Below are positions 1 through 64,000 of a stretch of 64,000 bases of DNA, piece by piece. Made by a program: the position numbers and the translations under genes. The stretch's first letter is position 1, and each line of letters opens with the position of its first letter. Source of the DNA: Lentinula raphanica (taxonomy: Eukaryota > Basidiomycota > Agaricomycetes > Agaricales > Omphalotaceae); contig JANVFP010000027.1 of the NCBI GenBank assembly GCA_027919835.1, positions 186,001-250,000 of the forward strand, given 5' to 3'. Below the pieces are notes generated by a model, which had not been told where the DNA came from, did no database searches, and saw nothing but the letters and a program-made list of their open reading frames with translations.

Positions 1-1218
1 TTGTCTGTCAAGATTCTTGTGGCCACCCCTACAATTACTAGCTCCAATGCTAGTCCAGTAGTAATGCAAGTTTCTACCCCAATCACTGCGACTTGGTTTC
101 TCGAGGATAGCGATGCCACCATGTCAGGTTCTGGATTTACTATGGCCCTACTCAATGATGTGTCCCGCGTCGGAGAAGTTACAGAATGGTCTACAATCAT
201 TGAACCGAGTGGAAAGAGTACTGGGATTGTACAGCCGATGCCAACAGCCACTGGGTATGCCCCCTCTATCTCATATCTATCACTGTTGGTTGATCAGTGA
301 GATTACGGGGAATATAGGCCTCATCGGGTTGAGGTTATCCCTTCTGGACGTAGTTCCAAGTGAGCGGCACCGACTGCCTGTATATCCCATCTCAACCAAA
401 GCTTCATGTGTATACAACAGCGATGAGGGCGCGCACAGCACACCCACTTTCCAAATCGGTCTGTGAGTCTTATTTTTCTTCTTCACATTAATGATGCACA
501 ACAGGCGAAAAATAACACGAAAAATAATTTCCTATACGAACAGCTCGGATGATTCTAGTGGTGATAGTGAAATCAACAGCAATACACAGTCACCCTCTGG
601 CCCTCCTGACCCGTCTAGGTAAGGTTACATGCTCCCGACCATGACATATGATCAAAGCTCACTCAGGACATTAGTACTCGAATCCAAACCACAGTCACAC
701 AAACAAATACCCTCAGTACCGTAATATCGACTCGGAATACACAGTATCAGCCATCGACTCCCAGCCCCAGTTCCACACCCTCGGTTTCCCATCCAACCCA
801 ACCTTCTTCACTTTCTACTAAATACCTCATCATTACCCTCGCGCTTGCTGCCACGTTTGGGACAATTCTGATTATGCTTATAATGGTTTTCCTTGTGCGT
901 CGTAGTCGTCGACGTCGCTTAGATAATTCCTTCCCTCTTCATGACCCGTTTATGATACTACCAAACCAAGTTACAGATCCGGGGCAACCTCTTTCGGACT
1001 CGAAACAGGGCAGCGATATGGAATTGAGGAAGGAAGGAAGAAGAACTAACACACTAGATTTCAACGAACACAGGCAAAAGGGGCTCGGAGGAGGGATTCC
1101 CCGTACGATGGAACATGAACAGCCTGAGGCGGGCCTTCATCCATCTGCTCCAAAAGTGGAACCCAGAGCGCCTCAAAGAGATTCGGATATGGCGACTTTG
1201 ATAGGATCTGAAGGTTGA
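1..1218 (+). CDS. Partial Ser/Thr-rich single-pass membrane protein (3' part)
   Basis: The gene enters from the left edge, so its N-terminus is not visible. Bases 1-260 are open and read as an ectodomain-like stretch. A later exon ends at 618, an intron with GTAAGG..ATTAG runs 619-674, and the last exon (675-1218) continues in frame. The last exon gives a Ser/Thr/Pro-rich stalk, one hydrophobic segment at about 816-892 (IITLALAATFGTILIMLIMV), and a basic stop-transfer run RRSRRRR. A polar cytoplasmic tail of about 100 residues ends in MATLIGSEG. This layout, a low-complexity stalk, one helix and a charged tail, is common in basidiomycete surface proteins of unknown role. The exons between 260 and 507 are uncertain. 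No catalytic domain is visible and I do not assign a function. Seen: the helix and stalk. Inferred: cell-surface location. Confidence 0.6.
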
Positions 1219-1947
1219 TGACTTACGGTTCAGTGAGTTGAAAGAGAGGGAAAAGAAGCACTTAGCCGTTGTACTCGATCCTTTGAATGGTTCAAACGAA
1301 CGAGTACGAGTACTGTAACAGCCATTCAAGAACATGTTGAACTTTTCCGTATAAAAATATTTTTACAGATATAAAAAGAGAACTAGCATAGCATCAGGAA
1401 GAATCAATGAGATACGAAAACAAGAAAACGAAAACAAGAACACCAATCGTCGTTGCGTGGTCAACGTTTGACACCAATGAAAACTCCAAAAGTGCATACG
1501 CGATCCAGATATGTAGCATCTGTGGGTCGAATTTGTCCAGACATCGATATAGAGTTGACGCTCCGCACGTCTGTGTCCACCTTTCGAGGCCAGTTATAAT
1601 GTCTGTCTTTCTCTTTCTCTCTCTTTCGTCGTGCGCCTTCTCGTGAACTTGCTCCGGTGGTGTAAAAGAAAAAAAGTCCAATGGCTAAAGTGTTCCGTGA
1701 ATATCCGAACGATCAACAAAGAAATCACGGCATAGCCTACGCACCATCTGACAAGCCCAGAACCCACACCATTTCTTCCATAACGCATATCCATCATAAA
1801 CGAGGAAACCAGTAGCAGAGAAGGAGAATGAGATGAGACAGAGAATGAATGAATGTGTGCTGCGAAATCCTGATGAGATTCCCTCGTTCTAGTAACCAAA
1901 TATAGGTTCCAATGCATTGAAGGGGTCAGAACTTTCTTTAAGGTTCC
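1219..1947. other. Tail-to-tail intergenic region
   Basis: This lies between the membrane-protein stop and the stop of the PIN-domain gene on the other strand. It holds a CT-rich microsatellite around 1603-1630 and AT-rich 3' untranslated sequence. Short open frames on both strands show no family resemblance and no consistent splice structure. I see no gene here. Confidence 0.5.
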
Positions 1948-3259
1948 TTAGGTATCGGGATCGAGTTTTTCGCCGCGCGCAAGGACTCTGACAGCTTTAC
2001 TATCAGGACGTTGGACCATTTCCATCATAGCCAAGACAGCAGGCGAACGTTCGACGAGACCACCCTTCAACTTGTCAGCCTCGCTAGTAGGAGCTCGACG
2101 GCCACCCTTGTGACTTTGCATCCTCTTCGGTCGATCTTCTCCTTCCGAGGAGTTCCGGAAATTCCCCGGTACCCCGGAATAACCGTTCGATTTGAGAGTA
2201 GATTGGGATGAAGGCGTACCCGGCTTGAGGTCCAAAACAGATATGCCAGCCTTTGCCGCCCATTGGCTGACGTGAGATCCCAATGTACGGGGCTCGTGCT
2301 TATTGGCGTGGGCATGATGGGTAGGTGCCGGCAATGGAACGGGAGTCAACAAAGCTGCAGCATTCCCATCTGCATCCGGGAGTTTCGTGGTAGAGCTCAA
2401 AGGAGATGCCGTCACAGTGGTACACACGGCTAAGACGATTTTCGGCTTTGCTCCGCCCGGACTAGTAGACGAAGAAGCATTCTCCACTTCCCATCGAGCG
2501 CAGCAGATAGTGCGCCGCACCCATTCCGGACAAGTCTGAGGGGTGTTTTTAGTGTCTGGGGAATCAGAACCGAGCTGGAAGTCGATAGAGTCCCAGAGGA
2601 TGAAGGCTTCGTCTCGTTGTACCCGGATTCGTGGATTGTTGCCGACTTGGGCCTCGAGAATTCGGGATGCTGCGCGAGCTCTCTGAGCAAGTGAATTGGT
2701 ACCCTTCTTGAGCAAGTCCAGAGTATTCAAAGCTGTAAGACGAAGCTGTTAAAACAGATTCTTCCCAATCACTGAACAGCCTCAGACTAACCTTCCAGCG
2801 GAACAATAACAACTTCCTCTCGACCGTGCTTACACCACTTCTTCAGATGATTCAACGCATGAATCAACACACTCGCATCGACGATGACAACGTCAGCATC
2901 CTTCTCCTGGGGTTCATGAGACCTCCTTTTGTTACCCTGATCCGATTTAGGACTGTCCCTATCTTTGAATAACGATTGCAAGTCACCATCTCGTTTCGGA
3001 GTGACTGCTCTGTTGGATCGTTTCGGTATCGTTTGATGAGGACTATTGGTATTTCCTGAGCCATATTTCGAAGCCCTTTCTCTCCAATTTCCAGAAGAGG
3101 AACCATGGGGATTGCCGATAGACTTTTCGAGCTGTTCCACTTGGTGGTTCAAGAAAGCAGCGCCCAAAGCGCGAGACATGGCTATCTGTGGAGGAGACCA
3201 ATCGTAATGAGATCTTTCAGAGGTGAAAGCCAATAACCACAAACCTTAGCGTCCGCCAT
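1948..3259 (-). CDS. PIN-domain protein
   Basis: Three exons join in frame: 3259-3245, 3185-2792 and 2732-1948, giving 397 residues. The first exon is only five codons (MADAK), followed by a 59-base intron and then IAMSRALGAAFLNHQVEQLE. At about residues 105-185 there is a PIN-like fold start: DVVIVDASVLIHALNHLKKW with the acidic VDAS motif. A conserved block follows (VPLEALNTLDLLKKG, then RILEAQ and FILWDSIDF). PIN domains are Mg-dependent RNase-like folds. The first aspartate is clear; the remaining acidic residues need an alignment. The C-terminal half is low-complexity, basic and Ser/Pro-rich. Fungal relatives are mostly annotated only as PIN-domain proteins, so the target RNA is unknown. 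It is transcribed towards the membrane-protein gene. A longer open frame exists upstream of the chosen ATG, but the short first exon fits the splice signals better. Confidence 0.75.
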
Positions 3260-3740
3260 TCTAGAGGATGATGGTAGGATGACAAGAGAGTTGATCCACC
3301 CGCAGCGGAAAGCGTTAATGCATGCTGAGTCAGCAGCTCCTATGATTGGTAAACCGTGACTTACACTTTCAATCAACTCTCCACTTCGAACAGAAACTTT
3401 CACAGCGTATAAGCCTATAGCTTACAACAAACCTTCTTGAAGAGATTCATGTAGACTGGTTTGTCACTGCAAGAAATTTTCAAGATCAACCTCTGGTCAT
3501 TGAACGGCTTTTACGATTAGTCTCTACCCAATCCGATTCAAAATGGAATAATCAAGGAATAATAGCTTGTCAAATACGCGAACGGTACAACACTGGACTT
3601 TTTTTGCTAACTTCTTTATAGTTTAACGTTGTCCTCCTTAGTATGCAACAGCTATCAAGTTCATGCACCGACGATGTCATCCAAGATGGTATGCCTTCTG
3701 TTAAATATAGGGTACAATACTCAAACGTACTTATTTTGAC
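3260..3740. other. Intergenic region
   Basis: This lies between the start of the PIN-domain gene and the stop of the CBM1 gene. It should hold the PIN-gene promoter. A short open frame extends to about 3403 upstream of the PIN ATG but shows no conserved sequence. No other gene is evident. Confidence 0.45.
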
Positions 3741-4555
3741 TTAGCACAAGCAATCCAAGTGCAGCGAAGTCAATGAGCATGTCTGCCCTGATGGAGAGTC
3801 ATTGCCTGTCTGCAAATATAGGCTATAGACCGAGGCGTCCTCTGTGGCACATGTAAGGAAGTTCAGTTGTCGAGGGTCGGTTTCAATAATAGTATCTCCT
3901 TCGAGCCCCCAATCCGTAGTCGTTGCCGTGGGTCCAAATGTCAGAGCTTGATAGCTAACCGTTGTGTCGGAAGTGTCGACATTAAGATAAAGGGTGGTCC
4001 CATTCTCGCCGGGTACGGATATCGTAGTTCCAATTGCGAAATATCCTGAAGACGATTCGGGACCAAGGACAGCTGATCCGTCTGTAGATGTCAAAAGGTT
4101 GGTAAGGCATTGGGACAGAATTCAACGAAACCAGACAGACCGCTATTTTGAAGATAGAAGTGGTATGTAGGATCCTGATCAGAACGGATTTGCGACCCCG
4201 TAGGTGTGGGACCGGTAGACGTGCTACTTCCCGTTGTTGAGCTCACACTGGTGATGGTGGCGGTGGGTGTGGAAGAGGCAGTGCCAGGGATACATTGCGA
4301 GTAGTCTGTAGTGCATGTCAGATTTTCAACGCAGAACAGTGAGCATTCTCAGAAAACTTACACGTGTTTGTTTCGACACAAGTGTATCCTGCAACACAAG
4401 TGGTGGATCCAGACCTATATAAAGATGTAACAGAATGGCAATGGTTCAACGGCGGTCACTTACCACCCTATTCCTCCGCATTGTCCCCAGGCAGGGGATT
4501 GCGCTCGTACAGTAGCGAAAGCAAGAACAGCTGATAGCACAATAAGGCACTTCAT
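3741..4555 (-). CDS. Secreted protein with N-terminal CBM1 cellulose-binding module
   Basis: Four exons join in frame: 4555-4464, 4414-4362, 4305-4141 and 4081-3741, giving 216 residues. Residues 1-18 are a signal peptide (MKCLIVLSAVLAFATVRA). A textbook fungal CBM1 follows: WGQCGGIGWSGSTTC, then CVAGYTC and YYSQCIPG, with the expected cysteines and the aromatic residues that stack on cellulose. A Thr/Ser-rich linker leads to a C-terminal domain of about 120 residues beginning with YHFYLQNSDG and containing several cysteines. I do not recognise that domain; it has no visible glycoside-hydrolase signature. The protein should be exported and bind cellulose or chitin-like polymers. Whether the C-terminal part is catalytic is unknown. 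CBM1 is common in filamentous plant-degrading fungi and much rarer in yeasts. The extreme C-terminus could change if another intron is present. Confidence 0.85.
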
Positions 4556-4914
4556 GATACCTGAACTTAGCGGTAGTACAGGCAGCAGCCGCCCTTATAT
4601 AAAACGCGTCGCGGAGAAAGGCAGGAAAACATTCGGTTCGAGTTCATTTTGAATATTGTTCGGAAGATTGTACGCTGGCTAAAGCTCGGAGGTGTATCTG
4701 TGAGCGGTCATAGATGTGAGTTATTGAATGACTATCGAGGAAGAAGCATTTTGTCCTTGATCAGAAGACAGAGAAGGAGAATCAGCCTGCTGGCACTGGC
4801 AGCAGCTACAACCTACAACGGCCGTGGCCCATGACATCATGATCGTTCAGAGAAGAGCAATGTTGTGACAAGGTCACAGCCAGTGTGACGTGACAGTACT
4901 TCCTCAAAACCTTG

Positions 4915-6940
4915 ATGAACGATTTAGGTCCGTTGATTTCTACCGGTTCCGTAATTCGACCTCATATTTCGAATCACAGTGGCCATATTCCATGCCTCAT
5001 TCCACCCAACTAGAGGGAACATTATAGACTGGTCATTGAAAGCAAGCGAAGGTACCAAATAACATCAATTTTACACGAAATTACCTGATCCAGGTTGTTG
5101 CAGACCTCAACCTCGACAATATCGAATTCAATGCGCTTCCTAGCGGTTTACATCTAATAGAACAAGACACTGTGTAAGTGGGCCTTTGCAAACAGCTCAC
5201 ATCTCTGATTCCAATATATTTCGATTAGTTACTTCTCGAAGGATGGTCACCAAGGTGTTTGCGCTTTCCGGCGGGTCAAATCAACAGAAGCAGGTCACAG
5301 AGGCTTTCGTCTGTCATCTCTCGGCGTCGTGCTCGCGAAATCCACAAGGCCTAAACCCTGGCGTCATGTGGCTGCTCTCAAGAACCTTATAGTTATGCTT
5401 TACGCTCGGATGGAGGTTTCAGACACGTTACAACCTTCCGAAACGGATTATCAGCCTTCAAGAACGTATTTCGAGGAACACAAAGTTAAAGCAGTTGATC
5501 TTGGTGGAGCAGGAGATTGGTCAGGTTGGAGCCATGAGCTAGACGGGGTATGTAACACGATCCCATAACAATCTGCACCGATGAACGTTCTTCTTCAGGA
5601 AAACAGCAATCCTTCAATCATGAATCCAACGTTACATCTTCCTCATCTTCTCCGCATACTTGGACCCTCTACCCTCACTCTATATAAGCATGTCATCGGG
5701 AGGAAGAGAATCCTCATCTACACGCTACCTCCAGTGGAAGCCGCTTGTATACTTTGTCACGTCGCAGCTGACTTCTGCTACGAACAGCAAGTTGACTCGA
5801 CATCTAATCGTCTACCTGGAAAGAACAAGGGCGGGATTGATGTTCTCGGCATGATCACACTAAGCGATGTTGATCGACTACAGGCCGAGAGCAAATCCGG
5901 GAGAGGATGGATTGCTTGCACCACAGATGCGATATTCCTTGAGCGACCGTCCTACTATGATCTCCTCATCGATCTCACAACCTCAACGCCTAATAAAGCA
6001 ACAAGACCCACGTTCTATTCCTCTCGACCCATATATTCACAACAAGCATCTAGTTCAAGAGGTCCGACACATCGTCTCTCTGCCATACGCTTTGCTTGGA
6101 GTGACGTAAAACTGGTACGACAAGCCTTCTATATCTCATAAGTGCCTTGCTAATACACCTCTTCAGTGGTACGAATTAGACCGAATTCTCCAGCTGGACT
6201 CTTCGACATGTCATTCTACCAGTCACTCTTGCTGTACTCCAGGGCTGAGTGACATACCCGACCCAAAGTCAAAACTCACCAATTCTTGGACTGATGTATG
6301 GCGCGTCTATGAAGACGTATGTCTTGTTTGCGCCGGTCTTTGGATAGGTTCGTGGAGAGGCAACTCTATACAGTCTTACTCGACATCGAATGGTGCCGAG
6401 AACTGGGGTTCAATCCGCTTGGAGGGCGACGATGATCTCACTCTGAATACAATCGCCGCCAGCTCTGAAGGAGGTCAGATCCGTACTCTGGGGGCAGGCA
6501 TCGAAGGTAGACCGTCCACGAGTTCTCTCACGAACAAACCGATGCGAAAGAGTAGTGGGATGTTCTTGGGGTCGGGCAAGGCATCTTCGAGTGCGACCAC
6601 GCCCATACCCGATGCCGATGCAGATTCATCAACTCCGACAGAATCGGAACGCGAAGACATGCAGCTACGAACGACGCTGGCGCTTCTTCAGACGTTCCAT
6701 GCTCACACATCTTTCCAATTATCGACTCTGGAATCGTTGCTTCCTCCGCTGGACGATAGACCAAACCACACGATTTACCTCGCGCCGAAGGATATTCTCG
6801 CGTTTGAGCTGGGCCCGTTCAGCTCAGTGGACGAAAGATATCTCGATTGGTTGGTCTCAGAATATGGTGGTGGCGCTATCCTCGTTGTCAAGCGAGGATG
6901 GAAGGATCTGTTTGGCATCGTATTCGGCTATGGTTGTTAA
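4915..6940 (+). CDS. DENN-type protein of the LCHN/DENND11-like family
   Basis: Six exons join in frame: 4915-4927, 4980-5051, 5104-5173, 5229-5547, 5599-6114 and 6167-6940, giving 587 residues. The start is a four-codon exon (MNDL) that leads into VAIFHASFHPTRGNIIDWS. Other conserved blocks are NALPSGLHLIEQDTVYFSKDG, GVCAFRR, SSLGVVL and RPWRHV, then ILIYTLPPVEAA near residue 200. A third block reads GWIACTTDAIFLERPSYYDLL. These match the layout of the fungal LCHN/DENND11-type proteins (DUF2347/DUF4484), distant DENN proteins linked to membrane traffic and Rab regulation. The C-terminal part carries a Ser/Thr-rich insert followed by an alpha-helical end. Every exon junction keeps frame and matches the family pattern, so the model is strong. 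Function is inferred from the family only. Confidence 0.82.
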
Positions 6941-8148
6941 AAGTACGCTCACACTATGACCCGCCATCCTTTCATCCATCCATCCATCCAGTGATTTCTT
7001 TTGCGATTATACCTGATTATACCCTATTATACCCTCCTACCAGGGCAGGCCAGCGCCCAGGATCATTATATCATTCTGTAACATCCACTGTATCAAAATT
7101 TAGATGACTAATCGTTTCAAAGTTCAGAAACCCTGGAATTGGCTAGAATTGGCCTGAACAAAATGGATCTTGCTAACGTATCACACCGGAACAGACCCTA
7201 GCAGACCCTAGCAGACCCTATATTGCCACGAAAGGGTGACGAAATCAGAATAAGAATTTGACTACGACGGGTCCTTGCCGTCGTCGCTACCGACTCTCTT
7301 CCCGTCGGTTCAGGAGGGTTGAGAACTCACCCTGGCGTGGGTGATACATCTGCATGCGGCATGACTAGGGGACATGTTCATCCCGATTCCAGAGGACTAA
7401 GTTCGGATAAAGCTTTGGCCGAAATTCGCAAACTGACCATGTCTGGTTCGACCAAGATTTCTACATCTGTTGGTCGAAGTACAAGCAAAGAACTGTCCAA
7501 AATCTCGCCCAAAAACAACTTTTTGACTTGAAATTTTGACACAGAGAGTTCCAACACCATGATTCGAACAGAAGACGGGCGGCAAGGTAAGTCCGGCTCA
7601 GAAAAGGCTTTCCGAAAATTCAAATCATTTCGACATCGTTCTCACTGATTATGCGGTATCCTGGTGATACTATGTTCTCAGTGCGCCTTCCTCATCTTCC
7701 TCAATGTACTGGGTTCTGATTCTGATCCTACTTGTTTTCAAAAATGATAGAAAACGGCCGGTTCGTCATCACAAGCATCACTTATGTATATGCTCATATC
7801 AGTGAGTGACCTCCCGCAGGCTGACATTTTGCAGATTATATTCTCAACACAGTTTAAACCAACCCAAGCGAAGGGGGGGCAGAGTTAGAGCCCCGATGTT
7901 GCGTGTACGGCGTACTAAGGGCTCGTAAGGGTCTGTAAGGGTGCGTCTCTCAGTGTACCTTGTTTCCCTCTCAATGAATTGTCATCCTTTCTCACAATGT
8001 ATCTAACTCCACAGCCACTTCCCAAAGAATTCGTATACAATGGACTCTGAGCGTTATCACTATAAAGCGGACCAAAATTTGTCCCACTGTTTGCTCAACG
8101 AACCACTGCCAATTGTCCTCACAATCACACACCACAATCACACTGAAG
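6941..8148. other. Intergenic region upstream of the PKS gene
   Basis: About 1.2 kb lie between the DENN-type gene and the PKS start. It has small tandem repeats: CATC units near 6973-6990, TTATACC-type units near 7008-7035 and three GACCCTA decamers at 7191-7220. Open frames on both strands at 7319-7623 are short and unrecognised. The last 200 bases should contain the PKS promoter. I see no supported gene. Confidence 0.45.
7191..7220 (+). repeat. Three tandem copies of a 10-bp GCAGACCCTA-type unit
   Basis: Three consecutive decamers, (A/G)CAGACCCTA, are visible directly in the sequence. It is a simple short tandem repeat between genes with no assigned role. Confidence 0.85.
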
Positions 8149-11100
8149 ATGGAAGGTCCAACTTCTGAACGTGAAGCTCTGCATTCACCTGTAGCAATTG
8201 TATCGACCATTCCCAGTTATCGCTTGCCAATAACTGACTCTGCGATGTATAGGTTGGATTCGCTACCGAATTTCCAAGCGGCACGCATTCGGAGAAAAAC
8301 CTTTCACACCAGGACTTCTTTGACTTCCTATTAGAGAAACGAGACGCGTACGAACGAATTCCTTCAGACCGGTTTAATATAGGATCGTGAGTCATGGTTA
8401 TATCCACTCCATGTCCTGCACTAACCATAGTTCCAGCTGGATGGGCGACGGTCAAGGACAGATTGCTACTGAAATGGGCGCGTTCCTCAAACATCTCTCC
8501 CAATTCGATCATCTCGAGTTCGGTATCACTGCTAAAGATGCAAAGGCGATGGCTGTTGCTACCCGTAAATTAGTCGAGCTCTCGTTTCTAGCATTATTAG
8601 ATTCAGGAATCGATTATCGAGGCCGTAATGTGGGATGCTTTGTATCAGGAATAACGGCGGACATCTTGAGCGTGGCTGATGCGGTCAGTACCTGATACAG
8701 ATTCTCTATCTTCATGGAAGTCAGACTGATTCGGTCTCGGTTTTAGGATGAATTCGATGCAACAGGTTCATTTGCTGGAGGAAACTTCATGGTTGCGAAT
8801 AAAGTATCCTATCACTTAGACCTGCAAGGTTAGTCGGAAGTCCATTCGTAGTCTCATTCTTGAATGAACATGAATACTGCTTGTAAGGTCCTTCGATCCC
8901 TACGGACTCGGCGTGCAGTTCTACGCTGACAGCTCTTCATCTTGCCGTTCAATCACTTCGTGTCGGTGACTGCGAGTCTGCCGTCGTCGGCGGGTGTCAA
9001 GTAAACCATCGGTCAGTGCCAACAACAACAATCTCAGCTTCAGTCGTCTTACTCGTCTACCTGCCAAGATTCATTGATTGGATTCAGTACAGTCAAGGTG
9101 CTGTCCTAGCGCCAGACGGGAAGTGTAAACCTTTCGATGAATCCGCCAATGGGTTGGTCTAATATTCGAATGGCATTTTGCTTTCGCTGATAATTCTTTT
9201 GAAGCTTTTCGCGCGCAGAAGGGGCTGCATGTATCGTGGTCAAGCTCTTGGAGGACGCAATCAGGGATGGTGATCACATTTACGGAACGGTATGATTCAA
9301 CATCAGGTGGTGCGATTGAACGCTGGTTAACACAGTTTAACATTAGGTACTTGGAACAGGAATCAACTCGAACGGTTCTGCTGCGCCTGTAAGTGCACCT
9401 GTGGCAGCTGGCCAAGTGGGTGCGATGGAGAGAGCATTTCATGGTCTTCATCTACAGCCTAGTGAAGTTGATTATGTGGAAACTCATACGACAGGTGAGA
9501 GCGTTGATTTTCCCATAGGATCAAATACTGACTCAGCTCCTGCAATAAGGGACGGCAGCCGGTGATCCCGTAGAGGCAAATTGGGTTGGTGAAAAGTTTG
9601 GTCGCAAACAAGAGCTTATAATAGGCAGCGTTAAAGGCAATACAGGGTACGTCAATTCCACCTTAGCAAGTTTCGACCTCTAAGCTTGTCAAAGGCATTT
9701 AGAAATTGTTGCCTTCTTGGCCTCGCTTTCGAAAGTATGCTCGATGTTCCAGCATGGCGTGATCCCTCCAAATGTCAACTTGACGACATTGAACCCAGCA
9801 ATCAAATGGAAGGAGTACAATCTGCGTGTAGCGACAGAGATCACTCCACTCCCAAGACATAACTCAGATGTCCTTCCTGTAGTGTCTATCTGCAGCTCTG
9901 GTATCGGTGGCACGAATGGCCACGCTGTCATCGAGGCACCCCCTCCTCAGATTCCATATGTCGCAGAGATCTCGAATTCTCCTCTCCTCCTCATTGCAGG
10001 GGGTCTTTCACCTCGCTCCACCTCTGTCCTCGCCGAAGATCTGATCAAATTCGCCAAAGCGCACTCTGAAGATATTTCTGCTTTGTCTACAGTCTGTGCA
10101 CGTCGCGGTCGTTCAATGACATGGAGGTCATTTTCGATTTGTTCGCCGGATGGGTCTACGCATATGCCGTTCATCCAGCCTATGTTAGTACCGCGAAAGA
10201 AAACATTAGTTTTCATCTTGTCAGGTCAAGGTGAGATTTGGTTAAGTATTTTCCACTGTCCACGACTACTCACATATTCTCTACAGGTCCGCAACATTTC
10301 CAAAGTGAGTTCTACGTGAATAGCACTGTACAAAACCAATAGACTCAATAAATTGATGTAGTGGGTCGTCAATTGTTCAAAGCGTATCCTGTTTTCCGGC
10401 AGACTATTCTGCACTTGGATCATGTTCACGAAAGCATCGCTGGTCATTCCCTGATCACAAAGACCGGGTTGTTCGATAACGTTGTTGCAATCGAACCACA
10501 CATCACCGCCATATGGCCGATATCGACGATTCTCCCTGCGCTTGCAATGGTTCAAATAGCACTTATCGACCTCTTGCGCAGTGTCGGAATTACTCCAGAC
10601 GTTGTGGTCGGCCATTCTGCTGGGGAAACAGTCACGCTGTATTCGTCTGGGGCTTGCTCAAAAGAGATGGCCATGGAACTCGCTATCGCTCGGGGAAATG
10701 CCATGCTATCGACCACCAAAGGCGCTATGGCTGCTCTTTCATGCACACCCACCGAGGCGCAAAACATCGTTCTCAAAGTCGCAGGGCGAGATTTTGCCGG
10801 AAAAGTCGAGATCGCTTGTTACAATGACGACTACTCTGTCACCCTGTCCGGCCTCGATGAATACGTAGACCAGGCGATTATTCTTGCTGAAGAAAAAGGA
10901 ATCTTGGCCCGCAAGCTCCGTACTAGCGTCCCTGTCCATTCCTTACTCATGGAATCATGCTTCACCAGTTATAACAAGAACGTAGAAGCCGTTTTTGCTC
11001 GATATCCCGGGTCTCATACCCCGTCTATACCTACATTCTCCACGCTTACTGGCAAGCAGTGGGAGGCTAGCTTCAATGCTGACTACGTATGGCAGGGCGC

Positions 11101-14100
11101 ACGACACCCGGTACAGTTTGTGAAGGCGATTTCCGCAATTGCAGAGAGATTTCCTTCTGCCCACTCATTGAGATCAGCCCTCATCCGGTGCTTTCCACGT
11201 ACACTTCCACTATGTGTCCTTCATCCAGTGTTGTCTGCCCAATGAAGCGCACAAAAACTGTCAAGCCTCATGACGAAGTAGTTGCTTTTCTCAAGGTTGT
11301 AGGTCATGTAGTCATGTTGGGCCATCGCTCCATCGACCTCGGTCAGCTCAACAGGAACGTGTTTGCAAGTATACAGCTCCCGCTACCTGAATACCCTTTT
11401 TCTCGCAAACACATCCCGTTCTACCCTGAATCATCTGTGATCGTGGCGAGGCAGCTAGCGTCCGGACCGGGACACGGGAGGCTCCTAGCTAAGCCAGGCG
11501 TTAGACTGGGTGTTTATACGCATCGTGAGATCGCTGAGCATATCATCAGAGGAGAACCAATCATGCCAGCGGCTGGGTTTCTGGAAATGGTATGTCGTGA
11601 TAACCTTTGGTCACTGCGCTCGATCTTTGGGTAACAAATTTGTCACAGGCTTTTGAACTTGGTGCAAGAGCATTGCGAGATGTCCACTTTCGTTCCATGA
11701 TGCCGTTACCCTCAGAACGGCCCCTTCATGTCGAAGTTGAGACGAATGGATGCGAATGGAAAGTATATTCGAGACGACCGGAGCGTTACGATCTTCTTCA
11801 CAAGCAGGTTTGTATATCCTTCTCTGACTTCCCTTTCGATGCTAATACTCGAGCCAGACTAATCGACTTCATGCTGACGGGCTTATGTCATGTGAATGCC
11901 TTGACGAAGAGATTGTTCCCCTTGACCTTCGGTCTGTTCGTGCTCGTTCCAGGCCTTTCCCTGTTTCAAGTGAGCTCTCAGTCTTTTTCAAGTTTGACTG
12001 CTTTTCATACCTTCTTCTTTCGTTATTTCCACCAGAACTCTATGACGCGTTAAGTTACTTTGCTCAATACGGACCAACATTCAGACGAGTCATTGCTTGC
12101 TTCAAAGGTCAAGACGAGGCTCTTGTTGAGGTCCGGGCTGCCGATTCAGATCTAAATTAGTAAGCTGTCTCAACTCTCTGGAGAACTCTGAGCTTAGATT
12201 TTCCAGCATTAGTGGCTATATCTTCCATCCCGCGATCTTGGACGCCTGCTTTCATGCCATGATACATCCTGCATTCACTGGCCAAGTTGATCAAAACGTC
12301 TACTACCTCCCTTCAAAAATTCAGCAAGTCATATTACATGAAGCTCACAAAACTTTACCTTCGTTACCTTCTGTGTTTGCTCACATCGTGTTTCGCAAAT
12401 GGCGCCCTGGTCAGTGGTGCATTTTCATGAGCTGTGTTCTTGAATTTGACGTGCAGTGTAGACGGCATTGTGTTTGATTTATCTATCACTGATCCCAATG
12501 GTCGAATGATGTGTACAATGAACGGGTTTGAGCTTGCCCGTCATTTCATCTCTCCTATACAGCCGGAACTCCCCGCACGATATGACATCACGTTTACTCG
12601 GACTGAGAAACGCATTACCCGACCACAAGTATACTTGCTCTTAATCAGTATTTCCAGATCACTCAATCCTTTGTAGATCACAGAAATCTCGACAATTGCA
12701 GCAAGTGCAATGATCTTCAAATTCCGCTTGGGCAGAGAAATGAACTTCAAAGAACAACTCCAGCGCCATGAGAATTCCAACAACTTGTCTAAAATCTGGG
12801 TACTGGCAGACCTCGCTTTGGATGCAGCAGGGGCTCGCGGGTTTTCTCGCTCTCTACGGAAAGAGTTGCCTCACATAGACGTCCACCTTGTTACATTCAA
12901 CACCGCTTGGTCAGACGAAGAATACCGAATCATCATCAACCAACTTTCCGCAATGGAGGCCGTTGAACAGGAGATTCACATCGATGAAACCTGTTCAATC
13001 TTAGTTCCCCAGCTCGAGCCTCTTCCAGCTCCGTCTCCAGATATTTTCGATCCCGCTCTCTTTTGGGTGAATGGACGCGGAGGAGTTTCCCATCCTCCAT
13101 TGCCAACTCCTACTATCCACGAGGTGCTTGTACATATATCCTCTTGCTCCGCTCTCGAAAGCGGCTTTTTTGGATTCGTGGGCACTGTCATCGACCCCGG
13201 AACCACGCCTTGGGTTGGAGAAGTTCTTGGTATCTCTAGAGGGCCGTTAGCCAACGTGGTTTGCGTTCATGAAGGCACCCTGACTTCATTGGACAGCATC
13301 CACAGCGCCACTAAAAATTTCGCGAGTCTTGCTATTCCGATGCTCATTGCTACAAGTGCCCTCGGCTCTGGGGCTCTTGCACGTCCTCAACGCCTGCATG
13401 GTCGCCGTATTCTCGTTACAAACAACGATACCCCCACTGCTCGCGCGCTTCTTTGGCTATTCTCTGTATTAGGGATTCAAGCATCTGCTATCGGAAGCAA
13501 TACTACCTTGCCAAACTTGTCCTTGATATCCAAATCCGACATTATCATTTCCGGATTCGAAGAGGATGCTGAACGTATGACACGCAATGCTACCCTACCA
13601 GCATGTAGGTTGTATTTCTGGAAAAGCAATGCGGATGGGTTGCAGCAGTATATGTGTCGCGATCCCTGGTCTGTCGGAGATAGCTTGACGCAGCTTCTAG
13701 GAGCACTCTCGAGATCTGGCGTCTCTGATATTCCGGTCCACTCTCTTGATCCTGTCCAGTGGTTACCGGAACAGGTGACAATCACTTCGAAGGCTCTTTT
13801 CGAGTCTCGCAAGGTGTATGTACTTATGGGAGGAATCGGGTCTTTTGGCTTACAATGTTGTTTATGGATGTATGAGGTTCGTGCTGGTTTCTGGAACGAT
13901 TCGACAAATAATGATGATTCCAATTGCAGAATGGTGCCAGAAATATCATACTAACATCACGCACGGGCAAGCTCAAGGATGGAAACATGATGGCTCTTCG
14001 TGTTCTCTCATATCTTGAGACTCTTCCAGATCTCCAATTGCAGCTCATTAGCTCCGATGCGTCCAATGTCTCCGACGCACGCGCACTCTTTGCAAGCATC

Positions 14101-14990
14101 ACTCGAACTGAGGCTGAAGTCGGAGGTGTCATGCTTCTAGCTACGGTGTTTGCGGATCGTCCGTTTACCGGTCATACCGAAGAAACGTATTTCCCAGTTT
14201 TCTCAAGCAAAGTCGGGGCTTTTGAGGCTTTGCGTGCTGCATATCCCATAGAGGAACTCGACTTCCTGATTTCGATGTCATCTTTCGCAACGTTCGGAAA
14301 TGCTGGACAGACGAACTACGCAAGGTGAGCGCGAGAGAAAACACTGGTGCGCCAATGGCTGATCAGGGTCTTTATAGTGCAAATACTGCTCTTGATGAAC
14401 TTTTGCGTCCGTACCGCAATGCCTTCTCTATTTTGTCACCTGCCCTCTTGGATACTTCTATTATTACTAAGGCGGATGACTGGCATAGTCGGAAGAGCGT
14501 GTCTCACTTGACATCCTGGGCAATGTCCAGCCAACGTGAGTCCTTCCCATATGCATGGGCCATGTAACCTCTTTGAACTTCCTTTCCAGAGCTCTGTCAG
14601 TGTATTGGAGACGGCATCCGAATACTGCGCAACCAGAAATTTGGATGTTACATCCCTGAACTTGACTGGCACGCAGTCCAGCGTGATTTTGGCCGTTCTC
14701 CCTTGTACAACCATATTTTGCCTGCACCGGAAGAACAAACTACGGATAATGGTACTGACGTTGAGGACGAAGGCGAGAAGTTGAGAGCGTTAGTGTTACA
14801 ATTCCTGGATGTTGAGCCACAGGAGTTTTCACCTGAGGTGCCGTTCACCGCTTACGGCCTCGACTCGTTGTCCGCGGGACGACTGGCATTCGCGCTGCGA
14901 CCGTATATAACGATCACCCAAGTGCAGTTGTTGGCGGATATCAATTTTGTAGAAGTTTTAGAGAGGATAAACAGTCTCAAGAACGGATAG
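8149..14990 (+). CDS. Reducing type I polyketide synthase (KS-AT-DH-degenerate ER-like-KR-ACP), apparent frameshift in AT
   Basis: Twenty-one exons can be joined by eye, encoding about 1,917 residues. KS: the active cysteine is in TDSACSS (about C181) and the histidines in YVETHTTG (H316) and KGNTGH (H352), so all three catalytic residues are present. AT: FILSGQGPQHFQMGRQLF, then VVGHSAGE near 616. DH: HIIRGEPIMP (HxxxGxxxxP) near 928 and HPAILDACFH. A region near 1220-1450 resembles an ER/MDR fold with no clear NADPH motif. KR: GGIGSFG split by an intron, and NYASANTAL with the tyrosine near 1730. ACP: GLDSLS carries the phosphopantetheine serine near 1877. It should build a partly reduced polyketide in the cytosol. 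No methyltransferase or releasing domain is visible. In exon 10362-11589 the frame changes by one base between about 11150 and 11170 (AERF, then IEISPHPVLS) with no usable intron. Either a base is missing in this allele or assembly, or the gene is damaged. Confidence 0.9.
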
Positions 14991-15699
14991 ATGAATGTCC
15001 TATGTGGTTGACGATGCTGGATAGCGATAGAGTACTCCAACAGTGTCAGTAGAATAAAATTTGGCTTGATGACGTCAGCAAGCCCTGCTCGAACTTAACA
15101 CTTGACTGCCACGGTCCACCAGCTGCCACCCGACTGCCACTACTATCATCTAGTACATATGCCATACTATCACATGAAGCACTCTGGCGACCACAGAGAA
15201 CTTTGCAGGACCCAGGTGTCCCTTCAGCTTCAGGCCTCGGCCTCATCATCTACTACACGAGCCTGTGTTGATTTGGCATTTTTGCATCCGCCTCCACCAA
15301 CCTCCACGAGCCTCCACAGGCCTCCACCCGCCTGAACCCGCCTGAACCTCCTCCACCTCGACGATACCTCAGAATTGATCTACGGAGATCTAAGGGGCTA
15401 ACGCTAGGTCCCATCTATGTTAAGAATCACAAATCTGCGGTTCTACAATTCACAACTGCGAGGTCACGAGTTAGTGTTCTTTCCTCCCGATGTCCTCAAA
15501 TGTCTCATTTTCATTGGCCAGTCATACGGTCGCTCCTCGCTAGACAGAATTGCCACCTTGGCACGAGGTTTTCGGAGTAGAAATCTGAGAATTAGATGAG
15601 GTCGGACTTTTTCCTTTCTTTTTCAAACATATCTTCACCTTTCACTTTGGCATTCTTAGGAAGAAAGGCGAGCAACTGTAACTTTTGTGGTCGCTGGAC
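14991..15699. other. Intergenic region between PKS and membrane-protein gene
   Basis: This holds the PKS 3' end and the presumed promoter of the next gene. Near 15290-15360 there is a run of short CCTCCACC-type direct repeats. No coding sequence is supported. Confidence 0.45.
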
Positions 15700-17943
15700 A
15701 TGGCGAACTCGGAATTTCATATCGAACTTCAGTACGTCCGCGCCTCTTGCGACTTGATTGTGAGATGAACAAACGTCTTTGACTCACTAGATATGGACCA
15801 ATGCTCATTGGGGTGTTCCTCAATATGATTCTGTATGGAGTGAGTACACATGAACGAATACGTCGACGTTCTGCTTTCTGATGCGGACTATAGGTTCTAC
15901 TCAACCAGGTAATAGATACAATCGTCGTTTTGTGCACAGAACTCCTGCGCTCTGACACCTCCCTTGCATTCTACCCAGATGCTCTTCTATTACAAAACGT
16001 ACCCGCTGTGAGTGAGCTCCTCTCATTTCTTCTGTTGACATTGGTCATGAATCACATTAGAGACTCGATCTGGGTTCGCGTCTTCGTGAGTTCTCTCCGA
16101 CATACCGATCGACACCGGTCTCAAGACCTCGGTCACATACTACAGGTCGCCTATCTACTCATGCTAGAAACTGCAAATACGGCTATCGACATGGCCATGA
16201 TGTATCAGCCTTTGATTACGGAGTACGGTGTGTAGACTCGTACCATGAAACACTGACAAAACGTATTCATCGTTTTCACAGGGACCCAAAAAGCAGTCAT
16301 GTACTTCCCCACACGTGCGTACTGGACATACATGCATCCTGAATTCTTGATGACCGAGATATTCTGTACATGTCGGATTCACTATTATTGCTAGTGTTTA
16401 TGCTAGGTGAGTCTGAATCAAGCTAGCAAATGCATGTTCCTCAGAAACAAAACGACTCATGTCCAATCAAACGCAGAACCGATACTAATAGTGAGTCGAA
16501 TAATATATCTTCAACGTGTTCATCCGTAAACGAATTCTGTTTGTATGGTGTAATTCAGGTCTTGATATCTACCCCGATCCAAACGTTTTTTGCCTGGAGG
16601 ATTCGGAAGATCACAGGAACATATTGGATACCTGGACTCGTGATAGCACTGGCATTGGCCTCCTCGGGTGAGCCGCTCGCCAAAATGCTCGAACTGATCA
16701 TTGAAAGTAACCTCATACTCTTCATATGTCATAGTCGGGGGATTCATAACCGGAATCAAAATCGCGAGACTGAAGCTTTTCGCTGACAAGCCAGAACTGC
16801 ACTGGTCTGCGCTGTTGTGGTTTCTCACAGCGTGTATCGCGGACTTGGTTATCACAGGGACGTTGGTGTGGAATCTGGTCTGTGTCTTTCGTTCGTGCTG
16901 GATATCGATGGACGCTGACGGCTGTTACTGCTTTGGTGCTTATTGGCTTAATAGGCCCAGCGTAAAACGGGATTTGCGATTACGGACTCCGTTGTTGATA
17001 AGATTATCAAGAGTAGGTCACTGCGAACTCTAGTTTTGACGTTCTTGGCTATCCTCATTGCTCAACCCACCTCGTCAGTGACGGTTCAGACGGGGATGAT
17101 AACGTGAACAAAAATTCTGCTGTAATGATGTACACCGTACTGATTTTCGTGAACCGACAGCTCTATTTGTGCAATTGGCGATGTCGCGTTTTTCATGGCG
17201 TTACCAGTACGTATACATACACTCTACTCTACCCTGTTCTACCTGGATCATTCAATGCACTTATTCGATCATCCCACTGGTATCTCATATTAGCACACCG
17301 GCTTGTGAGCGCTACTCCTGTTTCCATATGTGCATTTTAAACGCCGCTTCTCGAGCAGGAACTTTCTTTGGGATCTCACCCTAGCTAAACTTTACACCAA
17401 CTGTCTCATGTCTACCCTGAACGCCCGAGCAAGTCTTCTGAGACACAGTCAAAACTCATCGTCTGGGGCGCAAAGAAATGCACGGGAGCCGTCTATGCCT
17501 AGAGGATCACTAAGGATATCGAGGTTGCGACCGGTAAGACTCTTGTTGTTCTCTCTTTCATGGAATCTGTATCGTGGTCTGGATACTAGTGCTGCTATAC
17601 TTACTGTTGTTTTCTCATTCTGTAGATTGACAGATATGTAGAACATCCACGTAGTGTGAGTACTAAGCATCTCTTCTGCACAAGAATCGAAGCATCTTCT
17701 GATTCTTGCTCTCAGATCATGACAGCCCCGCACGTCTATGAATTAGACAACACTCAGACCTTCGACTCAACCCAGTCCCGATCTGGAGGGAAGACACCTT
17801 ATAGCCTTCATGAGCACCAAGATGTGGAACTGGGAATTACTGTGACGAAGGTCTGCTGCGAGATTTCGGGATCATCCTGATGCTGACACGCGACTTTGTC
17901 TTGCATGCAGGTTGTCGAAACGATTGAGGATCCCATTTCTTAG
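15700..17943 (+). CDS. DUF6534-type multi-pass membrane protein
   Basis: Many short exons join to a protein starting MANSEFHIELQ, followed by the hydrophobic block YGPMLIGVFLNMILYGVLLNQ. Later blocks are MLFYYKTYP, DSIWVRVF, VAYLLMLETANTAIDMAMMY, LISTPIQTFFAWRI, GGFITGIKIARL and LLWFLTACIADLVITGTLVW. Then come GFAITDSVVDKII, AIGDVAFFMALP, NFLWDLTLAKLYTNCLMSTL and NARAS, and a tail ending VVETIEDPIS at 17943. The order (seven hydrophobic helices, FAWRI, TGFATTD-like and SKLYTN-like motifs) is that of basidiomycete DUF6534 proteins, whose function is unknown. The exon between the ALP block and the NFLWDL block has no clean acceptor, so the model is uncertain near 17210-17345. It lies 0.7 kb after the PKS on the same strand. 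A role linked to the PKS product is possible but only inferred. Confidence 0.75.
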
Positions 17944-18720
17944 ACGAAGTAGTACATACTCATGTACAAGTTGTATAATCCTCCAGATGTCGTGAGGCTT
18001 GAGCTTATTGGGCCTCAGATTCTGGATTTCAGTCATAGTGGAACGCCAAGAACTTTGAAGATAAGAGAGGACAACCAAGGACAAACGCGGTGCAATGCCA
18101 GGTGCAGGCTGATCTAGGCTGATGCAGCCCAGTATGTCCAGGGTGCGGTTGCCGAGTCTCACATACTTACTAGTTAACTCCGATTAAATCATGAGCGGAG
18201 AGCATGAAAAGATGATTAACACCATCTACATACCATCATCACAGTGAACAACGGGTGAACAATAAACGTTGGTGTTTTTCTTTGCCTCAGTAGAAATTGA
18301 AGTGTTTCGATCTTCTTAAGTAAGTATTCTCTCTCACAGGGACTTTTCTAGCTTATAAGTCCAGGATTAACAGTGGACACCAATGAGGATTTCCAGATTC
18401 GGCGCTCCGCTGCGGAGACTCAGGGCTTTCGGATATATGAATGACAAAACAGGAAGGATATCAATCGCGGGCTGACAGTCGTCTTGCAGGTATGAACGTC
18501 CGATTTTGCCTGATGTTCCTTTAAAAAGTCGAGGAAAACAGCTCTACTTGTTGCCCTTTCACCCCTCTTTACCCTCGAACGTACATTCCTGCCTCTGTTC
18601 AAAAAAGGATATACGCGCCACGACTTTGAGTCTTTTTTGAACCTTGTATCATCAAGATCTTGATCAAGAACGAAGTCTTCTTCCCATTGGCCAGGCTAAT
18701 CAGGACTCTAGCACTCGAAC
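17944..18720. other. Intergenic region upstream of MFS gene
   Basis: About 0.8 kb with no supported gene. Small open frames at 17872-18162 and 18420-18602 on the minus strand lack family resemblance. The stretch just before 18721 should hold the MFS promoter and 5' leader. Confidence 0.45.
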
Positions 18721-20496
18721 ATGTCACCGTTACAGCCAGAATCTGCAGCCACGAATGAAGGCTTGGACAAGGTCCATGAGAAGGACGCGAGGTCTCTCGA
18801 AAGCTCCGTTGGCCTGGAGGATCCTGTGATAGATGGGAGAGTTTGGCGAAAACTCGATTATCGCATATTGCCGGTCATGACGATGTTTTATCTTCTATCC
18901 TTCCTGGTACGCATACCGAGTCTTCTCTACAGTGAAGTTCAATATATCTAACTCGACTACCACTTCTTTCATCAGGATCGAACGAATGTCGGAAATGCTC
19001 GTGTGGCAGGGCTACAAACCGATCTTGGAATGTCCAATAAACAATACAGTATCGCTTTGACGGTCACTTATGTTCCCTATATCTTATCCGAACTACCTTC
19101 AAATCTCATGCTCAAAGTACGTTCATTCATCTGGTTGTTGAAACGTATCGGAGGCCAACCTTGTGAATGTCTTGCGCAGGCTCTTGGACCCAATCTGGTG
19201 CTTCCTACGATGTTGACTCTGTGGGGCATCGTCTGTGCATTACAAGGAATCGTCAACTCGTATTCTGGATTACTTGCATGTCGATTCTTCATAGGTCTTC
19301 TCGAGGGAGGTGTATTCCCAGGCCTTGTGCTTTATCTGTCATATTTCTATCCCCGATACAAGATGAATACACGGTAAGCCTCTTCCTCTATCCAAAACCT
19401 GCGATATATCTAAACCGATCACGTACTAGGATAACCCTATTCTTCTCATCCGCCTCGCTTTCCGGAGCATTTTCAGGAATATTAGCATATGGAATCATCC
19501 AAATGGACGGAGTCGGCAATCGACCTGGATGGTCGTGGATCTTCATCCTCGAAGGCCTCTTCACGTTCCTCTTCGGCCTTTCTTCTTATTTCTTCTTTCC
19601 CCGATCTCTCGATAAGACTTGGTTCTTGACGTCCGAGGAAAAGGAATACGTGAAAGCGCAACTGCTGAACGATACTCATAAGGATGAAGAAGTGTTCAGT
19701 TGGAGAGAAGTCATCGAGGCCTTCAAACTTCCTCAACTCTGGCTTCTGGGACTTGCCTTCTTCTTCGCGGCGACGATCCTGTTCGGCTTGGCCTAGTACG
19801 TGGTCTTGATAGATTTCCATGATGTGACCAGGCTGATTATCTGAACGTTTTGATTAGTTTTTCACCGTCGATCATACAAGGCCTTGGATACACTGCAGCA
19901 GACGCACAATTAATGAGCGTACCACCTTACGCTGTTGCTTGCGTCGTCGCTCTGATATCATCTCTAATCTCTGATCGGTATCGATGTCGAGGAATCGTCT
20001 GTATCGTCTCCGTCCTCTTCTGTGCCATCGGCTTCGCCATGTTCCTGGGTATGTTAGCTTTTGGCATCACCCGTCCAAGTTCTGATTCCATGTTCATTAT
20101 CAAGGCTCTCAATCAAAACATGTCCAATACGGCTCTCTCTTCTTCTCCGTCACTGGCGCATACATGGCAGCGCCCACCCAGGCAACCTGGAACGCCAACA
20201 ATGCCTCCCCTCAAACCAGACGTGCAACGGTCATCGCGATGGGCTTCATCCTAGCCAACTCTGGAGGAATCCTCGCTACTTGGCTTCTCGGAACGTTAAG
20301 CCCTGCGCCTAGGTATACGAAAGCCACGATAACGCTCTTGGCGTTCAGTCTTCTCGCGGCGTTGTTTTGTGCGTTGAATATATTCTATCTGAGGGTGCAA
20401 AATGCGGAGAAGGCTGAGAGGAGGAGGGTGATGAAGCGGGAAGATGAGGAACCTGGGCTGGGTAACCACAGTGCTTGGTACATCTATAATCTGTAG
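18721..20496 (+). CDS. Dal5-type MFS permease (anion:cation symporter family)
   Basis: Six exons join in frame: 18721-18906, 18976-19116, 19180-19373, 19430-19795, 19858-20048 and 20105-20496, giving 489 residues. The hydrophilic N-terminus leads into WRKLDYRILPVMTMFYLLSFL, then DRTNVGNARVAGL, the hallmark of the Dal5/allantoate-permease branch. YSIALTVTYVPYILSELPSN, RFFIGLLEGGVFPGLVLYLS and NRPGWSWIFILEGLFT follow. The central loop carries a PRSLDKTWFLTSEE motif. The C-terminal half has QYGSLFFSVTGAYMAAPTQ and WNANNASPQTRRA. Members of this family import small carboxylates, ureides or vitamins at the plasma membrane; the substrate cannot be read from sequence. Position and strand next to the PKS allow a transporter role in the same locus, but this family is more often nutritional. 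Confidence 0.88.
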
Positions 20497-20624
20497 AACC
20501 GTCAATGAATGAGCTGAGAGGGAATATGATCTATATATATGGGCTTGCTATGAGTACAAAATAGCTGCTTCATGAAAGACATGATGATTCAGGCTCAGGA
20601 TGTAAGTTTTTCGCAGATACGTCA

Positions 20625-20707
20625 GGTTCGATGGCGTAGTTGGTTATCGCATCTGTCTAACATTGTGAGTAGCACAGAAGGTCCCCGGTTCGAGCCCGGG
20701 TCGAATC
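20625..20707 (+). tRNA. tRNA-Val (anticodon AAC) with a short intron
   Basis: The acceptor stem GGTTCGA pairs with TCGAATC, followed by an A as discriminator base at 20708. The D arm contains TAGTTGGTTATCGCA. The anticodon arm reads TCTGT-CTAACA and closes with ACAGA. About ten bases (TTGTGAGTAG) sit one base 3' of the anticodon, the canonical place for a tRNA intron. The T arm is CCCGG-TTCGAGC-CCGGG and contains the B box. Removing the intron leaves a 7-base loop with anticodon AAC. It marks the left border of the mobile-element region. Confidence 0.93.
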
Positions 20708-20708
20708 A

Positions 20709-21890
20709 TTTTGGTTTGGAGCTGAAGCTTTTGTTGCTTAGCCTCGGGAATCGCCATTTCAATATGATTTCGTCTCGTTCGTTGTTGGTTGAAGCTGAAG
20801 CTTTGAAGGCTTAGGCAGAAATCCATTTGACGGGATTGAAGATTGGGTGTCATGCATTCATGACTTGAATCAACAATACAAAGGGGAACTGTTTGTCCCT
20901 GTTTACACTCGGACAATCCGATTGGCTGAACAAACGTCAAACATAAAAAGACAATCTGATTGGTCAGATTAGGCGCCCTCAAGCGCTCAAATTCAAAAAT
21001 TCTACCGATGATGTCAGATGCATCCTTGAGCTCAGAATGGTCTAGAAAATTCTGTGCTCATTGCTCAAGGATATTTAAAACCCCAGTCTTTCCAATAGGC
21101 TCCTGCAACTTTTTCTTCCTACCACTTTAACCACCATCAAGACTCATCAAGAGGACCCTCAAGATGCTTATTCAGACAAGAGTGACAGTCACATGCTGCA
21201 AAACAAAAAGCAAGAAATTAGAAAAATAACAAAAATCCCAAAAAACACTCAGAATCATCAAATCATCAAAACTTCCCAAAAGCAGAAGAAATTTGGCTTT
21301 GATTACTCTTCAAGTACTGCTGATCAGCCAGCGCTAGCACTCATTATGATTCATAAAAAGATCAAGATACACCTCCCACTGTAGATGCCCCAGCCCAGCA
21401 CTATTTCTCCTTCAAAAATTATTACATAGAGTGTATCTAGTACCACCGGCTTGCCGTGGTTATGCCCCAGGGTACGTGCACTTGAGGGATGGGCACATAA
21501 CCAGGTTTATACCTGGTATGGCCATTGTTCCAGAGTCCCGGCTTCGAGGTCGCTATTGACCATTGTGATTGTGGCAGTGGACCATGCGCGGTGATTGTTC
21601 ACGTTTAGCGCCCATCCTCCTTCGCTGTTATCTATCATCACGCTCAGTGGGGAGACTACCTTTCGATCGATATCACCTCTCGTTCTCTAGTAACCTCCAA
21701 CGCATTATAATCTGACTTGTTTACCCATCTACTCGAATCTGTGTGAGGAACTGAGTCTGCTGAGCTCGCTTGGACTGTGAATCGCAACGGCCACAACGGC
21801 CACAAGAGAAAACAATTGACTCGCGCCGGTATGTTTCTTGTTGCTTTTTTGTTGGCCCCGCCACTCACTGTATGACCATATCTAGCTGCA
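20709..21890. other. Non-genic stretch before the recombinase gene
   Basis: It is A-rich at 21180-21400 and holds a few small frames without family resemblance. The first codons of the recombinase gene at 21891 follow a 16-base GTATGACCATATCTAG stretch that could be part of a splice site, so an upstream exon may exist here. No repeat of the tRNA 3' end was found by eye. The left end of the Crypton-type element is not defined. Confidence 0.4.
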
Positions 21891-23983
21891 ATGGCAACTC
21901 CCTCTCAAAGACGCTTCTCTATTATCTCCTCGCCACCTGGTCTTAAGACTAAAATCAAACAAAAATCTGCCACCAACTCTAAGCCTTGGCCTACACATTC
22001 TGACCCCTTGCTCTTACAACCAAAGTCCCTCCTGATGAGCTTCGATAACAACCAGCTCTTCGATCCTTTAGAAGTACTTCCATCAACCTCAGTTCTTGGT
22101 TCAGCACCTGTGTTTTCGCACCCTCAACCCGAACCTTCATCGCCATCATCGAGTCAATCACATCCCGAATCCTCTTCACAGTCTTCACACAATCACCATG
22201 GTGCTCAAGTCCTCATCATGGAGGCTCATGGAAACCGCCTCGAAATCCAAGAAACGATGCAGTCACGTACTCAAACTGCTAACAACTATGATCATCATAT
22301 CAAGCGCTATTATGATTGGTGGGCCCAGGATCAAGAGCAACGTAAACGGGCAGATCCTATGTGGCAGCTTATTCCAGCAGAACCACTGAATTGGTCGAAG
22401 GCATCTTTATTCCTTCAGTACGAGTCAACGCGACCTAAGGTATGTATGCACATAATATATGCATATCCATTTGTTCTCATAAAACTTCTCCACCTGACAG
22501 AGAGACCATCGAGGTCAGGACGTCTCTGGAAATTCAACAGTCAGACATGAAAGCATCAAACAATGTATCAGTGCCCTCAAAAATCATCGGAAAAAGCACC
22601 AGCATCTTCCCGAGTATCAGAACGACCCGCTTGCAAAGGAACGTCTCCGAGATCAAGAGCGTATCAAGATTTACGAAGATAATGCATGCGCAACACAACC
22701 TCAGCGTATAGCAATGGCTCAGAAGTTGAAGGCAATGGGCACTTCAGCAGGTATGATTAACGTTCTTTACTACATATCAGCCAGAATATACTAATCATAC
22801 TGCCTGTGCTAGATACATATACGGCCGAAGAAGTCAAAAGGGGTGCCCTATCTTGCATGCTGAACCATAGAACTGCTGCCAGCATCCATTGAGGTATTCG
22901 AAATCGCGCGATGTTTGTGCTTCCAACTTCAAATGCATTTCGCGGTGACAACGTTCGGCCCGCGCTGTGGTCGGATTTCTTCATTCGGCAGATACCCTTC
23001 AATGATATAGGTCCTGGGCGCTCTCTCGAGGTACAGGTTTTGTACTACATGATTCTTGAGTATCAACTAAGTCGTTTACAGGTGTTAATCTGTCTTGTTG
23101 ATCAAGCAAAGCATAACCAAAATGGATGTGTCGACGAGCACGGTGTTATCCGACATAGTGAGGTAGAACTATGCGCTTTTGGCGCTGTTGCCCTCATACT
23201 GTTCAGCTATTTTCACTGCCAGATTTCTCACCATCATTCGAAAATCAAGACTATGGAGAATACGGGGAACGGTCCTGGTATAAATTGCTACTTTTCCCGA
23301 CCTCAAATGATGATACTAGTGAGATGGAGTATCGATGTAAGGCCTCACTCAATCGTGTACTATACTATCCAACTGATATATTGTTATTAGCACATTACAA
23401 GATCATCAAAGATATCCATCTTTGTAATGACATTGACGTTTCAAAGGTGACCCATGCTGGCCGTCTCTTCTCTGTTCAGAGAGGCCGTGAACACAGCACA
23501 TCTGATACAGCCATGAAGGCAATCGGAGGCTGGAGTGATCACGGTTCTTACCGTGCAGTTTATGACTGTGCCCTACCAATTGAAGGCTTGCTTGCTACTG
23601 CTGGTTTCAATGCACGCAAACCAGAAACTTATTTTCTTGCACGTAATGCACTTGGTGAGTGACTCATGTTATTTAACATGTACCAAATGTTTCTGACTGT
23701 GTTCTGTTCATGTTGCCAGAACCTCCCGCAGAATTAACGCAAACGATCTTTCCTTTCGCCGAGTCGGAACTTCAAGCGCTCAAAAGCCAAATGCAAGAAC
23801 TCGGTCAGAAATCGAACGATCTCACTCTCAAGCAATTTCTCCTCATGTTGATTCACATGCGCTGCGTCATCTTACAAGATTGTGCAGTCCTCTTTTCTCA
23901 GCATCCAGCTTTGCCTCTTTTCCAACATCCTCCATTCTCAACCGCCGCTTTTCGCCAATTTGCTGCAACCAGCTGATACTGTA

Positions 23984-25708
23984 AAACTTTTGTAAAAAGT
24001 ACCGATAAGTTATCGGGTACCTATTGCAAATAGTTGTGATAACCCGGAGGGGGTCCCGGAAATGGCCCCGGGGGTGGTCATGCCTGTCACCACCTGTCAC
24101 ATATGGCTTATATTTACTGTTTTGGGTAATAAATAATCATCCAGATATTAAATAAGCAGTACATTTTCAAAAAAACTCGAAAATTCATAAAAATTCATAA
24201 AAAACCTAAAATGGCCTGATTAGGTCAGATCAGGATATGTAAGCAAATGACGTCATATGATAAAAAATGATGTAGGGCCAATGTAGGTACTAAAAATAGC
24301 CCAAAAAATCACTAAAAATGCAAAAAATATTTAGGGATGGTATAGAGCCTATTGCAGGCCCAGGCACATCAAAATTACCAAAAAAAGGAAAAAAAATTGA
24401 TCATGATGTCATCTTGTAGCAAAAAATCTGAAAAAAATCCTAAAAATAGTCAAAAAATTCAGTGCTGCGTATAGAGCCCACACAAAAATTATTGAGTGTG
24501 CTATTAATGAATTTCGACTCAAAAACACCAAATAAGCGCCCATAAGCGCCCAAAACTTGTTGTTATGAGTGTGTTATAGTATAACAACTGTTCCGACTTT
24601 TTGACTGTTAAGTGTGTTAAGTATAATGACTGATAACACTGTTTACAGTATTTTCATTGTCAACTGTGTTAAGTCTAATACATATAAGTACTGTTATGAG
24701 TTTTAGTGTGTTAGGTGTGATAAGTGCTAAGTGTACTGGACATATTGAGTAATATAAATTGTTCTAAGTTATCAAGGGTACTAGGTGTGCTAAAAATATC
24801 ATGTACAATATATTTACTCCCCATATTATTCAGTTTGGTATGATTCTTGAGTGATATAAGTGATTGAGGGTACTAGGGGTGCTATAAATGGCATATACAT
24901 GATATATACTGACTGTGTAGTGGATTTGGTATGATTTGGAGTGATGTTGTTTTTCAATTGTGTCATGTAAATTTTTTTATTTTGCATTTTCAGGGCCAAT
25001 GAGGCACCCCTGAATTTTTTGAGTATTTTTAATGATTTTTTCAGATTTTTTGCTATCAGATGAGATCAAGTTCTATTTTTAGCCCAATAAAGGTACTAGG
25101 ATGCTAAATATAGCATATACATCATATATACTGACTGTATAGTGGATTTGGAATGATTTGGAGTGATGAAAATTTTTACACTTGTCGCGTATTTTTTTTT
25201 ATTTTGCGTTTTCAGGGCCAACAAGGCACCCCTGAATTTTTTGACTATTTTTAGGATTTTTTTCAGATTTTTTGCTACTAGATGAGATCATGATCAATTT
25301 TTTCCTTTTTTGGTAATTTTGATGTGCCTGGGCCTGCAATAGGCTCTATACCATCCCTAAATATTTTTTGCATTTTTAGTGATTTTTTGGGCTATTTTTA
25401 GTACCTACATTGGCCCTACATCATTTTTTATCATATGACGTCATTTGCTTACATATCCTGATCTGACCTAATCAGGCCATTTTAGGTTTTTTATGAATTT
25501 TTATGAATTTTCGAGTTTTTTTGAAAATGTACTGCTTATTTAATATCTGGATGATTATTTATTACCCAAAACAGTAAATATAAGCCATATGTGACAGGTG
25601 GTGACAGGCATGACCACCCCCCGGGGCCATTTCCGGGACCCCCTCCGGGTTATCACAACTATTTGCAATAGGTACCCGATAACTTATCAGTCTTTTTTAC
25701 AAAAGCTT
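23984..25708. mobile_element. 1.7-kb non-autonomous element with ~479-bp terminal inverted repeats
   Basis: The left arm 23984-24462 and right arm 25231-25708 are almost perfect inverted copies. Both begin near (A)AACTTTTGTAAAAA-type ends followed by GATAAGTTATCGGGTACC. The AT-rich interior has no coding capacity. The 7-mer TACTGTA is present directly on both sides (23977-23983 and 25709-25715) and could be a target duplication. It is also nearly palindromic, so it may instead belong to the TIR. The end also resembles the MITE at 26092 (CAGCTGATnCTG..CTTTTG), which suggests one superfamily. It sits inside the Crypton-type gene. No transposase for it is visible in the window. Confidence 0.85.
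24869..25290 (+). repeat. Two diverged ~200-bp tandem direct repeats
   Basis: Copy one (24869 to about 25075) and copy two (25092 to about 25290) both run from GGTACTAGG through CATATACAT.ATATATACTGACTG to TTTTCAGGGCCAA.. and AGATGAGATCA. They lie inside the long-TIR element. The second copy overlaps the start of its right arm, so the arm itself may have arisen from an internal duplication. Confidence 0.75.
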
Positions 25709-26091
25709 TACTGTATCCTGTGATTGGCTCCCTCCGCGGCATTGCACAAGTGAACAATCTCGCGTTCGAGGCCGAGCGAGTATATAATCAACACCAGTTC
25801 TCTACACTATCGACTCAACTCCAATCCCTGCAAAATATAGTCGTGTCATTAGCACTTCCTCGTCCCACTAAATGGCGCCGAATGTTGGCTCCTGATCCTC
25901 AACCAGGTATATTTATGCTGTTTGTGGGTAACTCAAACCTTGACTGATGTAAACGTTTCTAAGAAATTCCCGGACAAGCCTTTTCGTCATCTTCCAGTGC
26001 AGTCGCACTGACTACAACAAACTTGTCTTCATCCCATCCCACTGCCATCATGCCCTCTGCTCTCACCGGCGCATCATCGACCTCCATGACT

Positions 26092-26634
26092 CACCATATT
26101 CTGCCAGACTTTTGCAAAAGATTCCAATAACTATCCAGAAGTGTTTTGCAAAATATCTGGATAGTTATCACCACTGCCACAAATGAATATTTAAATCAGT
26201 TAAAAAAGAATTTAAAAAATAATAAAAATACTAAAAAACTGGGATTAAGCGACAAATCAGGCCCCGACCGACATAGGGAGGGGTCTGATTTGTTGCCCAA
26301 CATCAGGTAACTAGGGTTAGGGGTTAGGGGGTTGGGGCCTGTTAGGGGTTAGGGGTTGAGGATATTTTTCATGGGTTAGGGGTTAGGGTTAGGGGTTGGG
26401 GTTAGGGGTTGGGAGGTAGCCCTAGACCTATATTACATAAGGGGGGTCTCAGTTTTCTCTAAAATGCCTGGTTCAAGAGATATAAGCAATTCATTTTAAA
26501 AAATAATATTTAAATTCTTTTTAAATGATTTAAATATTATTTTTTTAGTAGGGCCAATAAGTTATCCAGATTTTTTGCAAAACGTCTCTGGACAGTTATC
26601 GGGATCTTTTGCAAAAGCCTGGCAGAATCAGCTG
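26092..26634 (+). mobile_element. 543-bp MITE, left copy, with telomere-like repeats
   Basis: The ends are imperfect inverted repeats: CACCATATTCTGCCAGAC at the left and, read inward from the right, CAGCTGATTCTGCCAGGC, each followed by CTTTTGCAAAAGAT. Inside are AT-rich arms and about 100 bases of TTAGGGG-type repeats. An inverted copy lies at 28041-28585. Left flank CATGACT (26085-26091) and right flank TATAAAC (26635-26641) do not match each other, but each matches a flank of the other copy. This is explained by an inversion between the two copies. Confidence 0.9.
26311..26413 (+). repeat. Interstitial telomere-like TTAGGGG repeats inside the MITE
   Basis: Irregular units of TTAGGGG/TTGGGG/TTAGGG run over about 100 bases, interrupted near 26360-26375 by GAGGATATTTTTCATG. 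The reverse-complement array lies at 28263-28366 in the second MITE copy. The units resemble tremellomycete telomere repeats, but the array is part of a mobile element here. Confidence 0.85.
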
Positions 26635-26650
26635 TATAAACATATCTTTG

Positions 26651-27212
26651 ATGCATTCTTCCTTGTCAGCCACTATTTTGTCAGTGCTTCCACCACAGCA
26701 AAAGCCTACCACTGTCAACAGAAGTGTCGCGCGCGCGCCTCGGTCCTGTATCGACATACTTGTTGACTCCCTTCGAATGAAGGCTCAAGGAACCACAGGG
26801 TATGCCGATTTCAAGAAAGATCGTCATCGCCCACTTCAGAACAGTGAAATTGTGCTGCGATGGAATTTCGCTGTCGAATTTCAGGATCAGCATGTAGGCA
26901 GAGTTGATGGGATCTCCGTGAGCATGCAGTATGAAGCACAAGTTATCGTACTCATCATTCTCTTAGGGCCTGATCCCAACTGATAATGTCATTGCTGAGG
27001 CTCTGGGATACAGCTTAAGCTGGCTTTCACTTGCCCGAAGAGGGATTCAGATACTGCGGAGACATGGTCCTGCGGGTCAAAATCCTATCGCAACTATAGT
27101 CGCAGAAATCAATACTGAACGTCATGTTCCTTGTGGCATAGTTGCACTGAGTCAATTCCTTCGACAACAAGAATCTGAATGGATTACTCAGACGCATGTA
27201 CATGTAGTCTAA
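26651..27212 (+). CDS. Unrecognised 170-residue protein inside the inverted segment
   Basis: Two exons, 26651-26917 and 26967-27212, join in frame through a 49-base GTGAGC..CTTAG intron. The start ATG lies only ten bases after the TSD of the second MITE insertion event. The protein begins MHSSLSATILSVLPPQQKP. It contains VLRWNFAVEFQDQH in the middle and a helical C-terminal half (ALGYSLSWLSLARRGIQILR), ending WITQTHVHVV. There is no signal peptide or helix long enough for a membrane segment, and no domain I recognise. In the pre-inversion order this gene was on the opposite strand, converging on the recombinase C-terminus. It may be cargo of the Crypton-type element or an unrelated host gene. 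Low certainty that it is expressed. Confidence 0.5.
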
Positions 27213-27454
27213 TAAACTTGAACTGTGTATTCTTACAGCTTTGATTGCCTGGTAGCCTATACAACATGAGTCCACATAAGTGAAGTCTTATTCAAGCACC
27301 TATGAGTAGATTCAAGCAGACACATCACCGAATATCAGATTCACAAGTATAGCCAAAGAGGACATGTATGATGTAACAAGAATCAGATTGAGATATGCAG
27401 AGCACACAGTATATAGTACACCCTATCACAGAACTAACACTCATACAGTTACCA
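27213..27454. other. Spacer between convergent coding segments
   Basis: About 240 AT-rich bases between the 170-residue gene and the displaced recombinase C-terminus. No coding signal is visible. Confidence 0.45.
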
Positions 27455-28033
27455 TTATCGGTTTGAGCAATAGAACCCTGCAGCATCTCTGAGCATTTTG
27501 AACTGTTCCACTTTCACCTTCGGGCTCTGCAGCCATCGTAAGAAATTACTTGTTGTCTGAAGATGCACCATGTCTGGATCCTTGTTCGGAGTGATAGGGT
27601 AAGTAGAGTCCAAAAACTCAAACACGAGGTCAACACCCCAGTTTGGCCGGTCCTTTAGGGTTGACACCAGCTCAAAAAGCCGAAGACGACGACAAAGTTC
27701 CGTGCGTTTACCCTGATCTCCGAAATGCCAGCTCGTATCCCATCGACCCTCTAATTGCTGGACAGATAATTGACCGTTGATACCAAAGGCAAATTCGTTC
27801 CATATTTCCCGTCGACTGATATCCTTTGCAAATGAATACGATGGTATCCAATCGGCCTGTTTTGCCTTGTATCCCCAGGTCCAATTATGGGCGATAACCT
27901 TGTCACGTCCAAGCTGTGATTCGATAGAGGCGATACATGATTCTTGAGCAGGCGAAAACTCTGCACGATTGATGGGTGTCAAACCGGAACTCGACTTGAC
28001 AAAGAATGCTGCCTTGGTACGTAATTGGTCTGT
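27455..28033 (-). pseudogene. Displaced C-terminal GCR1_C-like part of the Crypton-type recombinase
   Basis: Read on the minus strand from 28033 to the stop at 27455, the frame continues exactly where the plus-strand gene stops at 26091 (SSTSMT, then TDQLRTKAAFF). It encodes TWGYKAKQADWIPSYSFAKD, then REIWNEFAFGINGQLSVQQL and RWDTSWHFGDQGKRTE. The pattern EIW.EF..GINGQ.S...L..RW...W resembles the GCR1_C DNA-binding domain that ends many fungal Crypton recombinases. It now has no own start and faces the wrong way. The MITE at 28041 separates it from any promoter. Confidence 0.8.
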
Positions 28034-28040
28034 AGTCATG

Positions 28041-28585
28041 CAGCTGATTCTGCCAGGCTTTTGCAAAAGATCCCGATAACTGTCCAGAGACGTTTTGCAA
28101 AAAATCTGGATAACTTATTGGCCCTACTAAAAAAATAATATTTAAATCATTTAAAAAAGAATTTAAATATTATTTTTTAAAATGAATTGCTTATATCTCT
28201 TGAACCAGGCATTTTTAGAGAAAACTGAGACCCCCCTTATGTAATATAGGTCTAGGGCTACCTCCCAACCCCTAACCCCAACCCCTAACCCTAACCCCTA
28301 ACCCATGAAAAATATCCTCAACCCCTAACCCCTAACAGGCCCCAACCCCCTAACCCCTAACCCTAGTTACCTGATGTTGGGCAACAAATCAGACCCCTCC
28401 CTATGTCGGTCGGGGCCTGATTTGTCGCTTAATCCCAGTTTTTTAGTATTTTTATTATTTTTTAAATTCTTTTTTAACTGATTTAAATATTCATTTGTGG
28501 CAGTGGTGATAACTATCCAGATATTTTGCAAAACACTTCTGGATAGTTATTGGAATCTTTTGCAAAAGTCTGGCAGAATATGGTG
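28041..28585 (-). mobile_element. 545-bp MITE, right copy (inverted relative to 26092-26634)
   Basis: This copy is nearly identical in reverse complement to 26092-26634 over its full length. Inner end CAGCTGATTCTGCC at 28041, outer end GGCAGAATATGGTG at 28585. The inner flank is AGTCATG (28034-28040) and the outer flank GTTTATA (28586-28592); their reverse complements match CATGACT at 26085 and TATAAAC at 26635. The high identity of the two copies points to recent activity. Confidence 0.9.
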
Positions 28586-28587
28586 GT

Positions 28588-29474
28588 TTATAAGGTGGTG
28601 ACAGTGAACGAACCATTCGGATCAGTAATCGACTAAGAAGAGACAACACATGAGATCATGATTAGCAGATGAACGGGAGAAACTCACATTCGTGACGTTG
28701 AGATACAATACACCACTCAGCGGAACAGTGATATATCGGAGAGCAAAGTCACTCTGGTTCAATGTACTGGGCAGAAAGGCAGATGCTACGAGATACTCGT
28801 GCGATGATCTAGGAACATCCGGACGTGTGATGCACACTAGATCGCAACCTGCAAATAGAGTGAAGTCTGATTCAGTCAGACATTGTATATAGCAAGGAAG
28901 TACCGGAGATGGCAGCATTGCTCTGCTGCAAGGATGTAAGAAGAGTACTTGTTAGCACACGTCGTGTGTTTTCATTGCAGCCATGATCATCGGCTATAGG
29001 TAGTCGCAAAGTTCCAAGATGAATACTTGGCAGGGACTGCAAGCGGTGATCAGTAACTGAGACGTTCAAAACCTAAACGATGCAGCACGCATTCATGTAC
29101 ATCAGATCAAAGTGGGCAAGAAGGGACTAGTAGATACGTACCAAAGCTTCTCCATATGCATGAATCGGGGGACCGATGTCTAGCACGATATCTTCAACTC
29201 GAAACTGACTATCAGTGCTCAGGAGAGCGTTCTTCATATCCAATATGCTGGTCTTATGGTGGTCGAATTTTTTCAGAGTCGATGGCCAGAGGTGTGTCTG
29301 TTTGCAGATAAGAGCAACAAAATCTTTGCGCATGAATTTCTTTTTGCCGTCACTTCATTCGGGGACACATGAAGTCCAAAATTAGAAAGAACATGAACAA
29401 GAATGCCCGACTCACTAGAAATCAGACTCAACATAACGTCGACGAGTGAAGTTCGAGTTGGTGGATGCTGACAT
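28588..29474 (-). CDS. Unrecognised 214-residue protein ending at the MITE junction
   Basis: Five exons join in frame: 29474-29416, 29352-29142, 29072-28904, 28848-28688 and 28632-28588. All four introns have GT..AG ends and all phases agree, which argues that this is a real gene. It begins MSASTNSNFTRRRYVESDFY. Other blocks are DFVALICKQTHLWPSTLKKF, VLDIGPPIHAYGEAL, HRLQSLPSIHLGTLRLPIAD and YITVPLSGVLYLNV. It ends SITDPNGSFTVTTL. No signal peptide, membrane segment or known motif is visible. The TAA stop (28590-28588) overlaps the 7-bp target duplication of the second MITE, so the insertion replaced the native 3' untranslated region. Function unknown; possibly part of the same mobile locus as the recombinase. 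Confidence 0.6.
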
Positions 29475-31041
29475 CGGCAAAGGAAAAGGCTGGCTACAGA
29501 AGCGCCGTTACCTTGAGCTCCAATGGGCAGCGAGCTGGAAGCAAATTCCTAAACGTGAATTTCTTTGATCATGATCGGTCAGTTGGTCAGGCATTTTGCC
29601 AGTCATAACCTATCCAACGATTCTTGCTTGTTTGTGTGATCCCTGCTAGCAGAATGTTAGCATAAGAGAATGGAGAGAGCACAAGCACCACTCACACATA
29701 CTCAGCCCGGGTATTGCTTTCGATGCTCATGCAGACCCTTCAGTCCAGTCTTGCTGTCGACGTCTGTAGATGATCGAGAACGTTGGGTTCCGCAGGTGAC
29801 TCGATAAGGTCCGCCGTATTTTCAAATGAAGCTCGTCGGAGGTCCGATGGATCCTTGATTACGGCTGACCAGCGATTGAAGGTAATCGCGTGCAATTGCT
29901 CGCAATTCGGAATCAGAATAGCAGACGATTACCTTTTGGAGACGGGCGCTTGACTGACGTAACCCGGGGCGTCGAAGCGCCCAGCTTAGTCAGCCATTTG
30001 GCGCAGCGAACCCTCCCACGTGACGGTACCCGGCGCACCCGCGGGCTACTATGGGAAGCCAAGGGTTCCCACGCCCGACCTTTTTTGACCGAATATTTCC
30101 GGTAAGACCGATTTCGACCGATTTGAAGTTTCGCAGCACATGATCATGTTAGGCGCTCAAACCTATAGCTGAGGGACTGGCTTTTTGGCAATTTGCTGGT
30201 TTTTGACCCATATCCATTAAAAATTCCAGCTAAGTTGAAGTAATCCAAACCTTTGAAGTAAGTAATCTTTGTACCAGCTCAATTTCTCAGTGGTCTTTGC
30301 TCAAATCACCCAAGAAATCAATCAATACAAAACTCTCTGTTGTGTTACTGATTCATCGTTGAGCGCGCGCTACGCGCGCGGCAAATTTGGTATGTAACCC
30401 ATTGAATTCTGAACTGATCCAGGGATATATTATTAACTGAACATATCTGTATAGCCTGCTGCTGATAATATATACCTGTTTATGGCCAAAAGAGGCTGAT
30501 CTTCGAGTTCTACTTACACAATTTTGAGAGGAACCCTCGGCAAATTGCTTCCGTTCTTTGAGAAAACCCTCGGCAGGTCAGTGGACGCCTGCGGCGTCCT
30601 CAGACCCTCGGCATCACCAATTTTTCCACCCGCGGGCACAAAAAACGTTCCAGTACATATTTCTGAATCTCACCCATTCTCAAGGCTCACATTTGCATTA
30701 GTGCTTGAGCTTTTGACGTTGAACGAGGGCTTTGAGAGGTTACCCAGTCTCCCAAAGGCTACTCCTTGAAAATCCGATTCGAGGCCGCAGTCTGTCAGTG
30801 CGTTTCTGCGCAATTTCTGCTAAAGGTGTGAAGCGCCGTTCGCACCCTCACTCCTTCCTATACAGTATACTGCACCGTCGCATCTCAATGTTTCCGATTC
30901 GATCCGGCAACAAAAGGGACACGTCGCTCAACACAGCCTTTTTTCACCTTCAACCGCAACATTCATCATCTGGTATGTGAATTCCCTTGATTTCCTCTGA
31001 AGCTCTCTGAAACTGGCTCTAGTACGTCAAGTTCACAAAAA
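29475..31041. other. Intergenic region; right part is the paralogous upstream block of the secreted-protein gene
   Basis: 29475-30500 shows no supported gene. From about 30520 the sequence parallels 35400-35576 plus 40503-41080 (shared GAGGGCTTTGAGAG, CTCCCAAAGGCTAC and CGCTCAACACAGCC). It is therefore the upstream half of a segmental duplication that includes the secreted-protein gene. The site equivalent to the transposon insertion is ATACTG at 30867-30872, still uninterrupted. Confidence 0.6.
30363..30379. repeat. GC-only palindrome (7-bp arms, CTA loop)
   Basis: GCGCGCG, loop CTA, then CGCGCGC. It stands out in AT-rich surroundings and could form a hairpin or contain tandem restriction-like CGCG sites. 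No function is inferred. Confidence 0.8.
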
Positions 31042-31058
31042 GATTCGCTGGCCGAATC
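31042..31058 (+). promoter_or_regulatory. 17-bp palindrome upstream of secreted-protein copy A
   Basis: GATTCGCTGGCCGAATC has arms GATTCG/CGAATC with a 5-base centre. It lies 370 bases before the start codon and is followed by TTGCTGGCAAGCATGTAGG. The same motif and neighbour occur upstream of five other family copies. A transcription-factor site or leader element is inferred. Confidence 0.6.
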
Positions 31059-31427
31059 TATCTTCTCTTGCTGGCAAGCATGTAGGTCATCTCTTTTTCG
31101 TCTGTATTCCGAAACTGAGGGTTTTTGTGGTAGTTCATCTCAACCTCAGTTGTTTGTCCATTCATCTGCGATCATCCTGATCGATTCTCTCGGTAGGTAC
31201 ATACCTATTTTGTCTCGATCTCGAAGGTCACCTCTTCAATCAAAATCCTCATGAGCAGTTCATCGAATATTCAAGCAGCTTTGCGTTCAAATTCGAGTCA
31301 CACCTTCCAAAACATTTCGTTCCACTGTCAAGCTTCGTATGTTACTTCTTGTTGCAATCGAGACCAATGACTTACATTTACAAATGCTTTTGACACCAAA
31401 GCTTTGTCTCTCATCTCAGTCTTTCCA

Positions 31428-32264
31428 ATGCGCCTATATTCATTATCCGTGGTCCTCCTTTCCTTCCACTCGATCTTTGTCATGGCCGTTCCGTTGCCAG
31501 ACGTCATCTTTGATCCCGGCACACCTACTCTTGCACGTCGTCGCGGTCGTAAGTTAAAGTTCCTTTCCTGAGGTTCATGATTATCTCAATCTGTTGATCG
31601 TCTTTTTGAAACAGGCGATGTTGCGAATGTGGTATTTGAACCACTGCCGAGACAAAGTTGGCGAGTTCGGTACACTAATAGAGTATTGTTGAATCCCGTT
31701 CTATCGGACCCTAACGAGGGATGGAAATTCCAATCTAGAATGACCAAGGCGCCGTTAACTGCCGGTCATGTCATGCTGGGGAAATACACTGGGATCGACG
31801 ATGAAAACAAGGCTGGCACTCAGAAGAAAATCACAGCGTTGCGAGCAAAGAGTGCTGGAGCTCTAATGGCAGGGTTGATGTCTATACTCGCTCTTGATTC
31901 TGAACTACCCAGGTTTGGACTCAAATTCCAACCTGGTGGCCCAAAACCTGGGATTCCGAATTCTGATCCTTGGGCTGTATTTCATGATTCAAAAACCATG
32001 CGTCCTGCAGAATTTCGGGAGAAATACGGTTGCGAGTCTGAAGCTTGGCAGATGGCCTTGGGGAGGAACTTGCGGAAAGGACCGCCGGAGGTACATCAGG
32101 AATCACAGCCAAAGGTGAACGAGGAAGTACCGCCGGAGGGAGTCCAGTCGAAGGAGGTCGAGGAAGTACAGCCAAAGGGGCTCGAGCAAGCACAGCCAAG
32201 CGAGGTGCAACAAGCAGGGAATCTCTCAGCGGATAAAATGTCGATTCAGCATTTAATTCACTGA
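31428..32264 (+). CDS. Small secreted protein family, copy A
   Basis: Two exons (31428-31548 and 31615-32264) give 256 residues. The N-terminus MRLYSLSVVLLSFHSIFVMA is a signal peptide, followed by VPLPDV and a basic RRRGR stretch near 37-42 that could be a processing site. The mature part contains GHVMLGKYTG, a Pro/Gly-rich FQPGGPKPGIPNSDPW and FREKYGCESEAWQMAL, the family signature. The tail consists of short Glu/Gln/Pro/Val repeats (EVQPKGLEQAQPSEVQQ) and ends MSIQHLIH. The single intron lies just after the signal-peptide exon in every intact copy. There is no enzyme motif and few cysteines. An extracellular role is likely from the signal peptide; anything more is unknown. The plus-strand copies A and B are the most diverged pair of the family in the window. 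Confidence 0.75.
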
Positions 32265-35200
32265 TCCGGGAATGTATGATAGACCAACGTAGTGATATGT
32301 ACACTGTGCGTCCTAGTAGTATATGTCTTATGTAGTTTGCTGTACGCCCCCTCGTATGCATGCCTGGAATGTCTATGGTGGACGATGCAACCGATTGACT
32401 GAGTCTTGAGTCTATCTGACAGAAGGTAGTTCATGGTACACACAAAAAAGTCTGTCAACGGAGGCAGGCCTAAGGCAGGCCCAAGACCGAAGCTCATCGT
32501 CCTTGCCTCATCTATTTCTGCAATATACCGAGTACTGTGCCTTTACTCTTTGTCGCTGTCTTCTCCATTACCCTCCCCCCGACATCAGGGAGGAACGCAA
32601 GTCCCAGGGGAGGATACGATCGAATCCAGTATCTGTACGCAAGGAGATAGATGAGACAAGAGAACAGTCCGAAGTTCGAATGGTGTTCGAAAGGCCCTCA
32701 CCTACTCAAATCTTCGAATTGGTTCTTGTCTGTCCTATACACGTCATCGTCGTTCTCGCCACTCTTGCCTTCGAAAAACTCCTCCTGCCCGAGGATCTCT
32801 TCACTCTCCAATCCACAGACCTCTAAATCCTTCGCCCTCACTCAAAATGACTCCGTCCATCACCGCCATGACCAGAACCAAAACTCCCCGCATGTGGCTG
32901 TGACAGTGACGCTGAGTGGTCTCTGGATCATCTGGAGACGGTGACTGAGAAGGTGATGCCGGAGTCAGTGGTCTTCAACGTCTCAACATCTATAACCTTG
33001 GATGTGGATGTGTACCGATGTATGATGTGTGATGGATTTGCGTTGGTGGTGAGGTGGATGTCTCGAGACACGGAGCTGGCATTTTTCAACGTTCGGATTC
33101 TCATTATTGTAGCCTGGCCCATGGGCTCCGTCGTGCTCAAAAGCCTTGAGACGGAAAATAGTGTCAAGAGTGCCGGATAGATGCGTCAAGATGTTGTGTT
33201 GCTGTATGAACCTAGGTATGTTTGGTTTAGACATTGGGTTTGACACCGTCGATGTGAAAGGTGATGTGGATAGTTGGAAAGGGAAATGAACAGGGCGTCG
33301 GGCGACGTGTACGTTCGGTCTGGCATATTGTCGGCACTCTGAATGCATGTATAAGGCTTTGTGGGTCTGAAAATTTGTGTAGAAGAAGGCGTACTTGGGC
33401 TTCACCAAATTCGTGACACCAGACTTCCTCATCCATCTTATCCGTGTCTTCATCATTAGACGATATTCATGATAGTGGCCTTCCTCAGAGAGCTATTCAG
33501 CATACGCGAAATGCGAGAATTGGGGCGGGCACATAAAAGGGGTTGGGTTAGGTGAGATGAAGAGGAACGAGTTAAAGTGGAAGGTGTAAGGCCTAAGTGA
33601 GGGAATCTTCCTTCAAAGTTTCGAAGAGTGAGGGTATCGAGTAGGCAGGGAGTTTGAATGTATCAGAGAGAAAGACGGTCCGGGAAGAGATCATTTCGAC
33701 GAACAGCGTGACCATTTGCTGAAACCCTATTTGAAGCTCCGTTTTTAATGGTTTTGACTCTCGAGTCTTGGAGTTGAGATAAGAAGGTGAGAGGGAAGAG
33801 GTAGCGGGAAGCACACGACTATCGATCAAGGTCTAAAGCTGAAACGACCTCCCTGGGCGAGAATGAGATTCTCGATCTGATCCTAAAGACGATGCTATGT
33901 TATGAAAATTTGAGCAGCGAGTGATGAGGATGTTTGAGAGTCCCCTCACCTATCTCATCCTTCGGGCTAGACAGATATGTGACTCTCTTTCTCCGAGTCC
34001 TCGTCGTCGTCATTATTGTGTCGCGGAAGGATAAAGAGGAGAAGAAGGGCGAGGCGCTGAGGAGCTGTGATTCCTCGATTTCCTCCACCTTTTTCAGTCT
34101 CGGATTCGTATTTCCTCCGCATCATTCTGTCATCATGTTTCCCGGTTCGCCTCTTCGTGCTCCTCGTTGTACTCGGTTTCGCGTTATGTAAAGTTGACCT
34201 TGCGTGCCACCCTTCCTCCGCTCCCAAACACTCTCGGCGTTCTCCAGCTACCCTCTCAGCGCAGGTGCGAGCGATAGCAGAATGAGGACATCTCCTTTCG
34301 TGACCGATGTTTGACCTGCAGCTCAAGAAGTACCACCCAAAGACTGAGGGGTACATAGACATTCTGGACCAGTGTTCGACACCCCAACTATTGATGTGTA
34401 TATGCGGCATTGGAGAGGTGTGTGTCAATCGCCGGTATCGTTGTTGTGAGAGGTGAGGACACCGTCATCGTTGTGATCGCAAGTGTAAGAGAGCAAGACG
34501 TTGTAGGAGCGGGAGTAGACGGAGATGTCAGAGATTGAAACGAGCTCTAGATGTAGGAGGCGGTGGCTTGTATCCTCCTCCCACTTGTTCATCTTTGTCT
34601 AGAGCAGGCCCGAAACATGAGTTGAGCAGCCCATTGTGTCCAACTGCATCTACTTCGTTATGTAAGCACCGCGGCATCAAAGACAAGGATTCAAGACTTT
34701 GGAGATGCCAGATAGGATCTTCGAAGAATATAGCTTCGTCTGCTCTGTACTTGGAATTGTTCGAGTCTCGACACTCAACATTTCACGTTTGCTGAGTGGG
34801 GGTGACGCGTCGAAGGGTAGAAGCACGAATCGAGAACGTATATTAGAGAGAGCGGCAAGTGAAGAGAGTTCAAGAGACTGAGGCTGAGCGCTGAAGCTTG
34901 AGCCAAAGGAGTCATGCGGGGCGTGGGCAATGCAACTGAAGCATGGTGCGAAACCAGCTCGAATTTACTCTGACACAAGAGGGGATAGTCTGGACAACAA
35001 CGGAGGGGTTGAATGGACGGTTGCAGGGGAATCTAGACTGAGAGTGGTGGCAGTCGCAGTTGAAAGCATAGGAAGCGGTATTGAAGCTGTTTCTGTGATG
35101 GATTGTCGATTGCTCTTCAGATTCTTCAATCAGCACTTTTCAACCCCATCTTGTCCCTCTCAAGCCCATGAGACGAGCACCGTCTAAGTCAATCACTTCG

Positions 35201-35570
35201 ATATGCTCAAAATTCTTGATCCTCGATGAATGTTGAACGTGAGGCCTGAGGTACGACCGCCATTGTCGCGTCAGAACCGTCTCAGTGGAGTCTGTAGTCA
35301 AGTCGTGTGTTTGTGTTTGTTTACTTCGCACATACGATTTTAGCCCATCGGTCACATCCCCAAACACATCCCCAAACACATTGCTTGAGCTCTGAGTTCA
35401 AATGTTACGTTGAACGTTGAAAGAGGGCTTTGAGAGCTAACCTACTCTCCCAAAGGCTACATATCATAACCTCTTGAGAATCTGATTCGAAGCCGCAACC
35501 TGTTTGAATCTTTGCGTAAAGCGCCGTCCAATGGCAACACCATCAATCCGATGGTCACCCCCACCTCCCT
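32265..35570. other. Long stretch without a supported gene, paralogous to 41.9-45 kb
   Basis: 32,830-33,470 parallels 42,330-43,060: both have MTR-initiated short frames, a VVDVY/DVDVYRCM stretch, and a VAWPM.SVVL block that reads in different frames. The two copies have each collected stops and shifts, so if a small gene was once here it is now degraded. 33,500-35,570 holds only short frames on both strands. From about 35,400 the upstream block of the next secreted-protein copy begins. Confidence 0.45.
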
Positions 35571-35731
35571 ATACTGTACCGCAAACGAGAGTTAGCTGCC
35601 TCATAAGCGACGGCCCAGCTTGCCGTCCCGGTGTTCTTTTGTATATATATACGGAATAGGGCCGTTTCACCGAGCTACTGTGTTGCCGCAATTGCCGCAA
35701 GCGCACTTCAGGCGCTGACACAGCTTTTTGC

Positions 35732-35791
35732 CTGGAGGCTGAATTAGGCAAGGTCGTCTCAGAGGTCGACCTTGCCTAATTCGGCCTCCAG
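35732..35791. repeat. Inverted repeat with 25-bp arms near the transposon left end
   Basis: The arms 35732-35756 and 35767-35791 start CTGGAGGC and end GCCTCCAG, with one mismatch and a 10-base spacer. It lies 90 bases before the alpha-kinase ATG, in its presumed leader. It could be a transposase-binding or expression-control structure. Confidence 0.8.
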
Positions 35792-35882
35792 AGAATTTCG
35801 GGCGCTTTTTCAATTTCTCTCTCAGCTTCGACTTCTTTTCTCTATTCTTTCATGCTGTGATATCATCATTCTTTACTTCTTG

Positions 35883-38209
35883 ATGTCCAGACCATCGAGT
35901 TCCGTCATTGCATCTATTACCAATGCTCAAGCAGTATCATGTGAACGTTGTAATGTCTGTCCTATTGAAGGAAAACATTACTTCGTGAAATCAAGCAAGA
36001 ATGGTCCGAGTCGTCGAGTGTGCAGCAACTGTTACCAACACTATGTGGAGAAAAAGGATAGACAGAACTCGGTAGCTGCTTCTGCAGGTAATATCTGCAT
36101 ATGATTCATATTATAAGCACGCTAAATGAAACTGCTCAGGTGGTAGTATGAGCGTAATCCACACACAAAGTACCTCAGCTAGGATTCAAAAAGATGTTAA
36201 TAAGGCTCAGCGAGGAGGTACGTAGGATACGTTAGGGATTTTTGGACCTCATATACTAACGTCTATGTAGAATTCGAAGGACAACACATAGTCAAGGCTG
36301 TATCAAATCTCAAGCCTATGGCACCTCCTCCCAATATTCCTCTTGCTGTCAAGATTCCTTTTCCTGAGCATCTCCGGAGTAGGATTGGCGGTCACACAGG
36401 CTATAGCTCTGCTCATGAATTATATTCTTCATGTCATCAGTTCTTTCATGACCGAGCAATGTGTGCCGGTAATACTGAACTCGTTACTTTGAGTGCAACA
36501 ATGGTTTATGCAAAGGGTGGTAGGTTCAAAGCAGTTGGGGTATGTCTTTGTCCTCCTCAAGTGTTGCGTCTTGCTCAAGAGATGTTTGACAGGATGTTAC
36601 TGCAATAATTCCACATATCAACGTTCGTGTCGGATATCACGATCTCTACAGTGTTCTATACATCTACCTTCTTCCACTCTGGTTGAAGTATTCCCGGAAC
36701 GTTCAGCTCCTTCAATCCGATACTGTCCTCTGCAATGACCTTCACGCGGCAATGCTTGCAAAGACTCCTGATATTGACGTAATCAAGGACAAGTGCTATG
36801 AGGTCAAAGGGCGAAACAAAACAAAGTCTCTCATTCGTAACAAGCCCATCAAAGTTTTCCTCCACGTTGATGCCAAATTTGTGAATGAGGCAGACTTTCG
36901 ACGTGTCCAGTTCACAGAAGATGAGGCTCCAGATATAGATTCGGTGATGACATATGTGCGCTTTCATATTTATGAGCAAATTATTTGATCTAACTTCAGG
37001 ACCAGACTGTAACTAGATCAGCTACGACTTCCACAAAACGTCGTCGTTCTACCGATTCCTTCTATGATTCTTCTGCTGGGGATGGACCGGTTGCAATCAA
37101 GAAATCCAAACTTACTCAAGATTCTTTCGTTGTGCCCGTTACTATCGATAATCCCATCTCAATCCCTTCGCCTTCACCTTCTGTCTCAAGGGCTGACATT
37201 CGTCAGGCGCTTATTCAGCAAACTGTTCTCCGCCAAAATTCAGGTAAGAGTATTGCCCCTGTTGATACTAGATATCGGTCTCAATCTATCTAGCTCCTGT
37301 TTCATTGAAATGTGTCGTTCATTGTCTTCCAGATTTCTCATGGTCAGACTTGATTGAGAATCCAACGAAATCTCAGAATTTGCGCCAAAATTTTCCCGGT
37401 ATAGAGACGACAGTGATATATGATCCAAAGCAGACAGCTCATGAAGGTTCCTTCAAGATGGCCTTGGTACATTGCTCCACTTCGAAGATTGTCGTGGGTG
37501 AAGGTACCAGAGTTTGTCTCAAACGCTGCTTCGATCGTGATGTCACCAACGGTGAAAAGCTCATGTACTGCAAGGACAAGCAGTTCGAAGAGCTTTCCCG
37601 AGAGCTGAACTGCTTGCTTTGGGCAAAAATCATGCTTCGCCTTGTATATGATTATATTGACAGCGCAAACGAAAGCTCCGGATCGGTTCCTCCATTTTCC
37701 ATTCCGAAACTACATTTCGTTGATGCTGCTCTTGCTGTCGTAACTGCAGCTGATGGACGTGAAGAGTTTTACATGATCGAAGAGCTTATTCCAGAGAATC
37801 ATGGATGGTCTTTCACCAAGTATATATGTAACAACTCCGCGGTGCCATTGCTATCCAATAATCTGGAGTCTCAACATACTGCAGAAAGAAATCACTGTGC
37901 TCGTTTCCTTTCTTTTGCACAGCATATCCAATACATTCAGACCTCATCACTTGCTTTCACAAGTGACTTTCAGGGCGCAAACCATCTTTTGACTGATCCT
38001 CAAATAATCACTGATCCGTAAGTGTCATTATTGATGTTCTCATCTATTACATTTGCTCAAGTCTTCATAGCCTTCTTGGTACCCAGCTCTTTGCACGTGG
38101 AAATGTTGCCTTTGATATGCTTTTGACTACACACATCTGTTCTGGCAATGAGTTTTGTGAATTTTATAAGCCTTCTAGATCTAATTTTACTGCACCTGAC
38201 TCCGCCTAG
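35883..38209 (+). CDS. Zinc-ribbon plus alpha-kinase-like protein, transposon-borne
   Basis: Seven exons join in frame: 35883-36087, 36140-36217, 36271-36539, 36593-36955, 37000-37243, 37294-38017 and 38071-38209, giving 673 residues. The N-terminus has CERCNVC and CSNC (about residues 18-24 and 44-47), a C4-type zinc-binding pattern. A central stretch near residues 305-330 is basic (STKRRRSTDS) and could target the nucleus. The C-terminal ~270 residues look like an alpha-kinase (MHCK/eEF2K class): VCLKRCFDR (candidate ATP-site lysine), FYMIEELIPE, then AFTSDFQGANHLLTDPQIITDP, with the D-x-Q-G and LTDPQI signatures. THICSGNEFCEFYKP fits the zinc-binding end of that fold. It should phosphorylate Ser/Thr on proteins. 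Its place between the TIRs and opposite the transposase suggests cargo or a regulator of transposition. Confidence 0.82.
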
Positions 38210-38358
38210 TCTAATATACCATTTCTTTCAATGCATCTACACTCATTTGAAATTTCTTGATATCCACTATAGTCTCCTTTACACTTCTCACTCATTTTGC
38301 AATAGTTAGAATACATCACTTTGAATTTATATACCCATTACTAGTAGAGAACAATTTA

Positions 38359-40285
38359 TTACACAGCTAATGATTCTTCGACCTCTTCTTCTGAGTCAGT
38401 AAAATCAACAGACAACATTGACCTGTCGGAGTCAACACCATCCATCTCCTTTTCCTCCTCCTCTTCATCCGTAAAATCAACTTCAAAATAGTTTTCACTA
38501 TCTTGGCGGAAAAATGGATTTGCAATTTCCTGATCAGTCAAACCCTCTTCACCAATAACTTTGCCATTGTAGCGCAGCTCTGCCTGGCCTTCCATCAAAT
38601 TGACCATTTCAGAATTGATCAGCTCTTCATTTGCCAAAAACTCTTGAACTTCATGACTAAGAGTCATGTTGTTCTGAGTTTCAGACTGAAAGAGCTGAAG
38701 AAGACTGGTGTATACATCCCAGAATGTGTGTATAGTGATATCAGGGGAATGGAGCTCATGTTCTAGGAAATATAAAGCTCGTTGGTTGAATTCAGGTGGT
38801 GTCAACTGAAAAACTGGATGATCGGGAGGTGCATATTTTGCTTCCATTTTCTGAAGAAGGTCTTCATCTACACCAATCTGTAATATACATTATATCAAAA
38901 ACTTGTTTTACTGCTAAAATTCTGTTAATCCTACCTTGAAATCTACTGCACCATATTGATGCGGGAATTTTTGAATAAGTGCAGGGATTCCATGAGGAAG
39001 GACTTTATGACGGTCTGGACGAGGCTTTGAGTGATTTCGTCGATTTGCCCAGGCATCACATTCTTTTTGCATGAATGGGATGGCTAGCTGACGGAAAACA
39101 AGGCTATGAATTTGGATCTATGAAATCAGATTGTAATCTTGGATTGGGCAAACTTACTATTCGAGATTTACATCAGGATCATATAAACCAGAAAGTACAC
39201 CTTTGTTGAATAGATCTTCAAATCCAGGAGCAAAATCCCTCCGATATACAGACCTAATATGATTACAGTCAAAGTCTACAAATTCAAAGATAGGAAAACT
39301 CACCAGTTGATTTCTGATTTGATATTCTTTTTCTTTCGCATGAATCTATGCTGAAGTGTACCTTGCAAACTGGGATCAAGATGCTGTCTAATCTCTGTTT
39401 GCATATTTGCCACTCCAAAATTCTCAGAACCTGGATCACTCATGCTAGTCAATGGGATGTAACCTAGATATCATACTCAGGATGAAGGTAAAATGAGCCT
39501 ATATGGATATAACATACCAGCACATGTAGAATCCTTGAGGTTGCGTGCAGCACCAAGATAATAGCTATTGATCAGTATAGGATTTTTATTTGTCCACCAG
39601 CATTTAACCCAATGGTTATATCCAGTGAAAGGATCAATGGCATTATGAAAGCGGAGACCAAACCGTTGAAACTTGTCATGCTGATCCAGGCACCACATAT
39701 CCGATACACCTGCAGCATAGTAAATACGCCGTCGGAATCTGTTTCCTCTTCTTGCTGCAACTGCTTCAGGTTCAACGGTTTGTAATAGTTTCAAAATGAT
39801 CTCTCTATCACAACTTGTGTTAGTATCTGAAATCAACTTGATACAATCACTAACCTTGTTGCTTTTATGCCATACTCCAAACTCAACATGATCCTGATTC
39901 CCTCAGCACCTTTAGTCAGAAACTTTTCCTTGATTTTCTCTACAGATGCTCGTACTGTTTCCACAGTATGGGCCTGTTTACGTGTAGACAATAGACCCCA
40001 ATCTTGTAGCCATCGCCTATACGTATACACACTTTTGCATTGTGAGATATCACATAAAAACATAGGAATACTGTCCATACCTCAAACCATAAGCATCTGT
40101 ATCATAATATTCCTTGAGAAGCTCAACTGCTTCTGTATCTGCAATGCTCAGGCGCCAGAACTGTTCTATGACATCCCTCAAAGTTTCTTTCGGAGCTATG
40201 AATGCAGAGCATCAACAGATCAAAGCTGATCCATAGAGAAGCAATACTCACGATTGGGCCGATGCTGATTCTTTTGTTTGGGCAT
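38359..40285 (-). CDS. Integrase-type DDE transposase (IS3EU-like)
   Basis: Eight exons join in frame: 40285-40252, 40195-40081, 40016-39855, 39804-39518, 39463-39304, 39253-39158, 39103-38935 and 38877-38359, giving 513 residues. The N-terminal half is helical with YGLRRWLQDWG and AVAARRGNRFRRRIYYAAGV, like the DNA-binding part of this family. The catalytic core reads SDMWCLDQHDKFQRFGLRFH (first Asp), DPFTGYNHWVKCWWTNKNP, then MSDPGSENFGVANMQ (second Asp) and KKKNIKSEINWSVYRRDFAP (Glu). That is the D-D-E order of rve-fold integrases. FMQKECDAWANRRNHSKPRP and HKVLPHGIPALIQ follow. The tail is very acidic (VDFTDEEEEEKEMDG). It should cut and join the TIR ends of this element. The frame is intact. 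It converges on the alpha-kinase gene with 149 bases between stops. Confidence 0.88.
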
Positions 40286-40414
40286 AACAAAGATGTAACT
40301 CAACAATGGTAATCCTATGCTGAGTATGAACAGTGGTGAAGAGAAGTGCCTATGGACGTAGCAAGAATAGTGAAATTTGGATTACATGATATTGGCGCTT
40401 AGCATCAAGTGTAA

Positions 40415-40471
40415 TTACATAACACCGGATACACCGGGTTAAGCGTGGTTACATAACGCCGGATACACCGG
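40415..40471 (+). repeat. Two subterminal direct repeats of the transposon
   Basis: TTACATAACACCGGATACAC.. at 40415 and TTACATAACGCCGGATACAC.. at 40449 are 23-bp near-identical copies 11 bases apart. They lie just inside the right TIR. Subterminal repeats are typical transposase-binding sites. Confidence 0.75.
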
Positions 40472-40686
40472 TAAGCGAGGCAGCTAACTCTCGTTTGCGG
40501 TAATACTGCGCCGTCGCATCTCGATGCCTCCGATTCAATCCGGGAACAAACGGGACACGTCGCTCAACACAGCCTTTTTTTCACCTTCAACCGTAACATT
40601 CATCATCTGGTACGTGAACCCCCCCCCCCCCCCAAATTCCTCTGAAGCTCTCTGAAACTGGCTCTAGTACGTCAAGGTCACAAAAA

Positions 40687-40703
40687 GATTCGCTGGTCGA
40701 ATC
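40687..40703 (+). promoter_or_regulatory. 17-bp palindrome upstream of secreted-protein copy B
   Basis: GATTCGCTGGTCGAATC, a perfect inverted repeat around CTGGT, is followed by the shared TTGCTGGCAAGCATGTAGG. It lies 394 bases before the start codon of copy B, between that gene and the transposon. Confidence 0.6.
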
Positions 40704-41080
40704 TATATTCTCTTGCTGGCAAGCATGTAGGTCATCTCTTTTTCGTCTGTATTCCGAAACTGAGGGTCTTTGTTTTTCGTACGTTTCGATAGTCCATCTC
40801 AACCTCAGTTGTTCATCATTCAACATCTGCGATCATCCTTATCGATTTTCTCAGTAGGTACATACATATTTTGTCTCGATCTCGAAGCTCACCTCTTCAA
40901 TCAAAATCCTCATGAGCAGTTCATTGAATATTCAAGCAGCTTTGCGTTCAAATTCAATTCACACCTCCCCTTTTTTCGTCTACTATCCGGCTCACTCAGT
41001 AGGTTGATTTCTGTTATGCTGAAGACCAATGACTCTTAGGAACACCCTTGACTCGACAGCTTTGTCCCTCGATTGTTCCG

Positions 41081-41940
41081 ATGCGCCTACTACCGTTTTC
41101 CCTATGTTCACTATCAGTGTTCCTCCTTTCCTGCCACTCGATCTCCGTGGTCATGGCTGTTCCGTTCCCTACCCCAGCCGGCCCTAGTAAGTTCCTTGTT
41201 ATATGATTATTTAATGTTTTTTAAATATGTAAATTGTCTTAGAAAAAGTGAATATCATGAAGCTATGGGTTGAAGTCCTCAATCTAGAGGAATGGCGACT
41301 TCAGCTTGGTTCCAAGACATTAGCAAATCCCTCGAACATAGATGACAACAAATGGAAGTTCAAGTGGACTGAATACAGCTCTAAGCGGGGGTATGGCCCG
41401 AATTTCGTCGAACTGGGAGCATTCCAAGTCCCTTCAGGCTCCCGATTTGGCAAAGATGACAAGAACGCCGTGAAGGATGGAATAGGAACATTACGAGCAG
41501 GTAACTTAGAAGCTCTATTGGAAGATCTGCTGGTTTCTCTCTCTCCTGAAACTACTTCCACTTGTCATTCTGACTCCACCACTCAACATGACTCCCCTGC
41601 TCGACTGAAGTTGCCTCCCAGAGTCACTTTCACTGTCACCAGGTCAGAAAGTGACCCCCACAATGATGCTTGGGCTATATTGCTGGACTCAAAAAAACTG
41701 AATCCTATGGTTTTCCTGAAAAAATACGGTCGCGCGCCCAGTAACTGGATTCAGGCCTTGGGGACACAGGGAAGGGAGTTCAAAGAAAAGTTTCATGCAG
41801 CGCAGAAGGCGGCAGCGAAGAAAGCGGAGAAGGAGGAAGCAGAGAGATTGGCAAAGGAGGCAGCGGAGAAGGCAGAGAAGGAGGCATCAAGCTCGACGAC
41901 AGCGGGCTCGATGCTGTCAGTAGCACAGATGCTCAACTGA
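41081..41940 (+). CDS. Small secreted protein family, copy B
   Basis: Two exons (41081-41186 and 41243-41940) give 267 residues. The signal peptide MRLLPFSLCSLSVFLLSCHS leads to VVMAVPFPTPAGP. The mature part carries FVELGAFQVPSGSRFG, PPRVTFTVTRSESDPHNDAW and FLKKYGRAPSNWIQAL, matching the family order: LG(A/S/K)(F/Y), then VTF..., then YG(L/R/C)xxxxW. The tail is a highly charged coiled coil (KKAEKEEAERLAKEAAEKAE) ending MLSVAQMLN, similar to the end of copy A. It has an intact frame. Its upstream region is interrupted at 35577-40502 by the transposon, which may have changed its regulation. Confidence 0.75.
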
Positions 41941-44900
41941 TCTATCTGAAGCTATCCAGGAATGTCGGATGGGACCAGTTGAAGTTCATATCATAATATG
42001 TGCACCTATGTAGTATGCCCTATGCCCTATGCATGTCAATATGCTTTTCTGAAGGTTCTAATTGCATTCATCCACATCATGGTTGACACGGACGATTCAA
42101 TGCTCTAAGTACTAGTACTGAGTCGCAAAATTGTCAACCATTGTATGCGAGGAGAAAGATGAGTCAAGGGAACATCATGAATGTTGTTTGTAAGTCTCCC
42201 CCACCTTATCATAATATGTGCACCTATTGGTTGTCCGTTCTATAGCACGTCATCGTCGTTTTCGTCACAATCCTCAAATTCATACAACCTATTCACCCCC
42301 GTCCGTCTCTCTGCTCTTCATTCCCCAGCCCTGATACCGCCATGACTAGAATCACACCTCGCTGCATGCGACAAGCACGATGCTCAGCAGACTTTGATTA
42401 TCTGAAGACAGAGAGACTGAGTACTAAGGAGGTGATGCGAAATCGGTGGTCTCCGACATTCATGGCCTCGGTTGTGGATGTGTACCACTGTATGGAGTCC
42501 GATGAGCTTGCACTGGTAGTGAGGTGAATGACTCGAAGCACGGGGCAGGGAGGAGGAAGGAAGAGCAACGTTTTTTGTATCTCGGTTCTCCTTCATGAAC
42601 GTATTGCTTTAGTTTCCTTGTTAACGGTCCTCGACGTTCTCGCTCTCGTAGCCTGGCCCATGTTCTCCGTCGTCCTATCGCCATATTTGTTACCCAAGAA
42701 ATTACGACGGAGAGCCAACCGAGCGCGCGACAGATAGAATTCGTCCAGGACTGAATTTGTTGTAGGAGATGGATTAGGTTCGACCACCGTCAATCCGGAA
42801 GCTGACGCCGATCGTGAGATGAAAAGGAGGCAGAGAGATGAATGCGTCTGGGCTGGGATGTTCGTGGCACTATGAATGTATAAGGCCTTTTGAGTCTAGT
42901 AGAAAACATAGGCCATACCTCGTTTTCCTTCGAAATTGTGGATGAACCTTTTTTCCTTCTTGCGCCCTCTGTTTGAATTGATCCCATGCCATTTCGTCCC
43001 GTACCCTCGTCATTCGAATCTCCGTTATCAGACGATAGTCGTACTCGTGATGGTGGTCTTATCACGAAGCCTTAGCTATTCGACACACGCGACACTTGAA
43101 AATTCAAACCGGAGATAGTTCGAGCCGCCGAGAGACAAGGTGTTAGGCATGTAGGATGTGTCCGGGTGTTAGCAGAACGAGTTATATTGAGCGAGTGAAT
43201 GAGGAATGAGCCAAGTGAGAAGAGGTAAGGCCCAACCAAGCCTGGTCTCACACCATCTAACGTCCTCGTTCTAGTCATCCGCAACTCTACCGTGAAGAAA
43301 CGATGACGATAACGGTCATCTTTCCAAAAGCCTGTTCTTCATGAAGGCCGGAGCGGATAGGTATGGCGCAGGCGAGGTTAAAAGTGGATGTTGAGAAGGG
43401 GTTTAGTTGGGAGGACGCTTCGAGTAAGGCAGGAGGAAGAGGAGGAGCGATAGTTTAAGCTGGGAGAACTGGGATTAGCTTGAGACCGAAATGACATGTT
43501 AGAGACAGACGATGCGTACCCCACAGAGTCAAGATCACTGAGCGCGACTAGTATATCCAGTCAACGAATGTGAGTCATTAGGAGAACCTGTCCCCATCGA
43601 AGGGTGATAGGCTAAGATGATTTTTGTGTCTTCATCGTTCCCTTGCATCGGTGTCCTTTCCTTGGGTTTCCTTGGAAAGAGGAAGAAGATTAAGTAAGCC
43701 TCGCCAAATTGTAGATCGATAACACAGAGTAATTGACGAGCGAGAAGTCGATTTGTGGTCGGTGTCTCGAAAATTTCCAAACGAGGTGAGGAATACGAGC
43801 ACGCCTCAGGCTCAAATTTGAACACGAGTTTGTGTTGAGACAGAGACGGAGCTAGAGCGCACAGATCTCGTCCTTTTCCTTCCTGTTCAACCGTAACAGG
43901 TGTGACGAGACCCAACCTTGATCTGGATCCATTTCCGGTCGAATCGATGAAGTATTGAGGCATACAATAACCAGAGGGTGTAGAGTGACGCGGATACGAT
44001 GCGGGATGCAGGACAGGTAGAAGCAAAGTTGCCGGAGTTAGGGTACACATGAGGCTCAGCGCCCAGCCGTTGATCATTGAACATTTTGAATAGTGGGCAT
44101 GGACCTCTGAAGTGGGGCTGATTGTCCAATCCCTAGGGCCTTGTTTCCCGCAGTGCCTCAACGTGTGTTCGTTGTCCTATCGTAGATATCTTGTAACGCC
44201 TTGTGTGCAATGAAAGAAGCCAAGTGATCATGAAAAAGAGAGGAAAGAGAGCTCAGAGCGCGCGGGAGGTGGGAGTTCTGCTGACGTCATCGAAGTAAAC
44301 GGTCCGTAACATCCGATGACATTTTCGCGCTTACCATCGGGATTCGGGACCACGACCAAGAACTAACGACGTCGACAACTCGCATTTTCTTCAGCCTTCA
44401 GCGCTTCAGCTTCAGCATGCCCTATAAACGTGTGTTCCATCTTTCTAGCTATATAGTACACTCAAATCTCTCAATGTCTTTCCGCTTTCTTGGACGAAGA
44501 CTTTTCATCCACCGTCTCTTCGAGAGTCCTTCTACTCCCACACTTACAACCCAAACTGCCCGAACAGAATGAACACTTCAGAGGTCCCACTGAACTGATA
44601 ATGCACTGCTCTGGCGCGTAGGGAAAGACGAAGGAAGAAGGAAGTATATATCGAGCTCGAGGTGCCTTCCTTTAGGCTTGACGAGGCTTGACGAACAAAC
44701 CACCGAACGATGTAGGTGCACGGATGGAGGAAGAGAGCTGAGGGAGTAAGCCGGTTGAACAATTGGCGTTAGATTCTGCTGGGATTCTATTTGGAGGTTC
44801 ACTCTTGTTCCATCCTGGTCCTGGGTAGGAAAGAGAGGATGGAAAGGCGCTGGAAAGAACCTGGGTATTGAAGGGTATTCGGAGGGGACGTTGTGTCGCC

Positions 44901-46010
44901 GTCAATCATAGGGGCTCAGAACGGGTACGATAATTCGATTCTTCCTTTCCTCCAATACTGACTCCTTCATTCGCTCAGCTTGTCCTAACCTACATACAAA
45001 GCCGAACGAACTCGTTAACATCCATCAGCGAACGTGTACGATCCCTTCGTTGAAACGCCTCTCCCATGACGATGCTCACTCCCTGTCTGCATAGATTCAC
45101 TGCTACCGCTGCAAGACTCGGAAGACCTTTTTTGCCGTCAGATGCTTCAAGTTCATTTCCACAGACTCGACGCGTCGATTAATTCCGTGCAATCGAAATA
45201 TACGACAAAATAGCAATGGACTAGGTGTCATTGTCATCGTCTGGTAAGACGTGGGCGTCGGTGGGCTTGAATCATTCTTTTCGGGGATTCTTGGTCAAGA
45301 AAGCCAAAATCCTCATCTACGATTGTCTCGGTTCACATCCTTGTAAACGACATTTATTGCTCCTTCCACCGTATATCCGTCGTCGTTCATTCCTCCAGTA
45401 TCTCACTCCCGGTCGATTTCGAGACCTGAACAGTTCTCGATACGTTTTCCATACGTCTTCCCTTGTTCGACCTTCTTTCACGAGGACGAGGACGTATCTC
45501 AAGCAGATGCGGGGTTTATCCAAACATTGACCCAAGTGGAATCCGTACGAAGATTCTATCCCAACTCCGCTTTTCCTCCCACACACCTCCTTCAATGCTC
45601 GGGGACATGCGAGAAGACGGGGAGGAAGAGTCACAATGTTCCGGGGGTAATTTTGCAAAACCAGGAAAAGGTTTCAATTGTACGAAGTACCCAGTGCAGT
45701 CTCTCTTGCTAGAAATCAAAAGTCAAAACTCGTTCAGCCGTTCAGCGTAGCTTGCTCAAGATCGCGTGATGCTGGACGCATTGATTTCTATTGGTTATAG
45801 CAGCTCCATGTTGATCTATGAAACTCGAACTTGGTGTGCTTTTAGTAAGTACGGACTCCGGAGGGATGACAGACTAAAATTTGAAGCTATAGCTCACTCT
45901 CAAGCTCACTGAGATAGACAGTCATAGATCGCCGGTGAAACATGCGCAACATACATTGAGAGTAAGAATGTTGTGTAGTATACATATCATGACAGTGGTA
46001 GTTCAAGATC
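41941..46010. other. Four-kb stretch without a supported gene
   Basis: 42,330-43,060 is the degraded paralogue of 32,830-33,470. Several frames of 80-208 residues on the minus strand at 43.5-44.2 kb and 45.3-45.7 kb lack splice support and family resemblance. The sequence is rich in short direct repeats and purine or pyrimidine runs. I see no gene I can defend. Confidence 0.4.
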
Positions 46011-46397
46011 CTAAGCTACATGAAGAATCGCAGCAGGCGAGCGTTGAACGAGAATAGATCCCGATTGATTAGGAACAGGTGGGTCAAGAGCAGGCTTTGG
46101 CTGACGGCGATTGAAATCCCGCAAAGATTGTTCCCGCAACAATGTCCACCATTCCGAGTCGCTCTGCAACATGGTCTTCACTGCTGCATCCTTCCAACGG
46201 TTGGCTGGTAGGCCGTATTTCAAGCGAAATGCATTCAAATTGGTCATAGCCTGGAAGAAAAACCACAGCATCTCGCGAGGATGACCAGGAGCAGGACGGA
46301 ATGTGATAGGGGAGGGGGGATGGAGAGCAGTAAGGAGTGGATGCATGAGTGCCATGGAAAGGAGGCAGCGAGGTGTCGTGAGAGGTGTGCAAGGCAA
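46011..46397 (-). pseudogene. Secreted family, C-terminal remnant
   Basis: The frame encodes only the C-terminal third of the family: PSPITFRPAPGHPREMLWFF, then AMTNLNAFRLKYGLPANRWK and a charged tail ending ILHVA. The signal-peptide exon and the DPxxPGPH domain are missing upstream. It lies directly after copy C on the same strand, so it is probably the remains of a further tandem copy. Confidence 0.65.
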
Positions 46398-46603
46398 AGT
46401 TTTGTATGTAGATGCTCAGAGCTTATTCAAACCTTTTATGTGTATCGTCGACGCTAGACCAGCATCTGAGGCTGCCACTGATGCTCACAACGAGACAGAC
46501 AAACAAAGAGCCTCAACGAATTGAAACATGGCGACATTTATTCTGACTAGGAAGGTATATTGTGTATATAAAACATCATATCATGGCGGTGGTGAGTTAG
46601 GAT

Positions 46604-47480
46604 CTAATACTCATGAACAACAGCAGCGGGCTCTCGGTCGTCAGAAGCAGGCTTTGGCTGGCGATTATTGAAAGTCCGTAAAGCCCGAATCCGGTCCTCT
46701 TCCTGTTTCCTCCGTTCCTCTTCTTGTTCCCTCACCCGTTCCTCTTGTTGTTTCCTCATCCGCTCCTCTTGTTGTTTCCTCATCCGTCTCTCTTTCTCCA
46801 ACGGCGTCTCTGTTGCAGCAATCCTCCAAGAGTGAGCTGGCAGGTCATATTCAGCTGAGAATTCATCTGATTTGGTCATGGCTAGTAAGAAAACCAGCGG
46901 CAACTTGCAAGGATTATGAGAAACAGGGGTGAATGTGACAGGATGGGGGTGATGATGAGTAGTGGCAAAAGTCCACACAGCCTTGAATAGAGAATATTCA
47001 TCATTCTCGCGATCCCAGCTGCGTCAACAGGTAGTCCTTGTCTTTGACATGATCGAAAGTTCCTAGCAAAGTGATTGTAGAATATGCTTGGTCTGCACGC
47101 AACTTTGTGATTGGGTGCGCTTTCGGTGAGTACGAGAGTTTCAGTTTGTTACCTTCTTCGTTGACTGCTTGAGAAACCGTCAAGATTGTCTTTTTGTTGA
47201 GCCAATATGCAGCATGTGGTCCAGTGTTGGGATCAACACACTTGATTTCGAAAAACAGGTCTATTTCCTGGGCTGTTTTAACCAGGCAGTCAATCAATTG
47301 TCATGTCAGATACTTGAATATGAACTTACGACTACGATTAGCCCGAGCTACGAGACGTTCTAAGTTCTCGGTGTTTGGATTATCAATGAGCAATGGCATA
47401 GCCATGACTACCAAAGCCGAGTGTAAGGCCAGAACGCATACGGACAACGACCATGCGCCGGAAAGTGAGAGAAGGCGCAT
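46604..47480 (-). pseudogene. Small secreted protein family, copy C (apparent frameshift)
   Basis: Exon 1 (47480-47330) encodes MRLLSLSGAWSLSVCVLALH followed by SALVVMAMP, a signal peptide. After the usual intron the second exon begins PQEIDLFFEIKCVDPNTGPH and continues AAYWLNKK and TITLLGTFDHVKDKDYLL. The frame then stops at TGA after GSRE near 47001. The family sequence resumes in another frame as RENDEYSLFKAVW at about 46,970-47,020, followed by HPVTFTPVSH, FSAEYDLPAHSWRIAATE and a long Arg/Gln/Glu coiled coil (RMRKQQEERMRKQQEER). A one-base loss near 47,010-47,030 would explain this. If the shift is an assembly error the gene is intact. Confidence 0.7.
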
Positions 47481-49143
47481 CAGAACGAATGGGGCACACA
47501 AATGGAAAAGCTACGATGGTGAAGATGTTTGGGTAAGAAGTCAATCATATCTGAAGGCAGCGCCGGGAAACATACTGAATGGGATCAGAAGAAAGCGGTT
47601 GACGACGAACGACGAGGGATTTTCGGAATTGAACACAGAGTTGAACCGGCTGAGAATATGGACTTGAGCATCGAGGCCACTGTTATGAGAGGATTTGCAG
47701 GGACTCACTGTTAGAACGGAGGTCGTTAGGATAGCTATAGATGAAATGGATGAACGATGGGGTTGAGAACAACTGCCAAAGCGTTAAAACACAGGCTCGA
47801 TACTGTTGAAGAGACAATCTTACATATTTGCCAGCAAAAGGAGATGGATTCGACCAGCGAATCCTTGAAGAACTTGAATGTGTCCTTGTCCTATGACGGC
47901 GGCGTTGATAAAGTGTCGACGAAAGGATGGGGGGATTTCACGTACCAGATAATGGGTGTAACGAGTCAAGGTGAAGAGAATTCAAAAGGGCTGTGGCGCG
48001 CTGGGCTTGATCACTGCCACTCGCTTCGAGGATTATATAGTATATGCAGTGCAAGCGACGGGCATCCATATTCTTTGGACCTTCGCCTTGTCTCCTCTTG
48101 TCTCTGCCCTCGGGGTACAAGATAGTATGCGACGGCGAGGCTTGGATGAGGTTGAACAAGCTGACGGGTCACACAAGGTCAGGTTTCGAAGCTGTTCGCC
48201 CGTCAATGGTCCTGGTATTATGTGTTGGCAATCGAATGCAAAGTTTCCCTACGTCTTTCGAATCCTACTACACATTTGCGTTAGCTCTTGGAGAAATTTG
48301 AGTATATGTGCCATGAGTGTTGAACGTGCGATCACTAGGAAGCAGCTTTGAGATAGGAGCGTGTCGTGAGTGATATTCTTGTAGGATTCCTTGTCGTATC
48401 GTTGATGATCGATGATTGTCGAAGGCTGAAGGAGGTGGTAGAATATTATCATGCCCAAGTTTTACATAAATTTGACGCCCATATTGACGCCTGCAGACGC
48501 CTGTCTTTCAACGGTCAACCTCTCTTTCAATTTGTTGCGAAATTCCTCCTTGTACATCTTTCGACTTCTTCCTTTCTCTATCACCTCTTCCACATTGTCC
48601 TCAAAGCTCACTCAGACAACATATATGAGATATATACCACTAAAAATGGAGACACGTGTTATGACCTGTTCTCATTCTTCAACGAATCCAAAACCCAAGA
48701 GTTCGAGGTCAAGTTCAGCAGTTGTGGTCAAGTTTCTTCGCGTCATATTGTAACATCGAACATCTAGCATCAAGATACACTGGTATGTGGGTAATGAACT
48801 TATAAACGAACGAACGATTGAAATTGACAATTCCTTCGTAGTGATACTTTCAATCTGTACATTGTGAAAGAATACGGGATACGAATTCAAAAACCTTGAA
48901 AAGAAATACAGAAAGAAATGGACGCTGTGCTCCACTCCTACTCTCATAGTCTACGTCTTCGTCTCTTCGTCGCAGCAGCAGGACCAGCACTGGCAGGAGG
49001 CACGGCGATGTTTACATAGGAACAAAAAGCGGGCGGCGCCGAGTGCTAGGTCTGGGGCAAGAGGGTTTGTGTCTGTATTTGGAAGAGGAAGAGCTCATCT
49101 CAAGATGGTCCAGAATCACAGCTAATCACAGTCAGACTCGGAC
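47481..49143. other. Upstream block of copy C and unassigned sequence
   Basis: 47,481-48,120 is the 5' block shared by the minus-strand family copies, including the palindrome at 47847. The rest, to 49,143, holds short frames only. Near 48,560-48,700 the sequence resembles the block at 53,340-53,500 of the tandem units. Confidence 0.45.
47847..47863 (-). promoter_or_regulatory. 17-bp palindrome upstream of secreted-protein copy C
   Basis: GATTCGACCAGCGAATC, the reverse complement of the motif at 40687. It lies about 370 bases before the copy C start and beside TTTGCCAGCAAAAG. Confidence 0.6.
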
Positions 49144-49310
49144 AAAATGAACGACCCCGCCCCACCAAAACGTCTCTCCTACGCCATCCCCATGGTTGGC
49201 ACCTGCCTCGACATTGTTTCCAGTTCGAACCCTCCTCGAACCTCTTCTCCCTGGGAAACCTATCCCCCCCAACACCAAAAACGCGTGGACCCACCATCTA
49301 AGGAATGTTA
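49144..49310 (+). pseudogene. SAC3/GANP-like fragment 1
   Basis: A short degraded stretch reads MNDPAPPKRLSYAIPMVGTC and then LDIVSSSN and SPWETYPPQHQKRVD. It matches the start of the SAC3 domain in the later copies (PLTPKRLSDAITMVGTCLDL). It has lost CPRFERYRR and is not a gene. Confidence 0.55.
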
Positions 49311-50015
49311 ATGAACCGTGGCTGATTCGTCTTGATCTCTACATCTTCGTCTCACTCTACGTTTAGACATACGTCTAAATCTTTGTCTTCGTCTTCGTCT
49401 GCATCCTCCTCTTCATCCAACACCCACTCGACCCCAACGCGGAACTCTCCGTTGCGCTCTAAGCATTGAAAGAAATGGGTTAGACGGGAGGTTATTAGTG
49501 CTGGGTGTTGCAACGTTGATACGTTGATGGGGTACGGTGAGCGTCTTTTTCATTCTCTTGTCCTTTTGCTCAAAATCCTCGAACACAGGCTTACGATAAC
49601 GTCAGATATAGTTCTCTTCAACTTGTTCCAACCCGCGATTGACGCGTTCGTGGAGGAGTGGTAGTCCATGGGGCTTGTAGTCAAAGGATGGGATCTGGTT
49701 GAAACGGGTATCAAGAACTTAGACGAATCAACGTTGGGAATCTTGCTTGAGTTGGGTACGTTCCTACTTTTCCTTTTCCTTCTTCCCTTTCCCTTTCCTC
49801 TTCCTCCGTTTCTCTTTATCATAACATCGTCGAATTTCCCCTCCTCCCTTTTTTGTTTGCTTCCTCCGTTCCTCCCTCAACCATATCCTGATCTTTTTTC
49901 TCTTCTCCCACTTCAGTCAGCTGGCCACTCTACACGCACCTCCTCCACTCGCTCGTGTCTATCAAAGGCAATGAAAGATACAAGAGACACGAAATTCGCG
50001 AAAGAGAAGAAGGAA

Positions 50016-50560
50016 CGGATGAAGAACTGGTTTTGGAGATGCAGGAGGAGAGGAATAGGTTTTGGGACGAGACATGATACCATTCTATCCAATCATCAAT
50101 ATTATTTCTCACTTCTCCCTCTACCACAGCTCGTCAAATCCCGCGAAACCGAATGCGAGCTCATGATCTCCCTCAACAAAATCAATGACCCGCTCACCCC
50201 AAACGCCTCTCCGATGCCATCACTATGGTCGGTCCCTGTCTCGACATGTGTCCCCGGTTCGAACGCTATCGTTGTGAACGCTCCAACAACCTTATTCAAC
50301 CCCTGGGAAAATCTTCCTCCGCACCACAAACAAGCCGCGGGCGACAAGATTATTGGATTTGAGGCCGTCGAAGGTGTTAAAGGGGACGTTGGATTATTTG
50401 TTTGGAGATATGATGGTGAAGCAAAGGTTCAAGAGTGTTTACGGGTTTTTGATGATCGGACGAGGGCGTCAAGGAGTGATTTTGTGATGATCTACGAGAG
50501 GGGGAGGGAGGCGGTGTGGTGTCATCAGAGGTGTGCGGGCTTTCTTTTGGTGGCATTGAG
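50016..50560 (+). pseudogene. SAC3/GANP-like fragment 2 (frameshifted)
   Basis: Bases 50,018-50,080 encode DEELVLEMQEERNRFWDE. After an intron the code continues LVKSRETECELMISLNKIND. The motif DAITMVGPCLDMCPRFERYR is present only in a shifted frame, one base off near PLTP. The end SRSDFVMIYERGREAVWCHQRC returns to the first frame. SAC3 proteins act in mRNA export and proteasome-related complexes; this copy covers only the first part of that domain and is broken. Confidence 0.65.
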
Positions 50561-50968
50561 GGAGATGAGAGGGGAGGCTCAGAGTCAAAGCCTTGTGTGT
50601 ACAGCCCAAGAAGTGATATTGGTTGGTTCTTTGAAGCTTCGAAGAGCCGACTGTGATGCATTGATGGCTCAACTTGAATTTCTAAAGGCTTGAACCAGCT
50701 TGAGCACAAGTAGCACGGAGCTGGATGGCATTGGACCGGTCACTATTAGTTGTAGACTTAGTAGTAGTCGTAGTAGGTACGTAGCTTCGAATCGCGAAAG
50801 TTTTTGCAAATCAAACTTGACCCAAAGAACTTTATCTGGTGACAACTTCTAATATGTACATCACCATGAGAGAAACAAACAGAGAATCAGATTGCAGGTT
50901 GAAAAGATGTACAACGTATATTCAAAGCAGGAAGGAACATCGTGTACACTGTGTCATGAGTTATGATC

Positions 50969-51753
50969 CTAATCTTCGTGAACGATAGCAGGCAAACCAA
51001 GGCCACTATTGAAAGACTTCAAAGACTTTTTCCTCCTTTCCTCGTCCTCTTTCTGCTTCCTCAACCGTTCCGCTTTCTCTGACGGTATCTCGGTTGCGGC
51101 AGTCCTCCAAGATTCAGCTGGCAGGCCATATTCACGCTGGAATTCATCGGGTTTGGTCATGGCCTGTAGGAAGACAGTCGGCAACCTGAAAGGATCACCA
51201 GGGACGGATTCGAATGTGACAGGCGGAGGAGGGTTAGAAGCGAAGCCCTGGAGCCCTTCAAAGAGAGACATTTGATCTTTTCCCCATGGCAATCCCTCGA
51301 TCTGCTTTGTCAAGGCTGGCTGGTTCCCGCCGCGGAAGGATCCTAGTTGATAGGCTTTTAACTGTACGTTTTCTGGAAACAATCGTGCTGGCGGAGTGGA
51401 ATGCACGAATTTCAGCTGGCCACCCTCGTTGTCGATCGTGAAGTATTTCTGTCCATTGTAGTATTTGCCGGAGCCAATGAGCCAAGCAGCAAAGTGTGGT
51501 CCGGGATGGGCAGGGTCTTCGCTCAGGATGTCGAAATACAGTTGCTGTTCCCCTGTTTCAAAAAAGCATTCAGAGATTGTCATGCCCGATACTTGAATAT
51601 GAACTTACTGATATCCCGGGCTTCGAGATGTGCCACACTTCCGGTGTCTGGTTGATCAACAGTCACGGGCATAGCCGTCACTACCAAGGCCGAGTGTAAG
51701 GCAAGAACGAATACAAGCAACGAACAAACGCCGGAAAGTGAGAGTAGGCGCAT
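50969..51753 (-). CDS. Small secreted protein family, copy D (intact)
   Basis: Two exons (51753-51609 and 51552-50969) give 242 residues. The signal peptide is MRLLSLSGVCSLLVFVLALH then SALVVTAMP. Exon 2 carries EQQLYFDILSEDPAHPGPHF, then AAWLIGSGKYY, KAYQLGSFRGGNQ, FASNPPPPVTFESVPGDPF and LPTVFLQAMTKPDEFQREYG followed by LPAESWRTAATE. The tail is a charged helix (EKAERLRKQKEDEERRKK) ending LGLPAIVHED. This is the reference copy of the family in the window: no break, complete motifs and a standard intron. It has no enzyme signature and no cysteine-rich knot. Secretion is strongly suggested; the partner or role is unknown. It begins the row of 4.15-kb tandem units. Confidence 0.85.
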
Positions 51754-52133
51754 CAAAACAAATGAGGTACACGGATGGAAAAGCTTGAGGGTGTCTGAGT
51801 ACGGATTCATTCATACGCAGAGTTGAAAGAAACATACCAGAGTGGAGCAGAAAAACAGCGGTTGACGATCGACTGAACCGATGAGGGATTTTCGGGAATG
51901 AACGTAAAATTGAAGCGGCTGAGGACATCAACGTGAGCATCAAGGTCAGTCTTATGAGAGAATAATGTAGGCACCTACCGTTAGTAAGGAAGAGGTCAAG
52001 ATAATCACAGCCCAAGCGGATGAGCAATTGGGATGATAACAACTGCGAAGGGTAAAAAGCATTGATTAGGCTCAGAGTACAGGTTCGAACATGCAAGAAA
52101 AATGATCTTACATGTTTGCCAGCAAAAGAAGAT

Positions 52134-52150
52134 GATTTGACCAGCGAATC
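52134..52150 (-). promoter_or_regulatory. Palindrome upstream of secreted-protein copy D
   Basis: GATTTGACCAGCGAATC, one mismatch from the perfect palindrome. It lies about 380 bases before the copy D start and has the same TTTGCCAGCAAAAG neighbour. Confidence 0.55.
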
Positions 52151-53656
52151 TTTTGAATATGTCCTTGGCCTATGGCGGCGAAATTGAGTAGAGTGTCAAC
52201 AAAAGGGTGGGGGGAACTCACGTACCAGATGATGGGTGTAGCAGGGTGTAGCGAGTCAAGGTGAAGAAAAAGGCTGTGCGAGCGTGTGGGCCTCAAAAAA
52301 TACCGCTTGGTTCAAGGATCAAATCGGATAACAAGCGAGTTGCGAGAGTGAACAACACTATGTATAAGAAACACAGCTATTCTCTGATGTTATCTTGCCT
52401 TTGGGAGATGAGATATGCGACGGTGGGGGTTTGGGCAAGGATTGGTTGGAAGGATTAAACGAAGAACGGTGTATGACGGTCACATTGAGTTCACTGCCTT
52501 GCATTGTTCAACGCTTGACAAACAAAAGTGGGTGGCACCGAGTCGGTTTGGGATGAGGTAGGGTGGACATGCAGATTTTGGTCATTACCAGAGAGGTTTG
52601 ACGCCTGTCCGAATCGAAGTAGTCGAACCCTCGTTCTTCAAGTGTACCACAAAGGAAAAAGTGAGTGGCAGCATTTGCGGTTAGAGGTACACGTCGAGAG
52701 AGTACTCCATACGTTGGGTTCACGCAGTAGTGAGCCAGAGACGCCAGGCAAAAGACTCGGTCTGTTCACCATTTTAAGAGATGTAGGATTGTTCGAATGT
52801 GATTGCGATTGTTGGCAGTGCTGTTAAATACAGAGGCCCACTGGTAGCACAAATGTTTGAAATCTTCAATGCTAAGCCCGAGACCTAATTGGAACGAGAA
52901 GGAGGTGCCTGAGCAACCGTCAGCCAAATTGTCATTGGCCGGTAGGAGTAGAAGCACGAACCAACGTGGAAGAACCTGCCAGGTCGAACCCAGGGTTGGA
53001 GAGCCACACGGCGTTGGATGAAGTTTCATCTGAAGATAATAAAGAGCGTAGCTAGAATCCTAGCCAATGAAGAAACCCTGGCTGAACGGCTCGGCTTGTG
53101 CGTAGTATGAAAGCATTGATATATCCCATTCGAGGAGGAACAAGTTCAAGTTCTGGCAGAAACGGACTTCGTATGATTTATGTCAGGTCGTTCGCAAGAT
53201 TTACTACATAGGAGTCACCTTGTTGTAGATTTCTTTGTCGAATCTTAGCGAGGATTCTCGTCGTTCATACTGGGAGTCCGTGCGGCGTGCTGAGGAGATT
53301 GAAATTTCGTGTGACCCCTTTGTCATTGTAATTGACGCCCGTAGACGCTCTTTCATTGTCAACTCTCTTGGTTCCGAAATTCATCTCGTTTTTCAAAATT
53401 CAACCTCTTTCTCTTTCTATCGCCTCTACGGACCTCTTGGAACGCTCCCGAAGCTCGTAACATTTTCACAGACGATATACGAGAGGTAAACACGACACAG
53501 AGACGACGGATACGCGTGAAAAATCGGTTTGCGATTAGTTCGAGGTCGAGGTTCACGTTCAGTGATTATAGAATATTTCATAGTGCTACTCAGCGCGAAA
53601 GAGTACGGGAAACAAACACACGTTGATAAGAAGAGTACAAGATACCCACGATATCA

Positions 53657-54565
53657 ATGGACGCTTTCTCTCAAATTTCCTCTCAAATTCAATCCACATC
53701 TTCGTCTTCATCGCACGCAGGAGCTGGAGCCGCTCCAGTCTAGGAGGAGGAGGACTAGGAGGAACGGACACGTTCAAGAACAAAAAGTGGGTCACACCAG
53801 GTACTAGGTCTGGTACACCACATAGCGCTGGAGTGAACGAGAGAGACAGAGGAAGAGGGTTTAGATCTGGGAGGGGAAGAGGTCGTGCCACTGCCATGGA
53901 TGGGCAGACTCGGAGACAAAATGAGTTTGAAAGAGAGGAAAGAGGAAGAGATGATATTGCAGGTGTTAGGAAAGAGAATAACGCCTGATGAAGAACCCTA
54001 TTTGGGAGACACAGGAAGAGACAGATAAGTTTTGGGAAGAGGTATGATTCCGATTCGATACACTATCCATCTCATATTTACCTCTTTCTTCTTTTTCTCC
54101 CTCGTCTAGCTCGTCAAATCCCACCAAGCCAAACGCAAAGTGATGATCTCCCTCAACAAAATGAACGACCCCCTCACCCCCAAACATCTCTCCGACGCTA
54201 TCACCATGGTCGGTACTTGCCTTGACCTGTGTCCCCGGTTCGAACGCTCCAATGACCTCTTCCACCCCTGGGAAACCCTCGCTCCTCCCAACCAAAAGCG
54301 CGTCGATCACTTCCGTGCAGTCAAAGCATACCAACGAGCCGCGGGAGATAAGACGTTGCCTTCGGATTTGCTGCCACCGAAAGCGCTGGAAGGGACGTTG
54401 GATTATTTGATTGGGGATGTGATGGTGAATGAGGGGCTTAAGAGGGTGTATGGGTGTTTGAGAGATCGGACGAGGGCGGTAAGGAGTGATTTTGTGATGA
54501 TCTACGAGAGAGAGAGAGACGCGGTGAGATGTCATGAGCGGTGTGCGAGGTTTCATGGGAGATGA
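53657..54565 (+). pseudogene. SAC3/GANP-like fragment 3 (truncated)
   Basis: It starts MDAFSQISSQIQSTSSSSS, as expected for a low-complexity N-terminus, but meets a stop about 33 codons in. The SAC3 part is clean at 54,110-54,565: LVKSHQAKRKVMISLNKMND, DAITMVGTCLDLCPRFER, NQKRVDHFRAVKAYQRAAGD and RAVRSDFVMIYERERDAVRC, ending HERCARFHGR. Compared with fragment 4 it lacks 12 bases (Y-R-R-E region). A normal SAC3 domain continues for about 150 more residues, which are absent. Probably non-functional unless the truncated form is used. Confidence 0.7.
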
Positions 54566-55036
54566 GAGGAGAGGCTCAGAGCTTCTGGTTAGTTTGCAGG
54601 GTATGAACAAAGACCAGCAATTTCAAAGCCTTGTATGTATGTACAGCCCAAGAAGTGATACTGGTTGGTTCTTTGAAGTTTCTAAGAGGTGAATGTGCTG
54701 CCCCGACTTGAATTTCTAAAGGCTTGAACCAGCTTGAGCACAAGTGGCATGGAGCGACGGCGTTGAACCGATTACTGTTAGTGTAGTAGTAGTAGTAGTC
54801 TCTTAGCTTTGAATCACGAAAGTTTTTGCGAATCAAATTGGACGCCTACTTATAAGTAACCTGGAAGAACTTTATCTGGTCACAATTCAATGTTGAACGT
54901 TGAACGTTGAATGTTGATTCAACTTCTGATACATCACCATGAGAGAAACCAACAGAGATTGCGGGTCTAAAAGATGTACGACATGTGTATCATCAAAGCA
55001 GGAAGGAACATTGCGTACATGTCATGAGTTATGATC

Positions 55037-55935
55037 TTAATCTTCGTGAACAATAGGAGGCAATCCGAGGCCACTATTGAAAGACTTTAAAGACTCTTTC
55101 CTCTTTTCCTCGTCCTCTTTCTGCTTCCTCAACCGTTCCGCTTTCTCCAACGGCGTCTCGGTTGCGGCAGTCCTCCACGATTCAGCTGGCAGGCCATAGT
55201 CACGCTGAAATTCATCGGTCCTGGTCATCGCTAATAAAAAGAACAACGGCAACCTGGAAGGATCCTCATGACCAGGAGCAGGTTTGAACGTGATACCATG
55301 CCAATCGGGGGAAGATGAGTAGCAAGGTACCACGCTGTCTTGAACAGATTAGCTTCGTCAATCCCTTTAGCAAGTGCGAATAATTCCAGTAGTAAGTCCT
55401 GGTTATGATTGGCTTCGACACCATGAAATGATCCTAGTTCAGTTACCCGGTCGGGTGCTCCAGGTCTTCGATCCAACTTTTGAGCTGTTTTGTGATTGGT
55501 GAATTTATACACCGATTTGTTGCTGTCTTTGGAGTCGTCTCTGTCTTTGGAGTCGTCTCTGTCTTTGGAGTCGTCTCTGTCTTCGGAGTCATCTCTGTCT
55601 TTGGGTTCGTCTCTGTCTTTGGAGACAGTCAAGCGGTTATACACGCCTAGCCAAAGAGCAAAGTGTGGTCCAGGCCGAGAAGCTGGCTGTCCTTCGGCTT
55701 CTTTTAGCCTTTCGAAATAGAAATCTGTTCGGAAAAGATGTTCAATGGACAGTCACATCCAAACCTCAAGAAGAAGCTTACTATTGGAACGAGGTGTGCG
55801 AGCTTCCAAGTGTGATGGACTCTTTGAGTTTGGGAAATTGACAGCGACAGGCATAGCCATGACTTCCAAGGTCGAGTGTAAGGCAATAACAAATACGGGC
55901 AACGAACAGGGACCGGAAAGTGAGAGTAGGCGCAT
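55037..55935 (-). pseudogene. Small secreted protein family, copy E (frameshift, expanded Asp-rich repeat)
   Basis: Exon 1 (55935-55782) gives MRLLSLSGPCSLPVFVIALH then STLEVMAMP. Exon 2 starts NFYFERLKEAEGQPASRPGP then HFALWLGVYNRL. It then contains five to six tandem DRDDSK-type hexapeptides from an 18-bp repeat (about 55525-55628), followed by VTELGSFHGVEANHNQDLLL and FKTAWYLATHLPP. Near 55,300-55,325, at a run of five C residues on the coding strand, the frame shifts. Family sequence resumes as GITFKPAPGHEDPSRLPLFF, then DEFQRDYGLPAESWRTAATE and a coiled-coil tail ending LGLPPIVHED. One base gained or lost in the homopolymer would explain it, so an assembly error is possible. Confidence 0.7.
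55525..55628 (-). repeat. 18-bp in-frame tandem repeat in copy E
   Basis: Units of GTCTTTGGAGTCGTCTCT repeat at least five times with a few substitutions, encoding DRDDSK-like hexapeptides. The repeat is absent from copies A, B, C, D and F. It sits in the loop between the PGPH motif and the LGSF motif. Confidence 0.9.
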
Positions 55936-56315
55936 CGAAACAAATGAGGTACACGGATGGAAAAGCTTGAGGGTGTCTGAGTACGGATTCATTCATACGC
56001 AGAGTTGAAAGAAACATACCAGAGTGGAGCAGAAAAACAGCGGTTGACGATCGACTGAACCGATGAGGGATTTTCGGGAATGAACGTAAAATTGAAGCGG
56101 CTGAGGATATCAACGTGAGCATCAAGGTCAGTCTTATGAGAGAATAATGTAGGCACCCACCGTTGGTAGGGAAGAAGTAAAGATAATGACAGCCCAGGCG
56201 GATGTGCGATTGGGATGATAACAACTGCAAAGGGTAAAAAGCGTTGATTAGGCTCAGAGTACAGGCTCGAACACGCAAGAAAAATGATCTTACATATTTG
56301 CCAGCAAAAGAAGAT

Positions 56316-56332
56316 GATTCGACCAGCGAATC
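56316..56332 (-). promoter_or_regulatory. Palindrome upstream of secreted-protein copy E
   Basis: GATTCGACCAGCGAATC, perfect. It lies about 380 bases before the copy E start, beside TTTGCCAGCAAAAG, in the same position as in the other copies. Confidence 0.6.
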
Positions 56333-57827
56333 TTTTGAATAAGTTGAATGTGTCCTTGGCCTATGACGGCGAAGTTGAGTAGAGTGTCGACACAAGGGTG
56401 GGGGAACTCACGTACCAGATGATGGGTGTAGCAAGTCAAGGTGAAGAAAAAGGCTGTGTGAGCGTGTGGGCCTCAATAAATACCGCTTGGTACAAGGATC
56501 AAATCGGATAACAAGCGAGTCGCAAGAGTGAACAACACTATGCATAAGAAACACAGCTATTCTCTGATGTTATCTTGCCTTTGGGAGATGAGATATGCGA
56601 CGGTGGGGGTTTGGGCAAGGTCCCGGGACAACATGTGTATGACGGTCACATTGAGTTCACTGCCTAGCATTGTTCAACGCTTGACAAACGAAAGTGGGTG
56701 GCACCGAGTCGGGTTGGGATGAGGTAGGGTGGACATGCAGTTTTTGGTCATTACCAGAGAGGTTTGACGCCTGTCCAAATCGAAGTAGTCGAAACCTCGT
56801 TCTTGAAGCTTACCACAAAGGAAAAAGTGAGTGGCAGCATTTGCGGTTAGAGGTACACGTTGATAAGGTATTCCATACATTGGGTTCACGCAGTACTGAG
56901 CCAGAGAGGCTACAGGCAAAGGACTCGGTCTGTTCACCATTTTAAGAGATGTAGGATTGTTCGAATGTGATCGCGATTGTTGGCAGTGCTGTTAAATACA
57001 GAAGCCCACTGGTAGCACAAATGTTTGAAATCTTCAATGCTAAGCCCGAGACCTAATTGGAACGAGAAGGAGGTGCCTGAGCAACCGTCAGCCAAATTGT
57101 CATTGGCCGGTAGGAGTAGAAGCACGAACCAACGTGGAAGAACCTGCCAGGTCGAACCCAGGGTTGGAGAGCCACACGGCGTTGGATGAAGTTTCATCTG
57201 AAGATAATAAAGAGCGTAGCTAGAATCCTAGCCAATGAAGAAACCCTGGCTGAACGGCTCGGCTTGTGCGTAGTATGAAAGCATTGATATATCCCATTCG
57301 AGGAGGAACAAGTTCAAGTTCTGGCAGAAACGGACTTCGTATGATTTATGTCAGGTCGTTCGCAAGATTTACTACATAGGAGTCACCTTGTTGTAAATTT
57401 CTTTGTCGAATCTTAGCGAGGATTCTCGTCGTTCATACTGGGAGTCCGTGCTGAGGGAGATTGAAATTTCGTGTGACCCCTTTGTTGTAATTGACGCCCG
57501 TAGACGCTCTAGATCTTTCATTGTCAACTCTCTTGGTTCCGAAATTCATCTCGTCTTTCAAAATTCAACCTCTTTCTCTTTCCATCGCCTCTTGGACCTC
57601 TCAGAACGCTCCCGAAGCTCGTAAAATTTTTACAGACGATATACGAGAGGTATACACGACACAGAGACGACGGCTATGCGTGAAAAATCGGTTTGCGATT
57701 AGTTCGAGGTCGAGGTTCACGCGCACGTTCAGTGATTATAGAATATTTCATAGTGCTACTCAGCGCGAAAGAGTACGGGAAACAAACACACGTTGATAAG
57801 AAGAGTACAAGATACCCACGATATCAA

Positions 57828-58842
57828 TGGACGCTTTCTCTCAAATTTCCTCTCAAATTCAATCCACATCTTCGTCTTCATCCACGCAGGAGCTGGAGCC
57901 GCTCCAGTCTAAGAGGAGGACCAGGGAACAAAAAGTGGGTCACACCAGGTACTAGGTCTGGTACACAACATAGCGCTGGAGTGAACGAGAGAGACAGAGG
58001 AAGAGGGTTTAGATCTGGGAGAGGAAGAGGTCGTGCCACTGCCATGGATGGGCAGACTGGGAGACAAACCAAGTTCGAAAGAGTGGAAAGAGGAAGAGAT
58101 GATACTGCAGGTGTTAGGAAAGAGAATAACGCCTGATGAAGAACCCTATTTGGGAGACACAGGAAGAGACAGATAAGTTTTGGGAAGAGGTATGATTCCG
58201 ATTCGATACACTATCCATCTCATATTTACCTCTTTCTTCTTTTTCTCCCTCGTCTAGCTCGTCAAATCCCACCAAGCCAAACGCAAAGTGATGATCTCCC
58301 TCAACAAAATGAACAACCCCCTCACCCCCAAACGTCTCTCCGACGCTATCACCATGGTCGGTACTTGCCTTGACCTGTGTCCCCGGTTCGAACGCTACCG
58401 CCGCGAATGCTCCAATGACCCCTTACACGCCTGGGAAACCCTCGCTCCTCCCAACCAAAAGCGCGTCGATCACTTCCGTGCAGTCAAAGCATACCAACGA
58501 GCCGCGGGAGATAAGACGTTGCCTTCGGATTTGCTGCCACCGAAAGCGCTGGAAGGGACGTTGGATTATTTGATTGGGGATGTGATGGTGAATGAGGGGC
58601 TTAAGAGGGTGTATGGGTGTTTGAGAGATCGGACGAGGGCGGTAAGGAGTGATTTTGTGATGATCTACGAGAGAGGGAGGGACACGGTGAGATGTCATGT
58701 CATGAGCGGTGTGCAAGGTTTCATGGGAGATGGGATGAGAGGCTCAGAGAGAGAGCTTTTGGTTAGTTTGCAGGGATATGAACAAAGACCAGCAATTTCA
58801 AAGCCTTGTATGTACAGCCTGGTTGGTTCTTTGAAGCTCTGA
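57828..58842 (+). pseudogene. SAC3/GANP-like fragment 4 (truncated, 5-bp duplication)
   Basis: Same layout as fragment 3: MDAFSQISSQIQ start, an Arg/Gly-rich middle, then MISLNKMNNPLTPKRLSDAI, CLDLCPRFERYRRECSND, HFRAVKAYQRAAGDKTLPSD and DFVMIYERGRDTVRCH. At about 58,690-58,705 the base string TGTCA is doubled relative to fragment 3, which shifts the frame after RCH. The frame then runs on as unrelated sequence to 58842. It keeps the RYRRE residues that fragment 3 lost. Confidence 0.7.
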
Positions 58843-59185
58843 AGAGCTGAATGTTGCTGCCCCGACTTGAATTTCCAAAGGCATGAGCCAGCTTGAGCAC
58901 AAGTGGCATGGAGCGACGGCGTTAAACCAATTACTGTTAGTGTAGTAGTAGTAGTAGTCTGTTAGCTTCGAACCACAAAAGTTTTTGCGAATCGAATTGG
59001 ACGCCTAGAAGTAACATGGATTCATCTGGTCACAATTTAATGCCAGTCAATGCTAATTCAACTCCTGATAGATTACGATGAGAGAAACCAACAGAGATTG
59101 CGGGTTAAAAAGATGTACGACATGTGTATCATCAAAGCAGGAAGGAACATTGCGTACATGTCATGAGATGTCATGAGTTATGATC

Positions 59186-60722
59186 TTAATCTTCGTGAAC
59201 AATAGGAGGCAAACCGAGGCCACTATTGAAAGACTTTAAAGACTCTTTCCTCTTTTCCTCGTCCTCTTTCTGCTTCCTCAACCAGGACCCCTGATAATAC
59301 GGTCAGAGGTTCAGTACCCAAAGGGTGAAATTTTGGCAAAAATTTTGGGTCGGGTATGATGCAAAGGGCAAATTTTAGGGCAAATTTTTACCACATCTAC
59401 GGTTAACTAAAGGGCCAAAACGGGGCAGCCCTTGGTACATGTCCAGTTGCAAAAGAGGCAAATTTGGGAGTGGTCTTATCCATTAGAAGGTCGAACACTG
59501 TTCTCCGTTGACAGCCTTTGACTTAGTGGTAGCTACATAATACCTCATAGAACCCTTCTCACTCCTAAACTGTAGACAGCTATTACACTAAAATCTCGGG
59601 AATTATCATGAATTAGACAGTAAAGACACTAACAGCTTCAATAATAGACCTCATGACCATTTCACATACCCCAATAGCATTCCTTCATATGTTCAGCACA
59701 ATGCGAAATTTAGACCAAGAACTCAAAGACCTACAGCCACCCACGAGTGGTGGCAGAGGTTGAGGGCGTGCAATATGCAAAAGAAGCGTGGGCCTCCTGA
59801 TACTTCAGGGAGCTCTGAGAAGCGGCAGAGAACATAATTAAGTATCTACAGTTGCATACAGAGCGGAATTGAGCAATTTGGAGGTACAATACAAAAAGAG
59901 CAAAATTTGGACCCAAAATTTAAGGTCCTGTGAAAAGGGTGAATTTTGGCAAATTTGCTGTCACGAAAAAAGGGTGAAATTTGACCATGTCCGGTACTGG
60001 ACCTCTGACCGTATTATCAGGGGTCCTCCTCAACCGTTCCGCTTTCTCCGACGGCATCTCGGTTGCGGCAGTCCTCCAAGATTCAGCTGGCAGGCCATAT
60101 TCACGCTGGAATTCATCGGGTTTGGTCATGGCCTGTAGGAAGACAGTCGGCAACCTGAAAGGATCACCAGGGACGGATTCGAATGTGACAGGCGGAGGAG
60201 GGTTAGAAGCGAAGCCCTGGAGCCCTTCAAAGAGAGACATTTGATCTTTTCCCCATGGCAATCCCTCGATCTGCTTTGTCAAGGCTGGCTGGTTCCCGCC
60301 GCGGAAGGATCCTAGTTGATAGGCTTTTAACTGTACGTTTTCTGGAAACAATTGTTCTGGCGGAGTGGAATGCACGAATTTCAGCTGGCCACCCTCGTTG
60401 TCGATCGTGAAGTATTTCTGTCCATTGTAGTATTTGCCGGAGCCAATGAGCCAAGCAGCAAAGTGTGGTCCGGGATGGGCAGGGTCTTCGCTCAGGATGT
60501 CGAAATACAGTTGCTGTTCCCCTGTTTCAAAAAAGCATTCAGAGATTGTCATGTCCGATACTCGAATATGAACTTACTGATATCCCGGGCTTCGAGAGGT
60601 GCCACACTTCCGGTGTCTGGTTGATCAACAGTCACGGGCATAGCCGTCACTACCAAGGCCGAGTGTAAGGCAAGAACGAATACAGGCAATGAACAAACGC
60701 CGGAAAGTGAAAGCAGGCGCAT
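59186..60722 (-). pseudogene. Small secreted protein family, copy F (mosaic, split by a MITE)
   Basis: Exon 1 (60722-60578) gives MRLLSLSGVCSLPVFVLALH and exon 2 starts at 60521. Up to 60028 the code is almost identical to copy D (GPHFAAWLIGSGKYY, KAYQLGSFRGGNQ, DEFQREYGLPAESWRTAATE), but the last part, 59283-59186, matches copy E (KESLKSF.. and PPIVHED). Between these lies a 744-bp insertion that breaks the coiled-coil tail. With the insertion the frame ends soon after EKAERLR in inserted sequence. The copy is thus a D/E chimera with its junction at or near the insertion. Confidence 0.75.
59284..60027. mobile_element. 744-bp hAT-like MITE with 8-bp target duplication
   Basis: The ends are inverted repeats AGGACCCCTGATAATACGGT.. 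and ..ACCGTATTATCAGGGGTCCT, about 34 bp long with one mismatch. The 8-bp CCTCAACC is duplicated at 59276-59283 and 60028-60035. Copies D and E show the unduplicated site (CTTCCTCAACCGTTCC). An 8-bp duplication fits the hAT superfamily. Inside are further imperfect inverted copies of an AAGGGTGAAATTT motif near each end. No coding capacity. Confidence 0.92.
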
Positions 60723-61103
60723 TGAAACAAATGGGGTACACGGATGGAAAAGCTTGAGGGTGTCTGAGTACGGATTCATTCATACGCAGAGTGGAAAGAA
60801 ACATACCAGAGTGGGGCGGAAAAACAGCAGTTGACGATCGACTGAACCGATGAGGGATTTTTCGGAAATGAACGCAAAACTGAACTGGCTGAGGATATCG
60901 ACGTGAGCATGGAGGTCAGCCTCATGAGAGAATTTGTAGGCACCCACCGTTGGTAGAGAAGAGGTAAAGATGATCGCAGACCAAGCGGATGAACGATTGG
61001 GATGATAACAACTGCGAAGGGTCGAAAGCGTCAATTAGCGACAGAGCACAAGCTCGATACCGTGTGGAAGACGATCTTACATATTTGCCAGCAAAAGAAG
61101 CTA

Positions 61104-61120
61104 GATTCGACCAGCAAATC
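61104..61120 (-). promoter_or_regulatory. Palindrome upstream of secreted-protein copy F
   Basis: GATTCGACCAGCAAATC, one mismatch from perfect. It lies about 380 bases before the copy F start with the same neighbour TTTGCCAGCAAAAG. Confidence 0.5.
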
Positions 61121-64000
61121 TTTTGAATAAGTTGAATGTGTCCTTGGCCTGTGGCAGAGAGGTTGAGTGGATTGACGACAAAAGGGTAGGGGAATCACAT
61201 ACCAGATGATGGGTGTAAGTAGTCAAGGTGAGGAAAAGGGCTGTGCGACTCGCGAGCGTGTGGGCCTCAATAAATGCCGCTTGGTTCGAGGATCAAATCG
61301 GATACGCAAGTGAGTCGCGATAGTGAACAACCGTATAAGAAACCCAGCTATGTCTATTCTCTGATATCATCTTGGATTCCGACGGTGGGGTTTTTGCAAG
61401 GTTCTGGGACAGTTACTAAGTATCATTATAAGTATCTATACGACGGTCGCGCTGGGCTCATTGCTCACCGTCTTTCATTATTTGATACAAACAAGGGTGA
61501 CATCGTATGTCGTAGTTTTGTGACAATATGGAGGGTTGGTCATGGAGGGGTCTCGGGTATAACCCCAGACACAACGTTCCCCTGTCCGAATCGAAGTAAT
61601 CCAACCCTCGTTCTTCAAGCCTCAAGCTCACCACAAAAGAAAAAAGCAACTTGGGGCTGGGTTTTGCGGTTACACGTAACACCGGTTGAAGGAGTACTCT
61701 CTATGTTGGGGTATCCATGCGATACTGAGCCAGAGGCCTGGCAGAAATACAACATCCGCTTTCTCCGCTCTGTCAAATTGCTTGAGTGCTTGAGCAGTGA
61801 GCACGGCCTCTGCCTCTGCCCAGACAGCTTTCGGTATTTGCGCCTCCTCCGATGACAACAACGACGACGACGACGACTCATCAGGGAGAGACAGAGAGTA
61901 TAGGTGAGGGCGAGGTAAGTGAATAGGAAAAGGTGTGCCGATGGGGATGAGGAGGGATGCGAGAAGTGGTAAGATCAATGTTCTCCCTCTCCCTGATCAC
62001 ACCAAACCCTCTAAAACCTCTCAGACTGAAACTCCCGGCTCAAGGTAACGCAGGTGTGAACGCGCTTGACATCAAACATTCCCGACTCCCGAGTATCCTC
62101 TATCTCCTTAACCTCCCTTCGTTCCACCGAGAGCAACACCTGAGACGATTCCCAGAGAGATACCACTATTCTGAGATGGAGAGGGAGACAGCCTGGTAGA
62201 TTTGACCATCCCTAGCCTTGGATGTGTAGGTGTCCGGGGTTTTTGGTGTCGTCGTCGTTGAGGAAAGGGATTAGGTGTAGAATTCGAAGTGAGAGGACCA
62301 ATAGGTACTTGCTGTGGTGGTTGTCTTTGTAGTCGGCATAGCAGTTGGTACATAAGGAGGAAGTGTGAGCCTAGGCGTAGGCGTAGGAAGTAATGAGATC
62401 AAACAAGGTCGAGGTACCTAGTTCTCTCGCCGCCTCTTGCTTCTCCTTCACCTAATTATTCCGCTGGATGATAGGAGTAGGAGCAAGTGGAGGTGAACTT
62501 CCCGCCGCACCGAAACGCCAACCCCACCAAACCCACTCAAAATCGACGGCGAAGACGACACAGATGACGGTGAAAATATTCCTGAGGTGTGGAACGTTCC
62601 GTGTGCTGGTATAGGGTACAGGTGCCGGTACGTTCACAGGAGGTGCAGGTGAGTAGGTGAGGCCGCAGCTGCAGGTATCCTGGTCGTGGTCGTGGTGAAA
62701 GGTGCGAAACCGGGACCGCCAAACGAGGGTGATAGAGGACGTGTTTCGCGAATACAGGAGTGGGAATGGGAAGTGAACGTGTGGGTGTGAAGGTATTTCC
62801 AAAGCCTGGAGCCCAAGGTTAAAGCTGGAGCCTGGTACTGAGCATGAGTCGAAGCGGAAACCTGAGGAGGACGAGGAGGACTCCGATGAATTGTCGTTGT
62901 CGTTGTCGTCGGAGATGGAGATACAGAGATGAAAAGTCGTCCAGAAATAGATGCAGATGCCGGAGGCAGGTGCGATGCCTGTATCGATAGAATAACATCA
63001 GAATTGTACGCTCAGAATTCATATCGAATCCAAGAATACCGAGCTCAAAAGCTGGACTCACCAGACGAACAACATCCCGCGGCACCCCTTTCGTTTCCCC
63101 TTCCCTGCTCTCTTGTCTCTCCCTTCTTTCCTTCCTCCACCTCCGAGCCCTCTACCCGGAGCCCAGTGTATGAACAACACAGCAGGTATAGAGTACCTTT
63201 GCCTTTCATCACACCGACACCGAAACCCCTGGACCGCCTCGAGTCACCAACATCCGCACCTTCCTCTCTAGCGTTGCCTTGAGTCCTTCAATCGAGGTGT
63301 GTTCGACTGGATTTGGGTTCTAACTAGAGTTCACGAGTGCTGAATTTACTCGGGTCTACTTGTTCGCTCTAACCCGAAACCAAACTCGACTCGAAACCCA
63401 AACTGTGTGTATCAGGGTTGTCCAAATGAATCTCGAAACGGCCCTCTTTTCCTTTCTTTCTACTCCCTATTCTCGTTTTGGCCACAGATACTGGACACAC
63501 CGAACTATCTGTAGATCCATGTCGTGGTTGGGTTGACGGAGGGGTTGAAGGGGGATCCAGAGGGTGAAGGATGAAACGAGGTGAATGTGGGCTGGGGATG
63601 GTGAGTTAAGGAGGGAGGGCGGGTGGAGGGGTGTAAGGCAGACTAGAGGGGTGCGGACGGACGCGAGGAAGAGTGGGAAGAGCAAAGTTCACCAGTCGTT
63701 TCCAATGAACGGTCATCGGTGATGGCTCGTATTGGCTATCAAGGAATTGGCATGCGCGAGTAATCCATTTTGATAAGGGAGATGACAAATTTGCATTCAG
63801 TTTCGCAGTATTTGACGAGCTGGAGGTGAATGAGAAATGAGGAGGGTGTATGAGGAAAGGGATGTGAACGGTGTATCGTATAATACGGGCATTGAGAAAT
63901 CTGCGTGACACTGCGTGCCGATGCGTGCCAGTGCGTGCCAAGCGTGAAGCATACGCCTTCCCACGAGAAACTTCACCTATCTCTACTGCATACTTCCTGG
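61121..64000. other. Unassigned right end of the window
   Basis: 61,460-61,760 is a diverged version of 52,530-52,760 and 56,700-56,940, so the third tandem unit reaches at least this far. Beyond it the sequence has many simple repeats (GACGACAACGACGACGAC near 61,853 and GTCGTTGTCGTTGTC near 62,891) and Pro-rich minus-strand frames such as the one ending at 62,452. One of these could be an exon of a low-complexity protein, but I find no conserved domain, and I do not call a gene. Confidence 0.35.

Follow-up and report, generated by a model that had tools for sequence, protein, structure and literature searches.

An alpha-kinase gene inside an IS3EU-type DNA transposon of Lentinula raphanica and its repeated pairing with IS3EU-like integrases

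Does an alpha-kinase gene lying between the terminal repeats of a DNA transposon belong to that transposon, and if so, what might it do there? The accessory enzymes that DNA transposons retain (TET/JBP in fungi, for example) reveal how elements meet host silencing. Here, we have analyzed a 64,000-nucleotide stretch of the L. raphanica genome (the window), in which an earlier note had reported a transposon with an alpha-kinase. That observation is confirmed, and the interpretation attached to it is partly supported.

The element and its relation to known IS3EU families

The element was described as complete, with perfect 26-bp terminal inverted repeats (TIRs) and a perfect 6-bp target site duplication (TSD), and this was borne out by TIRs that are 100% complementary and by ATACTG on both flanks. 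Its parts are as follows.

35577..40502, no strand: complete IS3EU-type DNA transposon of 4,926 bp, with TIRs and TSD; three further copies elsewhere
35571..35576, no strand: left TSD, ATACTG
40503..40508, no strand: right TSD, ATACTG
35577..35602, + strand: left TIR, 26 bp, perfect
40477..40502, − strand: right TIR, 26 bp, perfect
40407..40471, no strand: pair of 31-nt direct repeats (87% alike) in subterminal position, next to the right TIR; these may be sites for the transposase
38359..40285, − strand: predicted DDE integrase/transposase gene, 8 exons, 513 aa, with an acidic C-terminal tail; PF24764 match
35883..38209, + strand: predicted alpha-kinase gene, 7 exons, 660 aa, an open spliced frame with GT-AG introns; PF02816 match

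A search for the TIR pattern with up to three mismatches returned two matches in the window, which were the two element ends, and none in 100 shuffles. Together with four family copies that have distinct TSDs, this ruled out a chance arrangement. The IS3EU-like nature proposed for the integrase was upheld by its match to PF24764 (rva_4; 30.7 bits against a cut-off of 26), a family which we take to stand for IS3EU; the integrase of the related locus C35b scored 36.6 bits. In alignment, the window integrase shared its D, D and E columns with three integrases of canonical rva_4 type from this genome. An IS3EU/rva_4-type DDE integrase, 6-bp TSDs and TIRs, three of the features that mark IS3EU, were found in the window element.

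It had also been stated that no kinase was known to accompany this transposon class regularly. This is contradicted by Kojima 2025 (PMC12730594), where an alpha-kinase gene is reported in all TET+ IS3EU families, in opposite orientation to the transposase (rusts and Tuber indicum); the passage concerned gives the kinase two sentences, without analysis of it. As described there, the TET+ families share with the window element 6-bp TSDs, an IS3EU transposase and an alpha-kinase opposite the transposase, but their termini are TAYGG..CCRTA rather than TACCG..CGGTA, and a TET/JBP gene lies between kinase and transposase. In the window element the two genes are separated by 149 bp and all 28 Tet_JBP matches of the genome lie elsewhere, none of them in or near the element, which excludes a TET/JBP gene inside it. 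To that passage of Kojima 2025 (PMC12730594), the present analysis adds the conservation of the kinase, selection on it, two gene orders and its genome-wide linkage.

The predicted kinase and its domains

An intact alpha-kinase on the strand opposite the integrase had been claimed, with a length of 673 residues. The frame was indeed free of internal stops and matched PF02816 (38.0 bits, cut-off 21.3; residues 505-639), and the length is 660 aa in the present model. A spliced homologous kinase model in C35b was likewise free of stops. The features of the gene are listed below.

35883-36087, 36140-36217, 36271-36539, 36593-36955, 37000-37243, 37333-38017 and 38071-38209, + strand: kinase exons
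37333..38170, + strand: predicted alpha-kinase domain by PF02816 match, with K450, H584, D598, Q600, D608, H636, C638 and C644 (window numbering)
35940..36035, + strand: N-terminal module of the kinase that may bind zinc, with Cys 20, 23, 48 and 51; pattern only

The listed residues presumably have the roles assigned to them in known alpha-kinases. The putative catalytic and zinc-site residues (the ATP-site Lys, D-x-Q, the TDPQ Asp and the zinc site) were invariant across four aligned element kinases, and it is for these four closer kinases that the key residues are established, the TDPQ and H-x-C stretch being missing or unmodelled in the alignment of the distant kinases C39, C51 and C4:348k. 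The D-x-Q-G...L-x-TDPQI core could be aligned with Dictyostelium myosin heavy chain kinase A (3lkm, 3pdt). The usual alpha-kinase zinc site has the spacing H-x-C-x3-C; in the window kinase it reads H-x-C-x5-C, so that the second Cys stands two residues further on. A PDB sequence search brought up solved alpha-kinases (myosin heavy chain kinase A; TRPM7-type, 1ia9; eEF2K, 7shq) with matches that were weak and not significant, the best having an E-value of 0.04; these weakly point to an alpha-kinase as well. AlphaFold2, applied to the main kinase exon only (the domain spans an intron) with five sequences (window and four relatives), reached a pLDDT of 39.3. As this was not a usable model, Pfam and the conservation of residues are the basis on which an alpha-kinase fold is assigned.

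The CxxC zinc motif of the earlier note stands as a pattern (C-x2-C ... C-x2-C, residues 20-51), which matched no Pfam model at E<=1. It is kept in C35b, and its first half is C-x4-C in C1 and C20.

Pairing of kinase and integrase across the genome

One rival reading is that a host alpha-kinase gene was trapped between the TIRs and is merely carried along. Within the window family there is something to be said for such a passenger. Each of the four copies in this genome has its own 6-bp TSD (ATACTG in the window, and TCCACT, GGACAG and TGAGAG), and in three of the four the kinase is broken or deleted: the full-length C2 copy (99.5% identity to the window element) has a stop in it, the internally deleted C19 copy has a deletion and D598N, and the internally deleted C53 copy has lost most of it. 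With an intact kinase in the window copy only, not every copy needs the kinase in cis, and it may be dispensable altogether.

The wider genome argues against a passenger. The repeated pairing that had been predicted was found in this genome, where each of the 10 loci with a close integrase relative adjoined a kinase match, some of these matches being fragments. Five of the 10 form one C35 cluster and are partly duplicates, a point in the passenger's favour, and the pairing therefore rests on three sub-lineages rather than on ten events. These three sub-lineages show two gene orders, and each includes a member that has TIRs at its ends and is flanked by a 6-bp duplication; outside the window family such ends were seen in C35b, C1 (TSD 6/6) and C20 (TSD 5/6). 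In C4, an element of 8.2 kb that also carries a kinase ends in TIRs and is flanked by a 7-bp duplication. From the kinase side, a six-frame Pfam search found 11 alpha-kinase loci in the genome, all of which adjoin an IS3EU-like integrase (assigned clearly at seven, by weaker similarity at two, by inference from a sister at one and weakly at one), and found no free-standing alpha-kinase in the genome that could have been the donor. Hence this genome does not show the opposite pattern, a kinase found only here and otherwise outside such elements. On the other hand, within 55 kb of the 51 loci of canonical rva_4 elements in the same genome, no alpha-kinase was matched by Pfam.

In small trees built from this genome, the window grouped with C35 for both the integrase and the kinase, and the integrase tree also joined C1 and C20. 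The two trees appear compatible; we claim neither a tested co-phylogeny nor a single clade of kinase-bearing integrases, because long branches meet, one fork of the kinase tree is drawn open and the rows of C39, C51 and C4:348k are partial.

Substitution rates were also informative. Between C1 and C20, dN/dS was 0.144 for the kinase (bootstrap 0.096-0.218) and 0.039 for the integrase (0.023-0.060); between the window and C35b, kinase dN was 0.41 and synonymous sites were saturated. The kinase thus evolves faster than the integrase and, judged by these rates, is under purifying selection where this is measurable. Given the 10/10 pairing and this kinase dN/dS, the single capture of a host gene was rejected as the main reading, and we regard a passenger as very unlikely. 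At the level of sequence comparison, the kinase is shown to belong lastingly to the gene set of this transposon sub-lineage and not to be a one-off capture: three diverged sub-lineages, with two gene orders between them, have the pair, and kinases also lie beside more distant IS3EU-like integrases. Purifying selection would be compatible with a cargo that benefits the host and is spread by the transposon; however, decayed copies are common, no immobilised stand-alone copy was seen in the genome, and for TET/JBP the fitness of the element is held to be the likelier cause in the relevant passage of Kojima 2025 (PMC12730594). We consider a host-benefit cargo most improbable.

Candidate roles of the kinase

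That the kinase functions for the element is highly probable; what it acts on is less certain. As a whole, the best explanation, which we hold tentatively and at little short of an even balance, would be a nuclear kinase that helps the element through a host chromatin or silencing protein. The kinase might enter the nucleus, as a basic KRRRS/KRKRS motif retained in the otherwise fast-changing linker of the window and C35b kinases suggests. It might use the zinc module and the middle domain to bind a partner and, at copies of the element, phosphorylate a host protein of chromatin or silencing, which could ease expression or transposition. By analogy, this would be the role proposed for the TET/JBP enzymes of other IS3EU families; that TET/JBP and alpha-kinase occur together in IS3EU, as the passage in Kojima 2025 (PMC12730594) has it, was counted in its favour. 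For the target taken separately, chromatin or silencing is possible, if somewhat doubtful.

The earlier note had suggested that the kinase could modify the transposase or host chromatin factors. On the first of these readings it would phosphorylate its own transposase, for example at the acidic Ser/Thr tail, and so regulate timing or complex assembly. Both genes travel together, and the Ser/Asp-rich tail claimed for the integrase is real, present in C35b too and carrying a repeated DFTDxE-like motif in both. However, characterised alpha-kinases generally favour a basic or threonine context over an acidic one, and the tail of C1 is acidic without the DFTD repeat. The transposase as target seems rather unlikely to us.

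A broader formulation is, in our view, reasonably probable: the alpha-kinase may be a core gene of a whole IS3EU sub-lineage, selected for the element's own spread, with either host silencing or the transposase as its point of action, and the alpha-kinase family of this genome may consist of transposon genes only. If so, the alpha-kinase genes of such genomes would be explained as transposon genes, and a conserved element kinase would bring phosphorylation into the toolkit of accessory enzymes. The element and its kinase form a testable two-gene system.

With regard to silencing itself, decay at CpG sites is a frequent feature of repeats and no pointer to a kinase. The CpG transitions in the copies may nevertheless be read as a footprint of silencing, and were counted in favour of the best explanation: they make up 18 of 26 differences between the window and C2, and 33 of 56 between the window and C19, although CpG covers ∼6% of bases.

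The window element and its copies

In agreement with the earlier note, which had claimed a complete element, the IS3EU-type DNA transposon at window positions 35577-40502 was confirmed to have perfect 26-bp TIRs and the TSD ATACTG, and both of its genes exceeded their Pfam cut-offs: 38.0 bits for the kinase against Alpha_kinase (PF02816, cut-off 21.3) and 30.7 bits for the integrase against rva_4 (PF24764, cut-off 26). The TIR pattern had no match in 100 shuffles. On the basis of predicted splicing, the plus-strand kinase has 660 residues (GT-AG introns of 44-89 bp) and the minus-strand integrase 513 (introns of 50-64 bp); the two genes are convergent and 149 bp apart.

The TIR occurred eight times in the genome assembly (49.06 Mb, 75 contigs), seven times exactly and once with one mismatch, and thus marked both ends of four copies. 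The short introns of this genome and its content of IS3EU and Tet_JBP sequences suggest a fungus, probably a basidiomycete.

Copies of the window family (C2, C19 and C53 are contigs of the same assembly)
Window 35577-40502: TSD ATACTG; sole copy of the four with an open kinase
C2:1610945-1615870: 4,926 bp, 99.5% identity; TSD TCCACT
C19:724316-728751: 4,436 bp, 98.6-98.8% identity in two pieces; TSD GGACAG
C53:67842-69210: 1,369 bp; TSD TGAGAG

Codon 45 of the C2 kinase is a premature stop. The C19 copy has a deletion of 490 bp of the kinase and changed aspartates at kinase position 598 and integrase position 144, and in the C53 copy the integrase is missing, along with most of the kinase. The integrase was stop-free in the window, C2 and C19 copies.

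Several other features were observed in the window. An inverted repeat of 25 bp (96%) with a 10-bp loop (35732-35791) lies within the element, directly upstream of the kinase gene, and may form a hairpin or act as a regulatory palindrome. Two reading frames that look alike by eye (DPWAVFHDSK.. and DAWAILLDSK..) flank the element at 31629-32264 and 41248-41940, and are perhaps a local gene family. Inverted GGGTTAG-type repeat arrays, separated by about 2 kb, enclose a 203-aa frame (26314-28363) and are possibly another mobile element.

Kinase-integrase pairing in the genome

A six-frame search with the window integrase identified ten loci (three of the window family, five on C35, one each on C20 and C1). 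Repeated pairing, as the earlier note had predicted, was seen at all ten, each being adjoined by a kinase match (a fragment alone at two C35 loci); no kinase match was found at an eleventh, weak integrase match on C41 (E 8e-4). Because the five C35 loci sit together within about 26 kb and are in part copies of one another, the ten represent three sub-lineages.

Elements and features outside the window family
C35:215672-221274: element C35b, 5,603 bp; perfect TSD GACATG
C1:632679-640485: element, 7,807 bp; TSD GATCCT
C20:610054-615799: element, 5,746 bp; TSD GAAAGG/GTAAGG (5/6)
C1 about 638270-638870 and C20 about 614600-615200: tandem-repeat arrays 3' of the kinase
C13:404855-406535, C15:931365-933068 and C15:1038679-1040451: short MITE-like elements bounded by the same TIRs as the C4 kinase element of 8.2 kb

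C35b starts with TACCGCAAGCGGGAGTTAG, and its genes are convergent, like those of the window element. Its kinase (646 aa) and integrase (515 aa) are open over the whole aligned length, the homologous models requiring no stops or frameshifts. A second element on this contig, C35a, has ends identical to those of C35b and TIRs of 96 bp; its flanks do not match each other, and the kinase-side flank equals that of C35b, which fits a rearranged duplicate. Across the cluster of five integrase loci (C35:185461-211867 and 215672-221274), common flanking sequence points to segmental duplication, or to inversion through element ends.

The C1 and C20 elements have related TIRs, divergent gene order and one stop in each integrase. 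Five bases outside the imperfect C20 TSD there is also an exact pair, GGGATG. Compared with the C1 kinase, that of C20 lacks the middle part. Two homology-guided models of the C1 kinase were both stop-free; they disagree on some introns, and their identity in the middle is low. The tandem-repeat arrays of both elements are long, consist of diverged short units and lie between the kinase and the right TIR.

Pfam Alpha_kinase matched 12 times in the genome, at 11 loci, of which seven belong to the window-family, C35, C1 and C20 elements. Judged by sequence similarity, an IS3EU-like integrase appears to adjoin all 11 loci: clearly at seven, more weakly on C39 and C51, weakly at C4:348k, and at C4:331k (the other kinase locus on C4) by its identity to the C39 sister, the two loci being 99.4% alike across 2.6 kb. 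The C39 integrase adjoins the kinase and fell under the cut-offs of Pfam rve and rva_4 (E 0.003). On C51, integrase-like stretches lie 2-4 kb from the kinase on the opposite strand; in a search limited to 12 kb, they scored E 5e-8 against pieces of C39 and 6e-5 against the window integrase. C4:348k is decayed, and its integrase N-terminus match (E 5e-4) is on the same strand as the kinase, an exception to the opposite orientation. The C4:331k element measures 8,175 bp, with TIRs TACGGTTGTCCTCAAGGACAA and a 7-bp duplication (AGCCCAG); a single end could be placed for the C39 copy, the next matching end being 35 kb away. Of the three short elements with the same ends, two had their flanks read: one on C15 has the TSD CATACA, and the one on C13 has a CATTGG match three bases off.

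Conversely, rva_4 gave 87 matches in 51 loci genome-wide, and the nearest Alpha_kinase match started 59.9 kb from any of them; kinase carriage is thus a property of part of IS3EU diversity, as read from two six-frame searches that diverged, intron-split genes may escape (the window integrase is absent from the 87 matches).

Kinase anatomy and selection

K450, H584, D598, Q600, D608, H636, C638 and C644 (window numbering) were invariant in all four aligned element kinases, a set outside which the C39, C51 and C4:348k kinases fall. By position they coincide with residues that serve ATP binding, catalysis, and the metal and zinc sites in MHCK A and TRPM7. A putative zinc module has the form C-x2-C..C-x2-C in the kinases of the window and C35b and C-x4-C..C-x2-C in C1 and C20, and is followed by V-N-x-A-Q-R-G in the window, C35b and C1. 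AlphaFold gave a pLDDT of 39.3 for the kinase main exon (five sequences), too low for a usable model.

Purifying selection acted on both genes and was weaker on the kinase. Between the C1 and C20 elements, for which dS was measurable, dN/dS was 0.144 (0.096-0.218) over 240 codons of the kinase end, excluding the first 21 query residues because of poor alignment, and 0.039 (0.023-0.060) over 387 integrase codons. Between the window and C35b, kinase dN was 0.41 with saturated synonymous sites, and bootstrapped pN/pS was 0.37-0.46 for the kinase and 0.22-0.31 for the integrase. In this pair the linker (residues 306-390) changed fastest (35% identity), residues 63-95 were also loose (36%), and the zinc module, middle and kinase regions retained 50-57%. 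Both linkers keep a basic KRRRS/KRKRS motif, which suggests that the kinase may enter the nucleus.

Possible role and host silencing

As stated in one passage of Kojima (2025, PMC12730594), all TET+ IS3EU families, which come from Tuber indicum and seven species of rust, carry an alpha-kinase gene opposite to the transposase. By this statement the pairing was already known and spans Basidiomycota and Ascomycota, which contradicts the earlier view that no kinase had been described as a regular partner of such transposons. Both occurrences of 'kinase' in the main text of that paper are in this passage, and a word search of the text of the IS481EU paper (PMC10045372) gave none. Our conclusion is that the kinase belongs to the regular gene complement of this transposon lineage and probably serves the element.

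CpG transitions made up 18 of 26 differences between the window and C2 copies, 33 of 56 between window and C19, and 33 of 57 between C2 and C19. Yet the window copy has only 144 CpG sites, and its CpG observed/expected ratio is 0.68, against 0.87 for the remainder of the window. Cytosine methylation and deamination typically leave such an excess of CpG transitions. Such decay among copies makes counter-silencing a sensible need and does not point to the kinase as its means. We lean tentatively to chromatin or silencing as what the kinase would target, the transposase being another candidate, because TET/JBP enzymes accompany related elements and CpG decay is present here. Tet_JBP had 28 matches in the genome, five of them above the cut-off, and by coordinates the one nearest to a kinase locus lies about 67 kb away, on C39.
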